Shown one piece after another: positions 1 through 64,000 of a DNA stretch of 64,000 nucleotides. The translations under genes and the position numbers were made by a program. The stretch lies in NCBI GenBank assembly GCA_030682495.1, contig JAUXOC010000057.1:34486-98485 (forward strand). The letters run 5' to 3'. The stretch is from Alphaproteobacteria bacterium. GTDB taxonomy: Bacteria; Pseudomonadota; Alphaproteobacteria; Micavibrionales; UBA2020. A model generated the notes under the pieces. That model saw only the letters and a program-made list of their open reading frames with translations. It ran no database searches and had not been told where the DNA came from. The first letter of the stretch is position 1; each line of letters opens with the position of its first letter.

Positions 1-1629
1 GAAGCACCCGCCCGCGATGTGATGGCCTATGACGTGGTGATCGTCGGTGCCGGCCCCTCGGGGCTCAGCTGCGCCATACGGCTGAAACAGCTGAAGCCGG
101 AGCTATCGGTCTGTATTCTCGAAAAAGGATCTGAAGTCGGCGCGCATCTGCTGTCGGGCGCGGTTCTGGAGACGCGGGCGCTTGACGAGCTGATCCCCGA
201 CTGGAAAGAAAAAGGCGCACCGCTCGATACGCCCGCCGGTGAAGACAAATTTCTGTTCCTGACCGAAAAGCGCGCCTTCCGCCTGCCGACCCCGCCGCAG
301 ATGCACAACAAGGGCAATTACATTATCAGTCTTGGTGTCTTTGCGCGCTGGCTTGCCGATCAGGCGCAGGCACTGGGCGTGGAGATCTACCCCGGCTTTG
401 CCGCGGCCGAAGTGCTGTATGATGAAAACGGCGCGGTGCGCGGCGTGGCGACTGGCGACATGGGCATCGGCAAAAACGGCGAACGTACTGCCGCCTATCA
501 GCCCGGTATTGAACTGCACGCGCAGCAAACGGTTTTCGCCGAAGGCTGCCACGGTTCGCTCACCAAGACCCTTTTCAAAAAATTCGACCTGCGCAAGGAT
601 TGCGACCCGCAAACCTATGGCATCGGCATCAAAGAGCTTTGGGAAATCCCCGCCGAGAAACACCAGAAAGGCCTGATCGTGCACACGGCTGGCTGGCCGA
701 TGGATAGCATGACCTATGGCGGGTCGTGGATGTATCATCTGGAAGGCAATATGGTGTCGATCGGTTTTGTGATCGGGCTTGACTATCAAAACCCGCATCT
801 CTCGCCGTTTCATGAATTCCAGCGCTTCAAGCTGCACCCTGCCGTGCGCAAATATCTTGAAGGCGGGCGACGCGTCTCCTACGGCGCGCGGGCGCTCAGC
901 GAAGGCGGCTTGCAATCCGTGCCCAAACTCACCTTCGCGGGCGGGCTTTTGGTCGGCGATACGGCGGGGTTCCTCAATGTGCCGAAGATCAAAGGCAACC
1001 ACACCGCCATGAAATCCGGCATGCTGGCCGCCGAGGCGCTGGCCGAAACCTTCGCCGCCGGTGCGGCGCAGGGCGCGGAGTGCGCATCCTATACGCAGAA
1101 ATTCAAAGACAGCTGGCTGCACACAGAACTTCACCGCGTGCGCAATATCCGCCCGAGTTTTCACAAGGGCTTTATCGCGGGTTTTCTCTATTCTGCCATC
1201 GATACGGTATTCCTGCGCGGGCGCGCGCCGTGGACGCTGAAAAACCACGCCGATCATACGCAGCTGAAAAAAGCCAAGGACGCGCCAAAGATCGACTATC
1301 CGAAGCCAGACGGCGTGCTGACCTTTGACAAGCTGTCGTCGGTTTTCGTTTCAAACACCAACCACGAAGAAGACCAGCCCTGCCATTTGCAGCTGAAAGA
1401 CCCGAGCGTGCCCGTGCGCATCAACCTTGCCGAGTACGACGAGCCTGCGCAGCGCTACTGCCCCGCCGGTGTCTATGAGATTGTGACGAACGAGGCGGGC
1501 GAGCCGCGTCTGCAGATCAACGCGCAGAACTGCGTGCATTGCAAAACCTGCGACATCAAAGACCCGACCCAAAACATCAACTGGGTCACCCCCCAAGGCG
1601 GCGGCGGTCCTAATTACGGGAGTATGTGA
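1..1629 (+). CDS. Electron transfer flavoprotein-ubiquinone oxidoreductase, probably 5'-truncated by the window edge
   Basis: FAD-binding [15 protein letters not shown] at the N-terminus; C-terminal ferredoxin-like [30 protein letters not shown] typical of ETF-QO. Frame is open to base 1 ([16 protein letters not shown]), so the true start is probably upstream. Confidence 0.95.
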
Positions 1630-2202
1630 TTACAGGCTATCCGAGAACGGCCTCAGGCAGGACACAAACTCTACCAACTCTCTTTTCTCTAATCCTGACA
1701 AGTATTCTTCAACACTCAGTGTGGGATTTTTTAGTCGAGCCCTGCATTTTTTAAGAGCCTTGCACACACGCCCAGAATCTAAGTCGAAAAGATGAGTAAG
1801 AAACTCATCAGGATGCTGCGCCTCTACTCCATACGGAGCAAGAACGTCTGACGGAAAATCTTTGAGATTATAGGTAACAATAACATCCAAACGGCCTTTT
1901 ATCGCAGCCGCCAACACATGGCGATCTTTAGGGTCGGGCAAATTAAGACCGTCAATAATACCGTCATATCCCGTAACAAGCGCATCACTCACATTTTCAT
2001 TCATAAGCCGCCTAATAGTAGTCCAGTTTTCAACTGGCACGTCTGGCCTTTTGTCTTTCAACCTTTCAAAGCATTCATCCAGAATTTCTTCGCTCCAACG
2101 CGCCCTGAACAGGCTCGTCATAGAAAGCTCCATCAAAACATCTCTGACGGAATAAGGGTAAAGAACGCAAGCATCGAAAATCGCGCCGAAAGAAGTCATC
2201 AA
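1630..2202 (-). CDS. PIN-domain putative RNase toxin (type II TA-like)
   Basis: PIN acidic motifs FDACVLYP, DPKDRHVLAAA and VTYNLKDFP; overlaps the upstream HTH antitoxin-like ORF by 4 nt. Confidence 0.8.
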   Translation of the reverse strand: MMTSFGAIFDACVLYPYSVRDVLMELSMTSLFRARWSEEILDECFERLKDKRPDVPVENWTTIRRLMNENVSDALVTGYDGIIDGLNLPDPKDRHVLAAAIKGRLDVIVTYNLKDFPSDVLAPYGVEAQHPDEFLTHLFDLDSGRVCKALKKCRARLKNPTLSVEEYLSGLEKRELVEFVSCLRPFSDSL

Positions 2203-2663
2203 AAATCAAGCCCCAATTTTTGAGTTTCTACAGTCAGCGCGTCCAAAGACGCCGAGCGGGCGCTATCAATTTCCTCTTTGTACTTAACCAAGTCTTCAAA
2301 CAAAACGCGCCGATGTGTGCCTACTTTCCGGTATGGAATCGTCCCCTCTTCCAACAAACCAATTAAGTAAGGTCTAGATACATTCAAAAAATCAGCACCT
2401 TGCTGCGTCGTCATTTCCGCATGCATGGGGATCAAGGCAATAGCATCCCCCTTCGCCATAGAAGAAAGAATGTCCATCAACAAACGCATGATCGCCGCCG
2501 GAAGTACCACTGTACTGTTCGGCTCTTCAGCAATCGTTACTTTAAGTTCATTTTTCTTGGTCAGGTGGCGCGCAAAAAGCCGCCCTGTCGTCTTCGCAAA
2601 TTCTGCATCTTCATGGGAAGGGAGCACAAAAGGCCCGCCACTGCTTTTAGAAAGAGCTGTCAT
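2199..2663 (-). CDS. Putative antitoxin with excisionase-type HTH
   Basis: MTTQQGADFLNVSRPYLIGLLEEGTIPYRKVGTHRRVLFEDLVKYKEE is an excisionase/MerR-like HTH; directly upstream of and overlapping the PIN gene. Confidence 0.8.
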   Translation of the reverse strand: MTALSKSSGGPFVLPSHEDAEFAKTTGRLFARHLTKKNELKVTIAEEPNSTVVLPAAIMRLLMDILSSMAKGDAIALIPMHAEMTTQQGADFLNVSRPYLIGLLEEGTIPYRKVGTHRRVLFEDLVKYKEEIDSARSASLDALTVETQKLGLDF

Positions 2664-2771
2664 GTCTTGATCTCCTTTCTAACCTCAGAATATCACACAA
2701 AAGAAATATTCGCAATAAACGAATTATTCGAAACAGACGATGTCAAGGGAACTATTTGAACAGGTTTAACT

Positions 2772-3620
2772 TTACCTCGGCCCGCCAAACAGCGGCTTTG
2801 ATTTGGCGTTCTTGGCTGTCCATTCCGGATTTTGCGGCAGGTCGTCGTTGGCGGGGACGGCGGGGTATTTTTCGGCGCCGTATTTTGCGCCGTCAAACGG
2901 GCGCCAGTCGCCTTCCTTTTGCGCCAGACGATCCATCAGCGCCACGACAGCAGGCAGATTGGCGATCATGCCGAGGTGGCCGGAGCGCACTTCGATATTT
3001 TCCGTCTGCTTGCCTGCGGGGTTGAGACAGCTTTCCCACCAGACGATACCGTCGAGTTTCGAATAAATACCCGTTGTCGGCACGGGCGGCGGCGTCGCGC
3101 CGCGCACTTGCAGGTCGAGGTTTTCGTGTTCGGATTTCGGGTTGAACAGCCCGTAGAGATGTTCCAGCGCCGGAGAAGAAGACCCCGGTTTGCCCACCAT
3201 GCCTGCCGGCGTGCCCAGTGTGACAACGCCGCGCACCAGATCGGGGAATTCGCGCGCCAGTTCCCGCGCGAAAATGCCGCCGAGACTGTGGCCGACCAGC
3301 GTGACTTTTTGCCCGCCGCTTTCTTCGTAAATTTTATGCAGCTGTTCGCGCAGATGCTTGGCCGCGCGGTCGTCGAAACCGGTATTCATGCCGCCGTCCC
3401 AGGCATGGACGGCATAGCCCTGCTGTTTGATCGCGCCGCGCAGCGTGGCCGTATAGCTGTCATCGGTCAGAAAACCGGGCAGCACCAAAACAGGGTGGCC
3501 GTCGCCCCTCGGCACCGTGTCCTTGACCTGATTCCAGCCAGCGCGGAACGTCAGAGCGTCCGTCATCAGACGCGCCATCTCGTTGGTGGCATTAAACATC
3601 TGGGTCAGTCGTTTTTGCAT
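2772..3620 (-). CDS. Alpha/beta hydrolase (lipase-like)
   Basis: LVLPGFLTDD oxyanion region and GHSLGG nucleophile elbow; start trimmed to MQKRLTQMFNA. Confidence 0.8.
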   Translation of the reverse strand: MQKRLTQMFNATNEMARLMTDALTFRAGWNQVKDTVPRGDGHPVLVLPGFLTDDSYTATLRGAIKQQGYAVHAWDGGMNTGFDDRAAKHLREQLHKIYEESGGQKVTLVGHSLGGIFARELAREFPDLVRGVVTLGTPAGMVGKPGSSSPALEHLYGLFNPKSEHENLDLQVRGATPPPVPTTGIYSKLDGIVWWESCLNPAGKQTENIEVRSGHLGMIANLPAVVALMDRLAQKEGDWRPFDGAKYGAEKYPAVPANDDLPQNPEWTAKNAKSKPLFGGPR

Positions 3621-3980
3621 TTGTGTCCGTCCCGCTGGCTTCTTTTCCAAAACATTCGATATGTTGCGCCGTAACATCCGGCAGCGCAAGAAAAAACTCA
3701 TTTTTGTGCGCTGCACACAAGAAAATTTCCAGCTTTTCTGCCACATCACGCAACATGCTTGCGCGCAGACGTAATCATCTTTCCCTTAAAAAAATCTGAC
3801 CATAATCGGCGGATAGTCACGGGTTGTTAACTACTTTATGGGATTCTGTACGTAGGGGAAAAAGCCCTGTCTTTTGCACATTAATATGCACCTGAAGTGA
3901 GACATTCATATTAACAGCAGGCGGCGCGGCCAAGGAAAACGTGAAACGAAAAAAATTCAGGACAGAAAGCCCGCTGACGG

Positions 3981-5729
3981 ATGACATCTTTTTTCTGCTC
4001 TTTTAAAACCCTGACGATGGTCTGCGCGCTGGCGCTGGTCGGCAGCCCGCTGGTCGCCTTTGCCAATTCCGAACAGACGACTGAAATCAATCAGGCACTT
4101 TTTGTGCTGACGCCCGTTGCGTCCGGTGATTTGCAAACCGGCAGCACCTTTTCCGGCAATTACCTTGCCGCGCGTTTCGCGCAGCGCCAACAAGACTGGA
4201 CAGCCGCGCAGCACTATATGAACGCCGTGGTCGAATTTGACGAGAACAACGAGCTGATGGCCAACCGTGCCTTTCTGCTTTCGCTCGGCGCGGGGGAATT
4301 GCCTGCGGCGCGCCGTCTGGCCGAACGCATTCTGACCGACCAGCAAAACGGCACGGATATCGCCCTGATTTTTCTGGCCAGCGAAGCACTGAAACGCGGC
4401 GAATTTCAATCGGCGCTTGATCTTGTCGCCAAACTGCCCGAAGACGGCTTTGGCCAATACACCAAACCGCTGATGACCGCCTGGGCGCAATTCGGCCTTG
4501 GCGATCGCGCCGGTGCGGTCACGCATCTCTCCGCCTATTCCGAAGAAACCGACCCGACCTATAACCTGCACCTCGGCATGATGTACGACATTGAAGGCGA
4601 CATGGCGAATGCGGCGAAGCATTACACCATCGCCCTCGAAGACAGCCTGACGCTGCACAATGCCCTGCTGCTGGCCGATTTCTTTGAACGTCACGGAGAT
4701 AAGGCCACCGCGCACCGCCTGTACGACGGGCTTGGCAGCCTTTACAGCAAAACCGCGGCGCCGACACCCGCCTCCGGCCATAGCATGATCCGCAGCCCCG
4801 CAGATGGTGCAGCGGTTGCGCTGTTTGAGCTGGCTACGATGCTGTTTGAACGCCGCTCTTTCGACAGTGCGCAAATTTACGGACGGCTGGTGCTGGTGCT
4901 GGCGCCGCAATCCGATTTTGGCCGCCTGATGATCGGTGATATCGCCGCGATCAATGAACACCATCCCGAAGCCGTCGCGGCCTATGGCGAGATTGCCAAA
5001 AATTCTCCGCTTTACCTGCTCGCACGGCTGCGCATCGCCGAAGTATACGAAACCGCTGACCTTCCTGATGCTGCATCCGGTATGCTGCGCGATCTTGCCG
5101 CTCTGCCTCAGGCACGCACACAAGCTCTGACAGCCCTCGGTGATATGCACCGCCGCCGCGAAGATTTTGTACAAGCCGTCGCCGTCTATGACGAAATTCT
5201 GACCGAAATCGGCGAGCCGGCGGAGCCGCACTGGGCACTGATCTATGCGCGCGGCATGTCGCTGGAGCGCGCCAATGAATGGGACCGTGCGGAAAAAGAC
5301 CTCTTGCTTGCCCTCACCTTCCAGCCCGATAACCCGATGATCCTGAATTACATCGGCTATACCTGGGTCGACAAAGGCGTGAACCTGCAAAAAGGCATGG
5401 ACTTCATTCGCCGCGCCGTCGCCCTGCGCCCCGATGACGGATATATCCTTGACAGCTATGGCTGGGCTTTTTACCGCCTCGGCGATATGGAGCAGGCGGT
5501 CTATTGGCTGGAAAAATCTGTGGCGCTGGTGCCGGATGACTCCACCATCCTCGACCACCTTGCCGATGCCTATTGGCAGACAGGACGTAAAACCGAAGCC
5601 CGTTTCAAATGGCAGCACGCACGCGGGCTGAGCAAAGACGCCGATTTCCGCGCCTCGGTCGAGCGCAAGATCAAAACCGGTATCGAACCTGCCGCCACGG
5701 TCGTGGTGCAGAAAGACACCTCGCTTTAA
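3981..5729 (+). CDS. TPR-repeat protein with N-terminal signal-like sequence
   Basis: Repeated TPR-like helical pairs (e.g. LNYIGYTWVDKGVNLQKGMDFIRRAVALRPDDGYILDSYGWAFYRLGDMEQAVYWLEKSVALVPDD). Confidence 0.85.
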   Translation: MTSFFCSFKTLTMVCALALVGSPLVAFANSEQTTEINQALFVLTPVASGDLQTGSTFSGNYLAARFAQRQQDWTAAQHYMNAVVEFDENNELMANRAFLLSLGAGELPAARRLAERILTDQQNGTDIALIFLASEALKRGEFQSALDLVAKLPEDGFGQYTKPLMTAWAQFGLGDRAGAVTHLSAYSEETDPTYNLHLGMMYDIEGDMANAAKHYTIALEDSLTLHNALLLADFFERHGDKATAHRLYDGLGSLYSKTAAPTPASGHSMIRSPADGAAVALFELATMLFERRSFDSAQIYGRLVLVLAPQSDFGRLMIGDIAAINEHHPEAVAAYGEIAKNSPLYLLARLRIAEVYETADLPDAASGMLRDLAALPQARTQALTALGDMHRRREDFVQAVAVYDEILTEIGEPAEPHWALIYARGMSLERANEWDRAEKDLLLALTFQPDNPMILNYIGYTWVDKGVNLQKGMDFIRRAVALRPDDGYILDSYGWAFYRLGDMEQAVYWLEKSVALVPDDSTILDHLADAYWQTGRKTEARFKWQHARGLSKDADFRASVERKIKTGIEPAATVVVQKDTSL

Positions 5730-5751
5730 ACACCGTGATAGGCTATAAATA

Positions 5752-5787
5752 AAACCGTCCGCGGATTGACGCCGCGCGCGGTTTTTT
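5752..5787 (+). terminator. Rho-independent terminator downstream of the TPR gene
   Basis: Imperfect hairpin aaaccgtccgcgg / ccgcgcgcggtt followed by T-run. Confidence 0.65.
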
Positions 5788-5814
5788 ATCAACGACAAAC
5801 ATCTCTTTCAGACC

Positions 5815-6144
5815 ATGCGCATCGCCCTGCCTGTTCTTTTTATCCTGATTATTTCAACCGTAATCGTCCTTGTGCACGATAGCGCGCCCGCCATCGGCGA
5901 CGACCCCGACCTTGCCCTGCCCATTTACAGCGCCTGTATAGCAGACAGCGACTGCACCCTTGTCTCCCTTCCCTGCGGTGCCATTGCCGCCGCGCGCAAA
6001 GACCGCCGCACCGAACTTCAGCATTACTACGACGACGTGAAATTCCGCATCCGCTGCGCCAAGATCGAAGAACCGCAGCTGCTGCGCGCGGTCTGTGCCG
6101 AGAAAAAATGCACCGCCGTGCCGCTGAACAGCGAAGAGAACTGA
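5815..6144 (+). CDS. Hypothetical secreted/membrane-anchored protein
   Basis: N-terminal hydrophobic segment, Cys pairs (CIADSDCTLVSLPCG), immediately upstream of ispE. Confidence 0.55.
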   Translation: MRIALPVLFILIISTVIVLVHDSAPAIGDDPDLALPIYSACIADSDCTLVSLPCGAIAAARKDRRTELQHYYDDVKFRIRCAKIEEPQLLRAVCAEKKCTAVPLNSEEN

Positions 6145-6145
6145 T

Positions 6146-7060
6146 ATGCGCCACACCAACATGAACAACATGAGCAATATGAGCGCGAAGAGCTTCGCCC
6201 TCGCCGCACCTGCAAAGATCAACCTGTTCTTGCACGTCACCGGACGTCGCGATGACGGCTATCATCTTTTGCAAAGTATTGTCGTTTTTGTCGATGCGGG
6301 CGATCATCTGACGTTTTCGCGGCACGACAGTCTTTTTATCGATATCCAGGGATATTTCGCGGACGATGTCGGCGACCTGCGCGACAATCTGGTCTATAAA
6401 GCCGCACAGGCGCTGGCGCAGGAATACGATTATGTGCCGACAGGGCAAATCTCGTTGCAAAAAAATCTGCCCGTGGCCTCGGGCATGGGCGGCGGGTCTT
6501 CGGATGCCGCAACCACGCTGCGCGGCCTTTGCAGGCTGTGGGGGCTCTCGGAAGAAGCCGGACGGCTGGAGAAACTAGCCGCACAGCTGGGCGCGGATGT
6601 GCCTGCCTGTCTTTATCGCCGCCCCGTCTGGATGGAGGGCGTGGGCGACAAGATGATGCGCATGCAGGACATGCCCGACATGCATCTGGTGCTGGCCACA
6701 CCGCCGGTGCAGACGCCGACGCCGGAAGTCTTCAAATGTTTTGCGCGGCGGTTTTCCGGACGCTACAGCCCGCCCATCAAACACGCCGGCCGCCGCAAGA
6801 GCTTGCAGGAATGGATCGCGGATCTCCGGTTCTACCGCAACGACCTGACCGATGCGGCCATCGAAGTCAGCCCCGATATCCGCACCGCGCTGGCGGCCAT
6901 CGCCGCCACGCCGAATTGCCACATTGCGCGTCTGTCGGGCAGCGGCGCCACCTGTTTTGGTCTATACGACAGCGCGGGCGCCGCGCAGGCCGCCGTCAAC
7001 AAGCTGCGGCAGGAATACCCGCACTGGTGGATCAAAGCGACCGGACTTTTCAAAGAATAA
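6146..7060 (+). CDS. ispE: 4-diphosphocytidyl-2-C-methyl-D-erythritol kinase
   Basis: APAKINLFLHVTGRRDDGYHLLQSIVVF and PVASGMGGGSSDAATTLRGL GHMP-kinase motifs; LSGSGATCFGLY C-terminal motif. Confidence 0.95.
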   Translation: MRHTNMNNMSNMSAKSFALAAPAKINLFLHVTGRRDDGYHLLQSIVVFVDAGDHLTFSRHDSLFIDIQGYFADDVGDLRDNLVYKAAQALAQEYDYVPTGQISLQKNLPVASGMGGGSSDAATTLRGLCRLWGLSEEAGRLEKLAAQLGADVPACLYRRPVWMEGVGDKMMRMQDMPDMHLVLATPPVQTPTPEVFKCFARRFSGRYSPPIKHAGRRKSLQEWIADLRFYRNDLTDAAIEVSPDIRTALAAIAATPNCHIARLSGSGATCFGLYDSAGAAQAAVNKLRQEYPHWWIKATGLFKE

Positions 7061-7074
7061 ATAACGGCAAAAAC

Positions 7075-8559
7075 CTAGCGCAGAACAGGGAGGGCTGCTT
7101 CTGCCTGCTGCGCGCGCAGACGCGTCAAGCGGCGCACCGCAAGGGCGGCATCGCGGTTGCCCTCGGCGGCGGCGACATCGTACCATTCAATCGCGGCTTT
7201 GATATCCGGCTTGCCCAGCGCATCACTTTCGTAGATAACGCCCAGATTATAAGCGGCCTGCACCATACCCGCATTCGCCGCCCGTTTAAAATAGGATGCG
7301 GCGCGCACCGTGTTTTTGGCGATGCCGCGACCTTCGGCATAAATAAGGCCAAGATTATACATCGCTTCCGGATGGCCCAGTTGCGCGGCTCTCTCGTAAT
7401 GCCCTTGTGCGGCGGCAGCATCAGCAGCCACGCCCAGCCCCTGCTGCGACATCACGCCCAGATTATAATGTGCATTGGCAATACCCGCCGCCGCCGCGCG
7501 GGCGAACCAGGCGCGGGCGCGGGCATAATCCTGACGCACACGGCGGCCTTCGGCATAGAGTGTCGCAAGATCATGCTGCGCTTCGGGCATGCCGTCAAAA
7601 GCGCGAGCTTCCAGTGCCGCCAAAGGCTGCGGCAGACGCGCATCGCGCATCAGCGGCGCATCCGGCTGCGGGGCTGCGGTGGTGGTGGCAGGCGCTGCAG
7701 GCCGTGCGAGGGTTTGTTTGGGCGCTTCGGGCGCGGCGTCCACCACGGCAGGCACAGTGTGCAAATCCTCATCATCCAGCGCGCTATGCGGTGCAGCAGG
7801 CTCCGCCAAAGCCATCTCTGCAGCGAGAGCGAGAGCGAGAGCCGTATCCATGTCCGGATTGGCTGCGGCTGTTTCTGCCGTCAGGTCTTCGAGCGCATCG
7901 GCCAGATGCTCGTCAAAATCATCCGCATCATAGACCGCTGCGGCAGCGGCGGATTGCTCCCCTTCGGGCGCCCGTGGCAGCAGCGGTTGCGGGGGCAAAA
8001 CGGCTTCGGTCAAAACGCTTTCGTCCGGCGCCGTCAGCGCTGGCTTTTCGGCGGCGGCGGTTTCTTCGGCAGCTGCACGGTTATGCCAGCCGCCCCGCGG
8101 CAAGGCCTCTGCCTGTTGTTGCAGCGGTGCCGTAAAACTTGTGGCTGCGGTGCGCGGGGTCTGCACCGCAGCGCCCTGCGGCAAATCCTGCATCATCACC
8201 GCACCAAGCGTGAGCAGCGCGAGCACCAGACTGGCCAGTGCGGCAGGCAAAGCAAAACGCTGTGCCGCTGAAGCGGGCGGCGGTGTTGCAGATTCTATTT
8301 TGGCGGGCAGATAAAGGCGGCCTGTGTTTTCGTCACGCTCGGCGCTGTCTTCGATATCGGACAGGCGGCGGGCAAGGATAAATCTTTCGGCCTCCGCCTT
8401 CTCCAGTTTGCGGCCCAGCTGTTCGATGGCGCGGAACATTTCGAAATACACGCGTTCCTGATGCGAGAGCGCATCGCGCGGCTGGCGCGACAACACATCG
8501 ACCGGCTTTTGCGGCGCGGCGGGGGCGTTTTTCGGCGTATCGATCGGCGGACGTGTCAT
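7075..8559 (-). CDS. Sel1-repeat (SEL1-like TPR) protein with transmembrane segment
   Basis: Tandem SLR units (AQHDLATLYAEGRRVRQDYARARAWFARAAAAGIANAHYNLGVMSQQG...). Confidence 0.85.
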   Translation of the reverse strand: MTRPPIDTPKNAPAAPQKPVDVLSRQPRDALSHQERVYFEMFRAIEQLGRKLEKAEAERFILARRLSDIEDSAERDENTGRLYLPAKIESATPPPASAAQRFALPAALASLVLALLTLGAVMMQDLPQGAAVQTPRTAATSFTAPLQQQAEALPRGGWHNRAAAEETAAAEKPALTAPDESVLTEAVLPPQPLLPRAPEGEQSAAAAAVYDADDFDEHLADALEDLTAETAAANPDMDTALALALAAEMALAEPAAPHSALDDEDLHTVPAVVDAAPEAPKQTLARPAAPATTTAAPQPDAPLMRDARLPQPLAALEARAFDGMPEAQHDLATLYAEGRRVRQDYARARAWFARAAAAGIANAHYNLGVMSQQGLGVAADAAAAQGHYERAAQLGHPEAMYNLGLIYAEGRGIAKNTVRAASYFKRAANAGMVQAAYNLGVIYESDALGKPDIKAAIEWYDVAAAEGNRDAALAVRRLTRLRAQQAEAALPVLR

Positions 8560-8755
8560 GCAGATATCGATCCTTGGCGGCGATGGGGCGCGGCGCACCT
8601 ATGGCGATGCCATTCGGCGCGGGCGACCCGCTCTTTATGTAAGGTACACACCATAACAGATTCTCCCCCCGCCTTACAGACCGGCGATGGCCGGACGGGT
8701 CTCAAAGCTTGGGCGCGCTACCGTACCCCAACCGCAGCCCCCATGGCCGCGCCGC

Positions 8756-8795
8756 AACAGCCCTCCCCCGGCCTATCGGCAAAAGGGCTGTTTTT
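8756..8795 (+). terminator. Orphan terminator-like hairpin
   Basis: aacagccct ... agggctgttttt stem with T-run; no + strand CDS immediately upstream. Confidence 0.45.
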
Positions 8796-8979
8796 ACTCG
8801 CCTTATGTATAAATTACGTAAAATGAAGACGACAGACGAATTGACCCCGACCTCACGCTTACTTCTTGCGCGGCGCAGGAATTTTTTATAGAGTGTCACG
8901 ACTTTGGTGAGCCGGATTCTGCATAAGACGCCCGATACACGCCAAAGCCCGATTGTTGCGCGTCTCTCTTCGCGCATGT

Positions 8980-9054
8980 TGGGGTGTAGCCAAGCGGTAA
9001 GGCAGCGGTTTTTGGTACCGCCATTCCTAGGTTCGATCCCTAGCACCCCAGCCA
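8980..9054 (+). tRNA. tRNA-Gln (TTG anticodon), CCA encoded
   Basis: Acceptor TGGGGTG/CACCCCA, anticodon stem GCGGT-TTTTGGT-ACCGC, T-arm TAGGTTCGATCCCTA, then G-CCA. Confidence 0.95.
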
Positions 9055-9264
9055 TTCAGTCCTCCCCTGTCCGAACTGTGAGCAGAAGACGCCAGAAACG
9101 GTGCGGTTGCGAGAGATTTTCGTGCATCTGTTTTTCGTCGAACGGTGAGCAGGTAGGTGCTGAGGCTAAAAAATCCAGGCTTTGCTCAGGATGAGGTTTT
9201 GCCGTTCGACCACCAAGAGCAAAATTGGTAGAATTCACCACAGCCCGCAGCTGAGGAGAAGCCG

Positions 9265-10410
9265 GTGGAACTCATCAACAATCTCGACGCGATCAATCAC
9301 CAAAAGGCCATCGCGAGCTATGCCGAAAATGCAGATCATATAATTATCGTTAGCCCCTTCATATTCGATGATTTTTCCGAGTGGTTTAAAAATACGAATC
9401 TTTCATCCCTAAGAAAAGTTGAACTTGTCACAAGCCTGGCCGAGTCTGGCGACAACCAAATCAAGAAACCATTTGCGTTAAAGTCGTTCTTTGATTGCTG
9501 CGAGCAATACGCAACAAACGCGGAAGTATGTATCCATGCCAACAATAAACTGCACGGAAAAATCTATTTATTCAGAAAATCAGATATGTGGCTTGCTGGA
9601 ATTATTACTTCAGCAAACTTTACATGGTCGGGCTTGGAAAAAAATCATGAATGGGGAATATTAACAAGAGAACCCAGATTTCTGGACACTCTTTATAAGC
9701 AAGTATTTTCTTCGTTTGAGTATGAGAACATTCCTAAAAGACTCATTACTACAAAACTCATTCCTGCCGCAGAGCAGTTTAAAAAGAATAATACAGACGT
9801 GATGGATATACCTCCTGCAAGAGTCGGCCTATTAAACCTTCTTGAAAGAAACTACCCGAAGGCAAATGAGACGATCGACCTTGACCTTGAACATGCAAAA
9901 AATATCTTCTTAAAACCAAACGGAGACAAAGATAATCCAGTCAGTCTCGAAGACAGACGCCCCTTTGGTCCCAACAATAAAGCCTTACACTTCCCCAAAA
10001 ATCCTGCCCCTAGCGATGTAATGCCGGGGGACGTGGTCATATCCTTTGGAACGGGGTCACGCGCACTGTTGTGCATACATACGGTACTGACCAGAGCGGA
10101 AGAGGCTTCACTAGAATTACAGAGAAGAGACAAGAACGCGGCGCGCTGGCCATGGTATGTATCAGGACGCAACCATACACCATATTTCGGAGATCGCTGG
10201 TGGGAATACAACATCACCGTCGACAATATAAGAGATGAGTTCCTAAAAGAATACCCAGGTAAATCTATCACCGGGAACAGCAACTCACTTGGTGCGTTCA
10301 ATTACGGCGCTGGTAAACTATCTATTACATTAGATTTCGCACGATATATTGTAGAAAAAATAATGAAAATTGAGGCTGAAGGGAAAGCACCGCCTTCATC
10401 TAATTCGTAA
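9265..10410 (+). CDS. PLD-like domain protein (possible NgoFVII-like nuclease)
   Basis: HGKIYLFRKSDMWLAGIITSANFTWSGLEKNHEWGIL matches a PLD HxK...N(x)T...E pattern. Confidence 0.65.
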   Translation: MELINNLDAINHQKAIASYAENADHIIIVSPFIFDDFSEWFKNTNLSSLRKVELVTSLAESGDNQIKKPFALKSFFDCCEQYATNAEVCIHANNKLHGKIYLFRKSDMWLAGIITSANFTWSGLEKNHEWGILTREPRFLDTLYKQVFSSFEYENIPKRLITTKLIPAAEQFKKNNTDVMDIPPARVGLLNLLERNYPKANETIDLDLEHAKNIFLKPNGDKDNPVSLEDRRPFGPNNKALHFPKNPAPSDVMPGDVVISFGTGSRALLCIHTVLTRAEEASLELQRRDKNAARWPWYVSGRNHTPYFGDRWWEYNITVDNIRDEFLKEYPGKSITGNSNSLGAFNYGAGKLSITLDFARYIVEKIMKIEAEGKAPPSSNS

Positions 10411-11793
10411 ACGTTCGAAATATCTGCTTTCCGACAAAAGAATCGGAGACTTTCTCGCGTCGGGCAATATCACGGATAGTCACCCCCCGGAAATGCTCGT
10501 CCCGCCAGACGAATCCCTGAATAAGCTTCTTCAGCTCGGCTGCCGGCAAATCAAACATGTCTTTGGGCGTATTCTCGGGCCTAATAACAATGGCGCCCTT
10601 GCGAGATCTGTTGATCGCATACGGAACACTGATGACCGTTCTGTCTGGAAGAAGGGTGATGAACAGTTCATTCTGACGCATTTCAACGCGTTCAATAGCC
10701 GAAACAATTTCATGAGTAGGCGTACATTCCTGAACGCCTATATGCTGGCGGACGGATTTCTCGACAAGACTCTCTATCTCGAAAGCCGGTATCCTTGCCC
10801 CTTTGCCGGCACGACGCAAACCCTGGTCAATATAGTATCTATAGCGCTTTCCATTTTTGATCGTAAACGTGGGGCCATAAAGTCTGCCTTCCGCATCGAA
10901 AAGAATCCCCTGCAGTAAGCTTTCATCCTTCGCCTTTCGACATCCACGCGGTGACGCCGCCTGCTCTTGCAACTTTTGCTGAACGGCATCCCATACATCC
11001 CGAGAAATGATTGCCGGATGTTGTCCGTCATAGACCTTATCTTTGTGCTTTATTTTTCCGATATAAATCGGGTTTGTCAGTATCGTATAAATGGCGCCTC
11101 TTGAAAAAATGGCATCTCCGTATTCTCTTCCTTTGTCCGATACCCTTATGGGAGTTTTGATACCACGTTCCTGTAGCTCCTGCGTCAGTTTATATACGCT
11201 GCCCAATACCAAATATCTGTCAAAAATATGGCCTGCAAGACCAGTGTTTTCTACATCGACGAAAAGCTGGCGATTTTCTGCCCGATAGCCGACCGGAGGC
11301 GTCCCTCCCATCCACATGCCTCTCTTTTTACTCGCGGAAATTTTATCCCGGATACGCTCTCCGGCCACTTCACGCTCAAACTGGGCAAAAGATAGAAGCA
11401 CATTCAGAGTCAGGCGCCCCATGGATGTCGTGGTATTAAAAGATTGCGTCACACTGACAAATGTTACGCCATGATGATCAAAAATTTCGACTAACCTCGA
11501 AAAGTCATCAACGATCTGGTCAAGCGGTCAATTTTATAAACGACAACGGTATGGACCTTACCCCTTTTAATATCTTCAATTAACTCAGCCAAAGCCAGTC
11601 GCTCCATCGAGCCGCCAGAAAAGCCTCCGTCGTCATATGATTTTTTTACTGCCGTCCAGCCTTCGGCTTTCTGGCTCGTGATATACGCGAGACAGGACTC
11701 GCGTTGAGCGTCAAGGGTGTTGAACTCCATTTCTAATCGCTCATCCGTCGATTTCCTGGTATAAATAGCGCAATATTTTGTACCGGCTTTCAT
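10400..11793 (-). pseudogene. Large serine recombinase interrupted by a 1-nt frameshift
   Basis: N-terminal resolvase domain (YCAIYTRKSTDERLEMEFNTLDAQRESC...KIDRLTRSLM) in ORF 11491..11793; remainder (VTQSFNTTTSMGRLTLNVLLSFAQFEREVAGERIRDKI...) in ORF 10400..11452. A one-base correction near 11511 joins them through DDFSRLVEIFDHHGVTFVSVTQSF. Confidence 0.9.
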
Positions 11794-12239
11794 CCGGCAC
11801 CGCCTTTACGCTTCAGACCGAAAAAATCCCATCCGTTCCGCCGACATCCAGAGATCAGCGTCGCAACCTGTGAAAGGCTCCGGTATACAGTGCCTTGGTA
11901 TTCGTAGCCATGCGCCTGCACCAGAACGGAATGCCGGACGCCGCCGTGCATACGCACAAGCCGGGTACCCGGCTTGATCTGAGGTTCATTGTCATCGAAA
12001 CACCGGGAATTTCTCTTATAAGCCTTTATCATCAGATCAAGGCGCATTTGCTGATCCGGCGCCAAACCGCCGGTTTCCAGCTCTTTCAGCCTGAACTCGA
12101 GGCTTTTCTCGAGCATTGTGCGGCCAATGAGCCCATGCGGCTGCACACCCCAGTACTCAGCCCATTTCCGGCGCAAGTCGGCCAGTGGAAGGCCGGTAAT
12201 GGTATTGTCATATATTTGATTTAATTGATTCTTTTGCAT
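11790..12239 (-). CDS. DUF2924-family protein (recombinase-associated)
   Basis: LPLADLRRKWAEYWG...PGTRLVRMHGGVRHSVLVQAHGYEYQGTVYRSLSQVATLISG resembles DUF2924; 4-nt overlap with the recombinase. Confidence 0.8.
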   Translation of the reverse strand: MQKNQLNQIYDNTITGLPLADLRRKWAEYWGVQPHGLIGRTMLEKSLEFRLKELETGGLAPDQQMRLDLMIKAYKRNSRCFDDNEPQIKPGTRLVRMHGGVRHSVLVQAHGYEYQGTVYRSLSQVATLISGCRRNGWDFFGLKRKGGAG

Positions 12240-12377
12240 TCATAACCACCTCCCATATGTCCATGAACGCTTGCTTTTAAGAGGAAGTCCAGTCGATTTT
12301 TTCGGGTAAATCACTGACTTAAATCATTTAAAAGATACGATAATCGCTCATCACCACAAGCTTGATAGGAAGCAATA

Positions 12378-13250
12378 ATGGACAAAAAGGTCTGCGTCAG
12401 ATTTTTTCAACTGCGTCGTAATTCTGAGAACGATATGTCTTTTTCAGACTGCCTTGCGTCTATCGCCGCCGCCCGACTGGGGGAGTGGATAGACTTGGGC
12501 GATGACGTGCTTGTCCGGCTTGAGCGTCATCAGCTTGATGGCGCCTTCATCAAGGGAGAATTCACCCGAAAGCAAACTACCAATATTCCTCCGAAAGCAA
12601 ACGGTGATGGAGACCCTCTTGTTGCAAGCGCCGACCCGATCGCGCACAGAGCAGCATTTCAATATCACCCGGCTCTTTCTATCCTGGCTCTTGAATCAAA
12701 CAAGCAGGGGATGACACTCGCCAAAATTGACAAAATGATTAAACAAGCTCTCCATCATTCAGGATTCGATTACCTGCCAGTCGCATCCGATGCTGCCTGG
12801 GAGAAGTTTTCCTCCTGCAGCCCCCGAAAAATGACACTTAAGGTGGCAAACCCGGAAAACCTTTCTGTCGCAGAAAACGCAACACGATCTGTCGCCCAAA
12901 ATCTGAATGACCTGAAAGAAATATTTGGTGGCCCTGTCATAGAAGTTTCCGTCGGTTTTGGCCGACAGAGGGAGGGAGCGCTCAACAAAAGAGCATTGGT
13001 GTCTTTTTTCGGCGACCTGATTCGGCAACAAGAAGCCGGTTATAGAGGGGTTCAAAAAATTGAAATCAAAGCTGAAGGAGAAGAAGAGCCTATTGATCTC
13101 CTTCTGGAACAAGTTAAAGAGAAAGACGTTTTAGATCTTAGCGATACCAATATTGAGGAACACTATAGGTCCAGGCGACAGTTTATAGAGCGCGCATTCG
13201 GTAAATATTTACCGTCGATGCGAGCCACCTACGGTCAAGCAGCAGCATAA
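12378..13250 (+). CDS. DUF6731/RexA-like soluble protein of a two-gene cassette
   Basis: 290 aa soluble protein, followed 6 nt later by a 4-TM protein; sequence style resembles DUF6731/RexA-like proteins by eye only. Confidence 0.5.
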   Translation: MDKKVCVRFFQLRRNSENDMSFSDCLASIAAARLGEWIDLGDDVLVRLERHQLDGAFIKGEFTRKQTTNIPPKANGDGDPLVASADPIAHRAAFQYHPALSILALESNKQGMTLAKIDKMIKQALHHSGFDYLPVASDAAWEKFSSCSPRKMTLKVANPENLSVAENATRSVAQNLNDLKEIFGGPVIEVSVGFGRQREGALNKRALVSFFGDLIRQQEAGYRGVQKIEIKAEGEEEPIDLLLEQVKEKDVLDLSDTNIEEHYRSRRQFIERAFGKYLPSMRATYGQAAA

Positions 13251-13256
13251 CTCGTG

Positions 13257-13733
13257 ATGAAAATAGACATATATTCTTTTTTGCCCGCTTCTCTAATAAC
13301 AGGCATTTACTTCTATAAAATGAATACAGTCCATCAATTTATTAGAGAGGTAGATCTAGATCTCCAAATAATTTTTTCAGGAGCATTCAGCCTCTGTGGA
13401 ATTTTAACAGGGTTTTTATTTACAATTTATTGCTTCATAGCGGTGAGCAGCAACGCATTTATAGACAGGATTCGAAATACACACACATTCTACGGCGCAA
13501 AATCTTTCGTTATAAAAACAATCCTTATAAGCCTTTTCTCTACCTTCTATTCGCTGCTTCTATCAGCATTCAGATGGCCGCTAACAGAAGCAACGGTAGA
13601 TGTATATACAAAATTTACGCTTTGTGGCTGGCTTTTTATTTTTACAGCAAACATCCTGTATTTTTTAAGATGCCTGCAGCATTTTATGCTTATGGCAGAT
13701 GGGTTACCGCCCCAGAAACCGCCCGCTGGATAA
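13257..13733 (+). CDS. Small membrane protein (about 4 TM helices), partner of the upstream gene
   Basis: Hydrophobic segments IYSFLPASLITGIYFY, IIFSGAFSLCGILTGFLFTIYCFIAV, FVIKTILISLFSTFYSLLLSAF, FTLCGWLFIFTANILYFL. Confidence 0.65.
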   Translation: MKIDIYSFLPASLITGIYFYKMNTVHQFIREVDLDLQIIFSGAFSLCGILTGFLFTIYCFIAVSSNAFIDRIRNTHTFYGAKSFVIKTILISLFSTFYSLLLSAFRWPLTEATVDVYTKFTLCGWLFIFTANILYFLRCLQHFMLMADGLPPQKPPAG

Positions 13734-13762
13734 AAATACTTTCTTCAATTTTTGATATCACC

Positions 13763-14434
13763 TTACGCAGCGATGCCCATCACCACACTATTCCATGCAG
13801 TTCGATGCTCATGGGCTATTGCTTTATCATTCTGCAAAAGTTCCACATAAGCAGGGAATATTAAGCTAGGGTCATTTAGAAGGCGGAGATAGTATCTGAT
13901 TGACGGCATAACGCCGTTAGCAATAACTTGGCAGTCATATACAGCCTTAATGTTTTCGATAACTTTTCGCGCACCTTCATCTGGCTCACAATTTTGGTGC
14001 GTCGTTAGGATGTAATAGCGTGATATCGATTTATCCATCACTTTAAGCTGAACATCCGCTGCAATTGCCTCTGTGATTGACAAATTGTGTTTGACTTCAA
14101 CAGCTTCGAAAATTCCTTCCAATGTATCATCAGATACCTCGATATCGCCAATAGACCCTGTTTGAGAATCAGCAGCTGAATGCTCATTAAGAGGCTTTAC
14201 GGTTTTTCCGTCATACCTGCGAAGCTCCGGCACCATAACGCTATAAATAGCATGGAGTGCCAGAACGGGAAGCCTTGATGCTCCTTTCGCCCCTTTATAT
14301 GATCGGAAAAAGTGCTGATGGAAGATCTCAACTATTGTTCCGATATCATGGGTTTTTGGTATCGAAAGTGTGATCCGAACCTCTTCGCGCCGATCATAGC
14401 AACGGGCTTCAGCCATGTATGCACGGATGTCCAC
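13763..14434 (-). pseudogene. N-terminally truncated SacI-like type II restriction endonuclease
   Basis: PLNEHSAADSQTGSIGDIEV...GIFEAVEVKH gives a PD-(D/E)xK-like D...ExK core with RYYILTTHQN; the first ~20 codons overlap the divergent recombinase remnant. Confidence 0.65.
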
Positions 14435-15080
14435 GGATCATCAGAAGTATTCGACCGAAAATCAGGCCGATGCTATTCGGGAATATGCCGTGCGCCGAAA
14501 CATGGAGACCGTCAGGACTTATACCGATGCGGGGAAAAGCGGCCTTAAACTCGACGGCCGCGATGCCTTAAAGCAGCTCATCTCAGACGTGCAGTCCGTT
14601 GCGGCGGAATTCTCGGCCATACTCGTACTGGACGTAACCCGCTGGGGTCGGGATTTCCGCTATATTGAGATCAACCGGCAACTTCGCAAGCTTTACCCCG
14701 AAATCGTCGAGGGGGCGATCCGACGCATTCAGGAGATGGGCGGCGTTATCCGCAGAGAGGTGACCAATGACCTTATAGTCCTGAATGAAGAGATTAAAGT
14801 TTCGGTCGTTATCTGCAGATGTGTTCAAACCGCGGCTGGCTCGAACAGGTGGAAATTGCATCTGGATACAGGGCTTCTGCCGGACATTACGATCGTCATC
14901 AGGATGGACGAGAATACCGTCGCCCCGCTTGATTATTATTTACTGCCCGCTATCGACATCGAAAACCCGAAAATCCGACTTACCGACAATAACCATCTGG
15001 CTCTTGAAGCTTACCGGTTCGAAGATTTGGAGCCCTTTTTCATGCTGATAGAGCGCACAGAAGTACCGGAGGCCGCATGA
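14415..15080 (+). pseudogene. Internally deleted serine recombinase (resolvase N-terminus fused to its own C-terminal domain)
   Basis: YARMSTDHQKYSTENQADAIREYAVRR...VLDVTRWGR then directly DFRYIEINRQLRKLYPEIVEGAIRRIQEMGG; the second block is normally the far C-terminus of ~500+ aa recombinases of this type. Confidence 0.75.
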
Positions 15081-15529
15081 AGAAAGAAAATACCTCCAAG
15101 GTTACGATGATTGAAATAGATCGAATAAATATCCTGAACCCGCGTGTCAGGAACAAGAAAGCCTTTAATCAAATTGTCGATAATATTGCCCAAGTCGGCT
15201 TGAAACGGCCGATAACCGTTACGCCCTGCCTATCCGGCACAACAGGAAAGGAGTATGATCTGGTCTGCGGCCAGGGTCGCCTCGAGGCTTTTCTCTCATG
15301 CGGACAAAGGCCCGAAAAGAAAGAGCACCTGCAGCAGAAACGCGACATTCAACTGGGGTTTGACGCAGAAATATTGAGCCTCGAAATCGGTAAGATTATG
15401 CCCATCAAAACTATATCTGAGAGAGTGCGCGGTTCACGCCGCTACCAGCAGATCGTCGTTTCGATCAGAGAAGTCGGCATTATAGAGCCTCCCGTCGTGA
15501 CGCCGTCGCCACATATGAAGGGACGATAA
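15077..15529 (+). pseudogene. Chimeric ParB1::ParB2 remnant
   Basis: MIEIDRINILNPRVRNKKAFNQIVDNIAQVGLKRPITV...YDLVCGQGRLEAFLSCGQ (ParB N-terminus) runs into a second ParB/RepB-like N-terminus (LEIGKIMPIKTISERVRGSRRYQQIVVSIREVGIIEPPVVTP). Confidence 0.7.
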
Positions 15530-15673
15530 CCGCCTGTTTTCACAGAGTTCCGCAAGGTTGACTTGCCTGCCCCCCTTCCCTACACTTTGGCGGTATTCAG
15601 GATTTTCAATTATTTACTATTTTCCGAGGCGCAGCGTATCGTCTCCCCTTCCAAAAAGCAGGAGCACATAAAT

Positions 15674-16492
15674 ATGTTTGGCAAGAAAAACAGCAAAGAC
15701 ACTGCCGCGAAACCCGAAGCCGCCGCAAACGAAAACGGTGCTGCCGCTTCTGCCCCGCCCGCCGAAGAAAAAGGGTTCAAGGACAGACCGCGCCCCGTAT
15801 CGATCTTCCGCGCCGAAGCCGCCAAAACCACGGCCGCAAAGCAGGACACCGCTGAAAAGCGTGCTGTGGTCGATACGCAGCTGAAAGGCCTGCTCGACAA
15901 ATACACCCCCACGCTGGAGGCGCACGACAAGCAGCTGACCGCTGCGGGTGACGCGCGCATCAAAGTCCGCCGCGAAACGGTTGAGGGTTTGACGCAGGAA
16001 GTCGGCACGTCAAAGCAGCTGATCGCCGAGCTGGAAAAAAGACTGCAGGAAGAACGCGCCAAACTGGCACGCTCCGAAAACAGCCTTTACACCGCCAGCC
16101 GCGAGTTGAAAGACGAAAGCGGCAAAATTGCCAAAGAACACAAAGCCGCCATGAAAGCGAAAAAACAGGAACTGGGCGGAAAAATTTCGACCGCGCGCAA
16201 AGAACGCAGCGCTGTTTACAGCGCCACAGGCGAGAAAATGCGCAGCGAACGCTGGCATACCTTTGCCCGCACGACCAAGGAAGGGCTGGCCGTGGTGCCT
16301 GACCTCACCATGCGGTTCCTGAAAGCCGCCGGACGCGGCATCAGCGAAATGAAAGCCGTCTTCGGACGTTCAGCCCGAAGCGCGAAGAAGGGCTTTGACG
16401 AGCCGACACTGTTCAGCATCCGCCGCGAAGAGCCGGTGACGCCACCGAAAAAAGAAGCGAAGCCCAAGCCGCCCAAAGCGCCGCAGCCCTAA
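15674..16492 (+). CDS. Hypothetical Ala/Lys-rich coiled-coil protein
   Basis: MFGKKNSKDTAAKPEAAANENG...; long charged helical region; probable start MFGKKN. Confidence 0.6.
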   Translation: MFGKKNSKDTAAKPEAAANENGAAASAPPAEEKGFKDRPRPVSIFRAEAAKTTAAKQDTAEKRAVVDTQLKGLLDKYTPTLEAHDKQLTAAGDARIKVRRETVEGLTQEVGTSKQLIAELEKRLQEERAKLARSENSLYTASRELKDESGKIAKEHKAAMKAKKQELGGKISTARKERSAVYSATGEKMRSERWHTFARTTKEGLAVVPDLTMRFLKAAGRGISEMKAVFGRSARSAKKGFDEPTLFSIRREEPVTPPKKEAKPKPPKAPQP

Positions 16493-16514
16493 GCGCGTCG
16501 GCACGGAACAAACA

Positions 16515-16546
16515 AAAAGGCCGCCTGCATCTGCGGGCGGCCTTTT
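16515..16546 (+). terminator. Rho-independent terminator
   Basis: aaaaaggccgcctgc-atct-gcgggcggcctttt. Confidence 0.85.
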
Positions 16547-16582
16547 GCTTGGGTAAGATATTCTTCTCGCCTTACCTTTGAT

Positions 16583-17143
16583 TTAGCGTCTGACTTTGGA
16601 AACCTTGGTTCCCTCAAGGCTCAGCCCTGCCATCAGGCCTTGCTGGCCAAAGATAAAGGCATAGGCATCATCTTGCAGCGTCGAGCTGGACAGGTTCTTG
16701 GCGACGCCTTCATCGACCAGAACAACGGTCGGGCCCACACCGATTTCCCAACCTTGCGAGTCATGCAATGTTTCCAGCGCCTTGTCTGTCATCAGGAAGA
16801 CGGCGTAGGCGTAAGATTGCGCACCCGCCTGCAAACCCCATGAACCGCCGACGGAATTGTAATAGTCTTCGACTTTTCCGTTCTTAATCAGCTGGCCTTC
16901 GCCATAGCTGCCGCCAAAGACAAGACCGGCCTTGACGATATTCGGGAAGATAAGGATGGCTTTGGCAGTGCCGGAAAGTTTTTTCGCAAGCGGGTTGCTA
17001 TCGTAAAGACTTTGCAAAGCCTGGGCTGACTCTTTATCCAGCTCTTCCGCCGTCGCAGCCTGAGCCTGATGCGTCACACCCGGATGGATAAACGATGCCA
17101 TGACAAGCATAAGGGTTAGAAAAAACATACGAATATTTGACAT
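16583..17143 (-). CDS. SYLF (YSC84)-domain lipid-binding protein
   Basis: AKAILIFPNIVKAGLVFGGSYGEGQLIKNGKVEDYYNSVGGSWGLQAGAQSYAYAVFLMTDKAL. Confidence 0.9.
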   Translation of the reverse strand: MSNIRMFFLTLMLVMASFIHPGVTHQAQAATAEELDKESAQALQSLYDSNPLAKKLSGTAKAILIFPNIVKAGLVFGGSYGEGQLIKNGKVEDYYNSVGGSWGLQAGAQSYAYAVFLMTDKALETLHDSQGWEIGVGPTVVLVDEGVAKNLSSSTLQDDAYAFIFGQQGLMAGLSLEGTKVSKVRR

Positions 17144-17170
17144 TTCAATCTCCTGAAAAAAAATCATTGG

Positions 17171-17205
17171 AAAGTCCGGCCCCCCAAAAGGCGCCGGACT
17201 TTTTC
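17171..17205. terminator. Hairpin between CsbD-like and SYLF genes
   Basis: aaagtccggc...gccggacttttt inverted repeat. Confidence 0.6.
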
Positions 17206-17218
17206 TTGTGTGAAGCGG

Positions 17219-17389
17219 TTATTTTTTAGCGGTATCCTTCAGACCCCCAAGGGCGTTTTGAATTTTACCCTCGAGTTTCTGGGCTTTGCCTTCTGCTTTC
17301 AGCTTGGCATCGCCTGTCAGTTTTCCGGCAGTCTCTTTGATCGTTCCCGCCACTTGCTTGGCAGAACCTTTGATGCGGTCTTTATGCAT
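17219..17389 (-). CDS. CsbD-family stress protein (56 aa; absent from the supplied ORF track)
   Basis: Hand translation: MHKDRIKGSAKQVAGTIKETAGKLTGDAKLKAEGKAQKLEGKIQNALGGLKDTAKK*. Confidence 0.9.
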   Translation of the reverse strand: MHKDRIKGSAKQVAGTIKETAGKLTGDAKLKAEGKAQKLEGKIQNALGGLKDTAKK

Positions 17390-17411
17390 GGGGCATTCCT
17401 TTGTTTAAGTA

Positions 17412-17858
17412 TTAGCGGTTATTATGATTTTGGCGATAATGCCTGTTGTTATAGTCACGATCGACACGGACGCCGAATTCCTGCAGCGTATGGATCGTCA
17501 TACCTGTGCGGCCGGGGTAGCGTACCGTTTGGTAATCCAGAATGGCCTGTGACGTGCTACGGCCCCAGATGCCGTCAATCTTGCCACGGTAAAAACCTTC
17601 TCTGGCGAGCGACGTCTGGACTTTGCGCACATCTTCACGGCTCAGATCTTCGCCACGGATCACATAAGATTCATGTCTGGAATCTCTGTTGTCATGCTTA
17701 TAGTAGCCCGCGTTATCTCTGTAATATTTGTTGTTTTGCTGATCTTCCGTCTCGCTATGTCTGTATTCGCGGTTCTGCGTGTTGCTGCCGTGCGGTGCGG
17801 CACAAGCGCCCAGAGAAACCGTGGCCGCCAGTGCCAACATTATGATTTTGCTTTTCAT
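17412..17858 (-). CDS. Peptidoglycan-binding-domain lipoprotein
   Basis: Lipobox LGAC; DVRKVQTSLAREGFYRGKIDGIWGRSTSQAILDYQ. Confidence 0.8.
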   Translation of the reverse strand: MKSKIIMLALAATVSLGACAAPHGSNTQNREYRHSETEDQQNNKYYRDNAGYYKHDNRDSRHESYVIRGEDLSREDVRKVQTSLAREGFYRGKIDGIWGRSTSQAILDYQTVRYPGRTGMTIHTLQEFGVRVDRDYNNRHYRQNHNNR

Positions 17859-17886
17859 CGTATGTTTTCCTTCTTTGTCTATTTAA

Positions 17887-18396
17887 TCAAGCGGCGCGGG
17901 ACATAACATCTTTTGCATCGGCACCGCTGAGGATGTCTTTGACTCTTTGCGTACCGGCATCATCCTTGGATTCAACAGCGATAAGAATACCACCCTTGCG
18001 GACGGCCTCTTCATACAGCTTGGCTTCATGTTCAGGAATGCCCTGGCCGACAAGCGCGCCGAGCAGCCCGCCCGTTGCCGCACCAGCACCCAGACCGACA
18101 AGACCGCCGATCAACGCGCCGGAAACAACAAGATTCAGGCCCGGAATAAGCAGTGTACCTGCCGAGGCCAGCGCCAGACCGATTGCGCCCGCAAGGCCGC
18201 CAATCGCTGCACCTGTTGCCGCGCCATCACCGGCTTTGGAGCCTGTCTCGATACCGAAATGCTTGCCGCGTGTGTCTTCAGAAACAAGCAGCGTAATTTC
18301 TTTTTCGCTGTAGCCTGCATGCTCGAGCTTATAAAGCGCCGAATCTGCTGCTGCACGTGTATCGAAGACAGCCGTAATGACTTTTGATTGAGACAT
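17887..18396 (-). CDS. General-stress/glycine-zipper protein
   Basis: AVFDTRAAADSALYKLEHAGYSEKEITLLVSEDTR plus Gly/Ala-rich hydrophobic core. Confidence 0.7.
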   Translation of the reverse strand: MSQSKVITAVFDTRAAADSALYKLEHAGYSEKEITLLVSEDTRGKHFGIETGSKAGDGAATGAAIGGLAGAIGLALASAGTLLIPGLNLVVSGALIGGLVGLGAGAATGGLLGALVGQGIPEHEAKLYEEAVRKGGILIAVESKDDAGTQRVKDILSGADAKDVMSRAA

Positions 18397-18741
18397 GGTT
18401 TTTCCTTTAAAGAGTTAGGCCCTGTAAATGAGGACAAGTGGCCGTTGGTAAAGCGGTAAGAACAGATATAGCTGGCGGCAGATAAGGATGCGATGCGGGA
18501 TGCCGCTGCCCGCATAAGGGCGGCGCAAGGAAGCCTTTTTTGCGATATAATCCGCCAGATATTCAGCCTGTATTTTACGCTACTGTTAAAACCTTGCCCT
18601 CGCCAAGCGACAATATGGAACATGCTTGCGGTCTTAACCGGCGCGCATGACAGCACGGCAAAAACGGCGCAAATTGTTGTTTTTACGCGCCGTCCCGCGT
18701 AATCTGCGCGCAGCATCACACCAACCGCAAAGAGGATATTC

Positions 18742-19689
18742 ATGAAAATCGGCATCATCGGTGCAGGACAGGTCGGCGCGGCCAGTGGCTATGCCTGCGT
18801 TTTGCGGGGCGTCGGGTCACAGCTTGTGCTGGTGGACAAAAATGCTGATCTTGCGCGCGCGCAGGCGGAGGATATTTTGCATGCCACCCCTTTCGCCGCG
18901 CCTGTTCCCGTTAGCGGCGGCGGCGATTATGCCGCGCTGGAGAACGCCGGTATTGTGATGATCGCCGCCGGCGTGGCGCAGCAGCCGGGCGAAAGCAGGC
19001 TTGATCTTTTAAAGCGCAACGCCGCGGTCTTCGAAGACATCGTGCCGCGCATTCTGGATGCCGCGCCGGAGGCTATCTTGCTGATCGCCAGCAACCCCGT
19101 CGATGTGATGACTCATATGGTCACACATATTGCGGCGCGTAGCCACGGCATAGCGCCTTCGCGCATCATCGGTTCCGGCACTATTCTCGACACGGCGCGT
19201 TTTCGCGCGCTGCTGGCGGCGCATCTGGGAGTATCCAGCCATTCGGTGCATGCCTATGTGCTGGGCGAACATGGCGATTCAGAAGTTCTGCACTGGTCGG
19301 GCGTCAGCGTGGGCAATATGCCGCTGACGGATTGTGCCGCGCAGCTGGCCGCGCCCGTCACAGAAGACATCCGCGCGCAAATCGACAGCGGCGTCCGCCG
19401 TGCCGCAGCGCGGATTATTGCGGGCAAAGGCGCGACATGGTTCGGCATCGGCGCCGGTATGGCACGGCTTGCGCAGGCCATTGCAGACGACGAACACGCC
19501 ATTATGACCTGCAGCATGCTGACGCCGGATGTCGGGGGCGTCAAAAACGTCACCCTTTCCCTGCCGCGCACTGTATCGCGCAGCGGCATCGGGCATACGC
19601 TCCTGCCGCCCCTTGATAACTCTGAAAAACAGGCTCTGGCGGAAAGCGCTAAAATTCTGCGCGCCGCCGCGGACAGTATCGGGTTTTAA
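18742..19689 (+). CDS. ldh: L-lactate dehydrogenase (LDH/MDH family)
   Basis: MKIGIIGAGQVG Rossmann motif; IASNPVDVMTH; VLGEHGDSEV catalytic His motif. Confidence 0.9.
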   Translation: MKIGIIGAGQVGAASGYACVLRGVGSQLVLVDKNADLARAQAEDILHATPFAAPVPVSGGGDYAALENAGIVMIAAGVAQQPGESRLDLLKRNAAVFEDIVPRILDAAPEAILLIASNPVDVMTHMVTHIAARSHGIAPSRIIGSGTILDTARFRALLAAHLGVSSHSVHAYVLGEHGDSEVLHWSGVSVGNMPLTDCAAQLAAPVTEDIRAQIDSGVRRAAARIIAGKGATWFGIGAGMARLAQAIADDEHAIMTCSMLTPDVGGVKNVTLSLPRTVSRSGIGHTLLPPLDNSEKQALAESAKILRAAADSIGF

Positions 19690-19712
19690 CGGGAACCTCT
19701 TGCCGCCGCAGG

Positions 19713-19727
19713 TGTTATAATGTAACA
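19713..19727. promoter_or_regulatory. Candidate Zur-type operator
   Basis: tgttataatgtaaca, inverted repeat TGTTA-N5-TAACA, 35 bp upstream of the ABC ATPase start. Confidence 0.5.
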
Positions 19728-19762
19728 ATTCAAACCTGCCCGAGAAGCGAAGGTTTTGACAG

Positions 19763-20389
19763 ATGACAGCCCTTGAACTGACCGATATTCGCCACAGCGC
19801 CGGCGGGCGCGAAATTCTGCGCATCCCCGCGCTTTCTGTGGCGGCGGGCGGACGTTTGCTGCTGCTTGGCCCTTCGGGCTGCGGCAAGACGACGCTGCTG
19901 AACCTGATGGCAGGGCTTTTGCGCGCGGAGCAGGGCCATGTCAGCTTAAACGGGCAAGCTTACGACACCCTATCCGGCCGCGCCCTTGATGCCCTGCGGC
20001 GCAAGTATTTCGGCATCGTTTTTCAAAAACTACACCTGATCGGGCATTTGAGCGTAGAGCAGAACATCTGCCTTGCCGCCGACCACCCCGACAAAACCTA
20101 TATGCACAGCCTGACAGACCGGCTGGGCATTGCCGATAAACGCCGCAGCGCTGCCCGCAACCTGAGCCACGGCGAAGCGCAGCGCGCCGCGATTGCACGC
20201 GCACTGATGAACCGCCCCGCCATTGTGCTGGCCGATGAACCCACATCGGCGCTGGACGATGCACAGGCCGATAATGTCTCGCGTCTGCTGCTGGATGAAA
20301 CCCAAACGGCTGGTGCCGCGCTGATCGTCGCCACGCATGATGCGCGTATCAAACCCCTGTTTGACACTGTGCTGGAGCTTGCGCCATGA
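19763..20389 (+). CDS. ABC transporter ATP-binding protein
   Basis: Walker A LGPSGCGKTTL, signature LSHGEAQRAAIARAL, Walker B IVLADEPTSALD. Confidence 0.95.
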   Translation: MTALELTDIRHSAGGREILRIPALSVAAGGRLLLLGPSGCGKTTLLNLMAGLLRAEQGHVSLNGQAYDTLSGRALDALRRKYFGIVFQKLHLIGHLSVEQNICLAADHPDKTYMHSLTDRLGIADKRRSAARNLSHGEAQRAAIARALMNRPAIVLADEPTSALDDAQADNVSRLLLDETQTAGAALIVATHDARIKPLFDTVLELAP

Positions 20390-21642
20390 GTGACCTGTCC
20401 CTTGCCCTGCATGCCCTGCTGTCGCGCAAAATTGTCAGCCTGCTCTCGGTCTTGCTGACGGCTTTTGGCGTCATGATGGCGCTGGTCGTTCTGCAATTCG
20501 CCGCGGCGGCGCAGCAGCGTATCGACCGCGACGGAAAAGGGGTTGATATTGTGATCGGCGCCAAGGGCAGCCCGCTGCAACTGGTATTATCTGCACTGTA
20601 TCATGCGGATATTCCGACCGGTAACATCCCTTATACCGAGGCCGAAAAATGGATGCACCATCCGCAGGTCAAACAGGCCATTCCGCTGGCGCTCGGTGAT
20701 AACTGGAAAGGGTTTCGGATTGTCGGCACCACCGCCGATTATGCCGCGCATTACGGGGCAAAACCTGCGCAAGGCCAGTTGTGGGAAGCCGAATTTGAAG
20801 CTGTCGCCGGCGCGGGCACGGGGCTTGCCCTCGGACAGACATTTTCCGGCGCGCACGGGCTGGGCGCCGACGGGCACAGCCACGATCATCAGCTCTATAA
20901 AGTTGTGGGCGTTCTGGGCCCCACGGGCAGCGTGATTGACCGGCTGATCCTGACATCGGTCAATTCGGTTCTTGCCCTGCACGGACAGGAAACAACGCCC
21001 GCGCATGAAGAACACGGAGATCATGATGATCATCATCATCACCACCACGATGACGATGACCATGACCATGAACACCATCACGATCATTCAGAACCCGCAA
21101 AACAGCCCGCAGAAATAACCGCGCTGCTGGTCAAGACCCGCAGCCCGCTGGCCAATATCAACCTGCCGCGCAGCATCAACCGCGACAGCATGCTGCAAGC
21201 CGCAAACCCCGCGCTTGAAATGACGCGCCTGAGCGCTGTATTCGGGCTGGGCACGCGCAGCATGGGTTATATTTCCGCGTTTCTGATCGGCATGGCCGCG
21301 CTCAGCATTTTTGCCGGTATCGCGGGCAGCCTCGACAGCCGCAGCGGCGATCTGGCCGTGCTGCGCGCGCTGGGATACGGCCGCCACCGGTTGTTCGGCC
21401 TTTTGCTGATGGAAGGTCTGGCGCTGACGGCGGGCGGGCTTGCGCTTGGTTTTGTTATGGGTGTGGCGGGCTTTGTGCTGCTGGCGCCCGCTATTCCCGC
21501 ACTTGGTGCGCAGGCGCTGCAGCCTGATATTCACTGGCTCTGGCTGGCACTGACAGTGCTGGTCGCGGGACTTGCCGCCAGCCTGCTGCCCGCGCTGCGC
21601 GCTGCACGTGCCGATCCTGCACAGCTTTTAAGCCAGAGGTAA
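20386..21642 (+). CDS. FtsX-like ABC permease with His/Asp-rich loop
   Basis: MacB/FtsX-like topology; HEEHGDHDDHHHHHHDDDDHDHEHHHDHSE loop; 4-nt overlap with the ATPase. Confidence 0.9.
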   Translation: MSDLSLALHALLSRKIVSLLSVLLTAFGVMMALVVLQFAAAAQQRIDRDGKGVDIVIGAKGSPLQLVLSALYHADIPTGNIPYTEAEKWMHHPQVKQAIPLALGDNWKGFRIVGTTADYAAHYGAKPAQGQLWEAEFEAVAGAGTGLALGQTFSGAHGLGADGHSHDHQLYKVVGVLGPTGSVIDRLILTSVNSVLALHGQETTPAHEEHGDHDDHHHHHHDDDDHDHEHHHDHSEPAKQPAEITALLVKTRSPLANINLPRSINRDSMLQAANPALEMTRLSAVFGLGTRSMGYISAFLIGMAALSIFAGIAGSLDSRSGDLAVLRALGYGRHRLFGLLLMEGLALTAGGLALGFVMGVAGFVLLAPAIPALGAQALQPDIHWLWLALTVLVAGLAASLLPALRAARADPAQLLSQR

Positions 21643-21645
21643 CCC

Positions 21646-22182
21646 ATGCGCTTTTTTCGTTTTGCCTTTATCGTGATTGTGCTTGCCGCCGCACCGCAAA
21701 GCGCTGCCACGGCTTTTGAAAAAATGGAAACCTTTACGCAAACTTATACCGATGAATTTATTTTATCGAATGTTCCCGATTTCGTGGCCACGCCCGAAGG
21801 CGGCACCGACTGGCAGGTTTTTGGCCGCACCAAGCAAATCGAATACACCGAAAAAGACAAAAGCGGGTATGACCGCAGCGGCGTGCGCCCCGCATTTCAG
21901 GACGATCTTAAAAAACTCGACGGCCAGAATATCCTTGTGCGCGGGTTTATGTTTCCGATGGATCAAAACGAAGAACAATCTGTTTTCCTACTCGGCCCCT
22001 TTCCGCTGACATGTCCCTATCACTATCACGTGTCGAATAACCTGATTATCGAGACGCGCGTCAAAAAGCCCCTCGCCTTTTCCTACGACGCGGTCACGCT
22101 GCGCGGACGGCTGGAGCTGGTGGCACGTGACGATGATTACAATACGTTTTATCGCCTGCACGATGCAGAGCTGGCGAAATAA
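21646..22182 (+). CDS. DUF3299-type periplasmic protein
   Basis: Signal peptide; NILVRGFMFPMDQNEEQSVFLLGPFPLTCPYHYHVSNNLIIE. Confidence 0.7.
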   Translation: MRFFRFAFIVIVLAAAPQSAATAFEKMETFTQTYTDEFILSNVPDFVATPEGGTDWQVFGRTKQIEYTEKDKSGYDRSGVRPAFQDDLKKLDGQNILVRGFMFPMDQNEEQSVFLLGPFPLTCPYHYHVSNNLIIETRVKKPLAFSYDAVTLRGRLELVARDDDYNTFYRLHDAELAK

Positions 22183-22364
22183 GCAGATAAAGCCGCCGTA
22201 AAAAGCATATTTTTTGTGCGCCGCAACACGTAAATCCCTCATAAAGTTACAAAAAACAGCTATTATTTTTCATATCATGTTAGACATGTCGTTGCCAATA
22301 TGTTAATTTTCTGGCAACTAGAAACACTCAAATACAGGTTTTATTGTTAACGAGAGAGCGATCC

Positions 22365-23552
22365 ATGGCACAGAACAGGGATATTTCGGTTTTCGGCAAT
22401 ATATCGGCGGCGGTCGAGGCTGCTTTTAATGTGCATGAAAAAGAAATCGCCACCCGCGCCCGCGCACTGGATGCGCGTTTTCTGCCGCAATTTACGCGCC
22501 ACGAATTCACCTATACCCACCACGAAGACCGCATGAAAGCCTATCTGCCCGAAGGCCTGCACGATGATGCCAATCTGGTTAAAACCCAGCAGCTGCCGAT
22601 TTCCTACAACGTCTGGAAAGCGCGCAACAACCCCGAAACGGCAGAGACCATTATCTGCCTTGGCGGCATTTACAACAGCGCGCGGCGGTTTGATTTTTTT
22701 GCCGAAGGCGCTGCGGAAAATTTCAACGTCATCGCGCTCGATTATCCCGGCAAAGGGTATAGCGGAAACCTGCGCATGCCCGGCGATTACACGCTGGAAA
22801 CCTATGCCGCGATTGTGGCCGCGCTGATCGACCACATCAAACCCGAAAAAGCTTTTCACATGATCGGCCATTCACACGGATCGAAAGTGATTTACGAGAT
22901 GGTCGATCAGGGCTTTGCCCATCCGCAATGGGCGGGTACGGTTATCGGCGACATGCCGCCCGAAACACCGGCGGGGCCCAAGCTGCGCCGTGCCTGGCGC
23001 AACCGCGAACGTCCGGCCTCCCCCACCGTAGACGAGGCTGTGAAAAAACTCGGCAATTTCCTTGCCGGACATGGCGCGCCGGTTGATCCGGATTTTATCG
23101 TGCATGATTTCAATCATGGCTTTGCGCATTTCACGCGCGAAGGCTTTGGCTGGGCCTATGACCCCAATTCGATGTACGGCTACGCCGATGAATACCTGAA
23201 GCCCTACGACAAATGGGATGCTTTCGCAAAGCTGCCCGCGCCGGTTTTGCTGCTGGCGGGTGAAAAATCCAATACCGCCACGCCGGACATCGTCCAGAAA
23301 ATGCTGCAAAGCCGTCCCGATATGTCGCTGATGCTTTACGAAGGCGTCGGGCATTACCCCGAACTGGTCACCGAAAAACGCATTCAGGAAGTCTGCAACT
23401 GGATCAAAACCGCCGCGCAAGCACCTGCCCCCCTGCGTGCAAGCGTACCGGCAGATCCGCAAAAAGATATGCAGCGCCACATCGTGCAAGACAACGCACC
23501 GCAAGCGGCTGCGCCCGCCCCCAAACAGGCGAACAAAGGACCCAAGCCGTGA
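22365..23552 (+). CDS. Alpha/beta hydrolase
   Basis: GHSHGSKV nucleophile elbow; VGHYPELVTEK His motif. Confidence 0.8.
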   Translation: MAQNRDISVFGNISAAVEAAFNVHEKEIATRARALDARFLPQFTRHEFTYTHHEDRMKAYLPEGLHDDANLVKTQQLPISYNVWKARNNPETAETIICLGGIYNSARRFDFFAEGAAENFNVIALDYPGKGYSGNLRMPGDYTLETYAAIVAALIDHIKPEKAFHMIGHSHGSKVIYEMVDQGFAHPQWAGTVIGDMPPETPAGPKLRRAWRNRERPASPTVDEAVKKLGNFLAGHGAPVDPDFIVHDFNHGFAHFTREGFGWAYDPNSMYGYADEYLKPYDKWDAFAKLPAPVLLLAGEKSNTATPDIVQKMLQSRPDMSLMLYEGVGHYPELVTEKRIQEVCNWIKTAAQAPAPLRASVPADPQKDMQRHIVQDNAPQAAAPAPKQANKGPKP

Positions 23553-24283
23553 GCCCTGCGCCGACCGTCATCTTTATTCCCGGCGCGTCTTCCGACGACA
23601 CGGTGTGGGATGCGCAAAAAGAAGCGCTGCTGCAAAACCATGCCGCCGTGACAGTCGATATTTCAGATCTGGATGATATATCTGCCATGTCGAACCGCGT
23701 ACTGGGGGCGGCGGCCGGCGACGTGATCCTCTGCGGCACATCCATGGGCGGTTATGTCGCACTCGATGCACTTAAAAAAGATATGGCCTCTGCAGGTCCG
23801 CGCGTCAAAAAAGCGATTTTCTGTTGCACCACCGCGCGCGCCGATACGCCGGAGCGCAAACGCCAGCGTATGATCGACGTCGCCGCCGGTGCCGATAAAT
23901 GGCGCGCGGCACGGCAGGACGATACGCATTATCATGCCTTTCTGGGACAGCGCGCGCAGGGCGACAAAGACCTTATCGCCCGCCTGCGCGATATTTCGCT
24001 GCGCGTTGGCTATGACGGCTTCGCACGTCATCAAAAAGCCTGCGCCAACCGGTCGGACAGCCTTGATTTCCTATCCAGCATCCACATACCTGCACTTGTC
24101 ATCAGCGGTGAAGAAGACACGCTGATCCCGCCCGAGCTGCAAACCGAAATGCACAGCCTGCTGCCGCAATCAACGCTGGTCAGCATCAAGGGCGCAGGAC
24201 ATATTGCGCATATGGAAGACGCCGATAACGTCACCGCCGCCATCGAAACCTTTATCACCGCCAAAACGGGGACAACCGCATGA
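23549..24283 (+). CDS. Alpha/beta hydrolase
   Basis: GTSMGGYVAL; SGEEDTLIPPE; GAGHIAHMEDAD; 4-nt overlaps with both neighbours. Confidence 0.85.
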   Translation: MSPAPTVIFIPGASSDDTVWDAQKEALLQNHAAVTVDISDLDDISAMSNRVLGAAAGDVILCGTSMGGYVALDALKKDMASAGPRVKKAIFCCTTARADTPERKRQRMIDVAAGADKWRAARQDDTHYHAFLGQRAQGDKDLIARLRDISLRVGYDGFARHQKACANRSDSLDFLSSIHIPALVISGEEDTLIPPELQTEMHSLLPQSTLVSIKGAGHIAHMEDADNVTAAIETFITAKTGTTA

Positions 24284-25035
24284 CGACGCCAAAGCTCAAA
24301 GAAGTTTTTTTCGACTGGGACGGCACCATCGCCCATACCGAAGCCGTGAGCATCGAGGTCACGCGTCGCGTGCTGTCAAACTACGCCAATGAAGCCTTCG
24401 GTAAACCCATGACCGAAGAAATCGGCATGCTGGATATGCGCGGCAAAGATTTCGGCCAAATTGCGAAGCAGTTTCAGGATGTCATCAACACCGGCCTGCC
24501 GCAGGATGCAAAAATCACGCTCGATATCGAAGATCTGCGCATCAACAAGCTGCGGCCTGAAACGAAACAGGCCATTGTGAATGCCGCGCTCACACCCGGC
24601 ATCGGCGAAGTGCTGGCCACATTACAGGATGACATGCAGCTGGGCGTGGCCATCGTCAGCAACAGCCCGCGTATGCGCATCGAACCCCTTCTCGACAAAC
24701 ATGGATACAGAGAGCGCATCCCTGCGCCGCGGCTCTTCAGCGCTTTTGAAGACGTTGCCGGAAAGCTGAAGGAAGACCCCGCCATTTATCTGCTCGCCGC
24801 AGAGAAAACCGGCATCGCGCCGGCCGAAGCCGCCGCGATCGAAGACAGCGTGACCGGCATGCGCGCCGCCGTATCGGCGGGCATCGGCATCCGCGTCGGC
24901 TTCACCGGCCTTGCCGAACGTGCCGAAGTCGCCGCGCTCAAACAGGCGCTGCTCGATGCCGGCGCCCATACCGTCATCGACGACATGCGCGATCTGCCCC
25001 AAACCCTCAAACGCCTCTCCGCGCCTGCGCCTTAA
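24280..25035 (+). CDS. HAD-superfamily hydrolase
   Basis: FFDWDGTIAHTEA; IVSNSPR; AIEDSVTGMRAAVSAGI. Confidence 0.85.
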   Translation: MTTPKLKEVFFDWDGTIAHTEAVSIEVTRRVLSNYANEAFGKPMTEEIGMLDMRGKDFGQIAKQFQDVINTGLPQDAKITLDIEDLRINKLRPETKQAIVNAALTPGIGEVLATLQDDMQLGVAIVSNSPRMRIEPLLDKHGYRERIPAPRLFSAFEDVAGKLKEDPAIYLLAAEKTGIAPAEAAAIEDSVTGMRAAVSAGIGIRVGFTGLAERAEVAALKQALLDAGAHTVIDDMRDLPQTLKRLSAPAP

Positions 25036-25117
25036 CGCTCGGTTGACTCCCCGCGTGCAGGTTTATAAGATACGGCATTCTTTAACCTGTGCCGCCCGCG
25101 CCGAGGAGCCGACCACC

Positions 25118-25348
25118 ATGACCGCACGTCCCGTTGCCGATATTCTCGAGGATATCTATGCCTCTCTCTACAACGACAACGAAAACATCGACACCTTGAT
25201 CGCGGATCTGAAAGCCGCGCTTGGCAGTGCCGGTCAAAAAGACGTCGCCGTCGACCCAGCAAGGCTGGTGCAGAACAATCGTCAGGGCCGTAAAATGATG
25301 CAGTCTTATTTCAAAAAACGCGGTGTGAGCATCAGTTTTTCGGAATAA
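25118..25348 (+). CDS. Small hypothetical protein (76 aa)
   Basis: MTARPVADILEDIYASLYNDNENIDTLIADLKAALGS...; GGAG-like RBS upstream. Confidence 0.5.
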   Translation: MTARPVADILEDIYASLYNDNENIDTLIADLKAALGSAGQKDVAVDPARLVQNNRQGRKMMQSYFKKRGVSISFSE

Positions 25349-25519
25349 TCCGCCCCCGATACGCCACCGCCGAGCGCAAAACACTGAAATACAAAGATTT
25401 TATCCGCCGCGCCCGCCGCCGGATTAAGACTATGTTGATCTTTTTCCTTTATATTTCAATATTAAGCATTCAAGGTCGCGCTCTGCGGCCGCTTTGCCCT
25501 GCCGCCTGCCGAGGTTTTC

Positions 25520-28027
25520 GTGTCCGATAATACGCCACAGCCCAAAGCCACCCCTGCCGCCACGCCCTCCCGCGCTGGCCTGCGGCTGGATGTGGCGCTG
25601 CTCGTCTGCGGGCTTTTGTATATTCTGGCCGAGTTTATCTTCAACGCACGCCTGCTGGATACCGCCAGCGATATTACCGCGACCGCCGACGACCTGCGCG
25701 ATGTCGAATATCTGGGGCGCGCGGTATCGGGCGTCGGGCTGTCATTGCTGGTGGCCGGTTTCTTTGCGCGCGACCATTTTCGCATGTCGCGCCTGTCTGA
25801 CCAGATTGTCTTTGGCCTGCTGGCCATTCTTTGCCCCGTCCTGTTTCTGCTCTCACCCTTGTCACCCGCCGATGGGGGGCTTGATCCGTCCGGCGTCACC
25901 TTCACGCAACTGGTGACCGGTGCAGGCCCCGATATCCAGCTTGATTTCCCGCCGCCCGATGCATCGATGCTGTGGATCATGTTGCCGCTTTTCGGCATTT
26001 TGACGGTCCTGCTGGCGCATTACCACCGGCTGCACCGTGCCGTGGTTGTTGCAGGGATCCTGATGATAAGCTGGCCGGCGATGTTTTTCGGGCAAAAGAT
26101 TATCATCGAGCGATTTATGATTCACCCGACCAGCTGGGAAACGCGGCTGGATGCACGCTATATGCAGATGATGCGCACCGGATTCGGGCACGGTATCCTC
26201 GCCCTGCGCGATCTGCGTTTTGACGAAGACGATGATCCAGCGCTGCGTACTTTTCTGGTTTTAATGGGCAGCCTTTTCATGCAGTTCCCCGAAGAAGCCA
26301 AGGAGATGATCCGCGAGAAGGAAAACGATATCGTACAACTGGTCGTCATGCGCAGTGACATCCAGAATATCGATGCGCGCTATGCCGAATATCAGGATAT
26401 CGCAAAAGAATTCCATGAACGGGTCTTCCTGCCCTACGAAAAAGCCTCCAGCCGCTATGCCGATGCGCTGTCCGAGCCTTTCCTGCACGAAGCACGCGAC
26501 AATGCCCTGCGCATCGCCCGCGCCGCCATCGACAACGGCTGGCTGAAAATGCGCGATGCGCTTGGCCATTGCCGCGCCGTTGCCAGCAAAAATGCAACGA
26601 CGCTTTATATGAACCTCTTGAACTACAATAAAAACTTTGTCGCTTGCCGCGATGAAACCTGCCGCACCCGCGCAGCGATCAATTATAGGCGCATGGTTCG
26701 CGACATGGTTGCGCCCCGCGTGCCCTTTGATTACTGGTGCGAAAGCAGCGGGCTTGACCCCGCAGACGTCACCACCGCACATATGCTGGACAGCAACCTG
26801 CGCGAAATCGCACAGCGTGAAACCTTCGCCTGCCGCCCCGAAAGCATCCAGCGTGTCACCGAACGGCTCATGCCTTTCTGCACGCAGGATATTCACAAGC
26901 ACACCGGATTTTCCGCCAACGTACGTACGCGGGAAGATTTCGCGAATTCGCCCACCCTGCACAAGGAAGTCCGCAAACAGCTGCTGGACGTTATGCGGCG
27001 CGAAAAGAAACTGATGACGTTTATGCTGCCGGAAGACTGGCGCATTGATGACGTTGCAACGCTGGAGGACGCGCTTGCCCGCGGCATCATGTCACGCGCG
27101 GGCGTTGAATGGACGATGGGCGTCAGGCGCGACGAAGATGCAGGCCTCGGCACCTCCATCGGCATGTCCGGTATGCGCGCAGGGCTACAGCTTGACGAAT
27201 TCGTACAAACCGCCGTTGTCCAGCGCCAGTTGCGCGGCTATCTGGGCGACATGTACTACCCCGGATTCAGTATGAGCCTGACACGCGAAGAGTTTGTCGC
27301 CAACGTGCTTGTCCCCGACATCAAGCGCCGCGCGGCCGCCTATGTCCGCGAAACCGAACTGCAAGGTCGCAAATTCGCCAATGGCGAAAGCCTCGAAGCC
27401 GCAGGCAAGGAAGCGGTACGTTTTATCTACATCCCCAGCATCGCCTTGTTTATCTCGCTCTTTCTGGTCATGCTGACGGCAGCGCGCTGCCTGATAATGG
27501 GTGCGCGCCTCAGCTGGCGGCATTTGTATCCGGATGCGCGCCCCTCGCCCTTGCGTCTGGCGGCGGCATGGGCTGCCGTGGTGGTGGTGATTGCCAGCTT
27601 CCCTTATATCGCAGGCAGCCGCACAGCACAAAGCGAGAGCTATCAGGCTTTTCTGCACAAGTCATTTGAACGCGCGCCAGTAACCTCGGTTGTGATTGAC
27701 TGGACAATGCGCGCGCAGCCGATCATTTATAGCGCCGGCAAGTCTTTGCTGGCCGCCGCCGGTGCGGGCCCTGCACTCACCCCGCGCAATATCGACAAGA
27801 TGGCCCCCGTCGTGGTGTTTGACAAGACGCGCGACGAGATGATCCGCGCGGCGCAAGAAAAACTGATTGCCGGAAAGCTGCTGGAGAGCGTGCATGGCGG
27901 CGGCATCATGAACGAAGCCACGCACGAAGCCCTGCGCAGCTTCCAGAAGCGCGAAGGATTGCCGGTGACAGGCACTCTCGACGACGAGACACGGCGTGCC
28001 CTCGGCCTTGCGTCGCCTGAAAAATGA
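25520..28027 (+). CDS. Large multi-TM protein with C-terminal peptidoglycan-binding domain
   Basis: Several TM segments; C-terminus GIMNEATHEALRSFQKREGLPVTGTLDDETRRALG. Confidence 0.75.
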   Translation: MSDNTPQPKATPAATPSRAGLRLDVALLVCGLLYILAEFIFNARLLDTASDITATADDLRDVEYLGRAVSGVGLSLLVAGFFARDHFRMSRLSDQIVFGLLAILCPVLFLLSPLSPADGGLDPSGVTFTQLVTGAGPDIQLDFPPPDASMLWIMLPLFGILTVLLAHYHRLHRAVVVAGILMISWPAMFFGQKIIIERFMIHPTSWETRLDARYMQMMRTGFGHGILALRDLRFDEDDDPALRTFLVLMGSLFMQFPEEAKEMIREKENDIVQLVVMRSDIQNIDARYAEYQDIAKEFHERVFLPYEKASSRYADALSEPFLHEARDNALRIARAAIDNGWLKMRDALGHCRAVASKNATTLYMNLLNYNKNFVACRDETCRTRAAINYRRMVRDMVAPRVPFDYWCESSGLDPADVTTAHMLDSNLREIAQRETFACRPESIQRVTERLMPFCTQDIHKHTGFSANVRTREDFANSPTLHKEVRKQLLDVMRREKKLMTFMLPEDWRIDDVATLEDALARGIMSRAGVEWTMGVRRDEDAGLGTSIGMSGMRAGLQLDEFVQTAVVQRQLRGYLGDMYYPGFSMSLTREEFVANVLVPDIKRRAAAYVRETELQGRKFANGESLEAAGKEAVRFIYIPSIALFISLFLVMLTAARCLIMGARLSWRHLYPDARPSPLRLAAAWAAVVVVIASFPYIAGSRTAQSESYQAFLHKSFERAPVTSVVIDWTMRAQPIIYSAGKSLLAAAGAGPALTPRNIDKMAPVVVFDKTRDEMIRAAQEKLIAGKLLESVHGGGIMNEATHEALRSFQKREGLPVTGTLDDETRRALGLASPEK

Positions 28028-29277
28028 CGACTGCCGTCTCCCCTTTTCCGTCTGCCGATGTTTGCATTATTGGCGCAGGCCCCGCAGGACTGATGGCAGC
28101 AGAGACGCTGGCCGCGGCGGGTCTTGCGGTGCAGCTTTTCGAGCGCAAACCCGTGCCTGCACGTAAATTTTTGATGGCCGGACGCGGCGGGTTGAACCTG
28201 ACCCATAGTGAACCCTTGGAAGCTTTTCTGGCACGCTACGGCAGCGGACGCGGCCTGATCGAGCAGGCCATTCGCGATTTCACGCCCGAGGCGCTGCGCA
28301 GCTGGTGCGCCGGCCTGGGCGAAGAAACGTTTATCGGCAGCAGCGGCCGCGTTTTTCCCAAAAGCTTCAAAGCATCGCCGCTGCTGCGCGCATGGCAGGC
28401 ACGGCTGGCGGGCATGGGCGTGACTTTTCGGTTTTCGCATCACTGGCAAGGCTGGAGCGCGCAAGGCGATATTATTTTCGATACACCCGAGGGCAGCCAA
28501 GCCTATACGGCACCTGCTGCCTTGCTGCTGGCGCTGGGCGGGGCATCGTGGCCGCGGCTTGGCGCGGATGGCACATGGCAGCCGCTACTGGCCGCACGCG
28601 GCGTTGACATCGCCCCCTTCCGTCCCGCGAACTGCGGCTTTCAGGTGGCATGGTCACCTTATTTCATTGAAAAAGCCGCCGGTCAACCGCTCAAACCGCT
28701 GGCACTGTCTTTCGGCGGCCGGCGCATCGAAGGTGAGGCGATGATGACCGCGCAGGGTATCGAAGGCGGCGGCATCTACGCCCTCTCCGCCGCTCTGCGC
28801 GATGCGATAGAAACCGATGGGCATGCGATCCTGACCCTCGATTTGCGGCCGGGGCTTGATTTAAAAACACTCGCGCAAAAGCTGGGCGCACCGCGCAGCG
28901 CGAAATCACTCGGCACATGGCTGCGCAGCGCGGGCGGGCTTTCGCCGCTGGCGGCAACGCTGCTACGGGAACCCGCCGCGCAAGGAGACGACCTCGCAAC
29001 GCTCGTACCACAAGCTTTGGCCCTGCGCATCAAAACGCTGCCGCTGCGCCTTGAGGCGCCGTTTGCCATCGACCGCGCGATTTCCAGCGCGGGAGGCCTT
29101 CGCGCCGCTGCGCTTGACGGTTATCGGTTGCGCGCGATACCGAATGTTTATGCCGCCGGCGAGATGCTGGACTGGGAAGCCCCCACCGGCGGATATTTGC
29201 TACAGGCAAGTTTTGCCACAGGGGTTGCGGCGGCGCGGCAGATTCTCTCTGCCTGCGGAAAGAATCTGGCGAATTAG
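28024..29277 (+). CDS. HI0933-like NAD(P)/FAD-dependent oxidoreductase
   Basis: CIIGAGPAGLMAAETLAAAG; KFLMAGRGGLNLTHSEP; AGEMLDWEAPTGGYLLQASFATG. Confidence 0.9.
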   Translation: MTTAVSPFPSADVCIIGAGPAGLMAAETLAAAGLAVQLFERKPVPARKFLMAGRGGLNLTHSEPLEAFLARYGSGRGLIEQAIRDFTPEALRSWCAGLGEETFIGSSGRVFPKSFKASPLLRAWQARLAGMGVTFRFSHHWQGWSAQGDIIFDTPEGSQAYTAPAALLLALGGASWPRLGADGTWQPLLAARGVDIAPFRPANCGFQVAWSPYFIEKAAGQPLKPLALSFGGRRIEGEAMMTAQGIEGGGIYALSAALRDAIETDGHAILTLDLRPGLDLKTLAQKLGAPRSAKSLGTWLRSAGGLSPLAATLLREPAAQGDDLATLVPQALALRIKTLPLRLEAPFAIDRAISSAGGLRAAALDGYRLRAIPNVYAAGEMLDWEAPTGGYLLQASFATGVAAARQILSACGKNLAN

Positions 29278-29411
29278 AAATTTATCAAATATTTCAGTTG
29301 CTTAACCTGTTTCAATTTTGTATCTGTTTTCCGATTGCAAGTTCCATGGCGTTTGCTATACTTCATTTCACATAAACACACGTCGGCCCTCGGGGCGGGG
29401 AGTGCTGTAGC

Positions 29412-32400
29412 ATGGCTACAGAAAAAAACGGTCTTGGCGATGACTCAAAAAACGCCGCACAAAAAAACACTGCCGTTGGCGGTGAACGAAAGATCAAGAA
29501 AATTCACTGGTACAGTTCCGTCCCCAAGTGGGTCTATGGCCTTGCCATCACCGGCACGGTTCTGACGGCGGGTATCGCGGTTGAAACGCAGACTTCTTTT
29601 GTACAGGCAAAAATATTTACCGCCGCCGCCGAAGGGCGATCCTTCACCGAAACAAAAACCAGCGGGCCTGATAGCGCGCCTTATGCGGCAGGCCCCTACG
29701 ACATCCGTCTTGGCTATGCCCAGACGCTCGACATCCGCCGCAACCTGACCGAACGCGGCTATGTGCTGCAAGGTGAAACCGAATGGCAGGAACGCAAAAT
29801 GGCGGGCATCCGCCTGTTTCCGATTTATAACGAAAAAGCGCAGGCCGGTTTGCGCATCACCGACGACCTTGGCCGCGAGCTGCACGACGCACGTTTCCCG
29901 CGTCAGGTTTATCAAAACTTTGACGACGTGCCGACCGCGCTGGTCAAAAGCCTTCTTTTCGTCGAAAACCGCGAGCTGTTCGGCAACCGGTTTGAAGCAA
30001 AAAACCCCGCGATTGAATGGGAACGCCTTCTCTATGCCGCCAAGCAGGATTTGACAGGCAATGGCGGCGCGGGTGCTTCGACGCTGGCCACACAGCTCGA
30101 AAAATTCCGTCATTCCCCGGGCGGCGAAACCAACGGCAGCAAGTCTGAAAAGTTCCGTCAGATGCTGACGGCCTCCGTGCGCGCCTATACCGAAGGCCCG
30201 AACACGCTGGAAGCCCGCCAGCGCATCGCGCTTGACTATATCAATGCGATCCCGCTGTCCGCTGTGCCCGGTTTTGGCGAAGTGCATGGTTTTTCCGATG
30301 GGCTCAAGGCATGGTTCGGCAAAGACCCCGCGCAGGTCAATGCGCTATTGCGCAAAGACGAAACCGGCATGAGCGATGCCGAGATACGCGAAAAAGCCCT
30401 CGCCTACCGCGAAACGCTCAGCATCATTATGTCCGTCAAGAAGCCTTCCGCTTATTTCCTGCGCGAACGTGCGGAGCTGGAAGCCCGCGTTGATGCCTAT
30501 CTGCCGCTGTTGGCGCAAGAGGGCATCATCAGTCCACGGCTGCGCGATGCCACGCTGGCCGTTCGTGTCACCTATGCCGATCCGCAGCAGGTGCGTGCCG
30601 AACATACAACCGCGCCCAATCCGCAAAAAGCCGTTACGGCGCTGCAAATCGACCTGCTCCGCGCGCTCGAAATGAAGAGCCTGTACGAGCTGAACCGTCT
30701 TGACCTCACCGCCCGCACCACGCTGGATGTGCCGGTTGACCGCGCCATATCGAAAAAACTGCACAGCCTGAACGACCCCGCCGTGGCCGAACAGCACGGG
30801 CTGACCGGTTTCCGACTACTCAAACCCGGTCAGGGCGCGAATATCACCTATACCTTCACCCTCTACGAACGCCTGCCTGACGGGCAGAACGTGCTGCGCG
30901 TACAGGCTGACAATTTCAATGGCCAGTTCAACCTGAATGAAGATTCAAAGCTGGAGCTGGGTTCTACCGCCAAGCTGCGTACATTGGTATCGTATCTGGA
31001 GGCCGTCGCCGACCTGCATGGAAAATTCAGCGCGATGGATGCAGACAGCCGCCGCAACACCGCCGTACACCCTGACGATAAACTGACGCGTTTTGTTATC
31101 GACCATCTGCAATCCGCCGCGCCCGACAAATCGCTGCAAGCCACACTGGAAGCGGCGCTGAACCGCACCTATAGCGCCAACCCGCACGAGCGGTTTTTCA
31201 CCGGCGGCGGCGTGCATACCTTCAGCAATTTTGAAAACAACGAAAACGGCCGCACGTTCACGGTCAAGGAAGCTTTCCACAAATCCAACAACCTCGCCTT
31301 TGTCCGTATCATGCGCGATGTGGTGAATTACACGCTGTACCAGAAAATGGATATCGACCCGAATATCTATACCGATGTCCAAAGCGAAACCCGCCGCGAC
31401 TATCTGGAGCGTTTCGCTGACAAGGAAGGCACGACCTTCCTGTACAAAGCATGGCAGCAACAGCGCGGCAAGACGCTTGATGAAACCGCCGATATTCTGG
31501 CCGCGCAAACACGCAAGACGCCGCTGCAACTGGCTGTGGTGCACCGCTCGCTCTATCCCGATGCGACGCTGGATGATATGAGCGGATTTATCCGCAAGCA
31601 TTGCCAGACCTGCGCGCCCGATGCCGATTTCAAACGGTATTACGAAGAGCATGCACCCGGAAAATTCAACCTCAATGACCGCGCCTATCTGACGCGGATC
31701 CATCCGCTCGCGCTGTGGCTGGCCTCGCACCGCGCAGAGAAGCCCGAAAGCAGCTGGAGCGATGCCGTCGCCGCTTCTGCCCAAACGCGGCAGGACGTTT
31801 ACGAATGGCTGTTCAAATCAAACAGCACACAAGGCCAGAACACCCGCATCCGCACCATGCTGGAAAACGAAGCTTTCACCCACATCCATGCAACATGGAA
31901 AGAAAAAGGATTCCCGTTTGAGAAAATGACGGCATCTTATGCCTCGGCTCTCGGGTCATCGGGCGATACGCCTGCCGCACTGGCCACACTGGCTGGAATC
32001 ATCCAGAATGACGGGCTTCTGGTTCCTGCAACAAAATTCACCGACATCAAATTCGGCGAGAACACGCCTTATGCGCTCGATTTCAAAGCCGGCAAAGCCG
32101 ATCCCAAGCGTGTGCTGTCCGCAGATGTTGCGCAGCTGGTGCGCCGCGAAATGCAAAATGTGGTCGAACTGGGCACGGCGCGCCGCGCCTTTGGCAGCAT
32201 CAAGCTGAGCGATGGCACGGTCCTGCCGATTGGCGCCAAAACGGGCACCGGCGACAACCGTTCGCATACCGTGACGGCGCGCGGCGGCGTGATTTCATCC
32301 GAAGTCAAAAGCCGCACCGCCACGCTGGTCTATACCATTGGCGATCGTTTTTACGGCGCAATGACCGCCTATGTCGAAGGCTCCGAAGCCGCCGATTACA

Positions 32401-32585
32401 AATTCACCAGCGGCCTGATGACCCAGACGCTGAAAGCCGCCATCGCTTCGGAAATAACGCCGACACTGGATCGCAGCTACGGTGTGACGCCGCCGCCTGC
32501 GGTGCCCGCGCCGGAAAAACCCGCAGAGAAAAAACCAGATGGGCCCAAAGTCGCCGCCGTGGCGCTGCGGAACCCGACGCTTTAA
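29412..32585 (+). CDS. Penicillin-binding protein 1-like transglycosylase/transpeptidase
   Basis: GT51-like SLLFVENRELF and GASTLATQLEK; transpeptidase-like GSTAK, SNN and KTGT motifs. Confidence 0.85.
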   Translation: MATEKNGLGDDSKNAAQKNTAVGGERKIKKIHWYSSVPKWVYGLAITGTVLTAGIAVETQTSFVQAKIFTAAAEGRSFTETKTSGPDSAPYAAGPYDIRLGYAQTLDIRRNLTERGYVLQGETEWQERKMAGIRLFPIYNEKAQAGLRITDDLGRELHDARFPRQVYQNFDDVPTALVKSLLFVENRELFGNRFEAKNPAIEWERLLYAAKQDLTGNGGAGASTLATQLEKFRHSPGGETNGSKSEKFRQMLTASVRAYTEGPNTLEARQRIALDYINAIPLSAVPGFGEVHGFSDGLKAWFGKDPAQVNALLRKDETGMSDAEIREKALAYRETLSIIMSVKKPSAYFLRERAELEARVDAYLPLLAQEGIISPRLRDATLAVRVTYADPQQVRAEHTTAPNPQKAVTALQIDLLRALEMKSLYELNRLDLTARTTLDVPVDRAISKKLHSLNDPAVAEQHGLTGFRLLKPGQGANITYTFTLYERLPDGQNVLRVQADNFNGQFNLNEDSKLELGSTAKLRTLVSYLEAVADLHGKFSAMDADSRRNTAVHPDDKLTRFVIDHLQSAAPDKSLQATLEAALNRTYSANPHERFFTGGGVHTFSNFENNENGRTFTVKEAFHKSNNLAFVRIMRDVVNYTLYQKMDIDPNIYTDVQSETRRDYLERFADKEGTTFLYKAWQQQRGKTLDETADILAAQTRKTPLQLAVVHRSLYPDATLDDMSGFIRKHCQTCAPDADFKRYYEEHAPGKFNLNDRAYLTRIHPLALWLASHRAEKPESSWSDAVAASAQTRQDVYEWLFKSNSTQGQNTRIRTMLENEAFTHIHATWKEKGFPFEKMTASYASALGSSGDTPAALATLAGIIQNDGLLVPATKFTDIKFGENTPYALDFKAGKADPKRVLSADVAQLVRREMQNVVELGTARRAFGSIKLSDGTVLPIGAKTGTGDNRSHTVTARGGVISSEVKSRTATLVYTIGDRFYGAMTAYVEGSEAADYKFTSGLMTQTLKAAIASEITPTLDRSYGVTPPPAVPAPEKPAEKKPDGPKVAAVALRNPTL

Positions 32586-32595
32586 GGGTTTACGA

Positions 32596-33516
32596 TCAAG
32601 GCTGCGGCACGTCTTTTGATTTACGTTTCCGCGCTGGCGGCGTACCAAAAATACGCGCGTTCTTTTTACCCTTCAGCGACCAACGCGGATTTTTGGGCAG
32701 GTCGATCTTGCGCGCCTCCGGATAGGCGCGGGTAAAATCCGGATGCGGCGAAAATTTCTTCCACCTGCCTTCCGGCTGCGCCAGCCTGTCTATCACCACC
32801 GCAATCGTCAGCGGGTTGACCGTCATGCCCAGATGGCTGCCATAAACTTCGACGTTTTCGGCATGTTTCGCCTTCGGGTTCAGGCTGGCATCCCACTCCG
32901 CCACGCCGTCATTGCGTGAATAGACCGATGTGGTCGGCACAGGCGGCGGCGTCAGGCAGCGCGCGCCGATATCGGCCTGTGCATCGTGCACGCTGTCGCG
33001 TGTAAAAAAACGGATGATCTTGTCGATCGGCAGGGGCGACGCCTGCGATGTATCCTCCATGCGGCCAAAAGGCGTACCCAGCGTCACCACGGCACGCACC
33101 ATGTCCGGAAATTCGCGCGCCAATTCACGCGCATAAAGGCCGCCAAGGCTATAACCCACCAGCGAAACCTTGCGCCCGTCGTTTTCGGCATAAACTTCGT
33201 GAAGACGGCGCACGACATGCTCGGCTGTTTCCGCATCAAGGCCGAAGTTGAGGCCGCCTTCCCAGCTATAGGTTTTGAATCCGGCGCCGGCCACCCGCTC
33301 GCGCAGCGCCGACGTATAGCCATCGGTGGTCAGAAAGCCCGGAAAGAACAACACCGGATGCCCGTCGCCCGTCGGCAACCTGTCGCGCACATAAGGCCAG
33401 CCGATGTGCATGCCGCCCCATTCCACCGCCGCGCGCTGCGCTTCGGTGAGAATGTTGAAAAATTTGCGGAATCCTCCGGGCATGGGCGGCAGCCTTCTTT
33501 TGTTTGTGTCTTTCAT
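32596..33516 (-). CDS. Alpha/beta hydrolase, paralogue of 2772..3620
   Basis: DGHPVLFFPGFLTTDGYTSALRERV; GYSLGGLYARELAREFPDMVRAVVTLGTPFG. Confidence 0.8.
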   Translation of the reverse strand: MKDTNKRRLPPMPGGFRKFFNILTEAQRAAVEWGGMHIGWPYVRDRLPTGDGHPVLFFPGFLTTDGYTSALRERVAGAGFKTYSWEGGLNFGLDAETAEHVVRRLHEVYAENDGRKVSLVGYSLGGLYARELAREFPDMVRAVVTLGTPFGRMEDTSQASPLPIDKIIRFFTRDSVHDAQADIGARCLTPPPVPTTSVYSRNDGVAEWDASLNPKAKHAENVEVYGSHLGMTVNPLTIAVVIDRLAQPEGRWKKFSPHPDFTRAYPEARKIDLPKNPRWSLKGKKNARIFGTPPARKRKSKDVPQP

Positions 33517-33552
33517 TGTGCGCCAAAAACAGACAGACCGCAACCGTGGCTG

Positions 33553-36500
33553 TTAATCGAGTATCGGCGCCAGCCAGCGCTCAGCCTCTGTAATGTCGAT
33601 GCCGCGGCGGCGTGCATAGTCTTCCAGCTGGTCACGGCCGATATTATTGATACTGAGGTAATAGCTGTCCGGATGCGAAAAATAAAAACCGCTCACCGAC
33701 GACGCCGGCCACATGGCAAGGCTTTCCGTCAGCGTGATGCCGGTGTTTTTTTCCGCATCCAGCAAATGCCAGAGCGTGATTTTTTGCGTATGGTCGGGGT
33801 TGGCGGGATAGCCTGGCGCAGGCCGGATGCCTTGATAATTTTCGGCAATAAGCCCGTCAACATCCAGCTCTTCATCCGCGGCATAACCCCAAAATTCGCG
33901 GCGCACCCGCTCATGCAGGTACTCGGCGAAAGCCTCGGCAAAGCGGTCGGCAACCGCCTTGGCCATCATCGCGCCATAGGCGTCATGCACCGCTTCATAC
34001 TCCGCAACGATTTGCTCAAGCCCGTCGCCCGCCGTGACGGCGAAACATCCCAGATAGTCCGGAACACCGCTGCCTGTCGGCGCAATAAAATCGGCAAGGC
34101 TGTAATTCGGCTTGCCGCCTTCGCGCACCAGCTGCTGCCGCAGACCGATGACACGGTCAAATTCCTGCGTGCGGGTTTCATCTGTATAGACGATAATATC
34201 CTCGCCCACCGATGCGGCCGGCAGCAAGGCCACAACGCCGCGCGGGCGAATACGCGGATCGGCCTTGAATTTCTCGATCATCTCTTGCGCATCTTTATAA
34301 ATCTTTTTCGCCTCTTCGCCGATATTTTCATCGTCAAAGATTTTGGGGTATTTCATCATCAGACCCCAGGTATAGAAAAACGGTGACCAGTCGATATAAG
34401 GCCGCAGAACATCAAACGTCACATCGTCCAGCACATGCAGGCCGGGCTTTTTCGGCTTGGGCGGCGCATAGGATTTCCAATCGGGGCGGAAAGCATTTGC
34501 CCGTGCCGTTTCCAGCGAAATAAGTTTTTTATTCGGCCCGCGTGCGGCAAAACGTTCGCGCGTTTCGGCATATTTACGGTTGATACCGCCGAGATAATCC
34601 GGCTTTTGCGTCTCGCTCAGAAGCGCGCTGACGACACCGACGGCGCGCGACGCATCGGCGACGTAAATAACGCCATGGTCGTAATGCGGCGCGATTTTAA
34701 CAGCCGTATGCACTTCGGATGTGGTCGCCCCGCCAATCAGCAGCGGCACTGTAAAACCAAGGCGTTTCATTTCGGACGCCACATGCGTCATTTCTTCGAG
34801 CGACGGGGTGATGAGGCCGGACAGGCCGATGATATCGACATTTTCATCGCGCGCGGTCTGCAAGATTTTCTCGCAAGGCACCATGACGCCAAGGTCGATC
34901 ACTTCATAGCCGTTACACTGAAAGACGATACCGACAATGTTTTTTCCGATGTCATGCACATCGCCCTTGACGGTTGCCATCAGGATTTTACCCGCGCTTC
35001 TGGCTTTGCCGTCTTTTTCCGCTTCCATATAGGGCAGCAGATAGGCGACGGCTTTTTTCATCACGCGGGCGGATTTGACCACCTGCGGCAGGAACATTTT
35101 TCCCTCGCCAAACAGGTCGCCGACGATATTCATCCCCGACATCAAAGGACCTTCGATCACATCCAGCGCACGGCTGGAGGCCTGCCGCGCCGCTTCGGTA
35201 TCTTCTTCGATAAAGGCGTCGATCCCCTTGACGAGAGAATGTTCCAGACGTTTTTCGACCGGCAGACTGCGCCAGACGTCATCGACTTTTTCGGCAGTCT
35301 TGCCGTCGCTGCGGTATTTTTCGGCCAGCTTTAGCAAGTCTTCGGTCGCGCCCGCGCGGCGGTTCAGTACCACATCTTCGACCACATCGCGCAGTTCACG
35401 GGGTATATCGTCGTAAATCGCCAGCTGCCCTGCGTTGACGATCCCCATATCCATACCCGCCTTTGTCGCGTGGTACAGAAAAACCGCATGGATTGCTTCG
35501 CGCACTTCGTTATTGCCGCGCAGCGAGAAAGACACGTTGGAAACGCCGCCCGAGATCAGCACATGCGGCAGCGTTTTCTTGATGATCCGCGTCGCTTCGA
35601 TAAAGTTGAGGCCATAGGCGTCATGCTCTTCAATCCCCGTTGCAATCGCAAAGATGTTCGGATCGAAAATAATATCTTCGGCCGGAAAGCCCAGCCGCTC
35701 TGTCAAAATATTATAGGCGCGCGTACAAATCGACACTTTGCGCCCAATGGTATCCGCCTGCCCCTGTTCGTCAAAGGCCATCACAACAACGGCGGCGCCA
35801 TAACGCAGCGCCAGCTTTGCGTGGCGGATAAATTCCTCTTCACCTTCTTTCAGGCTGATGGAATTAATGACGCATTTTCCTTGCGCGCATTTCAGTCCGG
35901 CTTCGATCACGTCCCATTTCGAGGAGTCGATCATGATAGGAACCCGTGCGATATCCGGCTCGCCCGCAATCAAATTCATAAAAGTTGTCATGGCGGCCAC
36001 GGAGTCGATCAAGCCTTCGTCCATGTTGATATCGATCATCTGCGCGCCGCTGTCGACCTGTTCGCGCGCCACGACCAGCGCGGCTTCAAATTGTCCGTCT
36101 TTGACAAGCTTGCGGAATTTGGCGGAGCCGGTGACATTGGTGCGCTCCCCCACGTTTACAAACAGGCTGTCCTCGTCGATGATAAAAGGCTCGAGCCCCG
36201 AGAGGCGGCAAGCGGGTTTGACCTCGGGCGGTTTGCGCGGCGGCCTGCCCTTGACCGCTTCGGCAAAAACGCGGATATGTGCCGGAGTCGTACCGCAGCA
36301 GCCGCCGATAATGTTCAGAAAGCTGCGGTCTGCCCATTCGCGCATCTCGGCAATCATCTGCTCCGGCGTTTCGTCATAACCGCCAAAAGCATTCGGCAAA
36401 CCTGCATTGGGATAGGCACAGACGCAGGTATCGGCGATGTTTGAAAGTGTTTCGACATAGGGACGCAGTTCTTTGGGCCCCAGCGCGCAGTTCAGGCCGA

Positions 36501-37227
36501 TGGCGACAGGCCGTGCATGGCGCAGCGAATGCCAGAAAGCTTCCGTCGTCTGTCCCGACAGCGTACGACCAGAAGCATCGGTAATGGTGCCGGAGATAAT
36601 CAGCGGCAGGCGCATATTCCGCTCGTCGCAGAATTTTTCTACGGCAAAGACCGCGGCCTTGGCATTCAGCGTATCGAAAACGGTTTCGATCATCAAAATA
36701 TCCGCACCGCCCGCGACCAGCCCGTCGATCGCTTCGAAATAGGCTTCGACCAGCTGGTCAAACGTCACATTGCGCGCGCTGGGGTTGGACACATCGGGCG
36801 AGATCGAGGCCGTGCGGTTGGTCGGGCCGATACTGCCTGCAACAAAACGTGGCTTGTCCGGCGTCTTGGCGGCATCGGCGGCGCGGCGCGCCAGCGCGGC
36901 GGCTTCGCGGTTAAGCTCGAACGCAAGGTCTTCCATGCCGTAATCGGCCAGTGAGATGCGGTTTGCATTAAAAGTATTGGTCTGGATAATATCCGCACCG
37001 GCATCCAGATAGGCCGTGTGAATTTCTTCGATGACGTGCGGGCGGGTCAGGCAGAGCAGATCGTTATTGCCCTTGAGGTCGCGTGGCCAGTCGGCAAAAC
37101 GCGCGCCGCGATATTCCGCCTCGGTCAGGTTATAGCTCTGGATCATCGTGCCCATCGCGCCATCCAGCACCAGAATACGCTCTTGCAGCGCGTGGTCGAA
37201 GACAGTCTTGCGAAGGGGGGCGATCAT
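33553..37227 (-). CDS. metH: Cobalamin-dependent methionine synthase
   Basis: [50 protein letters not shown] (B12-binding DxHxxG); C-terminal activation domain. Confidence 0.97.
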
Positions 37228-37316
37228 ACGGGCTTTCCTGTTGGCGGCTTGGTTAAAAAGCGTTACGGTTGTAACATGAGACATGTCCTTTTTACAGCCA
37301 AATAAGGGAAAACACC

Positions 37317-37847
37317 ATGAATGCCCGCCCCGATGATGAGAAATTCATGCGCCGCGCCTATCTGCAGGCGCACAAGGGCTATAGCGATGGCGGCTGCCCT
37401 ATCGGCGCGGTGCTGGTCGCTGGCCCCAGCGGTGCTGTTCTCGGCGAAGGGCACAATATGCTGGTACAGGAGGGCAACCCGATTTTGCACGGCGAGATGT
37501 CTGCCCTGCGCGCCGCAGGCCGCATGAAGAACCGGCACGAGAGCGTCCTTTATACCACGCTGCAACCCTGTTTTATGTGCGCAGGCACGATTGCACAATT
37601 CGGCATCCCCCGCGTGGTGATTGGCGATACCGCCAATGCGGGCAGCGATGAAACGATTGTCTTTTTACGCGCAAGGGGGGTAGAGGTCACGGTGCTTGAC
37701 CCCGCCCAAAGCGCCGCCGCAGCCGACTGCGTGAAACTGGCCGCCGCCTTTCGTGCGGAAAAGCCCGATTTATGGCTGGAAGACTGGGGCGGCGGACCCA
37801 ACCCCGCACAAAACATCGAAAAAAACGCGGCACGGCCAATATGTTAA
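37317..37847 (+). CDS. Cytosine/nucleoside deaminase
   Basis: [12 protein letters not shown] and [13 protein letters not shown] zinc motifs. Confidence 0.9.
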
Positions 37848-37957
37848 TGTTTCCCTGCACAGCCGAAAAACCGGATTTTTGAAGATTTGTTAATTATTTC
37901 CTTATCGCCTCCCTGATATAATAGATGCAGCCTTGAGACCATGGGGGAGGACACCGC

Positions 37958-38398
37958 GTGTTTGATCTGGATGTTGAAAATCTCAGCGTACTCGTTGTCG
38001 ATGACCATATGGTCATTCGCCGCTTGATCGAAAGTTTTTTGCGCGAAAACGGCTTCCAGAATATCGATATCGCCGCGAATTGCGACGAAGTCATGCAAAA
38101 ACTTGAATTTCACAAATACGACATCGTGTTTTTTGACTGGAACCTGCCCGGAAAATCCGGCTATGCACAGATGCAAGAGCTGCGCGAAAACCGCGCGTAC
38201 GACACCATGGCTATCGTGATGGTCACCGCCGAAAGCGAAGAGCGGCACGTGATCGAAGCACTGAAAGCCGGTGCCACAGCCTATATCATCAAGCCCGTCG
38301 CGCGTGAGACCTTCGACAAGAACCTTGAAAAAGTCGTGAGCTGGCTTGCGCGGGTGCGGAATATCGCCGCCGAAAAAAAACAGGGGGGACCCGTCTGA
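37958..38398 (+). CDS. CheY-like response regulator
   Basis: LVVDDHMVIR; FFDWNLPGKSG; MVTAESE; IIKPV. Confidence 0.9.
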   Translation: MFDLDVENLSVLVVDDHMVIRRLIESFLRENGFQNIDIAANCDEVMQKLEFHKYDIVFFDWNLPGKSGYAQMQELRENRAYDTMAIVMVTAESEERHVIEALKAGATAYIIKPVARETFDKNLEKVVSWLARVRNIAAEKKQGGPV

Positions 38399-38402
38399 AC
38401 AG

Positions 38403-38897
38403 ATGACACACGGGGAAGATGAAAAGATGAAAGAAGAAATGCAGCATGTCGTCGGCAAGACCATGCGTGATACCTTTGAAGGCATGTTCGGCTGGCCCGT
38501 TCAGTCTGCGGCTGGCCGCCCCGCGCTGCCGCTGGACGCACCGGTGCGCAGCCATGTGCTGCTGCGCGAAAGCGAAGCCGTCAGTGTGGATGTGGTGCTG
38601 GATTTTGACCATCGACTGCTCTCGCTGGCGGGCGCGAAAATTTACCCCGAGGATATGCAGGGCAGTCCTGAAATGTATGCCGATATGGCCGCTGAAATCG
38701 CCAATATTGTTGCAGGTGGTATCAAAGCCTATCTCAACAACAGCGGCCACAGCCTGCGCATGGTAAGCGAAGCCGAAGCCCCTCCCCCGACCTCGGGCAC
38801 TCCCTCTGTCGATGTTTCCTTCCAGTATGATAATGGCGGCACACCAAAACCGCTTGGTATCGTCGTTCGCGTTAACCTCAAAGATTTTTCTGCCTAA
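38403..38897 (+). CDS. CheX-like protein
   Basis: GKTMRDTFEGMFGWPV...ADMAAEIANIVAGGIKAYLNNSGHSLRMVSE resembles the CheX/CheC fold. Confidence 0.65.
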   Translation: MTHGEDEKMKEEMQHVVGKTMRDTFEGMFGWPVQSAAGRPALPLDAPVRSHVLLRESEAVSVDVVLDFDHRLLSLAGAKIYPEDMQGSPEMYADMAAEIANIVAGGIKAYLNNSGHSLRMVSEAEAPPPTSGTPSVDVSFQYDNGGTPKPLGIVVRVNLKDFSA

Positions 38898-38932
38898 CCC
38901 GCCGCGTTTTTCAAAACAGGAATTGTAAACCC

Positions 38933-40096
38933 GTGAAAAGCCTGTCTCTCAATACAGATGCCGTCGGTCTTCCCGCCGCGCTCGAAACCCTCGCAAACAT
39001 CAATCCGCAGTTGTTGATTGTCTTTGCCGACAAGCGGTTTTTGGCAGATGCCGCACAGATGGCGGTGTTTCCTGCAGCGCGCGACGGTTTTCACATCATC
39101 GGCTGTTCCAGCGCCGGGGAGATTTCCGGTGATGGCGCCTCGGTTGGCAAGATCACCCTGATGGCGATTCATTTTGAAAATACGGGGCTGCGCGTCTCCA
39201 GCGCCTGCGTTGCGGGCGACAACGGTTCTTACATGTCCGGCCAAAGTATTGCCATGCAGCTGGCCACCACACCGGGGCTCAAAAGCATCTTCGCACTATC
39301 GCCCGGCCTTGGCATCAACGGCAGCGCCTTTGCTGCCGGACTCGCCGATGGCGCGCCGGCAAAAACCGTCATCACCGGCGGACTTGCCGGAGACGGAACG
39401 GCTTTCAAAGACACGCTGACCCTGCTTGACGGAAAGGTCAGCAACGACTGCGCCGTTGCCTTCGGGCTTTACGGTGACAATATTTCTGTCGGCAGCGGGT
39501 CGCAGGGCGGCTGGAAGCCTTTTGGCCCCATCCGTAGCGTGACGCGCGCCGTCAACAACATCCTTTATGAACTGGACGGCAAGCCCGCGCTTGAGCTTTA
39601 CAAAACCTATCTCGGCGATAAAGCGGCGGAGCTTCCCTCCAGCGGGCTTTTGTATCCCCTCTCTATCGTCGATGCGCAGCACCGTACGGAAACAGGCCTG
39701 ATCCGCACCATTCTTGACATCAACGAGGCCGAAAACAGCATTATCCTTGCCGGCAACCTGCCGCAGAACAGCCTTGTGCGCCTGATGCATGCAGATATCG
39801 ACTCGCTGGTCGAGGGAGCCGAAAGTGCCGCACAGGATGCGGGTAAAGCCGCGTCATCGCCCACCGCGACATTGATGGTCAGCTGCGTCGGCCGACGCCT
39901 TGTCATGGGGCACGATATTGATGAAGAAGTCGATGCCGTAACCGCGCAACTGGGCAAATCGGCTTATGCCGGTTTTTATTCCTATGGCGAGGTCTCTCCC
40001 TTTGGTAGCGCAGGCAGGCCGGAGCTGCATAACCAGACCATGACCATCACCACCTTCAGCGAGAAAACAGGGCCAGCGAGGGCCAGCGGATCGTGA
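38933..40096 (+). CDS. FIST-domain signal sensor protein
   Basis: IIGCSSAGEISGDGASVGKITLMAIHF...; ALSPGLGINGSAFAAGLADGAP; C-terminal SCVGRRLVMGHDIDEEVDAV, ...FYSYGEVSPFG. Confidence 0.9.
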   Translation: MKSLSLNTDAVGLPAALETLANINPQLLIVFADKRFLADAAQMAVFPAARDGFHIIGCSSAGEISGDGASVGKITLMAIHFENTGLRVSSACVAGDNGSYMSGQSIAMQLATTPGLKSIFALSPGLGINGSAFAAGLADGAPAKTVITGGLAGDGTAFKDTLTLLDGKVSNDCAVAFGLYGDNISVGSGSQGGWKPFGPIRSVTRAVNNILYELDGKPALELYKTYLGDKAAELPSSGLLYPLSIVDAQHRTETGLIRTILDINEAENSIILAGNLPQNSLVRLMHADIDSLVEGAESAAQDAGKAASSPTATLMVSCVGRRLVMGHDIDEEVDAVTAQLGKSAYAGFYSYGEVSPFGSAGRPELHNQTMTITTFSEKTGPARASGS

Positions 40097-41790
40097 CGTA
40101 TTCCAAGCGTTTTGCGCGCCTGTTTAAACGCAGTTTCGGCACAGCCGAGATCGAAACAGCGCTGCAGATGATTGCCGCGCTCAAAACCGGCACAGCGGTG
40201 GATGCCGAAGTTGCTGATTTTCTGTCGCATTTCCCCTCTTTTCTGAACAACTTCGATGAAGTGCACGAGCAGTATGAAGACCGCATGAAGGTCGCGCTGC
40301 GCAATATCGAGATCAGCTCCAACGAGCTCAACGATGCCAACCTCGAACTGGAACGGCTAAACCTGACCATCAACGCGATGCTGGAAAGTCTGGGTCAGGG
40401 GCTTTTCTTTTTCGACGCCAGCGGCATGTGCGGCAGTGTGCATTCGCGCGCCTGCCTGACGCTGCTGGAGGGCAGCCCTGTCGGCAGGCCGATCAGCGAT
40501 GTCCTGAAGCTCGACAAACAGGCCGAGACCCGCCTGCAGGCGCTGATGGAAATTGTTTTTGATCCCGCCCGCACGGCAATGTCGTTTGAAGACCTGATCG
40601 CGCTTGCGCCGCCGTGGTATCCGCACAGTCAGGGGCGCAAAATCGCACTGTCTTACAAACCAATGTATAAAAATGCCGATAACATTCGCGCCATTCTGGT
40701 CATCGCCTCCGACGTCACGCGCGAAATCGCGGTGCAAGAGGCTATTCATGCGCAGGAAATGCGCGCGCGGCGGATTTTGCGCCTTGTGCGCGAACGCCAG
40801 GGTTTCCGGCGTTTTATCGACAGCCTCAGAGGGCTTTCCGCGCTGCTACCGGAAAGTACGCCTGCCACACTGCGCCATGATCTGCATACGCTGAAGGGGA
40901 ATGCACGCTTTTTCTATCTGGACAGCACAGCCACCACCCTGCACGAACTCGAAAGCCGGTTGGCCTCCCTGCCCGCAGACGCGAAATTTCCTCCCCATGA
41001 GCGGGCCGCAGCAGCAGAGGTTCTGGCGCTGGCGATGGATAACAGCCTTTCTTCCGCGCATGAAATATGGGGGCAAGAGTTCGACACTGCCGAAATGACA
41101 ACCCCCGTAGCGCTGGATACGCTCTATCATATCGGTCGGCAGATCGAAAACGGTGTCTCTGCGGCAGATCTTGCGCATGATTTCTGGCACCATCTAGCTG
41201 CCGTATCCGCACGTTATCTGGTCAGCAGCCTTGAAAGCCAGATTACCTATTTCGCCGAACGCGAAAACCGTGAAGTAGACGTACATGTCGACGTTGATAA
41301 AAACCTGCGCATTCTGCCCGCCCGCTATCAGACACTGGTCGACACGCTGGTACATATTGCAAAAAACATTGCCGTGCATGCCGCCGATCCGCCCGAAATG
41401 CGCATGGCCGCAGGGAAACCGGCGGCGCTTCAGGTCTCGCTCGTCATCGCACCCGCGCAGGACGATGTAGCACGTATGATCCTGACAATCCGCGATGATG
41501 GCTGCGGCGTGGATACCGAACGATTGAGGGCGCGCCTGCTGCAAAAAGACGGCGCGGACAAACAGGCGCTGGCCGCCATGGGCGCGGATGAAATCCTGCA
41601 GACCATTTTCGACGACGATATGACGATCAGCGACAGGATCACCGAACAAAGCGGGCGCGGCGTCGGGCTCGGCGCATTGCGCCGCGCGGTCGAAAATCTG
41701 GGCGGCCGCATATCGGCAGAATCCAGCGCCGGTGCAGGGCTTTGCCTGCGGCTCGATCTGCCCGTGCTGGCGCGTCCTGCGCCGAATTAA
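40093..41790 (+). CDS. PAS-containing CheA-like histidine kinase with Hpt-like motif
   Basis: Hpt-like LRHDLHTLKGNARFF; CheA-style ATPase HIAKNIAVHAADPPEMRMAAGKPA...IRDDGCGVD...GRGVGLGALRRAVENLGG. Confidence 0.8.
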   Translation: MTYSKRFARLFKRSFGTAEIETALQMIAALKTGTAVDAEVADFLSHFPSFLNNFDEVHEQYEDRMKVALRNIEISSNELNDANLELERLNLTINAMLESLGQGLFFFDASGMCGSVHSRACLTLLEGSPVGRPISDVLKLDKQAETRLQALMEIVFDPARTAMSFEDLIALAPPWYPHSQGRKIALSYKPMYKNADNIRAILVIASDVTREIAVQEAIHAQEMRARRILRLVRERQGFRRFIDSLRGLSALLPESTPATLRHDLHTLKGNARFFYLDSTATTLHELESRLASLPADAKFPPHERAAAAEVLALAMDNSLSSAHEIWGQEFDTAEMTTPVALDTLYHIGRQIENGVSAADLAHDFWHHLAAVSARYLVSSLESQITYFAERENREVDVHVDVDKNLRILPARYQTLVDTLVHIAKNIAVHAADPPEMRMAAGKPAALQVSLVIAPAQDDVARMILTIRDDGCGVDTERLRARLLQKDGADKQALAAMGADEILQTIFDDDMTISDRITEQSGRGVGLGALRRAVENLGGRISAESSAGAGLCLRLDLPVLARPAPN

Positions 41791-41913
41791 TCAGCTATCT
41801 ATTTATAATATTTTACTTTTTTCTGCTTCACGGCAGGGGATTGTTTTATTTTTCAGAACCGCCTAACATGCCGGTATTATCGATATTGTTCACTTCCATC
41901 AGAGTATCCGCCC

Positions 41914-43695
41914 ATGCCCCGCAGCGCCGCCAAAGCATCCCCCGTGCAAAAGAATATTGCCACCGAGATTGAAAACGGTATGACCTTACTTGCGCTTTAC
42001 GATGCGCTCAAAGCCGGTACCGATCCAAACACGCCAGATGCAGATGGCACGACACCGATGCAAGCTGCCCTTGACCGTAACTGGTGGAAAGGCGCGGATA
42101 TGCTGCTGGCTTATGGCGCGGCGCCGCCTGCCTATAACGGCGATCCGAATGGCGCACCGCTTCTGAATGTGCAGAGCGACCGTTCGGAGCGTGAAACGGC
42201 GCTGACCTACATGCTTAAACATGCGACCTGGTTCAGACCCGTCTACGAAATCATCGCCAACAACGCCGATCTCAACCTGAAAAACAAGAACGATGAAACG
42301 CCCCTTGCTGCCGTTGTTCAGCGCGGCTGGCCGCATGCCGCAGTAGAGCTGGCCATTCGCGGGGCGTGGATTGATCCGGAGAAACCGGATCAGGATGAAG
42401 TGCTTGACCGTAAAACCGGCGCCCCGCGCCTGCTCTGCGCAATTCTGCAGGGCGCCGACGCGGGCGCTATCGAAGCCATGCTCAAAGGCGGCGCGGATCC
42501 GAACAAACCCGATAAATACGGCCTTTATCCGCTAGCCGCCGCCAAAGCGCTCAACTGGGATTATATGGCCGATAAACTACGCGCCTATGGCGCCAAAGAA
42601 GAAACGGCACAGCTGCCCGACCCGAACCAGATATTGGAAGATGGCCAGCCCCTGCTCGTCTATGCAATCAATTATCAAAACTGCCATGAAAACTATGTTC
42701 ATGCCCTGCTCCAGCACGGCGCCGACCCGAATGCGCCCGACAAAGAAGGGCGTAGCGCCGTACATTGGGCGGCCATTATGGGGAAAGATGCCGTCTTTGA
42801 TGCCCTGTGGGATGCCGGTGGCGACGTCCTGCGGGAGACGGCGCCGGATAACGGCCTGCGGCCTTTGCATTACGCCTGCCTGAACAACCGGCTCTATATC
42901 GCCGAAGGTATATTGGCAGAATGCCCGCCCGAGCATATAAACGCGCCGTATAAAGAAACCGGCGACACACCCCTTCACTTCGCCGCGAAGCATCGTGATA
43001 GCCAAGAGCTGATTAAGCTGTTGCTGGAACACGGCGCCAATATAAATGCACGGGATGCAAATGGTGAAACGCCTGTTTTGCGCGCTGTTGACACGCGCGA
43101 CACGTTATCGGTACGCACGCTGCTGCGCAGCGGAGCCGATATTGTCAAATCCGATACCCAAACCCGTCTTAACCCGCCGCTGTTCCAGCTTGTCAACTCG
43201 CGCAGTGCCGAAAACCTCGCTGTGGCCGAACAGCTGCTAGACCACGGCGCGGATCCGAATGGCAAAGCACATACCAACCTGAACGGCCCCAGTATCGGCG
43301 AGAGCCTTATCCATTTCACTATTCGCTACCGCGCGAATGATCTGGCGCTGCTGCTGCTCAAAAACGGCGCCGACCCGCACGGCACCGACGAGGCCGGCGA
43401 AAGCGCTGCACATTACTGCCTGCATCTGCGCGAAAAAGACGGGCTGAAAATTCTGCTGGAACACGGGTTCGACCCGCTGCGCGTTTTTGCCTATAACAAA
43501 AAATGGCATCGCAGCAACGGCACGGTCACGGATGAGAACCGTAAGGGCTCCGCACTCGACTGCGCGCGGCAGCTGACCGAAAAATTTGGCCTTGGCACCG
43601 AATACAGCCAGATGCTGGAAATGATTGAAGAACACCTGGCCGCCAACCCGCCGCAAACACCGCGCAAACCTGCGCCGCGCGCGCCGAAAAGATAG
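41914..43695 (+). CDS. Ankyrin-repeat protein
   Basis: Repeated G-T/S-P/A-L-H-xAA units (TGDTPLHFAAKHRDSQELIKLLLEHGANINARDANGETPVLRAV). Confidence 0.95.
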   Translation: MPRSAAKASPVQKNIATEIENGMTLLALYDALKAGTDPNTPDADGTTPMQAALDRNWWKGADMLLAYGAAPPAYNGDPNGAPLLNVQSDRSERETALTYMLKHATWFRPVYEIIANNADLNLKNKNDETPLAAVVQRGWPHAAVELAIRGAWIDPEKPDQDEVLDRKTGAPRLLCAILQGADAGAIEAMLKGGADPNKPDKYGLYPLAAAKALNWDYMADKLRAYGAKEETAQLPDPNQILEDGQPLLVYAINYQNCHENYVHALLQHGADPNAPDKEGRSAVHWAAIMGKDAVFDALWDAGGDVLRETAPDNGLRPLHYACLNNRLYIAEGILAECPPEHINAPYKETGDTPLHFAAKHRDSQELIKLLLEHGANINARDANGETPVLRAVDTRDTLSVRTLLRSGADIVKSDTQTRLNPPLFQLVNSRSAENLAVAEQLLDHGADPNGKAHTNLNGPSIGESLIHFTIRYRANDLALLLLKNGADPHGTDEAGESAAHYCLHLREKDGLKILLEHGFDPLRVFAYNKKWHRSNGTVTDENRKGSALDCARQLTEKFGLGTEYSQMLEMIEEHLAANPPQTPRKPAPRAPKR

Positions 43696-43832
43696 TGCCG
43701 GACAAATCCGCACAAATTCTCCGTGGCCTTGCCAATATCGACAAAGCGGGCAAAAGCGGATAAACTTAAACCAGACCGCCACCCTGTCCGCCCTACGGCA
43801 GAAACAGCACAAAGACACACAGGACGGAAGAT

Positions 43833-44240
43833 ATGAGGAATGCCATGATGAACCACCCCTCGAACATTTCCGATGCTCTCGACATCTTGATCGTCGAGGA
43901 TGAATTTGTCGATATTGAGATGACCCGCAAGAAACTGTCGCGCTGCGCCCCCCGCGCCACACTGGACGTGGCCAAGACAACCGCGCAAGCCATCAGCAAG
44001 CTGCGCGAAAAGCGCTATAGCTGCATTCTGCTTGACCTTAATCTGCCGGATTCCGTCGGCCCCAGCTCGATCAGCGATATCCGCAAGACAGAAAAGACAA
44101 CGCCGATTATCGTGCTGACCGGCTTCGCCTCGCCGATTACCGTCGAAGAAGCCCTGAAAGCCGGCGCGCAAAAAGTCATCTCCAAGGGCGATCTGAACGA
44201 TATGCTTCTGGGCGAGGCGCTGGCCGCCGCCTGTCTCTGA
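43833..44240 (+). CDS. Response regulator receiver protein
   Basis: ILIVEDEFVDIEM; CILLDLNLPDS; VLTGFA; VISKG. Confidence 0.9.
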   Translation: MRNAMMNHPSNISDALDILIVEDEFVDIEMTRKKLSRCAPRATLDVAKTTAQAISKLREKRYSCILLDLNLPDSVGPSSISDIRKTEKTTPIIVLTGFASPITVEEALKAGAQKVISKGDLNDMLLGEALAAACL

Positions 44241-44252
44241 CCTCGCTCGAGG

Positions 44253-44699
44253 CTATTGCTGCATCAACGCCGACGAGCGGAACCAGAACCCCTCGATTGC
44301 CGCCATCAATCTGACCATACCTGAAAAATCATTTGCCTTCGTGACAAAGGCATTGGCATGATTTTCATAGCTTTTAAGAATATCCCGCTCCGCATTTGAT
44401 CCGGACAGCATTATTACAGGAATGGTGCGCAAATCCGCGTTCGCTTTTATTTCGGCGAGCACTTCGTGTCCGTTTTTGCGCGGCATATTGATATCGAGCA
44501 GAATGATATCGGGGCGCGGCGCTTTCGCATATTCGTCCAGCCGCGCCAAAAAGTCCATCACGGCCTGCCCGTCGCGCACGATGCGAAGATCCGTCTTGCA
44601 ACTCATCCGGTTGACGGCCTCCTGCACAAAAAAAGCATCGGTCTTTTCGTCTTCCGCGATCAGAATGACAAACGGTTCCTTATTCGCTTTTGGCTGCAT
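44253..44699 (-). CDS. Rcp1-like response regulator
   Basis: ILIAEDEKTDAFFVQEAV; IILLDINMPRKNGHEVL; start trimmed to MQPKANKE. Confidence 0.9.
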   Translation of the reverse strand: MQPKANKEPFVILIAEDEKTDAFFVQEAVNRMSCKTDLRIVRDGQAVMDFLARLDEYAKAPRPDIILLDINMPRKNGHEVLAEIKANADLRTIPVIMLSGSNAERDILKSYENHANAFVTKANDFSGMVRLMAAIEGFWFRSSALMQQ

Positions 44700-47502
44700 G
44701 GCTGTCCTCGTCAAATGAACTCTTGGTTTCCATATAATCCGGCAGCGTAAACACAAAGCGGCTGCCGTCTGCATAATCACGATCAAGATAAATCTGCCCG
44801 CCATGATAGCGCACAATACGCTGGCAAATCGCCAGACCAATCCCCTGTCCTGCATAGGCACTGTCGTCGCCATGCAACCGCTGGAACAGCAGAAACACCT
44901 TATCGGCAAAGCGGGGGTCGATGCCGATACCGTTGTCAGTTACCGTTATTTTCCAGACGTTGCCGCTACGCTCCGCGTCGATCCTGATTTTCGGCGAAAC
45001 ATTTTCTTTGCGGTATTTAAGGGCGTTTTCAAGCAGGTTCTGGAAGACGCGCACAAGTTCTCCCTCGACGCCGCGCACCGTCGGCAAGCGCCCGTTTTGG
45101 ATATCGGCACCAGACTCGGAGATCAGCGCCGTCACGTTTAGGCGCGCAATCTCCAGCGCCTTTTCAAGATCGATGTCGCGAAAATCACCCGAATTGGATC
45201 CGATGCGGGCATAGTCGAGCAGGCTTTCGATCATCGCGCGCATTTTCAGACTGCTGTCGGTAATGATGCCGAGAAACCGTTTCCCCTCGTCATCAAACTT
45301 ATCGCCATAGGCTTCCTGCAAAAATTCGGCGCACATACCCATATGCCGCACCGGTGCCTTGAGGTCATGGGAAACAACATAGGCAAATTCTTCCAGTGCC
45401 GTGTTTGACCGCATCAGTTCCGACCGCGCGCGTTTTTGCTCGGTAATAACCTCGGTAAACATGATAATGCCACCGATGTAACCGTCGCTGTCGCGCCACG
45501 GGCGCAACTCCCAGCGCACCCATTCCGTCCGTCCGTCGGGGCGAACCCAGGCGTCTTCTTCGCGTGACAGGCTTTCGCCTTTCATGCAGCGTTGATGATG
45601 GTCGAGCCATTCCGGCATATTCAGAATTTCAGGAAAAATATCGTAATGCGACCGGCCGATAATATCCCGTTCGCGCAGGCCGTAATCTTTCAACCAGCGT
45701 TCACTGGTCATGATATAACGCATCTGCCGGTCGAACATCGCCACCGCCGCCGGCGTATGGCGGATCAGCATGCGCATTTTTTCTTCGCTCGCGCCAATCT
45801 CGTGCGTTTTGCGGTCAACTTCTTGCTGTACCAATTCGGCGCGTCTGGACATCACGATCAGGAACATCGCCAGCAGGGACGTGAATGTCATGCCGCCAAA
45901 TAGAATGACCAGCGGGCCGTTGCTGTGCATACGGTTTTCCAGCACCGGCGCGCTTTGCCAGACAACCGTCCATTGCTGCTGTTTAACCTCCAGCACCTTG
46001 CGGATCATAAACATCGATTTTCCGCCCGCCTCTTGTACTGTTTCCGGCGTCAGGCCGCGGCTGCTGAAAATCAGATAACGCGGGTCGGCGGTGTCGCCGT
46101 CGTATACATCCAGATAAATCTCGGTTTCATGCGCCGGCCTGCTCACCAGACCGGCCATGAACTTGCGCGCGACAAACGGCGCATATATCCACCCCTTGAA
46201 GGCTTGGCGCCGTTCAGCTTCGGTCTGGATCAGTGCGCCCGTCTCATAAATCGGATAAAGCAGAAGGAAGCCCGGCATTTTCCGTTCATCCTGCACCAAC
46301 TGAATACGGCGCGTGATTGCCGCACGCCCGCTGTCACGCGCCTGTACGGCTGCTTCATAGCGATTTTTCTCGGAAGCGATATTGAGCCCCACGGCCTGCC
46401 GGTTTTTCTCATACGGCTCGACATAGGTGATGATGAAATTTTCATCGGCATCCTTGTCCGAATGCACGTCGAAATCAGCCAGCCCTTCTGCCCGCTGCGC
46501 GCGGATGTATTTTTCAAGGTTTTTTTTCGCCACCGGCATGATATAGCCGATGCCGTTCATGCCCGGATAATTTTTTTCTATATCGACCCATTCGCTATAA
46601 CGCCGCCATTCATCGCGGCTCACATCTTCCGAGCCCGCAAGAAAACCTGCGCCGCCGAGAAGGCTTTTCTCGTAGGAGTCAATGCGGTACAGCAGCGCTT
46701 TTTCAAGCTCGTCCGCAAGACTGACGAAGGAGGCACGATTTTTTTCAAAGATGCTTTCAACCATCCCCTTCCAGGCCGCAAAGGTAATGATGATCGAGAT
46801 AAAGAGCGCCAAAAGCGCCGTCGGCGGTAGAGAGTGCAGAATACGCTTGTTCTGCCCACCTGCCGGCCAGAGTGTGCTGGCCACGATCAGCGTTATCGGC
46901 ATAAAAGCCAGCACGCCAAAGCTGTCGCCCATCCACCACGTCAGCCAGCTATAGAGGCTTTGCTCGTCATTCTGCACCCCGCCCAGATATAGCGCCGTGT
47001 TCGCCACACTTGCGGAAACCAGACAGCCGAGCGGCGCGGAGAGCAGCAAAAAGCTCAGCGCATCACGCGGCCTTTCAATCGTCAGCGGAAAAGTGAAAAA
47101 GCGCGACAGCAAAAAACGCCCGATCACGGCTTGCAGCACAGCACCCAAAGCGATTGCAAAGACTATCAACGTCTTGGCGGAAAGGATCAGATCGATATTG
47201 TTAAAAATACCGGCGATGTCGGCATTCAGCACAAAGGAGCCAAGAAAAATTCCAGGCCATAGACGATAGCCGTAAAGCAGCAGCATGCCGAGCGCGATAC
47301 CCGATGGCGGCCAGATGGCCGTTGCATAGCTGGGTGCCGCCGCCACCATCAAACCCAATTTTCCGGTGAGCGCGTAAAGTGCGAATAAAATGAAATTCAG
47401 CAGCGCAAGATGGCGCGCCTGCACAAAGCCGCTTTCTATGCTCTCTGGCATTTGCATCGCCGTTTTATATCGCATGCCGCGAGATCCCCCTACCCCGTTC
47501 AC
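44680..47502 (-). CDS. MASE1-CHASE-PAS sensor histidine kinase
   Basis: N-terminal multi-TM MASE1-like region, CHASE-like segment, PAS, HisKA (FAYVVSHDLKAPVRHMGM), HATPase (DNGIGIDPRF, GQGIGLAICQRIV). Confidence 0.9.
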   Translation of the reverse strand: MNGVGGSRGMRYKTAMQMPESIESGFVQARHLALLNFILFALYALTGKLGLMVAAAPSYATAIWPPSGIALGMLLLYGYRLWPGIFLGSFVLNADIAGIFNNIDLILSAKTLIVFAIALGAVLQAVIGRFLLSRFFTFPLTIERPRDALSFLLLSAPLGCLVSASVANTALYLGGVQNDEQSLYSWLTWWMGDSFGVLAFMPITLIVASTLWPAGGQNKRILHSLPPTALLALFISIIITFAAWKGMVESIFEKNRASFVSLADELEKALLYRIDSYEKSLLGGAGFLAGSEDVSRDEWRRYSEWVDIEKNYPGMNGIGYIMPVAKKNLEKYIRAQRAEGLADFDVHSDKDADENFIITYVEPYEKNRQAVGLNIASEKNRYEAAVQARDSGRAAITRRIQLVQDERKMPGFLLLYPIYETGALIQTEAERRQAFKGWIYAPFVARKFMAGLVSRPAHETEIYLDVYDGDTADPRYLIFSSRGLTPETVQEAGGKSMFMIRKVLEVKQQQWTVVWQSAPVLENRMHSNGPLVILFGGMTFTSLLAMFLIVMSRRAELVQQEVDRKTHEIGASEEKMRMLIRHTPAAVAMFDRQMRYIMTSERWLKDYGLRERDIIGRSHYDIFPEILNMPEWLDHHQRCMKGESLSREEDAWVRPDGRTEWVRWELRPWRDSDGYIGGIIMFTEVITEQKRARSELMRSNTALEEFAYVVSHDLKAPVRHMGMCAEFLQEAYGDKFDDEGKRFLGIITDSSLKMRAMIESLLDYARIGSNSGDFRDIDLEKALEIARLNVTALISESGADIQNGRLPTVRGVEGELVRVFQNLLENALKYRKENVSPKIRIDAERSGNVWKITVTDNGIGIDPRFADKVFLLFQRLHGDDSAYAGQGIGLAICQRIVRYHGGQIYLDRDYADGSRFVFTLPDYMETKSSFDEDSHAAKSE

Positions 47503-47601
47503 CCGGACAATCCGCCAAGTGCCTGATTAATTTAGCATGCGAAGGTTAACGAAGCGCAAAGGCGCGCGCTTTGACTTTTAAACAAAAAGAGTATATAAAG
47601 T

Positions 47602-47616
47602 GAACATATAGAGATC
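47602..47616. promoter_or_regulatory. Weak LexA-box-like sequence upstream of Y-family polymerase
   Basis: gaac-atataga-gatc, one mismatch to alphaproteobacterial GAAC-N7-GAAC. Confidence 0.3.
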
Positions 47617-47651
47617 AAAAACCCCTTAACCCCAAAACTCAGGAGCCTCCG

Positions 47652-49013
47652 ATGTCCCGCCCCGGTGTTTCAGAGCTGCCGCCGAAACCCGCGCAAAGCG
47701 GCCTGCGCTGGCTCTATGTCGATTTCAACAGTTACTTCGCCAGCGTGGAGCAGCAATTGAAACCGGCGCTGCGCGGCAAGCCGATCATCGTCACACCTCT
47801 CGCGAGCGATGCAACCTGCGCCATCGCCGCCAGCTACGAAGCCAAAGCCTTCGGCATCAAAACAGGTACGCCGGTGTACGAGGCAAAGCGCCTGTGCCCA
47901 GAGCTCATTTGTGTCAGCGGCAGCCATGAAACCTATGTCGAATTTCACCATCGGCTGATCGACGAGATCGACCGGCATATTCCAATCACCGCCGTCTGTT
48001 CGATCGACGAAATGGCATGCCGGTTGATGGATAACGAAACCGATCCCGCTTTTGTGACCGCCCTTGCGCGGCGGATCAAACAGGGCATTTCAGCGCATAT
48101 CGGCCCCTATGTCCGTTGCTCTATCGGTGCGGCACCCAACCGCTATCTGGCCAAGGTGGCAACCGATTTGCAAAAGCCGGACGGGTTGACACTGCTGCTG
48201 CCCAAAGACATTCCGGCGCGGCTGCTGCATCTGGGCTTGCGCGACCTGCCCGGCATTGGCGCAAATATGGAGCGGCGGCTGAACGAACACGGACTGCGTG
48301 ATATCTCGCAGCTGTATGATTTTGCCCCCAAGCATCTGCGCGCCATCTGGGGCAGTATTTGGGGCGAGAAAATGTGGTATCTGCTGCGCGGCATTGAATT
48401 GCCGGAAGAAAAAAGCGAAAGGCGCAGTATCGGCCATAGCCACGTGCTGGCACCCGAGCTGCGCCCGCCGGCCGAAGCACGGCTTGTCGCGCGGCGACTG
48501 CTGATGAAAGCCGCAAGCCGTCTGCGCCGGATGGATTTTCAGGCGCGGCGTCTGTCTTTGTCGGTACGGATCGAAAATGGCCCGCGCCTTGCAGCCGACA
48601 TATCCGGCAGCGCCCCCACAAGTGATAGTTTCTCTTTCCTCGGCCTGCTGGACAGGCTTTGGGAATCGCTGGAAAGTGACATCGGACGGCAGCGTATCAA
48701 AAAAGTTTCCGTCACGCTTTCCGGTCTCGAAGACGAAGAGAGCGCCTCGGCACAAGGCGATCTTTTCGCGGCGCCCCCCGTCGAAGGGGAGAGCAAGGGT
48801 GCGACAGCCACAACCACGCTGGCCCATCGCGAAAAAGAAAAATACGATAAAATCAAATACGATAAAATCTCTGCCGCCATCGACAGCCTCAACCGGAAAT
48901 TCGGCCGCGATACGGTTGCGCTGGGCATGACGTCCACACAAAAACAAACCCGCGATACAGGCACTAAAATCGCCTTTACCCGTATCCCCGATCTGGAAGA
49001 GTTCTCGGAATAA
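47652..49013 (+). CDS. Y-family DNA polymerase (DinB/ImuB-like)
   Basis: LYVDFNSYFASVEQQLKPALRGKPIIVTP; VCSIDEMACRL; GIGANMERRLNEHGL HhH. Confidence 0.9.
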   Translation: MSRPGVSELPPKPAQSGLRWLYVDFNSYFASVEQQLKPALRGKPIIVTPLASDATCAIAASYEAKAFGIKTGTPVYEAKRLCPELICVSGSHETYVEFHHRLIDEIDRHIPITAVCSIDEMACRLMDNETDPAFVTALARRIKQGISAHIGPYVRCSIGAAPNRYLAKVATDLQKPDGLTLLLPKDIPARLLHLGLRDLPGIGANMERRLNEHGLRDISQLYDFAPKHLRAIWGSIWGEKMWYLLRGIELPEEKSERRSIGHSHVLAPELRPPAEARLVARRLLMKAASRLRRMDFQARRLSLSVRIENGPRLAADISGSAPTSDSFSFLGLLDRLWESLESDIGRQRIKKVSVTLSGLEDEESASAQGDLFAAPPVEGESKGATATTTLAHREKEKYDKIKYDKISAAIDSLNRKFGRDTVALGMTSTQKQTRDTGTKIAFTRIPDLEEFSE

Positions 49014-49189
49014 TCACCCGCAGCGGATTTTGCTGCGCTGCACAGTCGGTTTTTTTGAGATCCGAGCGACAGCCGCCCTGCCATGTTAATGATTTATTTC
49101 ATTTTTACGCGGCATAATGGGGATACACGGACATGTTCCCGCAGCCTGGCTGCGGGGTACATGCCTTACAGATTATCTTCAGGCAGGAT

Positions 49190-49801
49190 ATGCACAGGAA
49201 ACGCCCCATCGCCCGCACCATCACGGCAACCCCGGCAACGCAGAAGCTCGCCATACCGGTTGTCGCAGGCACGTTTCTGGCTTTGCTGATGGCTGTATTC
49301 TTGCTGTCAGGCTGCGCCGGCGCACTGCCCGGCGGAACAGATGCCGTGAATAAGTCTTTCTATAGTTCAAACACAGACCTTGAATCCTGGGTCAGCAGCC
49401 TCGAGGCCGGCATGCCCAAAGAAGAAGTCTTCGCGCGCCTGGGGCGTGCGCAAAAAGATTTCCGCCGCCTGGCACGTAACGAAATTGTCGGCATCTTGTT
49501 CGGCGGTGAAGATGCCGGTATCCCCGTGCATTTCTATACCGACGAGAACATTCTCGCCTTCCTCGAATCCCTCGAGGGTTATCGCATCGAATATAAAAGC
49601 GTCAAACGCCGCCACGGGCTGACATCGCCCATTCGCATGCAAACGGATTCAAAGGGGTTTGACTATTCGCTCAGCATGGTCTTCAAAGACGGCAAGCTGT
49701 ACCAAAAGCCTTACCTGACCGGCGGTCAGGTCAATAACAGCTCGACCAAGACGCTGTTCGACTACCTGAACCCCGGCATGCTGCTAAATACCGTCAACTA
49801 A
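49190..49801 (+). CDS. Hypothetical lipoprotein
   Basis: Lipobox LLSGC after a hydrophobic signal. Confidence 0.6.
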   Translation: MHRKRPIARTITATPATQKLAIPVVAGTFLALLMAVFLLSGCAGALPGGTDAVNKSFYSSNTDLESWVSSLEAGMPKEEVFARLGRAQKDFRRLARNEIVGILFGGEDAGIPVHFYTDENILAFLESLEGYRIEYKSVKRRHGLTSPIRMQTDSKGFDYSLSMVFKDGKLYQKPYLTGGQVNNSSTKTLFDYLNPGMLLNTVN

Positions 49802-49815
49802 CCCCGCGCTGGCAA

Positions 49816-50091
49816 TTAACGTCCGAGGCGGATCGGGTTTTCATCAACAAAAGACGGCTTCGGCGCAGGAGCTTTGGCCTGAGGCTGCGTATTGGCTGCC
49901 GGTTTGAATGCTGCCGTAACCCAATCAAGGCGGATCGGATTCGCATCGACGAAAGCATGTTTGGCTTCTGCGGGGCGCGGATCGGGAGGCGTTGCGCTGT
50001 GATAATAAAAAATCGCGCCGCCGGCGAACAAAGCCGCTGCCGTAAAATCGCGCACGGCTGAAAGTTTTTGCTTAAAGGTCTGGGATGTCAA
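49816..50091 (-). CDS. Hypothetical protein with internal ENPIRL/ANPIRL repeat
   Basis: AFVDANPIRLDW and SFVDENPIRLGR repeated motif; N-terminal TM. Confidence 0.5.
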   Translation of the reverse strand: MTSQTFKQKLSAVRDFTAAALFAGGAIFYYHSATPPDPRPAEAKHAFVDANPIRLDWVTAAFKPAANTQPQAKAPAPKPSFVDENPIRLGR

Positions 50092-50238
50092 ATCATGCCT
50101 CCTGTGTCTGAGTGAATGTTTGCTTTACGGAAACCATGATGCGTGATTCGACCTTCCGAATGCAACGATAAATTGCCTTGAAGACACAGATATTCCCGCA
50201 CAAGCTGTGCGGCGATGAGGGCGGTTTTCAGGCCCTTT

Positions 50239-51045
50239 TTACGGGCGCGGTGGGGAGCCTGCGCGCGGACGTGCCGCACCCTGCGGGGCAATTTCCGGCT
50301 TTTGGGCGGGGGGCGGGTTATCGTTGCCCGCAGGACGCACGAAACGCATGACAAAATCGGGCAGATCGGCGAAATCGCGCATGATGTGCTGCACGCCCGC
50401 CGCTTCGATTTGCGCCTTTTTGTGGTCATCTGCCGCAAAGCCTGCGAAATCCAGCCCCTGCTGGGCCGCCGCCGCCGCATCCGCGGCGCTGTCGCCGATC
50501 ACGACAATCACGGCATGATCACCCGCATCGCGGCGGAAAGCCGCGACAATATCTGCCAGCTGTGCGGCCTTGAGATCGGCGGTCTTCACTCCCGCATCCC
50601 GCAGGTTGTCTTTGCCGCGGATATAGCGCGGGTCAAAAAAGGCGCCCAGATCATGATAATCCAGCTGGTCGGCCAGCGCATCTTCGCGTGTGCCCGTATA
50701 TATGCCGAGCGTCACGCCCATCAGCCCCAGCGTTTCCACCGCTTCGCGCACGTGGGGAAACAGGCGTTCTTTCCAGTCGGGGCGGTGCAAAAGGGCGTCA
50801 CAGGTATTGTTGCAATCCTGCATAAAGGTCTTGCGCGCTTCTTCCGGCAGCTCTCCGATAAAATGCCGCATAATATCGGGCAGGGATTTATTGCCGAGCA
50901 TGTCGAGGATATCTTCGTCGGGCGGCACCGGATAGCCCTGCGCCGTACAGACATCGGCAAAGGCGCGCACATAGCGCGGACCGGCATCGGTCAGCGTCGC
51001 TACCAGATCAAAAACCACAAGTGCCTTGGGTGCCTGCGCCGTCAT
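50239..51045 (-). CDS. HAD hydrolase, phosphoglycolate phosphatase-like
   Basis: VVFDLVATLTDAGPRY; GIYTGTREDAL; VVIGDSAADAAAAAQQGLDFAGF. Confidence 0.8.
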   Translation of the reverse strand: MTAQAPKALVVFDLVATLTDAGPRYVRAFADVCTAQGYPVPPDEDILDMLGNKSLPDIMRHFIGELPEEARKTFMQDCNNTCDALLHRPDWKERLFPHVREAVETLGLMGVTLGIYTGTREDALADQLDYHDLGAFFDPRYIRGKDNLRDAGVKTADLKAAQLADIVAAFRRDAGDHAVIVVIGDSAADAAAAAQQGLDFAGFAADDHKKAQIEAAGVQHIMRDFADLPDFVMRFVRPAGNDNPPPAQKPEIAPQGAARPRAGSPPRP

Positions 51046-51159
51046 ATTCCGTTCAAGCCCATGTTTGTCGGGAGCTGATGATATGAAGCGGAGGAAGCTT
51101 TTGTCAACCGCCCTAAAAACGTCTATATTTCAACAGCTTTAATACCTGTTGGAGTCATC

Positions 51160-52161
51160 ATGTCTGCCGCCGCCCGCCTTCTTCCGCCGCTGATCGTTGC
51201 CGCCACCCGCGGCGGCATCGACGAAAGCCTGCACCGCGTGCATGCCGTTGTTTTACATGGCGGCGGCGATATTGCCGCGGCCTATGGCGATACCGAGCGG
51301 ATCATCTATCCGCGTTCCACCCTCAAACCGCTGCAAGCGGTTGCGCTGGTCGAAAGCGGAGCCGCCGCTGCCTTTGGAGTCAGTGATGCCGAGCTTGCCC
51401 TTGCCTGCGCCTCGCACAGCGGCGAAGAGGTACATATAAAAACGGCAGCCGGCTGGCTGGCACGTCTCGGCCTTGATGAAAACGATCTTGGCTGCGGGGC
51501 GCATGCCCCCTATGCCGACGTTTGCGAACCGGCAGGCGCGCTGTGCAATAACTGCTCCGGCAAGCATGTCGGCATGCTGACCCTCGCCAAATTCATGGCA
51601 GCACCGACGGAGGGATATCTCGATCCCGCGCATCCGGTGCAGCAGATGATCCTCGCCACCCTTGCCGACCTTTGCGGCCTGCCCCTGAGCGCCACGCAAT
51701 GCGGGATTGACGGATGTTCCGCCCCCAACCCCGCCATGCCGCTTTCCGCCCTTGCGCGCGGCTTTGCGGCTTTTATGCGCGCCGACAAAGCCGGGTTCCG
51801 CCGCGGCAGCGCCTGCCGTCACCTCTATCAGGCGATGACGGAACATCCGCTGCATATCGGCGGCAGTAAAAACAGACTGGATACCGTGTTGATGCAGGCC
51901 GCGGGCGGAGGCATTCTCTCCAAAACCGGTGCGGAGGGCTGTTATATCGCCGTTATTCCCGAAAAAGACGCCGTGATTGCCCTCAAAGCCGAAGACGGTG
52001 CGGGACGCGCCGCGCAGGCGGTGCTTTATGCGCTACTGGAAAAACACGCGCTGGCCGCAGCGGATGTGCTGGATACCATCCGCCCGCTTTGCCTGCCCAC
52101 GTTGCAGAACTGGCGCGGCACGGCCACGGGCGATATACGCGTGGCACCGTTTGACGCTTAG
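51160..52161 (+). CDS. Asparaginase II-family protein
   Basis: VESLHRV-like start, YPRSTLKPLQAVALVESGAA, CASHSGEEVH, NNCSGKHVGML, GIDGCSAPNPAMPLSALARGFA. Confidence 0.9.
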   Translation: MSAAARLLPPLIVAATRGGIDESLHRVHAVVLHGGGDIAAAYGDTERIIYPRSTLKPLQAVALVESGAAAAFGVSDAELALACASHSGEEVHIKTAAGWLARLGLDENDLGCGAHAPYADVCEPAGALCNNCSGKHVGMLTLAKFMAAPTEGYLDPAHPVQQMILATLADLCGLPLSATQCGIDGCSAPNPAMPLSALARGFAAFMRADKAGFRRGSACRHLYQAMTEHPLHIGGSKNRLDTVLMQAAGGGILSKTGAEGCYIAVIPEKDAVIALKAEDGAGRAAQAVLYALLEKHALAAADVLDTIRPLCLPTLQNWRGTATGDIRVAPFDA

Positions 52162-53576
52162 TCTCCGTCCGCCGGAACGATCTTCCAGCCTTCGAACAGG
52201 AATGACGAAATACGGTCATACACCTTGCGCTGGGTTTCGGTCATATTGCCGCTGCGGTTATAACGCGCAACGACCACAAGACGGTAAAGCGCCATCAATG
52301 ACGAGAGCGAGACGTTAATGTCATTGTCGCGGACGTACTTCAACACATCGACAAAATCTTCCAGCTTGTCTACCGTCACGGGAATTTCTTCGAAACCGAT
52401 CACTTCGTCACCGTCAATCGACTGGTTCTTGGCGAAATCGATACTGCCCGCGCGCGTCACGCCGACAAATTCCGGCTTGCCGCAGCGGTCAACCCAGCGG
52501 AAAAATCCGATAACCAGCGTATTGTCCTTGATCTCTTTCACATGCGCGCCAAGGCCCGTTTCTTCGGCTACTTCGCGCGCCATACCGGCGGCCAAAAGCT
52601 CGCGCAGATCTTCCGGATGCCCCGCACGCTGCATATCGGCATAATCGAGAGAGCCCGAACCGCCCAGACTGACCGTCCGCGAGCCGATCGCCTTGGTCGA
52701 ACCCTGAAACAGCATCGCCACGCGGCGGTTTTCTGTCAGCAGCAAAGAGGTAATGCCGACATGGCCGGAAACACGCTCATGAAAGTCATCGGTAAAACGA
52801 ACGCATTCCTGCCCGCCCACGGTTTCTTTGTAAACGGGGAAGTATGTTGTCAGATCGGTATAGACTTCTTTTTGCCCGTCGATATTGGTGCGGAAGATAC
52901 GGCTGCGAAAAGCTTCCGCCGTCAGGAGCGCATCGAAATAATAGGATTTACGCAGCGGCACCGGCCAGCCCGACAAAAGCGCATCTGCCGTGCCCTGCAG
53001 CGCGAGCTTGACGCCGTTTGTCGTGTGCTGAAGCTTGTCGGCCACGCGTATGGCGATATAGCGTATCTGGTGGCGGGAGCGAATATAGCGGCGTTCCTGC
53101 ACATCATCTCGGTAGGTGATTTTGCGTTTCAACATAAACGTATCGTCAAACGCGGGACTGGCCAGCGGGCTTTCGCGGCTCATGCCCACAATCGCCATGG
53201 GATAATGAAAGCCGAGCATTTCTTCGACCACTGGCGGATAAACGCCGGACATCAGAAAACTTAGCTCTTCATAAGCGATATGCGTACTGGTCTGGACGGT
53301 ATAACGCACCCCTCCCTGAGACGGGCGATAGTCGCGCGGCAAAATCGACATTTCCCTGCCCAGCTGGAGCATGATGATCGTGACCTCTACCCCCATCGCC
53401 ACCAGATCCATCCAGTCATCGAGGTCATAGATGGAATAAGCGAGCAGTACAAAGGCCAGAATGGTAATCAACAGGTCTTTGCGGTAATCGCTATCCCAGC
53501 GAAAAAGGAAACGCAAAAGGTCAAGGCGACCCTTGACGTTTCTATAAGCGTTCAGATATTTGACCGGCACCTGCAT
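52158..53576 (-). CDS. Membrane-anchored protein with Nudix-box-like motif
   Basis: AGMAREVAEETGL Nudix-like helix; N-terminal TM pair. Confidence 0.6.
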   Translation of the reverse strand: MQVPVKYLNAYRNVKGRLDLLRFLFRWDSDYRKDLLITILAFVLLAYSIYDLDDWMDLVAMGVEVTIIMLQLGREMSILPRDYRPSQGGVRYTVQTSTHIAYEELSFLMSGVYPPVVEEMLGFHYPMAIVGMSRESPLASPAFDDTFMLKRKITYRDDVQERRYIRSRHQIRYIAIRVADKLQHTTNGVKLALQGTADALLSGWPVPLRKSYYFDALLTAEAFRSRIFRTNIDGQKEVYTDLTTYFPVYKETVGGQECVRFTDDFHERVSGHVGITSLLLTENRRVAMLFQGSTKAIGSRTVSLGGSGSLDYADMQRAGHPEDLRELLAAGMAREVAEETGLGAHVKEIKDNTLVIGFFRWVDRCGKPEFVGVTRAGSIDFAKNQSIDGDEVIGFEEIPVTVDKLEDFVDVLKYVRDNDINVSLSSLMALYRLVVVARYNRSGNMTETQRKVYDRISSFLFEGWKIVPADGD

Positions 53577-53594
53577 GCCCGCCCCCTTACCCTT

Positions 53595-54959
53595 TTACAG
53601 TTCAACCGTTTCGCCATGTTCAGGCACATGCGCGTCCCAGCCGAAACGCGTCTCGATATGCCCGCGCATCGCGGTGGCGGCTTGCGGCTCCCCGTGCGTG
53701 ATAAACACGCGGCGCGGCGGTGCCGTGAAATTCCCGAGCCATGTCAGTATTTCGGCATAATCCGCATGTGCCGACATATTGTCGAGCTGCGCGATTTGTG
53801 CGCGCACAGGCCACATCTGCCCGTGAATGGCAAGCTCTTTTTCACCGCGCACAAGGCGGTCGCCGCGCGTGCCGTCCGCCTGAAAGCCCGCCAGCAAAAT
53901 CGTATTGCGTTCATCGCCGATGTAATATTTAAGGTGGTGCAGAACACGCCCCCCCGTTGCCATACCGCTGGCCGAGATGATGATTTTCGGCATGCCGCTG
54001 TTGCGGCTGTTGATCTCTTTCGACTCTTCCGTTGTCTGGGTATAGCGCGTCATGCTGTCGATTGCGGCGCAGATATCCGGCGGCAGCCGGTGGTCGGCCG
54101 GATGACGGGAGAGCAGCGCGGTGGCGCGGATCGCCATCGGGCTGTCGACAAAGACCGGAATATCGGCGATGCGCCCCTGTTTCTTGAGTAGGTAAATGTG
54201 ATAGAGGATCGCCTGCGTCCGCCCCACCGCAAAGGCAGGAATAACCACCGTACCGCCGCGCGCCGCCGTATCGCGCACGATGCGAAAAATATCTTCGGTC
54301 GGATCATCGGTGTTGTGCAGCCGGTCGCCATAGGTGGATTCAATCAGCAGATAATCCGCTTCCTGTATTTTAGCGGGTGGCTTCATGACCGGATTGTTGA
54401 GGCGTCCGATATCGCCGCCAAACAGCACAGACGTCATACCGTCATCAACGCGGATAAACGCCGCGCCCAGAATATGCCCGGCGCGGTACATCGTAAAGCT
54501 CAGCAAACTATCCTTGAGCGCATAGCGCGTACCGAAATCGATCGCGCGGAACTGTTCCAGCGCCACTTCCGCATCCGCCTGTGTATACAGCGGCAGGGCG
54601 GGCTGGTGCTTGGAATAGCCGTAGCGGTTGGCATTGGCAGCGTCTTCTTCCTGCAAATAGCCGCTGTCGGGCAGCAGGATATTACAAAGATCCTGTGTCG
54701 CAGACGTGCAGTATATCGGCCCGCGGAAACCGTCTTTGACCAGTCGCGGAATATATCCGCTATGGTCGATATGCGCATGCGTCAGCAAAACCGCATCGAT
54801 GTCGGCGGGATTAAACGTTGGCGGCATCCAGTTCCGCTCGCGCAGCTCTTTGCGTCCCTGAAACAATCCGGCATCGATCAGTATCTTGCGGTTGTCGTCT
54901 TCCAGCAAATAACGCGAACCGGTGACCGTGCCTGCCGCGCCGAGAAAGGTGAGTTTCAT
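53595..54959 (-). CDS. MBL-fold/beta-CASP RNA-processing-type hydrolase
   Basis: LTHAHIDHSGYIPRLV; FGGDIGR; HADYAEIL; VFITHGEP. Confidence 0.95.
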   Translation of the reverse strand: MKLTFLGAAGTVTGSRYLLEDDNRKILIDAGLFQGRKELRERNWMPPTFNPADIDAVLLTHAHIDHSGYIPRLVKDGFRGPIYCTSATQDLCNILLPDSGYLQEEDAANANRYGYSKHQPALPLYTQADAEVALEQFRAIDFGTRYALKDSLLSFTMYRAGHILGAAFIRVDDGMTSVLFGGDIGRLNNPVMKPPAKIQEADYLLIESTYGDRLHNTDDPTEDIFRIVRDTAARGGTVVIPAFAVGRTQAILYHIYLLKKQGRIADIPVFVDSPMAIRATALLSRHPADHRLPPDICAAIDSMTRYTQTTEESKEINSRNSGMPKIIISASGMATGGRVLHHLKYYIGDERNTILLAGFQADGTRGDRLVRGEKELAIHGQMWPVRAQIAQLDNMSAHADYAEILTWLGNFTAPPRRVFITHGEPQAATAMRGHIETRFGWDAHVPEHGETVEL

Positions 54960-56302
54960 GTAGGGGCTTTCTGTTCGGAAATTCTATCGCCCGTGATCAT
55001 CGCAACACGATCATCCGAGACCCAGCGGTCAACAACCGTTGCCGCCACCAGATCGCCCGTGACATTGACAACCGTGCGGCACATGTCCAGCAGGCGGTCG
55101 ACACTGAGGATAATCCCGATCGCCTCTGGTGGAATACCGATATTTGTCAGGATCACCGACAAAATCACCAGCCCGACGCCGGGAGATCCGGGCGAGCCGA
55201 TTGACGCGCCGACGATTGTCAGCGCCAGCAGCGCCGTTTGCACAAAAGAAAGCTCGATACCCATCAGCCCCGTCAGGAACAATGCGACAATAACCTGATA
55301 AACCGCCGTGCCGTCCATATTGACGGTCGTGCCCAGCGGCACAACCAGCCGCGCAACGGTGGGCCGCACCCCAAGGCGGCTTTCCGCCGTGGCCAGCGTC
55401 AGCGGCATGGCTGCGGCAGAGCTGGAGCTGGAAAAGGCCAGCATCTGCGCATCGCGAATGGCCGCGAGGAAAGCGAGCGGAGACCGCCGCGCCACCAAAG
55501 AGAGAATAAGCATATACATGACAAGCACAGCACCGAGACCTGACAGCACCGTGCCGATATACCATGACAAGGCCGTCAGCATCTCGGGCCCCGTTTCAAC
55601 CGTCAGCCGGAACAAGAAACCAAAGACAGCGAGCGGCGCCAGTTTTAGCGCCCAGAAAACGATTTTCATGCAGGCTGCCTGCACACCGCTGCAGAACGAA
55701 ATCACCGGCTGCGCCTGCGCGCGCGGTAGCGCCACCAGAGCAAGCCCGGCCAGCAGCGCGGCGATGACCAGTTGCAGCATTTCCTGCTGCATCACCGCCG
55801 CCGCCGGATTGACAGGGATGATGCCGACAATCATCTGCGGGATCGATTTGCCGCCGCCGATTTGCATGGCTGCTTTTTCCAGCGTCTGTTCCGCCCCGCC
55901 CATGCGCGCGGAAAGCCAGCTGTCCGGCACATGCTGCGCCGGCTGTATAAATCCGCTGATGAGAATGCCCAGTAAAACGGCCACGCAGGTCGTGCAGACA
56001 AAATAAACTGCCACGCGTGGCCCCACGCTGCGCAAAAAGGAAAACCCGCCGCTTTCGGTGATCGCCAGCAGAATGGAACAGAACACCAGCGGAATGACGA
56101 TCATCGTAATCAGCGCCAGAAACAGCCGCGCAGGCAGCATCACCCAGTCAGTGGCCGGCAAAAGCGCCTCTGCCGGCAGGGCAAAGATACCGCCCGGGCC
56201 GAACAAAATACCGGCGCCGACGCCTGCGGCCAATCCCGCCAGCATCATCACCCAAAGCGGCGGCGCGCGACGCCCGCCCTTTACAAGAAGATCCGTATCC
56301 AT
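54956..56302 (-). CDS. Dicarboxylate/amino acid:cation symporter
   Basis: FSSSSSAAAMPLTLATAE serine-rich motif and LGTTVNMDGTAVYQ of the DAACS family. Confidence 0.95.
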   Translation of the reverse strand: MDTDLLVKGGRRAPPLWVMMLAGLAAGVGAGILFGPGGIFALPAEALLPATDWVMLPARLFLALITMIVIPLVFCSILLAITESGGFSFLRSVGPRVAVYFVCTTCVAVLLGILISGFIQPAQHVPDSWLSARMGGAEQTLEKAAMQIGGGKSIPQMIVGIIPVNPAAAVMQQEMLQLVIAALLAGLALVALPRAQAQPVISFCSGVQAACMKIVFWALKLAPLAVFGFLFRLTVETGPEMLTALSWYIGTVLSGLGAVLVMYMLILSLVARRSPLAFLAAIRDAQMLAFSSSSSAAAMPLTLATAESRLGVRPTVARLVVPLGTTVNMDGTAVYQVIVALFLTGLMGIELSFVQTALLALTIVGASIGSPGSPGVGLVILSVILTNIGIPPEAIGIILSVDRLLDMCRTVVNVTGDLVAATVVDRWVSDDRVAMITGDRISEQKAPT

Positions 56303-56354
56303 GCGGCCAGCTTAGCGGAATTCCCGCGCAGGCGAAACCCCGTGCCAAGCGTTT

Positions 56355-57137
56355 TCAGGTGACGGGCGTCTTTTCCGTCAGTCTCAATTTCGCATAAGGC
56401 AGTAAACAGGCCACGCCCGCCGCCGCAGCCAGATGTTTCAGGCTGTGCCCACTGACGGTATGCCCCAAAAGCGCGAAGACTTCGTCATCAAAATGCTCCA
56501 GCCCCTTGGCGGCCAGATACCAGCCAAGACACCACAGCAGATAGCGCGTGCCGCCCGCCGCAGACGGGAAGAGTGCCACCATCATCAAAATCAGCACGAC
56601 AGGCAAAAACTGCACCAAGGCATAAGGCCGCAAATCACCCGCTTCGATGCTCTCGGTATAGGCCCAGTACCAGACGCTGCCCGCGCCGATCAAGAGCAAA
56701 ACCGGAAACAGCGCATAGCCCAGCCGCGCATCGATACGCTCGGCAATCACCAGCGAGAAAAGCGACATAAAGGCTATCGTCATCGGCAACCTGTCCCAAA
56801 CCAGCGTCTGGTTATCGGGCGCCCAATGGTAATAGCCGGAGCCAAAACCCACCAGAAAAACACCGCCAAAAAAAACGTACCACAGCAGGTGCGCCGCTTT
56901 ATCTGCCGCCTGCCCGCGCCACAAAAGCACCATGCCCCACAAACCGGCAATGCAAAAAGGAATATTGCTGAGCACATCGCCGGCATTCGGCACATGCGCC
57001 GCCGCGCGCTTGTCGGCGAAGTCGTGATAGGTCAAATCCTGCGCGATGGGCGGAAAAACAAAAGCAAGCGCGATCAGCAGTAACGCCACCCCGCCGACAA
57101 GATATTTTTTCGTGGTGACGGAGAGGGTGTTTTGCAT
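56355..57137 (-). CDS. Alkaline ceramidase-like membrane protein
   Basis: About 7 TM; YHDFADKR, GSGYYHWAPDNQTLVWDRLPMTIAFM, KGLEHFDDEVF...SGHSLKHLAAA match the CREST/ceramidase pattern. Confidence 0.75.
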   Translation of the reverse strand: MQNTLSVTTKKYLVGGVALLLIALAFVFPPIAQDLTYHDFADKRAAAHVPNAGDVLSNIPFCIAGLWGMVLLWRGQAADKAAHLLWYVFFGGVFLVGFGSGYYHWAPDNQTLVWDRLPMTIAFMSLFSLVIAERIDARLGYALFPVLLLIGAGSVWYWAYTESIEAGDLRPYALVQFLPVVLILMMVALFPSAAGGTRYLLWCLGWYLAAKGLEHFDDEVFALLGHTVSGHSLKHLAAAAGVACLLPYAKLRLTEKTPVT

Positions 57138-57158
57138 GATGGGCGTGTCCTTCGCGCG

Positions 57159-58031
57159 TTACTGTATGGCAGATTTGGGTAAAACAGAGCGGCCGTCGCG
57201 CACTTCCAGCGTGCGGGTCGGAAACGGAATGGTAATGCCACCAGCGTCCAGCGCTTCCTTGATCGCCTTGGTCAGCGCCCATTTCAACGCCCAGTAATCG
57301 CTGCGCCCGCACCAGAACCGCACAATAAGGTCGATAGAGAAGTCCCCCATATTGCTGACCATCACATCCGGCTCCTTGCCCTCCTCGCCGCGCAGCAGCC
57401 GCGGCTCGGCATCCAGCACGGCACGGACGACACCGAGCGCCTTGTCGATATCATCGCCATAGCTGATACCTACGTTGATATCCTGCCGCCGGTGCGGGTG
57501 GCGCGAATAATTCCAGATGTCGGATCCCCAAATCTTCCCATTCGGCACAAAAATATAGACATTGTCGGGCGTTGCCATTTCTGTTCCGAAAAGACCGAGC
57601 GCCTTGACCGTGCCGCCAATGCCGCCTGCTTGAATATAATCACCGACGTTGAAGGGGCGTAGAATCAAAATCATCGCACCTGCCGCCACATTTGACAGCG
57701 TGCCCTGCATAGCAAGGCCGATCGCCAGACCCGCAGCACCCAGTACCGCAAGCAGGCTCGCCGTCTGCACACCAAACTGACCAAGCACTGTAATCATTGA
57801 AACGGCCAGAATACCGTATTTCAAAAACCCTCCGAAAAAGCCGGTCAAGGTTGCATCCAGCTTTTTGATCGCGGTCACGCGGCGCTGCACCCAGTTACCG
57901 GCCAGCCAGCCCACCACAAGAATGATCAGCGCACTTAAAATACGCGTCCCCACCTCAAGTAAAAAAGGCAGATTATCCTGGAGAATCTTCATTCCCTGAT
58001 TGAAATCTGCTGGCAGGCTCTGGATATCCAT
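57159..58031 (-). CDS. MscS-family mechanosensitive channel
   Basis: GFLKYGILAVSMITVLGQFGVQTASLLAVLGAAGLAIGLAMQGTLSNVAAGAMILILRPFNVGD; start set to MDIQSLPADFN. Confidence 0.95.
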   Translation of the reverse strand: MDIQSLPADFNQGMKILQDNLPFLLEVGTRILSALIILVVGWLAGNWVQRRVTAIKKLDATLTGFFGGFLKYGILAVSMITVLGQFGVQTASLLAVLGAAGLAIGLAMQGTLSNVAAGAMILILRPFNVGDYIQAGGIGGTVKALGLFGTEMATPDNVYIFVPNGKIWGSDIWNYSRHPHRRQDINVGISYGDDIDKALGVVRAVLDAEPRLLRGEEGKEPDVMVSNMGDFSIDLIVRFWCGRSDYWALKWALTKAIKEALDAGGITIPFPTRTLEVRDGRSVLPKSAIQ

Positions 58032-58175
58032 CGATATTTCTCCGTCGGTAGAAGGTGTTATTGTCAGCGGATAGTAGCGGATTTCACGAGCAAATGGCAA
58101 TCCGGCTTCTGCCTTGCCACGGCGCCGCAAGGTTTCTAGACTGGCCGCAAGCCTCTGTGCCGAAAGGATACCGCC

Positions 58176-59063
58176 ATGATTGCCCCGAAGCCTACCTTTG
58201 AAACCTATGACGGCCTTGCTTGTGCGCGTTTTGACCCGCCGCAGGGCATATCGCCGCGCGGCGATATCGTCGCTGTGCATGGCCTGACGCGTCAAAAGCG
58301 CGATTTCGATTTTATTGGTGCCGCGCTCGCCGCGCAGGGCTGGCGGTTTTTCGCTTTCGATACCCCCGGCCGCGGCGAGAGCCTGCGCCTGCCACCCGAA
58401 GAATACCACCTGACACGCTATGCAGAAATTTTTACAGCCCTGCTGACGCGGCACTTCAGCGCGCCTGTGCACTGGATAGGCACGTCGATGGGCGGGCTCA
58501 TCGCGCTTGAAATGTCGGCGCAGGACGGCGCGGCGCAAATCGCTTCTCTTACGCTTGTCGATATCACGCATCGCCCGCATCCCGCCGCCTGCGCGCGCAT
58601 CGCCGATTACGTCGTGGAAAACCTGCCTGTGCTGCCGTCGGTCGAGGCTTATCTGGAGGTGCTCAAAATAAACCTGCCGCTCGGTGATGTCAGCGATGCG
58701 GTCTGGCGGCATTACGCCGAACATCAACTGCGCAAGACGGACGCCGGATATATTTTTCACTTCGACCCGACAATCGCCCGCCTCGCTGCCCCCGTCCTGC
58801 GCGCAGGCATCGATATCACCGAGGGCGTCAAAAACCTTATCTGCCCGCTGGCACTGGTCGTAGGCGGAAAATCCGATCTCTGCACGGCGCAGGAAATCGC
58901 AGATTTACAGGCGCTCAAGCCCGCCCTCGCCCTACACCTCTGCCCCGACGCCGGCCACATACCGGCACTGGCCGACAAAGAAACGCAGGATTTCGCCGCA
59001 GGTTTCATCACCCGCGCGACCGCTTCAATATCAGAAAAAATTGGTGCAGGCGGAGGGACTTGA
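58176..59063 (+). CDS. Alpha/beta hydrolase; last ~7 codons lie in the tRNA-Leu-derived repeat
   Basis: GTSMGGLIALE; VVGGKSDLCT; DAGHIPAL; C-terminus IGAGGGT* encoded within 59041..59063. Confidence 0.85.
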   Translation: MIAPKPTFETYDGLACARFDPPQGISPRGDIVAVHGLTRQKRDFDFIGAALAAQGWRFFAFDTPGRGESLRLPPEEYHLTRYAEIFTALLTRHFSAPVHWIGTSMGGLIALEMSAQDGAAQIASLTLVDITHRPHPAACARIADYVVENLPVLPSVEAYLEVLKINLPLGDVSDAVWRHYAEHQLRKTDAGYIFHFDPTIARLAAPVLRAGIDITEGVKNLICPLALVVGGKSDLCTAQEIADLQALKPALALHLCPDAGHIPALADKETQDFAAGFITRATASISEKIGAGGGT

Positions 59064-59096
59064 ACCCTCACGGGATTGCTCCCCACGGATTTTAAG
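59041..59096 (-). repeat. att-like direct repeat copy 1 (3' half of tRNA-Leu)
   Basis: ttggtgcaggcggagggacttgaaccctcacgggattgctccccacggattttaag, identical to 63578..63633. Confidence 0.97.
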
Positions 59097-59464
59097 CCCT
59101 CTGATTTCAGCCGCTACTGCCTTGAATTTATTATATATTTCATCCTCAAAAAGTCAGTCGTGTAAGTTTTCGGAGTGATTTGCGCTCTTCTCAGACTCAA
59201 GCGCAACAGACTTGCTCTGTAGGATTGTGAAGCACGATACACAAGACACTTATCAGCAATAATCTCTCCTGAGCGGCAGACCCGAAAGGCGCTACCCACT
59301 ACTCTGCGGCGACTTCTCAAAACACTTTTTAAAGAGGCTTAGTGGGCATGAGGGGGTGACCACAAATCCCTGCTGTAGCCGCCGCGGTATTAAATATTGG
59401 GCTTTTATTTGCAGATGTCCTGCCGACCTCGCTATGCTATGCTGCCCTGCAGGAAAGAGAGCAC

Positions 59465-60592
59465 ATGCAGGACGTTTACATCAATAGTTTCGGAGCTTTT
59501 TTACCAGGCTCGCCCGTTAGCAATGCGGAGATGGAGGATTACCTCGGTCTGGTCGGTGGAGTGCCCTCGCGCCATCGAGTACTTGTCTTGCGCCAGAACC
59601 GTATCAAGACCCGCCACTACGCGCTCGACCGCAACGGACGACCTCTTTACTCGAACGCACAAATGGCTGCAAGCGCCATTACCGATGCACTTAAAAAATC
59701 GGAAATCTCCCGTAATGAGATCTCCTATCTCGCCACATCGACAACGATTGCCGATATGCTATTACCCGGCCTAGCTTCGCATGTGCACGCAGAACTAAGG
59801 CTGCCTCCGCTTGAAATCGCCAGCTTTCAGAGCGTTTGCGCCAGCGCGCTGATGGCACTGAAATCCGCCTATGTGCAGATCCGTGCAGGCGAGCATGCCT
59901 GCGCCGCCGTCAGCGGCAGCGAGTTTGCCAGCCGCTATTTCCGCCCAGGCTTTTACGAACACACGCGGCATTTCCGCAAAACCGGCACCGTACCGCTAGA
60001 GGCGGATTTCCTGCGCTTCACCCTGTCCGACGGTGCGGGTGCAGCGATACTGGAGCGTAAGCCGAACGCCCGCCAGATCTCTTTCAAAATCCTCTGGATC
60101 GACATCCGCTCCTACGCCGACCGTTTCGACACCTGCATGACGGCGGGGGCGCGGCGCGAATCACAGGGCACGCTGTCACCCTGGGGTGATTTCGGCGGCC
60201 CGCTGGCCGCGGCGGAAGAAGGCGCGCTGATGCTGACGCAGGATTTCACAATCTTGCAAGAAATGATCCCCGTCTGGGTGTCGCATTACCTCGACCTGCT
60301 CCAGCAGGGGCGTTTCCGGCTCGAAGATATCGACTTTCTGTGCAGCCATTATTCGGCCCATTCGCTGCGCGAGGACGCGATCGCCCTGCTCCGCGCCGCC
60401 GGTGCGCTGGTGCCGGAAGAAAAATGGTTCAGCAACCTCTACACTCGCGGCAATACCGGCACGGCGTCAATTTTTATCATGCTCGACGAGCTTTGCCGCG
60501 AAAAAGACCTTGCGTCCGGTCAAAAAATCTTGTGCCATGTACCAGAAAGTGGGCGTTGCCTGAACGGATTGATGATGCTGGAGGTTGTATAG
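59465..60592 (+). CDS. Beta-ketoacyl-ACP synthase III-like (thiolase-fold) enzyme
   Basis: FQSVCASALMALKSA (active Cys), FLCSHYSAHS (His), NLYTRGNTGTASI (Asn). Confidence 0.85.
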   Translation: MQDVYINSFGAFLPGSPVSNAEMEDYLGLVGGVPSRHRVLVLRQNRIKTRHYALDRNGRPLYSNAQMAASAITDALKKSEISRNEISYLATSTTIADMLLPGLASHVHAELRLPPLEIASFQSVCASALMALKSAYVQIRAGEHACAAVSGSEFASRYFRPGFYEHTRHFRKTGTVPLEADFLRFTLSDGAGAAILERKPNARQISFKILWIDIRSYADRFDTCMTAGARRESQGTLSPWGDFGGPLAAAEEGALMLTQDFTILQEMIPVWVSHYLDLLQQGRFRLEDIDFLCSHYSAHSLREDAIALLRAAGALVPEEKWFSNLYTRGNTGTASIFIMLDELCREKDLASGQKILCHVPESGRCLNGLMMLEVV

Positions 60593-60593
60593 A

Positions 60594-61322
60594 ATGACAA
60601 ACGCGAAAGCAGACGGAGCGACCGTCAGAAAACCGGAAGGCACGGCGTCGGCGCGCATGGACAGCGAGACCGTGATGCGCGGCCTGATGATTGTCTGGAG
60701 TGATTTCGACGCCCAGATCGAAAACGTCCCGCTGATCGATAAACTGCGTCGCGGCAAATTTCGCGATGAAGATTACAAAGCCCTGCTGATCAATCACCGC
60801 CAGCAGGTCGTCGAGGGCGCACGATGGATCGCCCGTGCTGCGTCCAGTATTTGCTCCCGCTATGCCGACCAGCGCTCGCTGTTCCTGAAGCACGCGGTAG
60901 CGGAGCATCAGGACTTCCGCATGCTCGAAAAACATTACGTATCGATGGGCGGCACGCTGGAGGAAATCCGCAGTGCGCCCAGAAATATCGGCACCGAGGC
61001 ACTACACGCCTTTATGTACCACAGTGCCGGACAAGCCGACCCCTTCGACCTTTTGGGCGCCATGTTCATCATCGAAGGACTTGGGGAGAAAAAGGCTGGC
61101 GTCTGGGGTCGCAAGATACAGGAACAGTTGAACCTTGCCGACGATCAGGTCAGTTTTTTCATCTATCACGCTGAACACGACGAAGACCATATGGCGCATT
61201 TCGTCGATACCTTGAACTCCGGCATCCTTGACGAGCCGGGCATGGGAGAACGCATCATCAAGACCGCAAAAATCGTCGCACGACTTTACCGACTACAACT
61301 TGAAGAACTGGGCAACATATGA
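60594..61322 (+). CDS. Iron-containing redox enzyme, heme-oxygenase-like diiron oxidase family
   Basis: Metal-ligand-like pattern KHAVAEHQDF, FIIEGLGEKKA, YHAEHDEDHMAHF. Confidence 0.75.
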   Translation: MTNAKADGATVRKPEGTASARMDSETVMRGLMIVWSDFDAQIENVPLIDKLRRGKFRDEDYKALLINHRQQVVEGARWIARAASSICSRYADQRSLFLKHAVAEHQDFRMLEKHYVSMGGTLEEIRSAPRNIGTEALHAFMYHSAGQADPFDLLGAMFIIEGLGEKKAGVWGRKIQEQLNLADDQVSFFIYHAEHDEDHMAHFVDTLNSGILDEPGMGERIIKTAKIVARLYRLQLEELGNI

Positions 61323-62233
61323 CGGACACCGCCACCAGTCCGCTGCCCGTGCATGACGACAAAAACCCTGATCCGTGGCGAGCCTTGCTGCTCGACCGCA
61401 GCACCTTCATCGACGAAAAGGTCAAGGCGGCGCTTTTGCGCAACAACGCCAGCCGGTCGCGCCAGTTTTTGCTGCCTGTTGTGCGCCCGCTTGCGCGGCT
61501 GAGCATCGGCATCGTCCAGCTGTTCCGGCTGCTACTGCCACGCACCCTGATTTCACCACGCGCGCTGCACGCCGTCATCTGCTGGGGCATGCGCACCTTT
61601 GTCGCGCCCGAAGCGAATTACCTGATCCTGCGGCATTTCAACATTGGCAGCCAGATCCTCGGCTTTTTGAACCGCAATCTGGCAGGTGGCACCCTGCCCG
61701 CGCACCCGCTGTTGCCGCGCAAGATCGCCGATGTAGGCAACAACAGCTTTATCCAGCACGACCTCAATATTTACAACTTTATCATTCACCTGAACGCGCA
61801 TTTACAGCGCGAGGGTAAAACGATCATCGCCGTCCCACTGGGCGAGATCGATTTTTCGCCGATCCGGCCCTTTGATTCTGAATTCGAGGCTTTTCCGAAC
61901 CGTTGGCACAACTTCCTCGACCTGCAAAGTGCGATTGAACTGTACACCCCGCTATTCGGCATTTTCCTGTCCGACGACGATTTCTGGCGCGCGAGCAATT
62001 CGCTGCAACTCGACGAAACCATCGCCACCTATGTCGCACAGCTTTTCGGACGACCGGAAATCCTGAGCGTCGTCAACAACCGCCACCCAATGATCCCTCT
62101 ATCCACTTTCGAAGCTGGTTTCCGGCTAATGCTGCACGGATATGACGCGGAAAATCTTTACGGCTTCATCAACGCAATGAAAGAAAGCGCGGGCCATGAC
62201 GACGCCGCACTCAATGCCATATCCGGTTATTGA
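61319..62233 (+). CDS. Conserved-looking protein of unknown function
   Basis: ATGA overlap with upstream ORF, 38-bp overlap with downstream P450; no motif recognised with confidence. Confidence 0.7.
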   Translation: MTDTATSPLPVHDDKNPDPWRALLLDRSTFIDEKVKAALLRNNASRSRQFLLPVVRPLARLSIGIVQLFRLLLPRTLISPRALHAVICWGMRTFVAPEANYLILRHFNIGSQILGFLNRNLAGGTLPAHPLLPRKIADVGNNSFIQHDLNIYNFIIHLNAHLQREGKTIIAVPLGEIDFSPIRPFDSEFEAFPNRWHNFLDLQSAIELYTPLFGIFLSDDDFWRASNSLQLDETIATYVAQLFGRPEILSVVNNRHPMIPLSTFEAGFRLMLHGYDAENLYGFINAMKESAGHDDAALNAISGY

Positions 62234-63527
62234 CGGCGTACGCCCGCTTCTGGGCCATATGCCGGAAATGCAGAGAGATACCTATGGCTTTTACCTACGC
62301 CATCACCGCGCTAGCGGCGATAGCCTCCGCTTCAACGCCTATCCATTTATCAATTTTTACTCCTTCGCGGCACCGGATGCGCTGCACCATATCCTCATCA
62401 AAGCAAGGCAGAAATACAGCCGTGGCGCAAGGTGGAGCCGCATCGTGTCCCACATCGGCGGCAAGGGAATCGTCACCAGCACGGGTGACATATGGGAAAA
62501 ACAGCGCCGCGCCGTCACGCCTTACTTCCAGCCCGCGCATGTCGACAAATACACAGACATGATCGTGCGCAACACATACGAGATGGCTCAGAAATGGCGG
62601 CGCGCCGGTAACGATACCACTATCAACGTCTCGCGCGAAATGATGTCACTCGGTCTTGTCAATATCAGCGACATGCTGTTCAACTACGACATCCGCCCAC
62701 GGGTGGAAACCTTTGCTAGCGCGATGGTGGACGGGTTTTACTACATCAACCGGTTTATTCAGAACCCGCTGACACCACCGCGTTTCCTGCCTCTGCCCGT
62801 CAACCGCCGTTTCGCCCGTGACAAGGCTATAGCTGACGCCGTGGTGCGCGATATCATCGCAGCAGTGCGTAAGGACGACGAAAATTGCATGATCAACGCT
62901 CTTGTGCGCGCCGGAAATACCGACCGTCAGCTGCATGACGAGATCATCACGCTTTTAATGGCGGGCTACGACACGCTGTCGACGGCGCTTGCTTGGGCAT
63001 GGTATTTGCTGGCGAGAAACCCTGCTGCGCTGGGCAAGGTGAAGGAAGAGCTGCGCGATGTGCTGGGTCCGCAGGGTCTACCCAATGCGGAGAATGTTGA
63101 GAGACTTTCATACCTGCGCATGGTATTCAAGGAAACGCTGCGGCTTTATCCTTCCGCTTGGGCGATCCACCGCTTCAGCGAAGAGGCGGACGAAGTTATT
63201 GGGTTCCCCGTGCGCAAGGGTAGCTCTGTCGTGCTGCCGCTTTACGTCACGCACCGTCATCCGGATTTCTGGAAGCACCCAGACGAGTTTTATCCCGAAC
63301 ATTTCGACAAAGCCGAAGTCGAGGGCCGCCCACGTTTCGCCTACTTGCCTTTCGGCGCAGGTGAACATGTCTGCGTCGGCGCTCATCTGGCGGGGATGGA
63401 GGGCGTGCTGATCCTCGCGACTCTGTTGCAGCACCTTACGCCGCGGCTGGCAACCGGTGCCGAGATTGCGCCGTTGGTCAATTTTACCCTAAAGCCCTCG
63501 CAGGACATCGTTTCTTTTGCAGTATAG
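62196..63527 (+). CDS. Cytochrome P450
   Basis: I-helix AGYDTLSTALAW, ExxR FKETLRLYP, heme-binding PFGAGEHVCVGAHLAGME. Confidence 0.97.
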   Translation: MTTPHSMPYPVIDGVRPLLGHMPEMQRDTYGFYLRHHRASGDSLRFNAYPFINFYSFAAPDALHHILIKARQKYSRGARWSRIVSHIGGKGIVTSTGDIWEKQRRAVTPYFQPAHVDKYTDMIVRNTYEMAQKWRRAGNDTTINVSREMMSLGLVNISDMLFNYDIRPRVETFASAMVDGFYYINRFIQNPLTPPRFLPLPVNRRFARDKAIADAVVRDIIAAVRKDDENCMINALVRAGNTDRQLHDEIITLLMAGYDTLSTALAWAWYLLARNPAALGKVKEELRDVLGPQGLPNAENVERLSYLRMVFKETLRLYPSAWAIHRFSEEADEVIGFPVRKGSSVVLPLYVTHRHPDFWKHPDEFYPEHFDKAEVEGRPRFAYLPFGAGEHVCVGAHLAGMEGVLILATLLQHLTPRLATGAEIAPLVNFTLKPSQDIVSFAV

Positions 63528-63577
63528 CTGCTGAATTATAGGTTGCAGTTTGCGGCCACTTTCTGGCCAGCTAAAAT

Positions 63578-63633
63578 TTGGTGCAGGCGGAGGGACTTGA
63601 ACCCTCACGGGATTGCTCCCCACGGATTTTAAG
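63578..63633 (-). repeat. att-like direct repeat copy 2 (within intact tRNA-Leu)
   Basis: Identical 56 bp to 59041..59096. Confidence 0.97.
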
Positions 63634-63664
63634 TCCGTTGCGTATACCGTTCCGCCACGCCTGC
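63579..63664 (-). tRNA. tRNA-Leu (TAA anticodon), CCA encoded
   Basis: Minus strand: GCAGGCG...CGCCTGC acceptor, anticodon arm ACGGACTTAAAATCCGT, variable arm, GGGTTCAAGTCCC T-arm, A-CCA. Confidence 0.95.
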
Positions 63665-63747
63665 TTTGCGGGCGCGCATCAGGCGCCTGCATGTGTTCCA
63701 AGGCTAAAGGCTCGGCGGGGCGGCGTCAAGCTTGGGGGATTGGACGC

Positions 63748-63972
63748 TTAGGTATGCGTCTGCGGCGGGGCGGCGTTTTTTTTCTTGAGTTTGACGGCTT
63801 CGTAAAGCCCGTTGACCCAGCAGGCAGGGCAGCCTTTGAAAAAATACAGTGCCCCCAGCATCAAGGCGACAAAACCGAGCGGCGTCTGCGGAAACACCAC
63901 AAAAGATGCCGCAAGCAGGCTAAAACCGGCAATGCCGCGCCAGAGCGATAATTTTACGGGGCAGGATGCCAT
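63748..63972 (-). CDS. DUF2892-like small membrane protein
   Basis: SLWRGIAGFSLLAASFVVFPQTPLGFVALMLGALYFFKGCPACWVNGLYEAV. Confidence 0.7.
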   Translation of the reverse strand: MASCPVKLSLWRGIAGFSLLAASFVVFPQTPLGFVALMLGALYFFKGCPACWVNGLYEAVKLKKKNAAPPQTHT

Positions 63973-64000
63973 GACTGTTGCCTCCTTCTTTTTTGCGCAG

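Follow-up and report, generated by a model that had tools for sequence, protein, structure and literature searches.

A ketosynthase, diiron oxidase, DUF6999 and P450 operon between tRNA-Leu repeats in a Micavibrio-like alphaproteobacterium and the widespread gene triad within it

The window, i.e. the whole 64,000-nucleotide stretch of DNA that was analysed, contains four open reading frames on the forward strand between two copies of a tRNA-Leu repeat. These encode a KAS III-like ketosynthase (59465–60592), a heme-oxygenase-like diiron oxidase (HDO; 60594–61322), a DUF6999 protein (61319–62233), and a cytochrome P450 (62196–63527). The initial annotation had read them as a single, tightly coupled biosynthetic operon, and the arrangement bears this out: the HDO and DUF6999 genes overlap by 4 nt at an ATGA, and the DUF6999 and P450 genes overlap by 38 bp, as they also do in the sister genome G015 (locus L022). 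Only the gap between the ketosynthase and HDO genes had to be corrected, from 2 nt to 1 nt. The reported absence of an ACP, adenylation domain, regulator, or exporter was confirmed across the 4.6 kb.

The ketosynthase matched the StlD/DarB family model NF005293 with 363.8 bits, and its best solved relative is StlD (5gk0, 246 bits). Its catalytic residues, earlier described as intact, are Cys125, His295, and Asn330; none of the three varied in any of the 69 aligned homologues, and the position of His295 aligns with the residue altered in StlD entry 5gk2. Ketosynthases of the StlD/DarB type, which serve stilbene and dialkylresorcinol synthesis, carry out cyclisation. The enzyme aligns with them over its full length and shares their Cys-His-Asn residues, but cyclising activity is not assured, because its score lies under the curated StlD/DarB cut-off of 450 bits, as do the ketosynthases of its relatives in the gene triad described below (310.8–372.1 bits). 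The triad enzymes also differ from StlD and DarB in having HDO and DUF6999 as partners in place of StlC or DarA; in one clade, moreover, they form a single chain with the HDO. No DarA- or StlC-type aromatase gene was found beside the ketosynthase in the island, nor does one recur in the triad neighbourhoods.

For the HDO (PF14518), translation may start at 60594 or at 60657, and relatives begin at the equivalent of the latter. An AlphaFold2 model (pLDDT 95.7) compared by Foldseek was nearest to 3dde (TM 0.87) and CADD (0.84), with UndA at 0.67–0.75; the fold assigned in the initial annotation is right by this model, and the UndA-like cleavage and the N-oxygenation suggested there are both candidate reactions. 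With the known HDOs UndA, BesC, SznF, CADD, and PolF, the protein shares the heme-oxygenase-like fold, the HxxxDxxH motif on α3, and a conserved Glu on α1, α2, and the auxiliary helix. In the sequence alignment, α2 reads H100-x3-E104-x2-D107, and the remaining ligand positions are present as Glu74, Glu161, His192, Asp196, and His199. One metal-ligand position is unlike that of known HDOs: an invariant Asp107 replaces the α2 His, so that neither the 3H/3C nor the 3H/4C set of ligands, with its ExxH on α2, is found, and an invariant His100 sits one turn earlier. Because the usual α2 His is missing, the reaction may differ from those of known HDOs, or two irons may not bind. Oxidative cleavage of a C–C bond in a linear β-keto or β-hydroxy acid let go by the ketosynthase, as by UndA or BesC, to give a terminal alkene or shortened ketone would be an alternative to ring oxidation. 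Although UndA falls within the fold range of the model and known HDOs act mostly on fatty or amino acids (PMC13108848), we consider such a reaction unlikely: the nearest structures are 3dde and CADD, residue 107 is Asp and not His, and cyclisation is the activity of StlD/DarB relatives (Fuchs et al. 2013, as cited in PMC3949708).

The third gene product had been called an unknown protein. It belongs to a named family, PF22523 (DUF6999), with 360.2 bits against a Pfam gathering cut-off of 27 (E = 7.5e-108). Its invariant residues include R105, H106, H147, D148, D232, and H273. The all-helical model (pLDDT 86.6, pTM 0.85) matched no solved fold in the PDB, the best E being no better than 1.9, and a literature search returned no paper naming PF22523 or DUF6999. 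The P450 (PF00067, E = 1.6e-66) has its AGxDT, ExxR, and FxxGxxxCxG motifs intact, at residues 256, 313, and 386.

The initial annotation had proposed a neighbourhood search for the four families occurring together. What recurs is a triad of ketosynthase, HDO, and DUF6999, which is the unit of conservation across phyla; the P450 is a local partner, added to the triad in a lineage-specific manner. The triad occurs throughout Pseudomonadota, in Nostoc, and in Poseidoniales archaea, with Shewanella, Rheinheimera, and Halomonas among its cultured carriers. Its three genes were adjacent in nearly all of more than 70 loci, and gene distances co-vary (r = 0.94–0.95, versus ≤0.21 for permutations). 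Other genomes have, as fourth member, either a His-rich membrane protein or PF04116 together with PF00487 (fatty-acid hydroxylase and desaturase). Fusions of ketosynthase and HDO were seen in six distant genomes, with sizes of 626–655 aa in L201–L206 and 633 aa in L102; an apparent fusion in Halomonas (L060) was a frame artefact and was left out of the count. The organisms carrying the triad range from predatory-type bacteria to marine archaea. Literature searches on clusters of ketosynthase and HDO genes and on the four-gene operon gave nothing specific and, as when the product was first described as unrecognised, no characterised pathway was matched in the libraries and papers searched.

Dialkylresorcinols serve as bacterial signals, and StlD/DarB enzymes are sisters of the ketosynthase; on these grounds the triad might belong to a signalling or pigment pathway that resembles dialkylresorcinol or arylpolyene synthesis and draws its missing DarA- and ACP-type enzymes from other loci of the genome. 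We find this improbable, as the triad neighbourhoods have no recurring gene of the DarA, ACP, or LuxR type, and neither HDO nor DUF6999 stands in the section of the dar gene table of PMC3949708 that was consulted.

The product class most likely to result is an oxidised, ketosynthase-derived lipid, and the four-gene operon as a whole probably builds an oxidised fatty-acid-derived molecule. In the pathway that we propose, the StlD/DarB-like ketosynthase would couple two fatty-acyl units from primary metabolism to a lipid of the β-keto or cyclohexane-1,3-dione type. The HDO, placed next because it and the ketosynthase are often one polypeptide, is predicted to oxidise that product, standing in for the aromatase DarA or for a C–C cleaving step. 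DUF6999 may then complete or channel the intermediate, and the last partner, here the P450, would hydroxylate the alkyl part.

The ends of the island are formed by a perfect 56-bp direct repeat at 59041–59096 and 63578–63633, just as first reported, with exactly two copies in the entire 2.52-Mb genome. By ARAGORN, the repeat spans tRNA-Leu(TAA) from the anticodon loop to the CCA end, and its register stretches to 58 of 60 identical bases. An intact tRNA-Leu(TAA) on the reverse strand (63579–63664; Rfam RF00005, 62 bits) makes up the right end, and the left copy, also on the reverse strand, is a 3' half of the same tRNA that would be the duplicated att core. Such a far-side duplicate of a tRNA 3' end is what is seen at the border of a tRNA-integrated genomic island. 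Since the assembly is a fragmented draft, a misjoin at the 56-bp repeat is possible, though the contig measures 198 kb. No ORF within the 4.6-kb island matched an integrase; PF00589 has five loci in the genome, each on another contig or at a distance of about 83 kb. Searched for a remnant integrase, the 368 bp ahead of the ketosynthase gene gave no reading frame and no Pfam match exceeding the cut-off. A reading of the genes as defence cargo was dropped, as PADLOC gave no match for the four island proteins.

Just inside the left repeat copy lies a 45-bp motif (59122–59166, forward strand) containing CAAAAAGTCAGTCGTGTAAG, which we term the att arm. With up to three mismatches allowed, chance alone would give 0.07 matches to its 20-bp core in the window. 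Three relatives, G011, G005, and G001, have the motif as well, again next to tRNA-Leu 3' halves. In G011 it accompanies AbiE and an integrase. The G005 island is likewise cargo only but carries other genes; an intact tRNA-Leu and a 64-bp duplicate with the arm inside delimit 17 kb, and no integrase is among the ORFs listed. That the arm occurs both in an element with an integrase and at two further tRNA-Leu 3' halves of the family backs the tyrosine-integrase att footprint suggested in the initial annotation. A single match to the att-arm pattern in viral contigs had no tRNA and was regarded as chance, and G006, in which the operon starts about 100 bp past a tRNA-Asn, was rejected as a second tRNA-bounded island because no repeat was found. 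As in cis-mobilisable elements (CIMEs) and integrase-less tRNA islands, which are presumably moved in trans, att-type sites (attL and attR, from the repeat and the shared arm) lie on both sides of cargo that has no recombination genes. The present case differs in that the cargo is one biosynthetic operon and that congeners hold this operon at another chromosomal site.

That other site is the intergenic junction between mdh and an ABC gene. It is empty in the window (19690–19762), as judged by synteny and junction sequences, and in the sister genomes G015 and G016 it holds the same operon without repeats, giving two operon addresses in one genus. An apparently broken ketosynthase gene in G016 is a run of N. 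G015 has a single tRNA-Leu copy beside uvrC with no operon, followed by other DNA and a contig gap before the left flank gene. The four operon proteins are 85, 89, 83, and 77% identical to those of G015, compared with 88% for UvrC, and codon usage and GC are native. A recent foreign import finds no support in this native composition and core-gene-level identity and was set aside.

The operon could instead be vertically inherited and have moved once within the genome by recombination, with the tRNA 3' half and arm left as the scar of an unrelated element that had formerly used this tRNA and decayed beside the operon. The repeat-free locus of the sisters, the core-like identities, the native composition, and the lack of an integrase all agree with such a relocation. 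We nevertheless hold it to be rather unlikely, because repeat and arm closely bracket exactly the four genes, leaving flanks of 51 nt and 368 nt, a fit to be expected of an excisable unit, and G005 repeats the cargo-only layout with different genes. Our preferred reading, which we judge reasonably probable, is a cargo-only 4.5-kb mini-island of the tRNA-Leu tyrosine-integrase family, without an integrase and holding a complete biosynthetic operon; from its sequence, the segment between the two att sites would be a cis-mobilisable-type element. The word transferable, used of it initially, suits the att-type ends but sits less well with two congeners that hold the operon elsewhere without repeats, with core-like divergence and native codon usage, and with the missing integrase. 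Chromosomal, repeat-free genes in all relatives had been named as the observation that would speak against the mobile reading; the sisters' genes are of that kind, yet at a different address.

More tentatively, and with somewhat less confidence than not, the locus may represent an undescribed, widespread triad pathway, with a new fold in DUF6999, a new lipid class, and an HDO with changed ligands, here riding on an integrase-less mini-island mobilised in trans. The StlD/DarB-like ketosynthase would then pass its product directly to a fused or coupled HDO whose first-shell ligands have changed.

Integrase-based searches miss cargo-only islands that have no integrase, and the att-arm motif offers a means to find them. 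If the reading is right, the Asp-for-His change would be a natural experiment on what sets HDO reactivity, and the fusion of ketosynthase and HDO would be a ready enzymology target. The constant genomic partners now given to DUF6999, a family that had no function, would be its first functional context. One operon in a Micavibrio-like alphaproteobacterial lineage would thereby have flagged a metabolic module conserved across bacteria and abundant marine archaea.

A perfect direct repeat of 56 bp, with copies at 59041–59096 and 63578–63633, borders the operon as the initial annotation had described; in an extended register, 58 of 60 bases are identical. An intact tRNA-Leu(TAA) gene (63579–63664, minus strand) contributes the right copy as its 3′ part, confirming the proposed tRNA origin. 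The 2.52-Mb genome has no further copies of the repeat beyond these two, although a misjoin at the repeat in the assembly of this 198-kb contig is possible. Between the copies lie four plus-strand genes, encoding a KAS III-like ketosynthase (59465–60592), a heme-oxygenase-like diiron oxidase (HDO; 60594–61322), a DUF6999 protein (61319–62233), and a cytochrome P450 (62196–63527). The HDO start is ambiguous, with relatives beginning at the equivalent of 60657. The tight coupling anticipated initially holds for the 4-nt (ATGA) and 38-nt overlaps, but the first gap is 1 nt rather than 2. Three of the four family assignments also stand, whereas the "unknown" third protein belongs to Pfam DUF6999 (PF22523), scoring 360 bits where the cut-off is 27. 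The island lacks genes for an integrase, an ACP, a regulator, and an exporter, the last three absences having been noted before.

No recognizable coding potential was seen in the 368 bp that separate the ketosynthase gene from the left repeat. This stretch contains a 45-bp motif (59122–59166) shared with three further members of the family, where it always directly adjoins a tRNA-Leu 3′ half ending in the anticodon loop. For its 20-bp core, 0.07 chance matches are expected in the window, even at three mismatches, and among 2.9 million viral contigs the motif was matched once, without any tRNA. The matches beside tRNA-Leu in relatives lend independent support to reading the repeat as an att site. 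The motif was taken as the putative integrase-arm part of that site and, on this reading, the island as a putatively mobile, cargo-only element of the cis-mobilizable type. One relative, G005, shares the layout of the window island, with an intact tRNA-Leu(TAA), 17 kb of cargo, the arm motif, and a 64-bp tRNA duplicate (G005:C5:771631–788772, L193). Its cargo includes genes for an RND pump, an ABC exporter, a thiolase, a FabF-like ketosynthase, an SDR, and TetR, with no integrase among the ORFs listed, so that this family has another cargo-only island here. In another relative, G011, the motif ends a mini-element (L191:67–4617, contig C4) that encodes an AbiEi/AbiEii pair as well as a tyrosine-integrase-like protein of 400 aa. 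This element is plausibly related to the one from which the att sites of the window island came.

The transferable nature first proposed for the island is only partly supported. In two sister genomes of the genus (G015 and G016), these four genes keep their order but occupy another address, flanked by mdh and a gene for an ABC-transporter ATPase. The orthologous junction in the window (19690–19762) is empty, running from mdh straight into the same promoter-like sequence, TGTTATAATRTAACAATTCAA. G015 has one tRNA-Leu copy adjoining uvrC, as in the window, with the operon absent there. The close relatives compared include draft assemblies, and a lengthy gene with internal repeats (G000:C89:26700–34800 and C57:19700–23700; L139, L140, and L153) apparently lies, in the sisters, between the left-flanking hydrolase gene and the tRNA, an arrangement visible only across gaps between contigs; in the source genome it is on other contigs. 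The proteins of the four operon genes, in order, are 85, 89, 83, and 77% identical in the window and G015, compared with 88% for UvrC and 77% for the flanking hydrolase, and operon codon usage and GC content are those of the surrounding DNA. The two addresses, these identities, and the native composition indicate that the operon has long been present in this group and has moved within it. Recent import from a distant source is unsupported, the same values being like those of neighboring genes.

Within the family, 6 of 18 genomes had DUF6999; the figures for the order and for a phylum sample were 17 of 141 and 9 of 399. The ketosynthase and HDO accompanied it at every readable neighborhood except one fragment (G010). 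Caulobacter vibrioides, a genetic model, also has a DUF6999 gene. Scanning with the HDO family recovered the triad in Shewanella, Rheinheimera, Halomonas, Billgrantia, Colwellia, Vibrio rumoiensis, Sneathiella, Sphingomonas, Rhodoblastus, and many Poseidoniales archaea; it is also encoded on plasmids of Pseudoalteromonas and Nostoc. Inter-homologue distances correlate among the three genes (r = 0.94–0.95, against at most 0.21 with permuted labels). The three genes recur together, but the P450 is not a constant partner, and the conserved unit is the triad, not the four-gene set. The Poseidoniales (marine group II) triads, L061–L111, have a membrane protein upstream and, in the tree, group as one clade beside gammaproteobacteria. 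That on a Nostoc flagelliforme plasmid (L021:5867–8480) looks decayed, with a split HDO, a truncated DUF6999, and no annotated genes beneath.

Cys125, His295, and Asn330 of the ketosynthase are conserved in all of 69 homologues, bearing out the intact catalytic residues of a KAS III-like enzyme. Its closest solved structure is StlD (246 bits), yet against the StlD/DarB model, whose cut-off is 450, the enzyme and those triad relatives that were tested reach 310–372 bits, so it is classed by sequence as a sister group rather than a member. The predicted HDO structure (pLDDT 95.7) matches heme-oxygenase-like proteins (3dde, TM 0.87; chlamydial CADD, 0.84; UndA, 0.67–0.75), in agreement with the fold first suggested. 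Alignment places putative ligands at E74, E104, E161, H192, D196, and H199. Whereas known HDOs usually carry ExxH in core helix 2, the triad HDO has an invariant Asp107 aligned with the His position, and one turn before it lies His100, likewise invariant. A 2026 review gives only the ligand sets 3H/3C and 3H/4C, plus a mononuclear exception (PMC13108848). On plasmids of two genera, Citrobacter (L184) and Vibrio (L185), another HDO has the usual ExxH motif and is clustered with thermostable-hemolysin-like, AMP-binding, and SDR genes. DUF6999 is confidently predicted as all-helical (pLDDT 86.6, pTM 0.85), and none of the solved folds matched its model (E 1.9 at best, with TM < 0.2).

In six distant genomes (L201–L206) and one Bdellovibrionales genome (L102:6834–8735), the ketosynthase and HDO form a single polypeptide of 626–655 aa, followed in L201–L206 by DUF6999. 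The fusion argues that HDO acts on the ketosynthase product. The HDO part of the Bdellovibrionales fusion (L102:7956–8732) may be inactive, since several ligand positions are lost (E104 to Gly, H199 to Asn).

Relatives of StlD and DarB close a ring to cyclohexane-1,3-dione, and DarA is an aromatase. Judging from the families, the triad ketosynthase would condense two acyl units from fatty-acid metabolism, and HDO would oxidize the product in place of DarA, or cleave a C–C bond. DUF6999 would act on the intermediate or channel it, and the P450 or a substitute would hydroxylate the chain. The ketosynthase–HDO coupling is the only proposed step with direct support, from the fusions.

The P450 is the fourth partner only in the window genus and G006, and Nostoc has an unrelated P450 upstream of the triad. 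At 55 gammaproteobacterial and Poseidoniales loci (e.g. L020:5624–6181), that role falls not to a P450 but to a 190-aa membrane protein directly upstream. It has six or more conserved His in its motifs (H33, H50, H84, H89, H107, and H109), matched no Pfam or NCBIfam family, and may be a membrane diiron lipid oxygenase. The fusion clade instead has two enzymes in this place, a fatty-acid hydroxylase (PF04116) and a fatty-acid desaturase (PF00487). The fourth partners are all oxygenases or oxygenase-like, mostly of lipid type, which is the best hint that the pathway product is a lipid.
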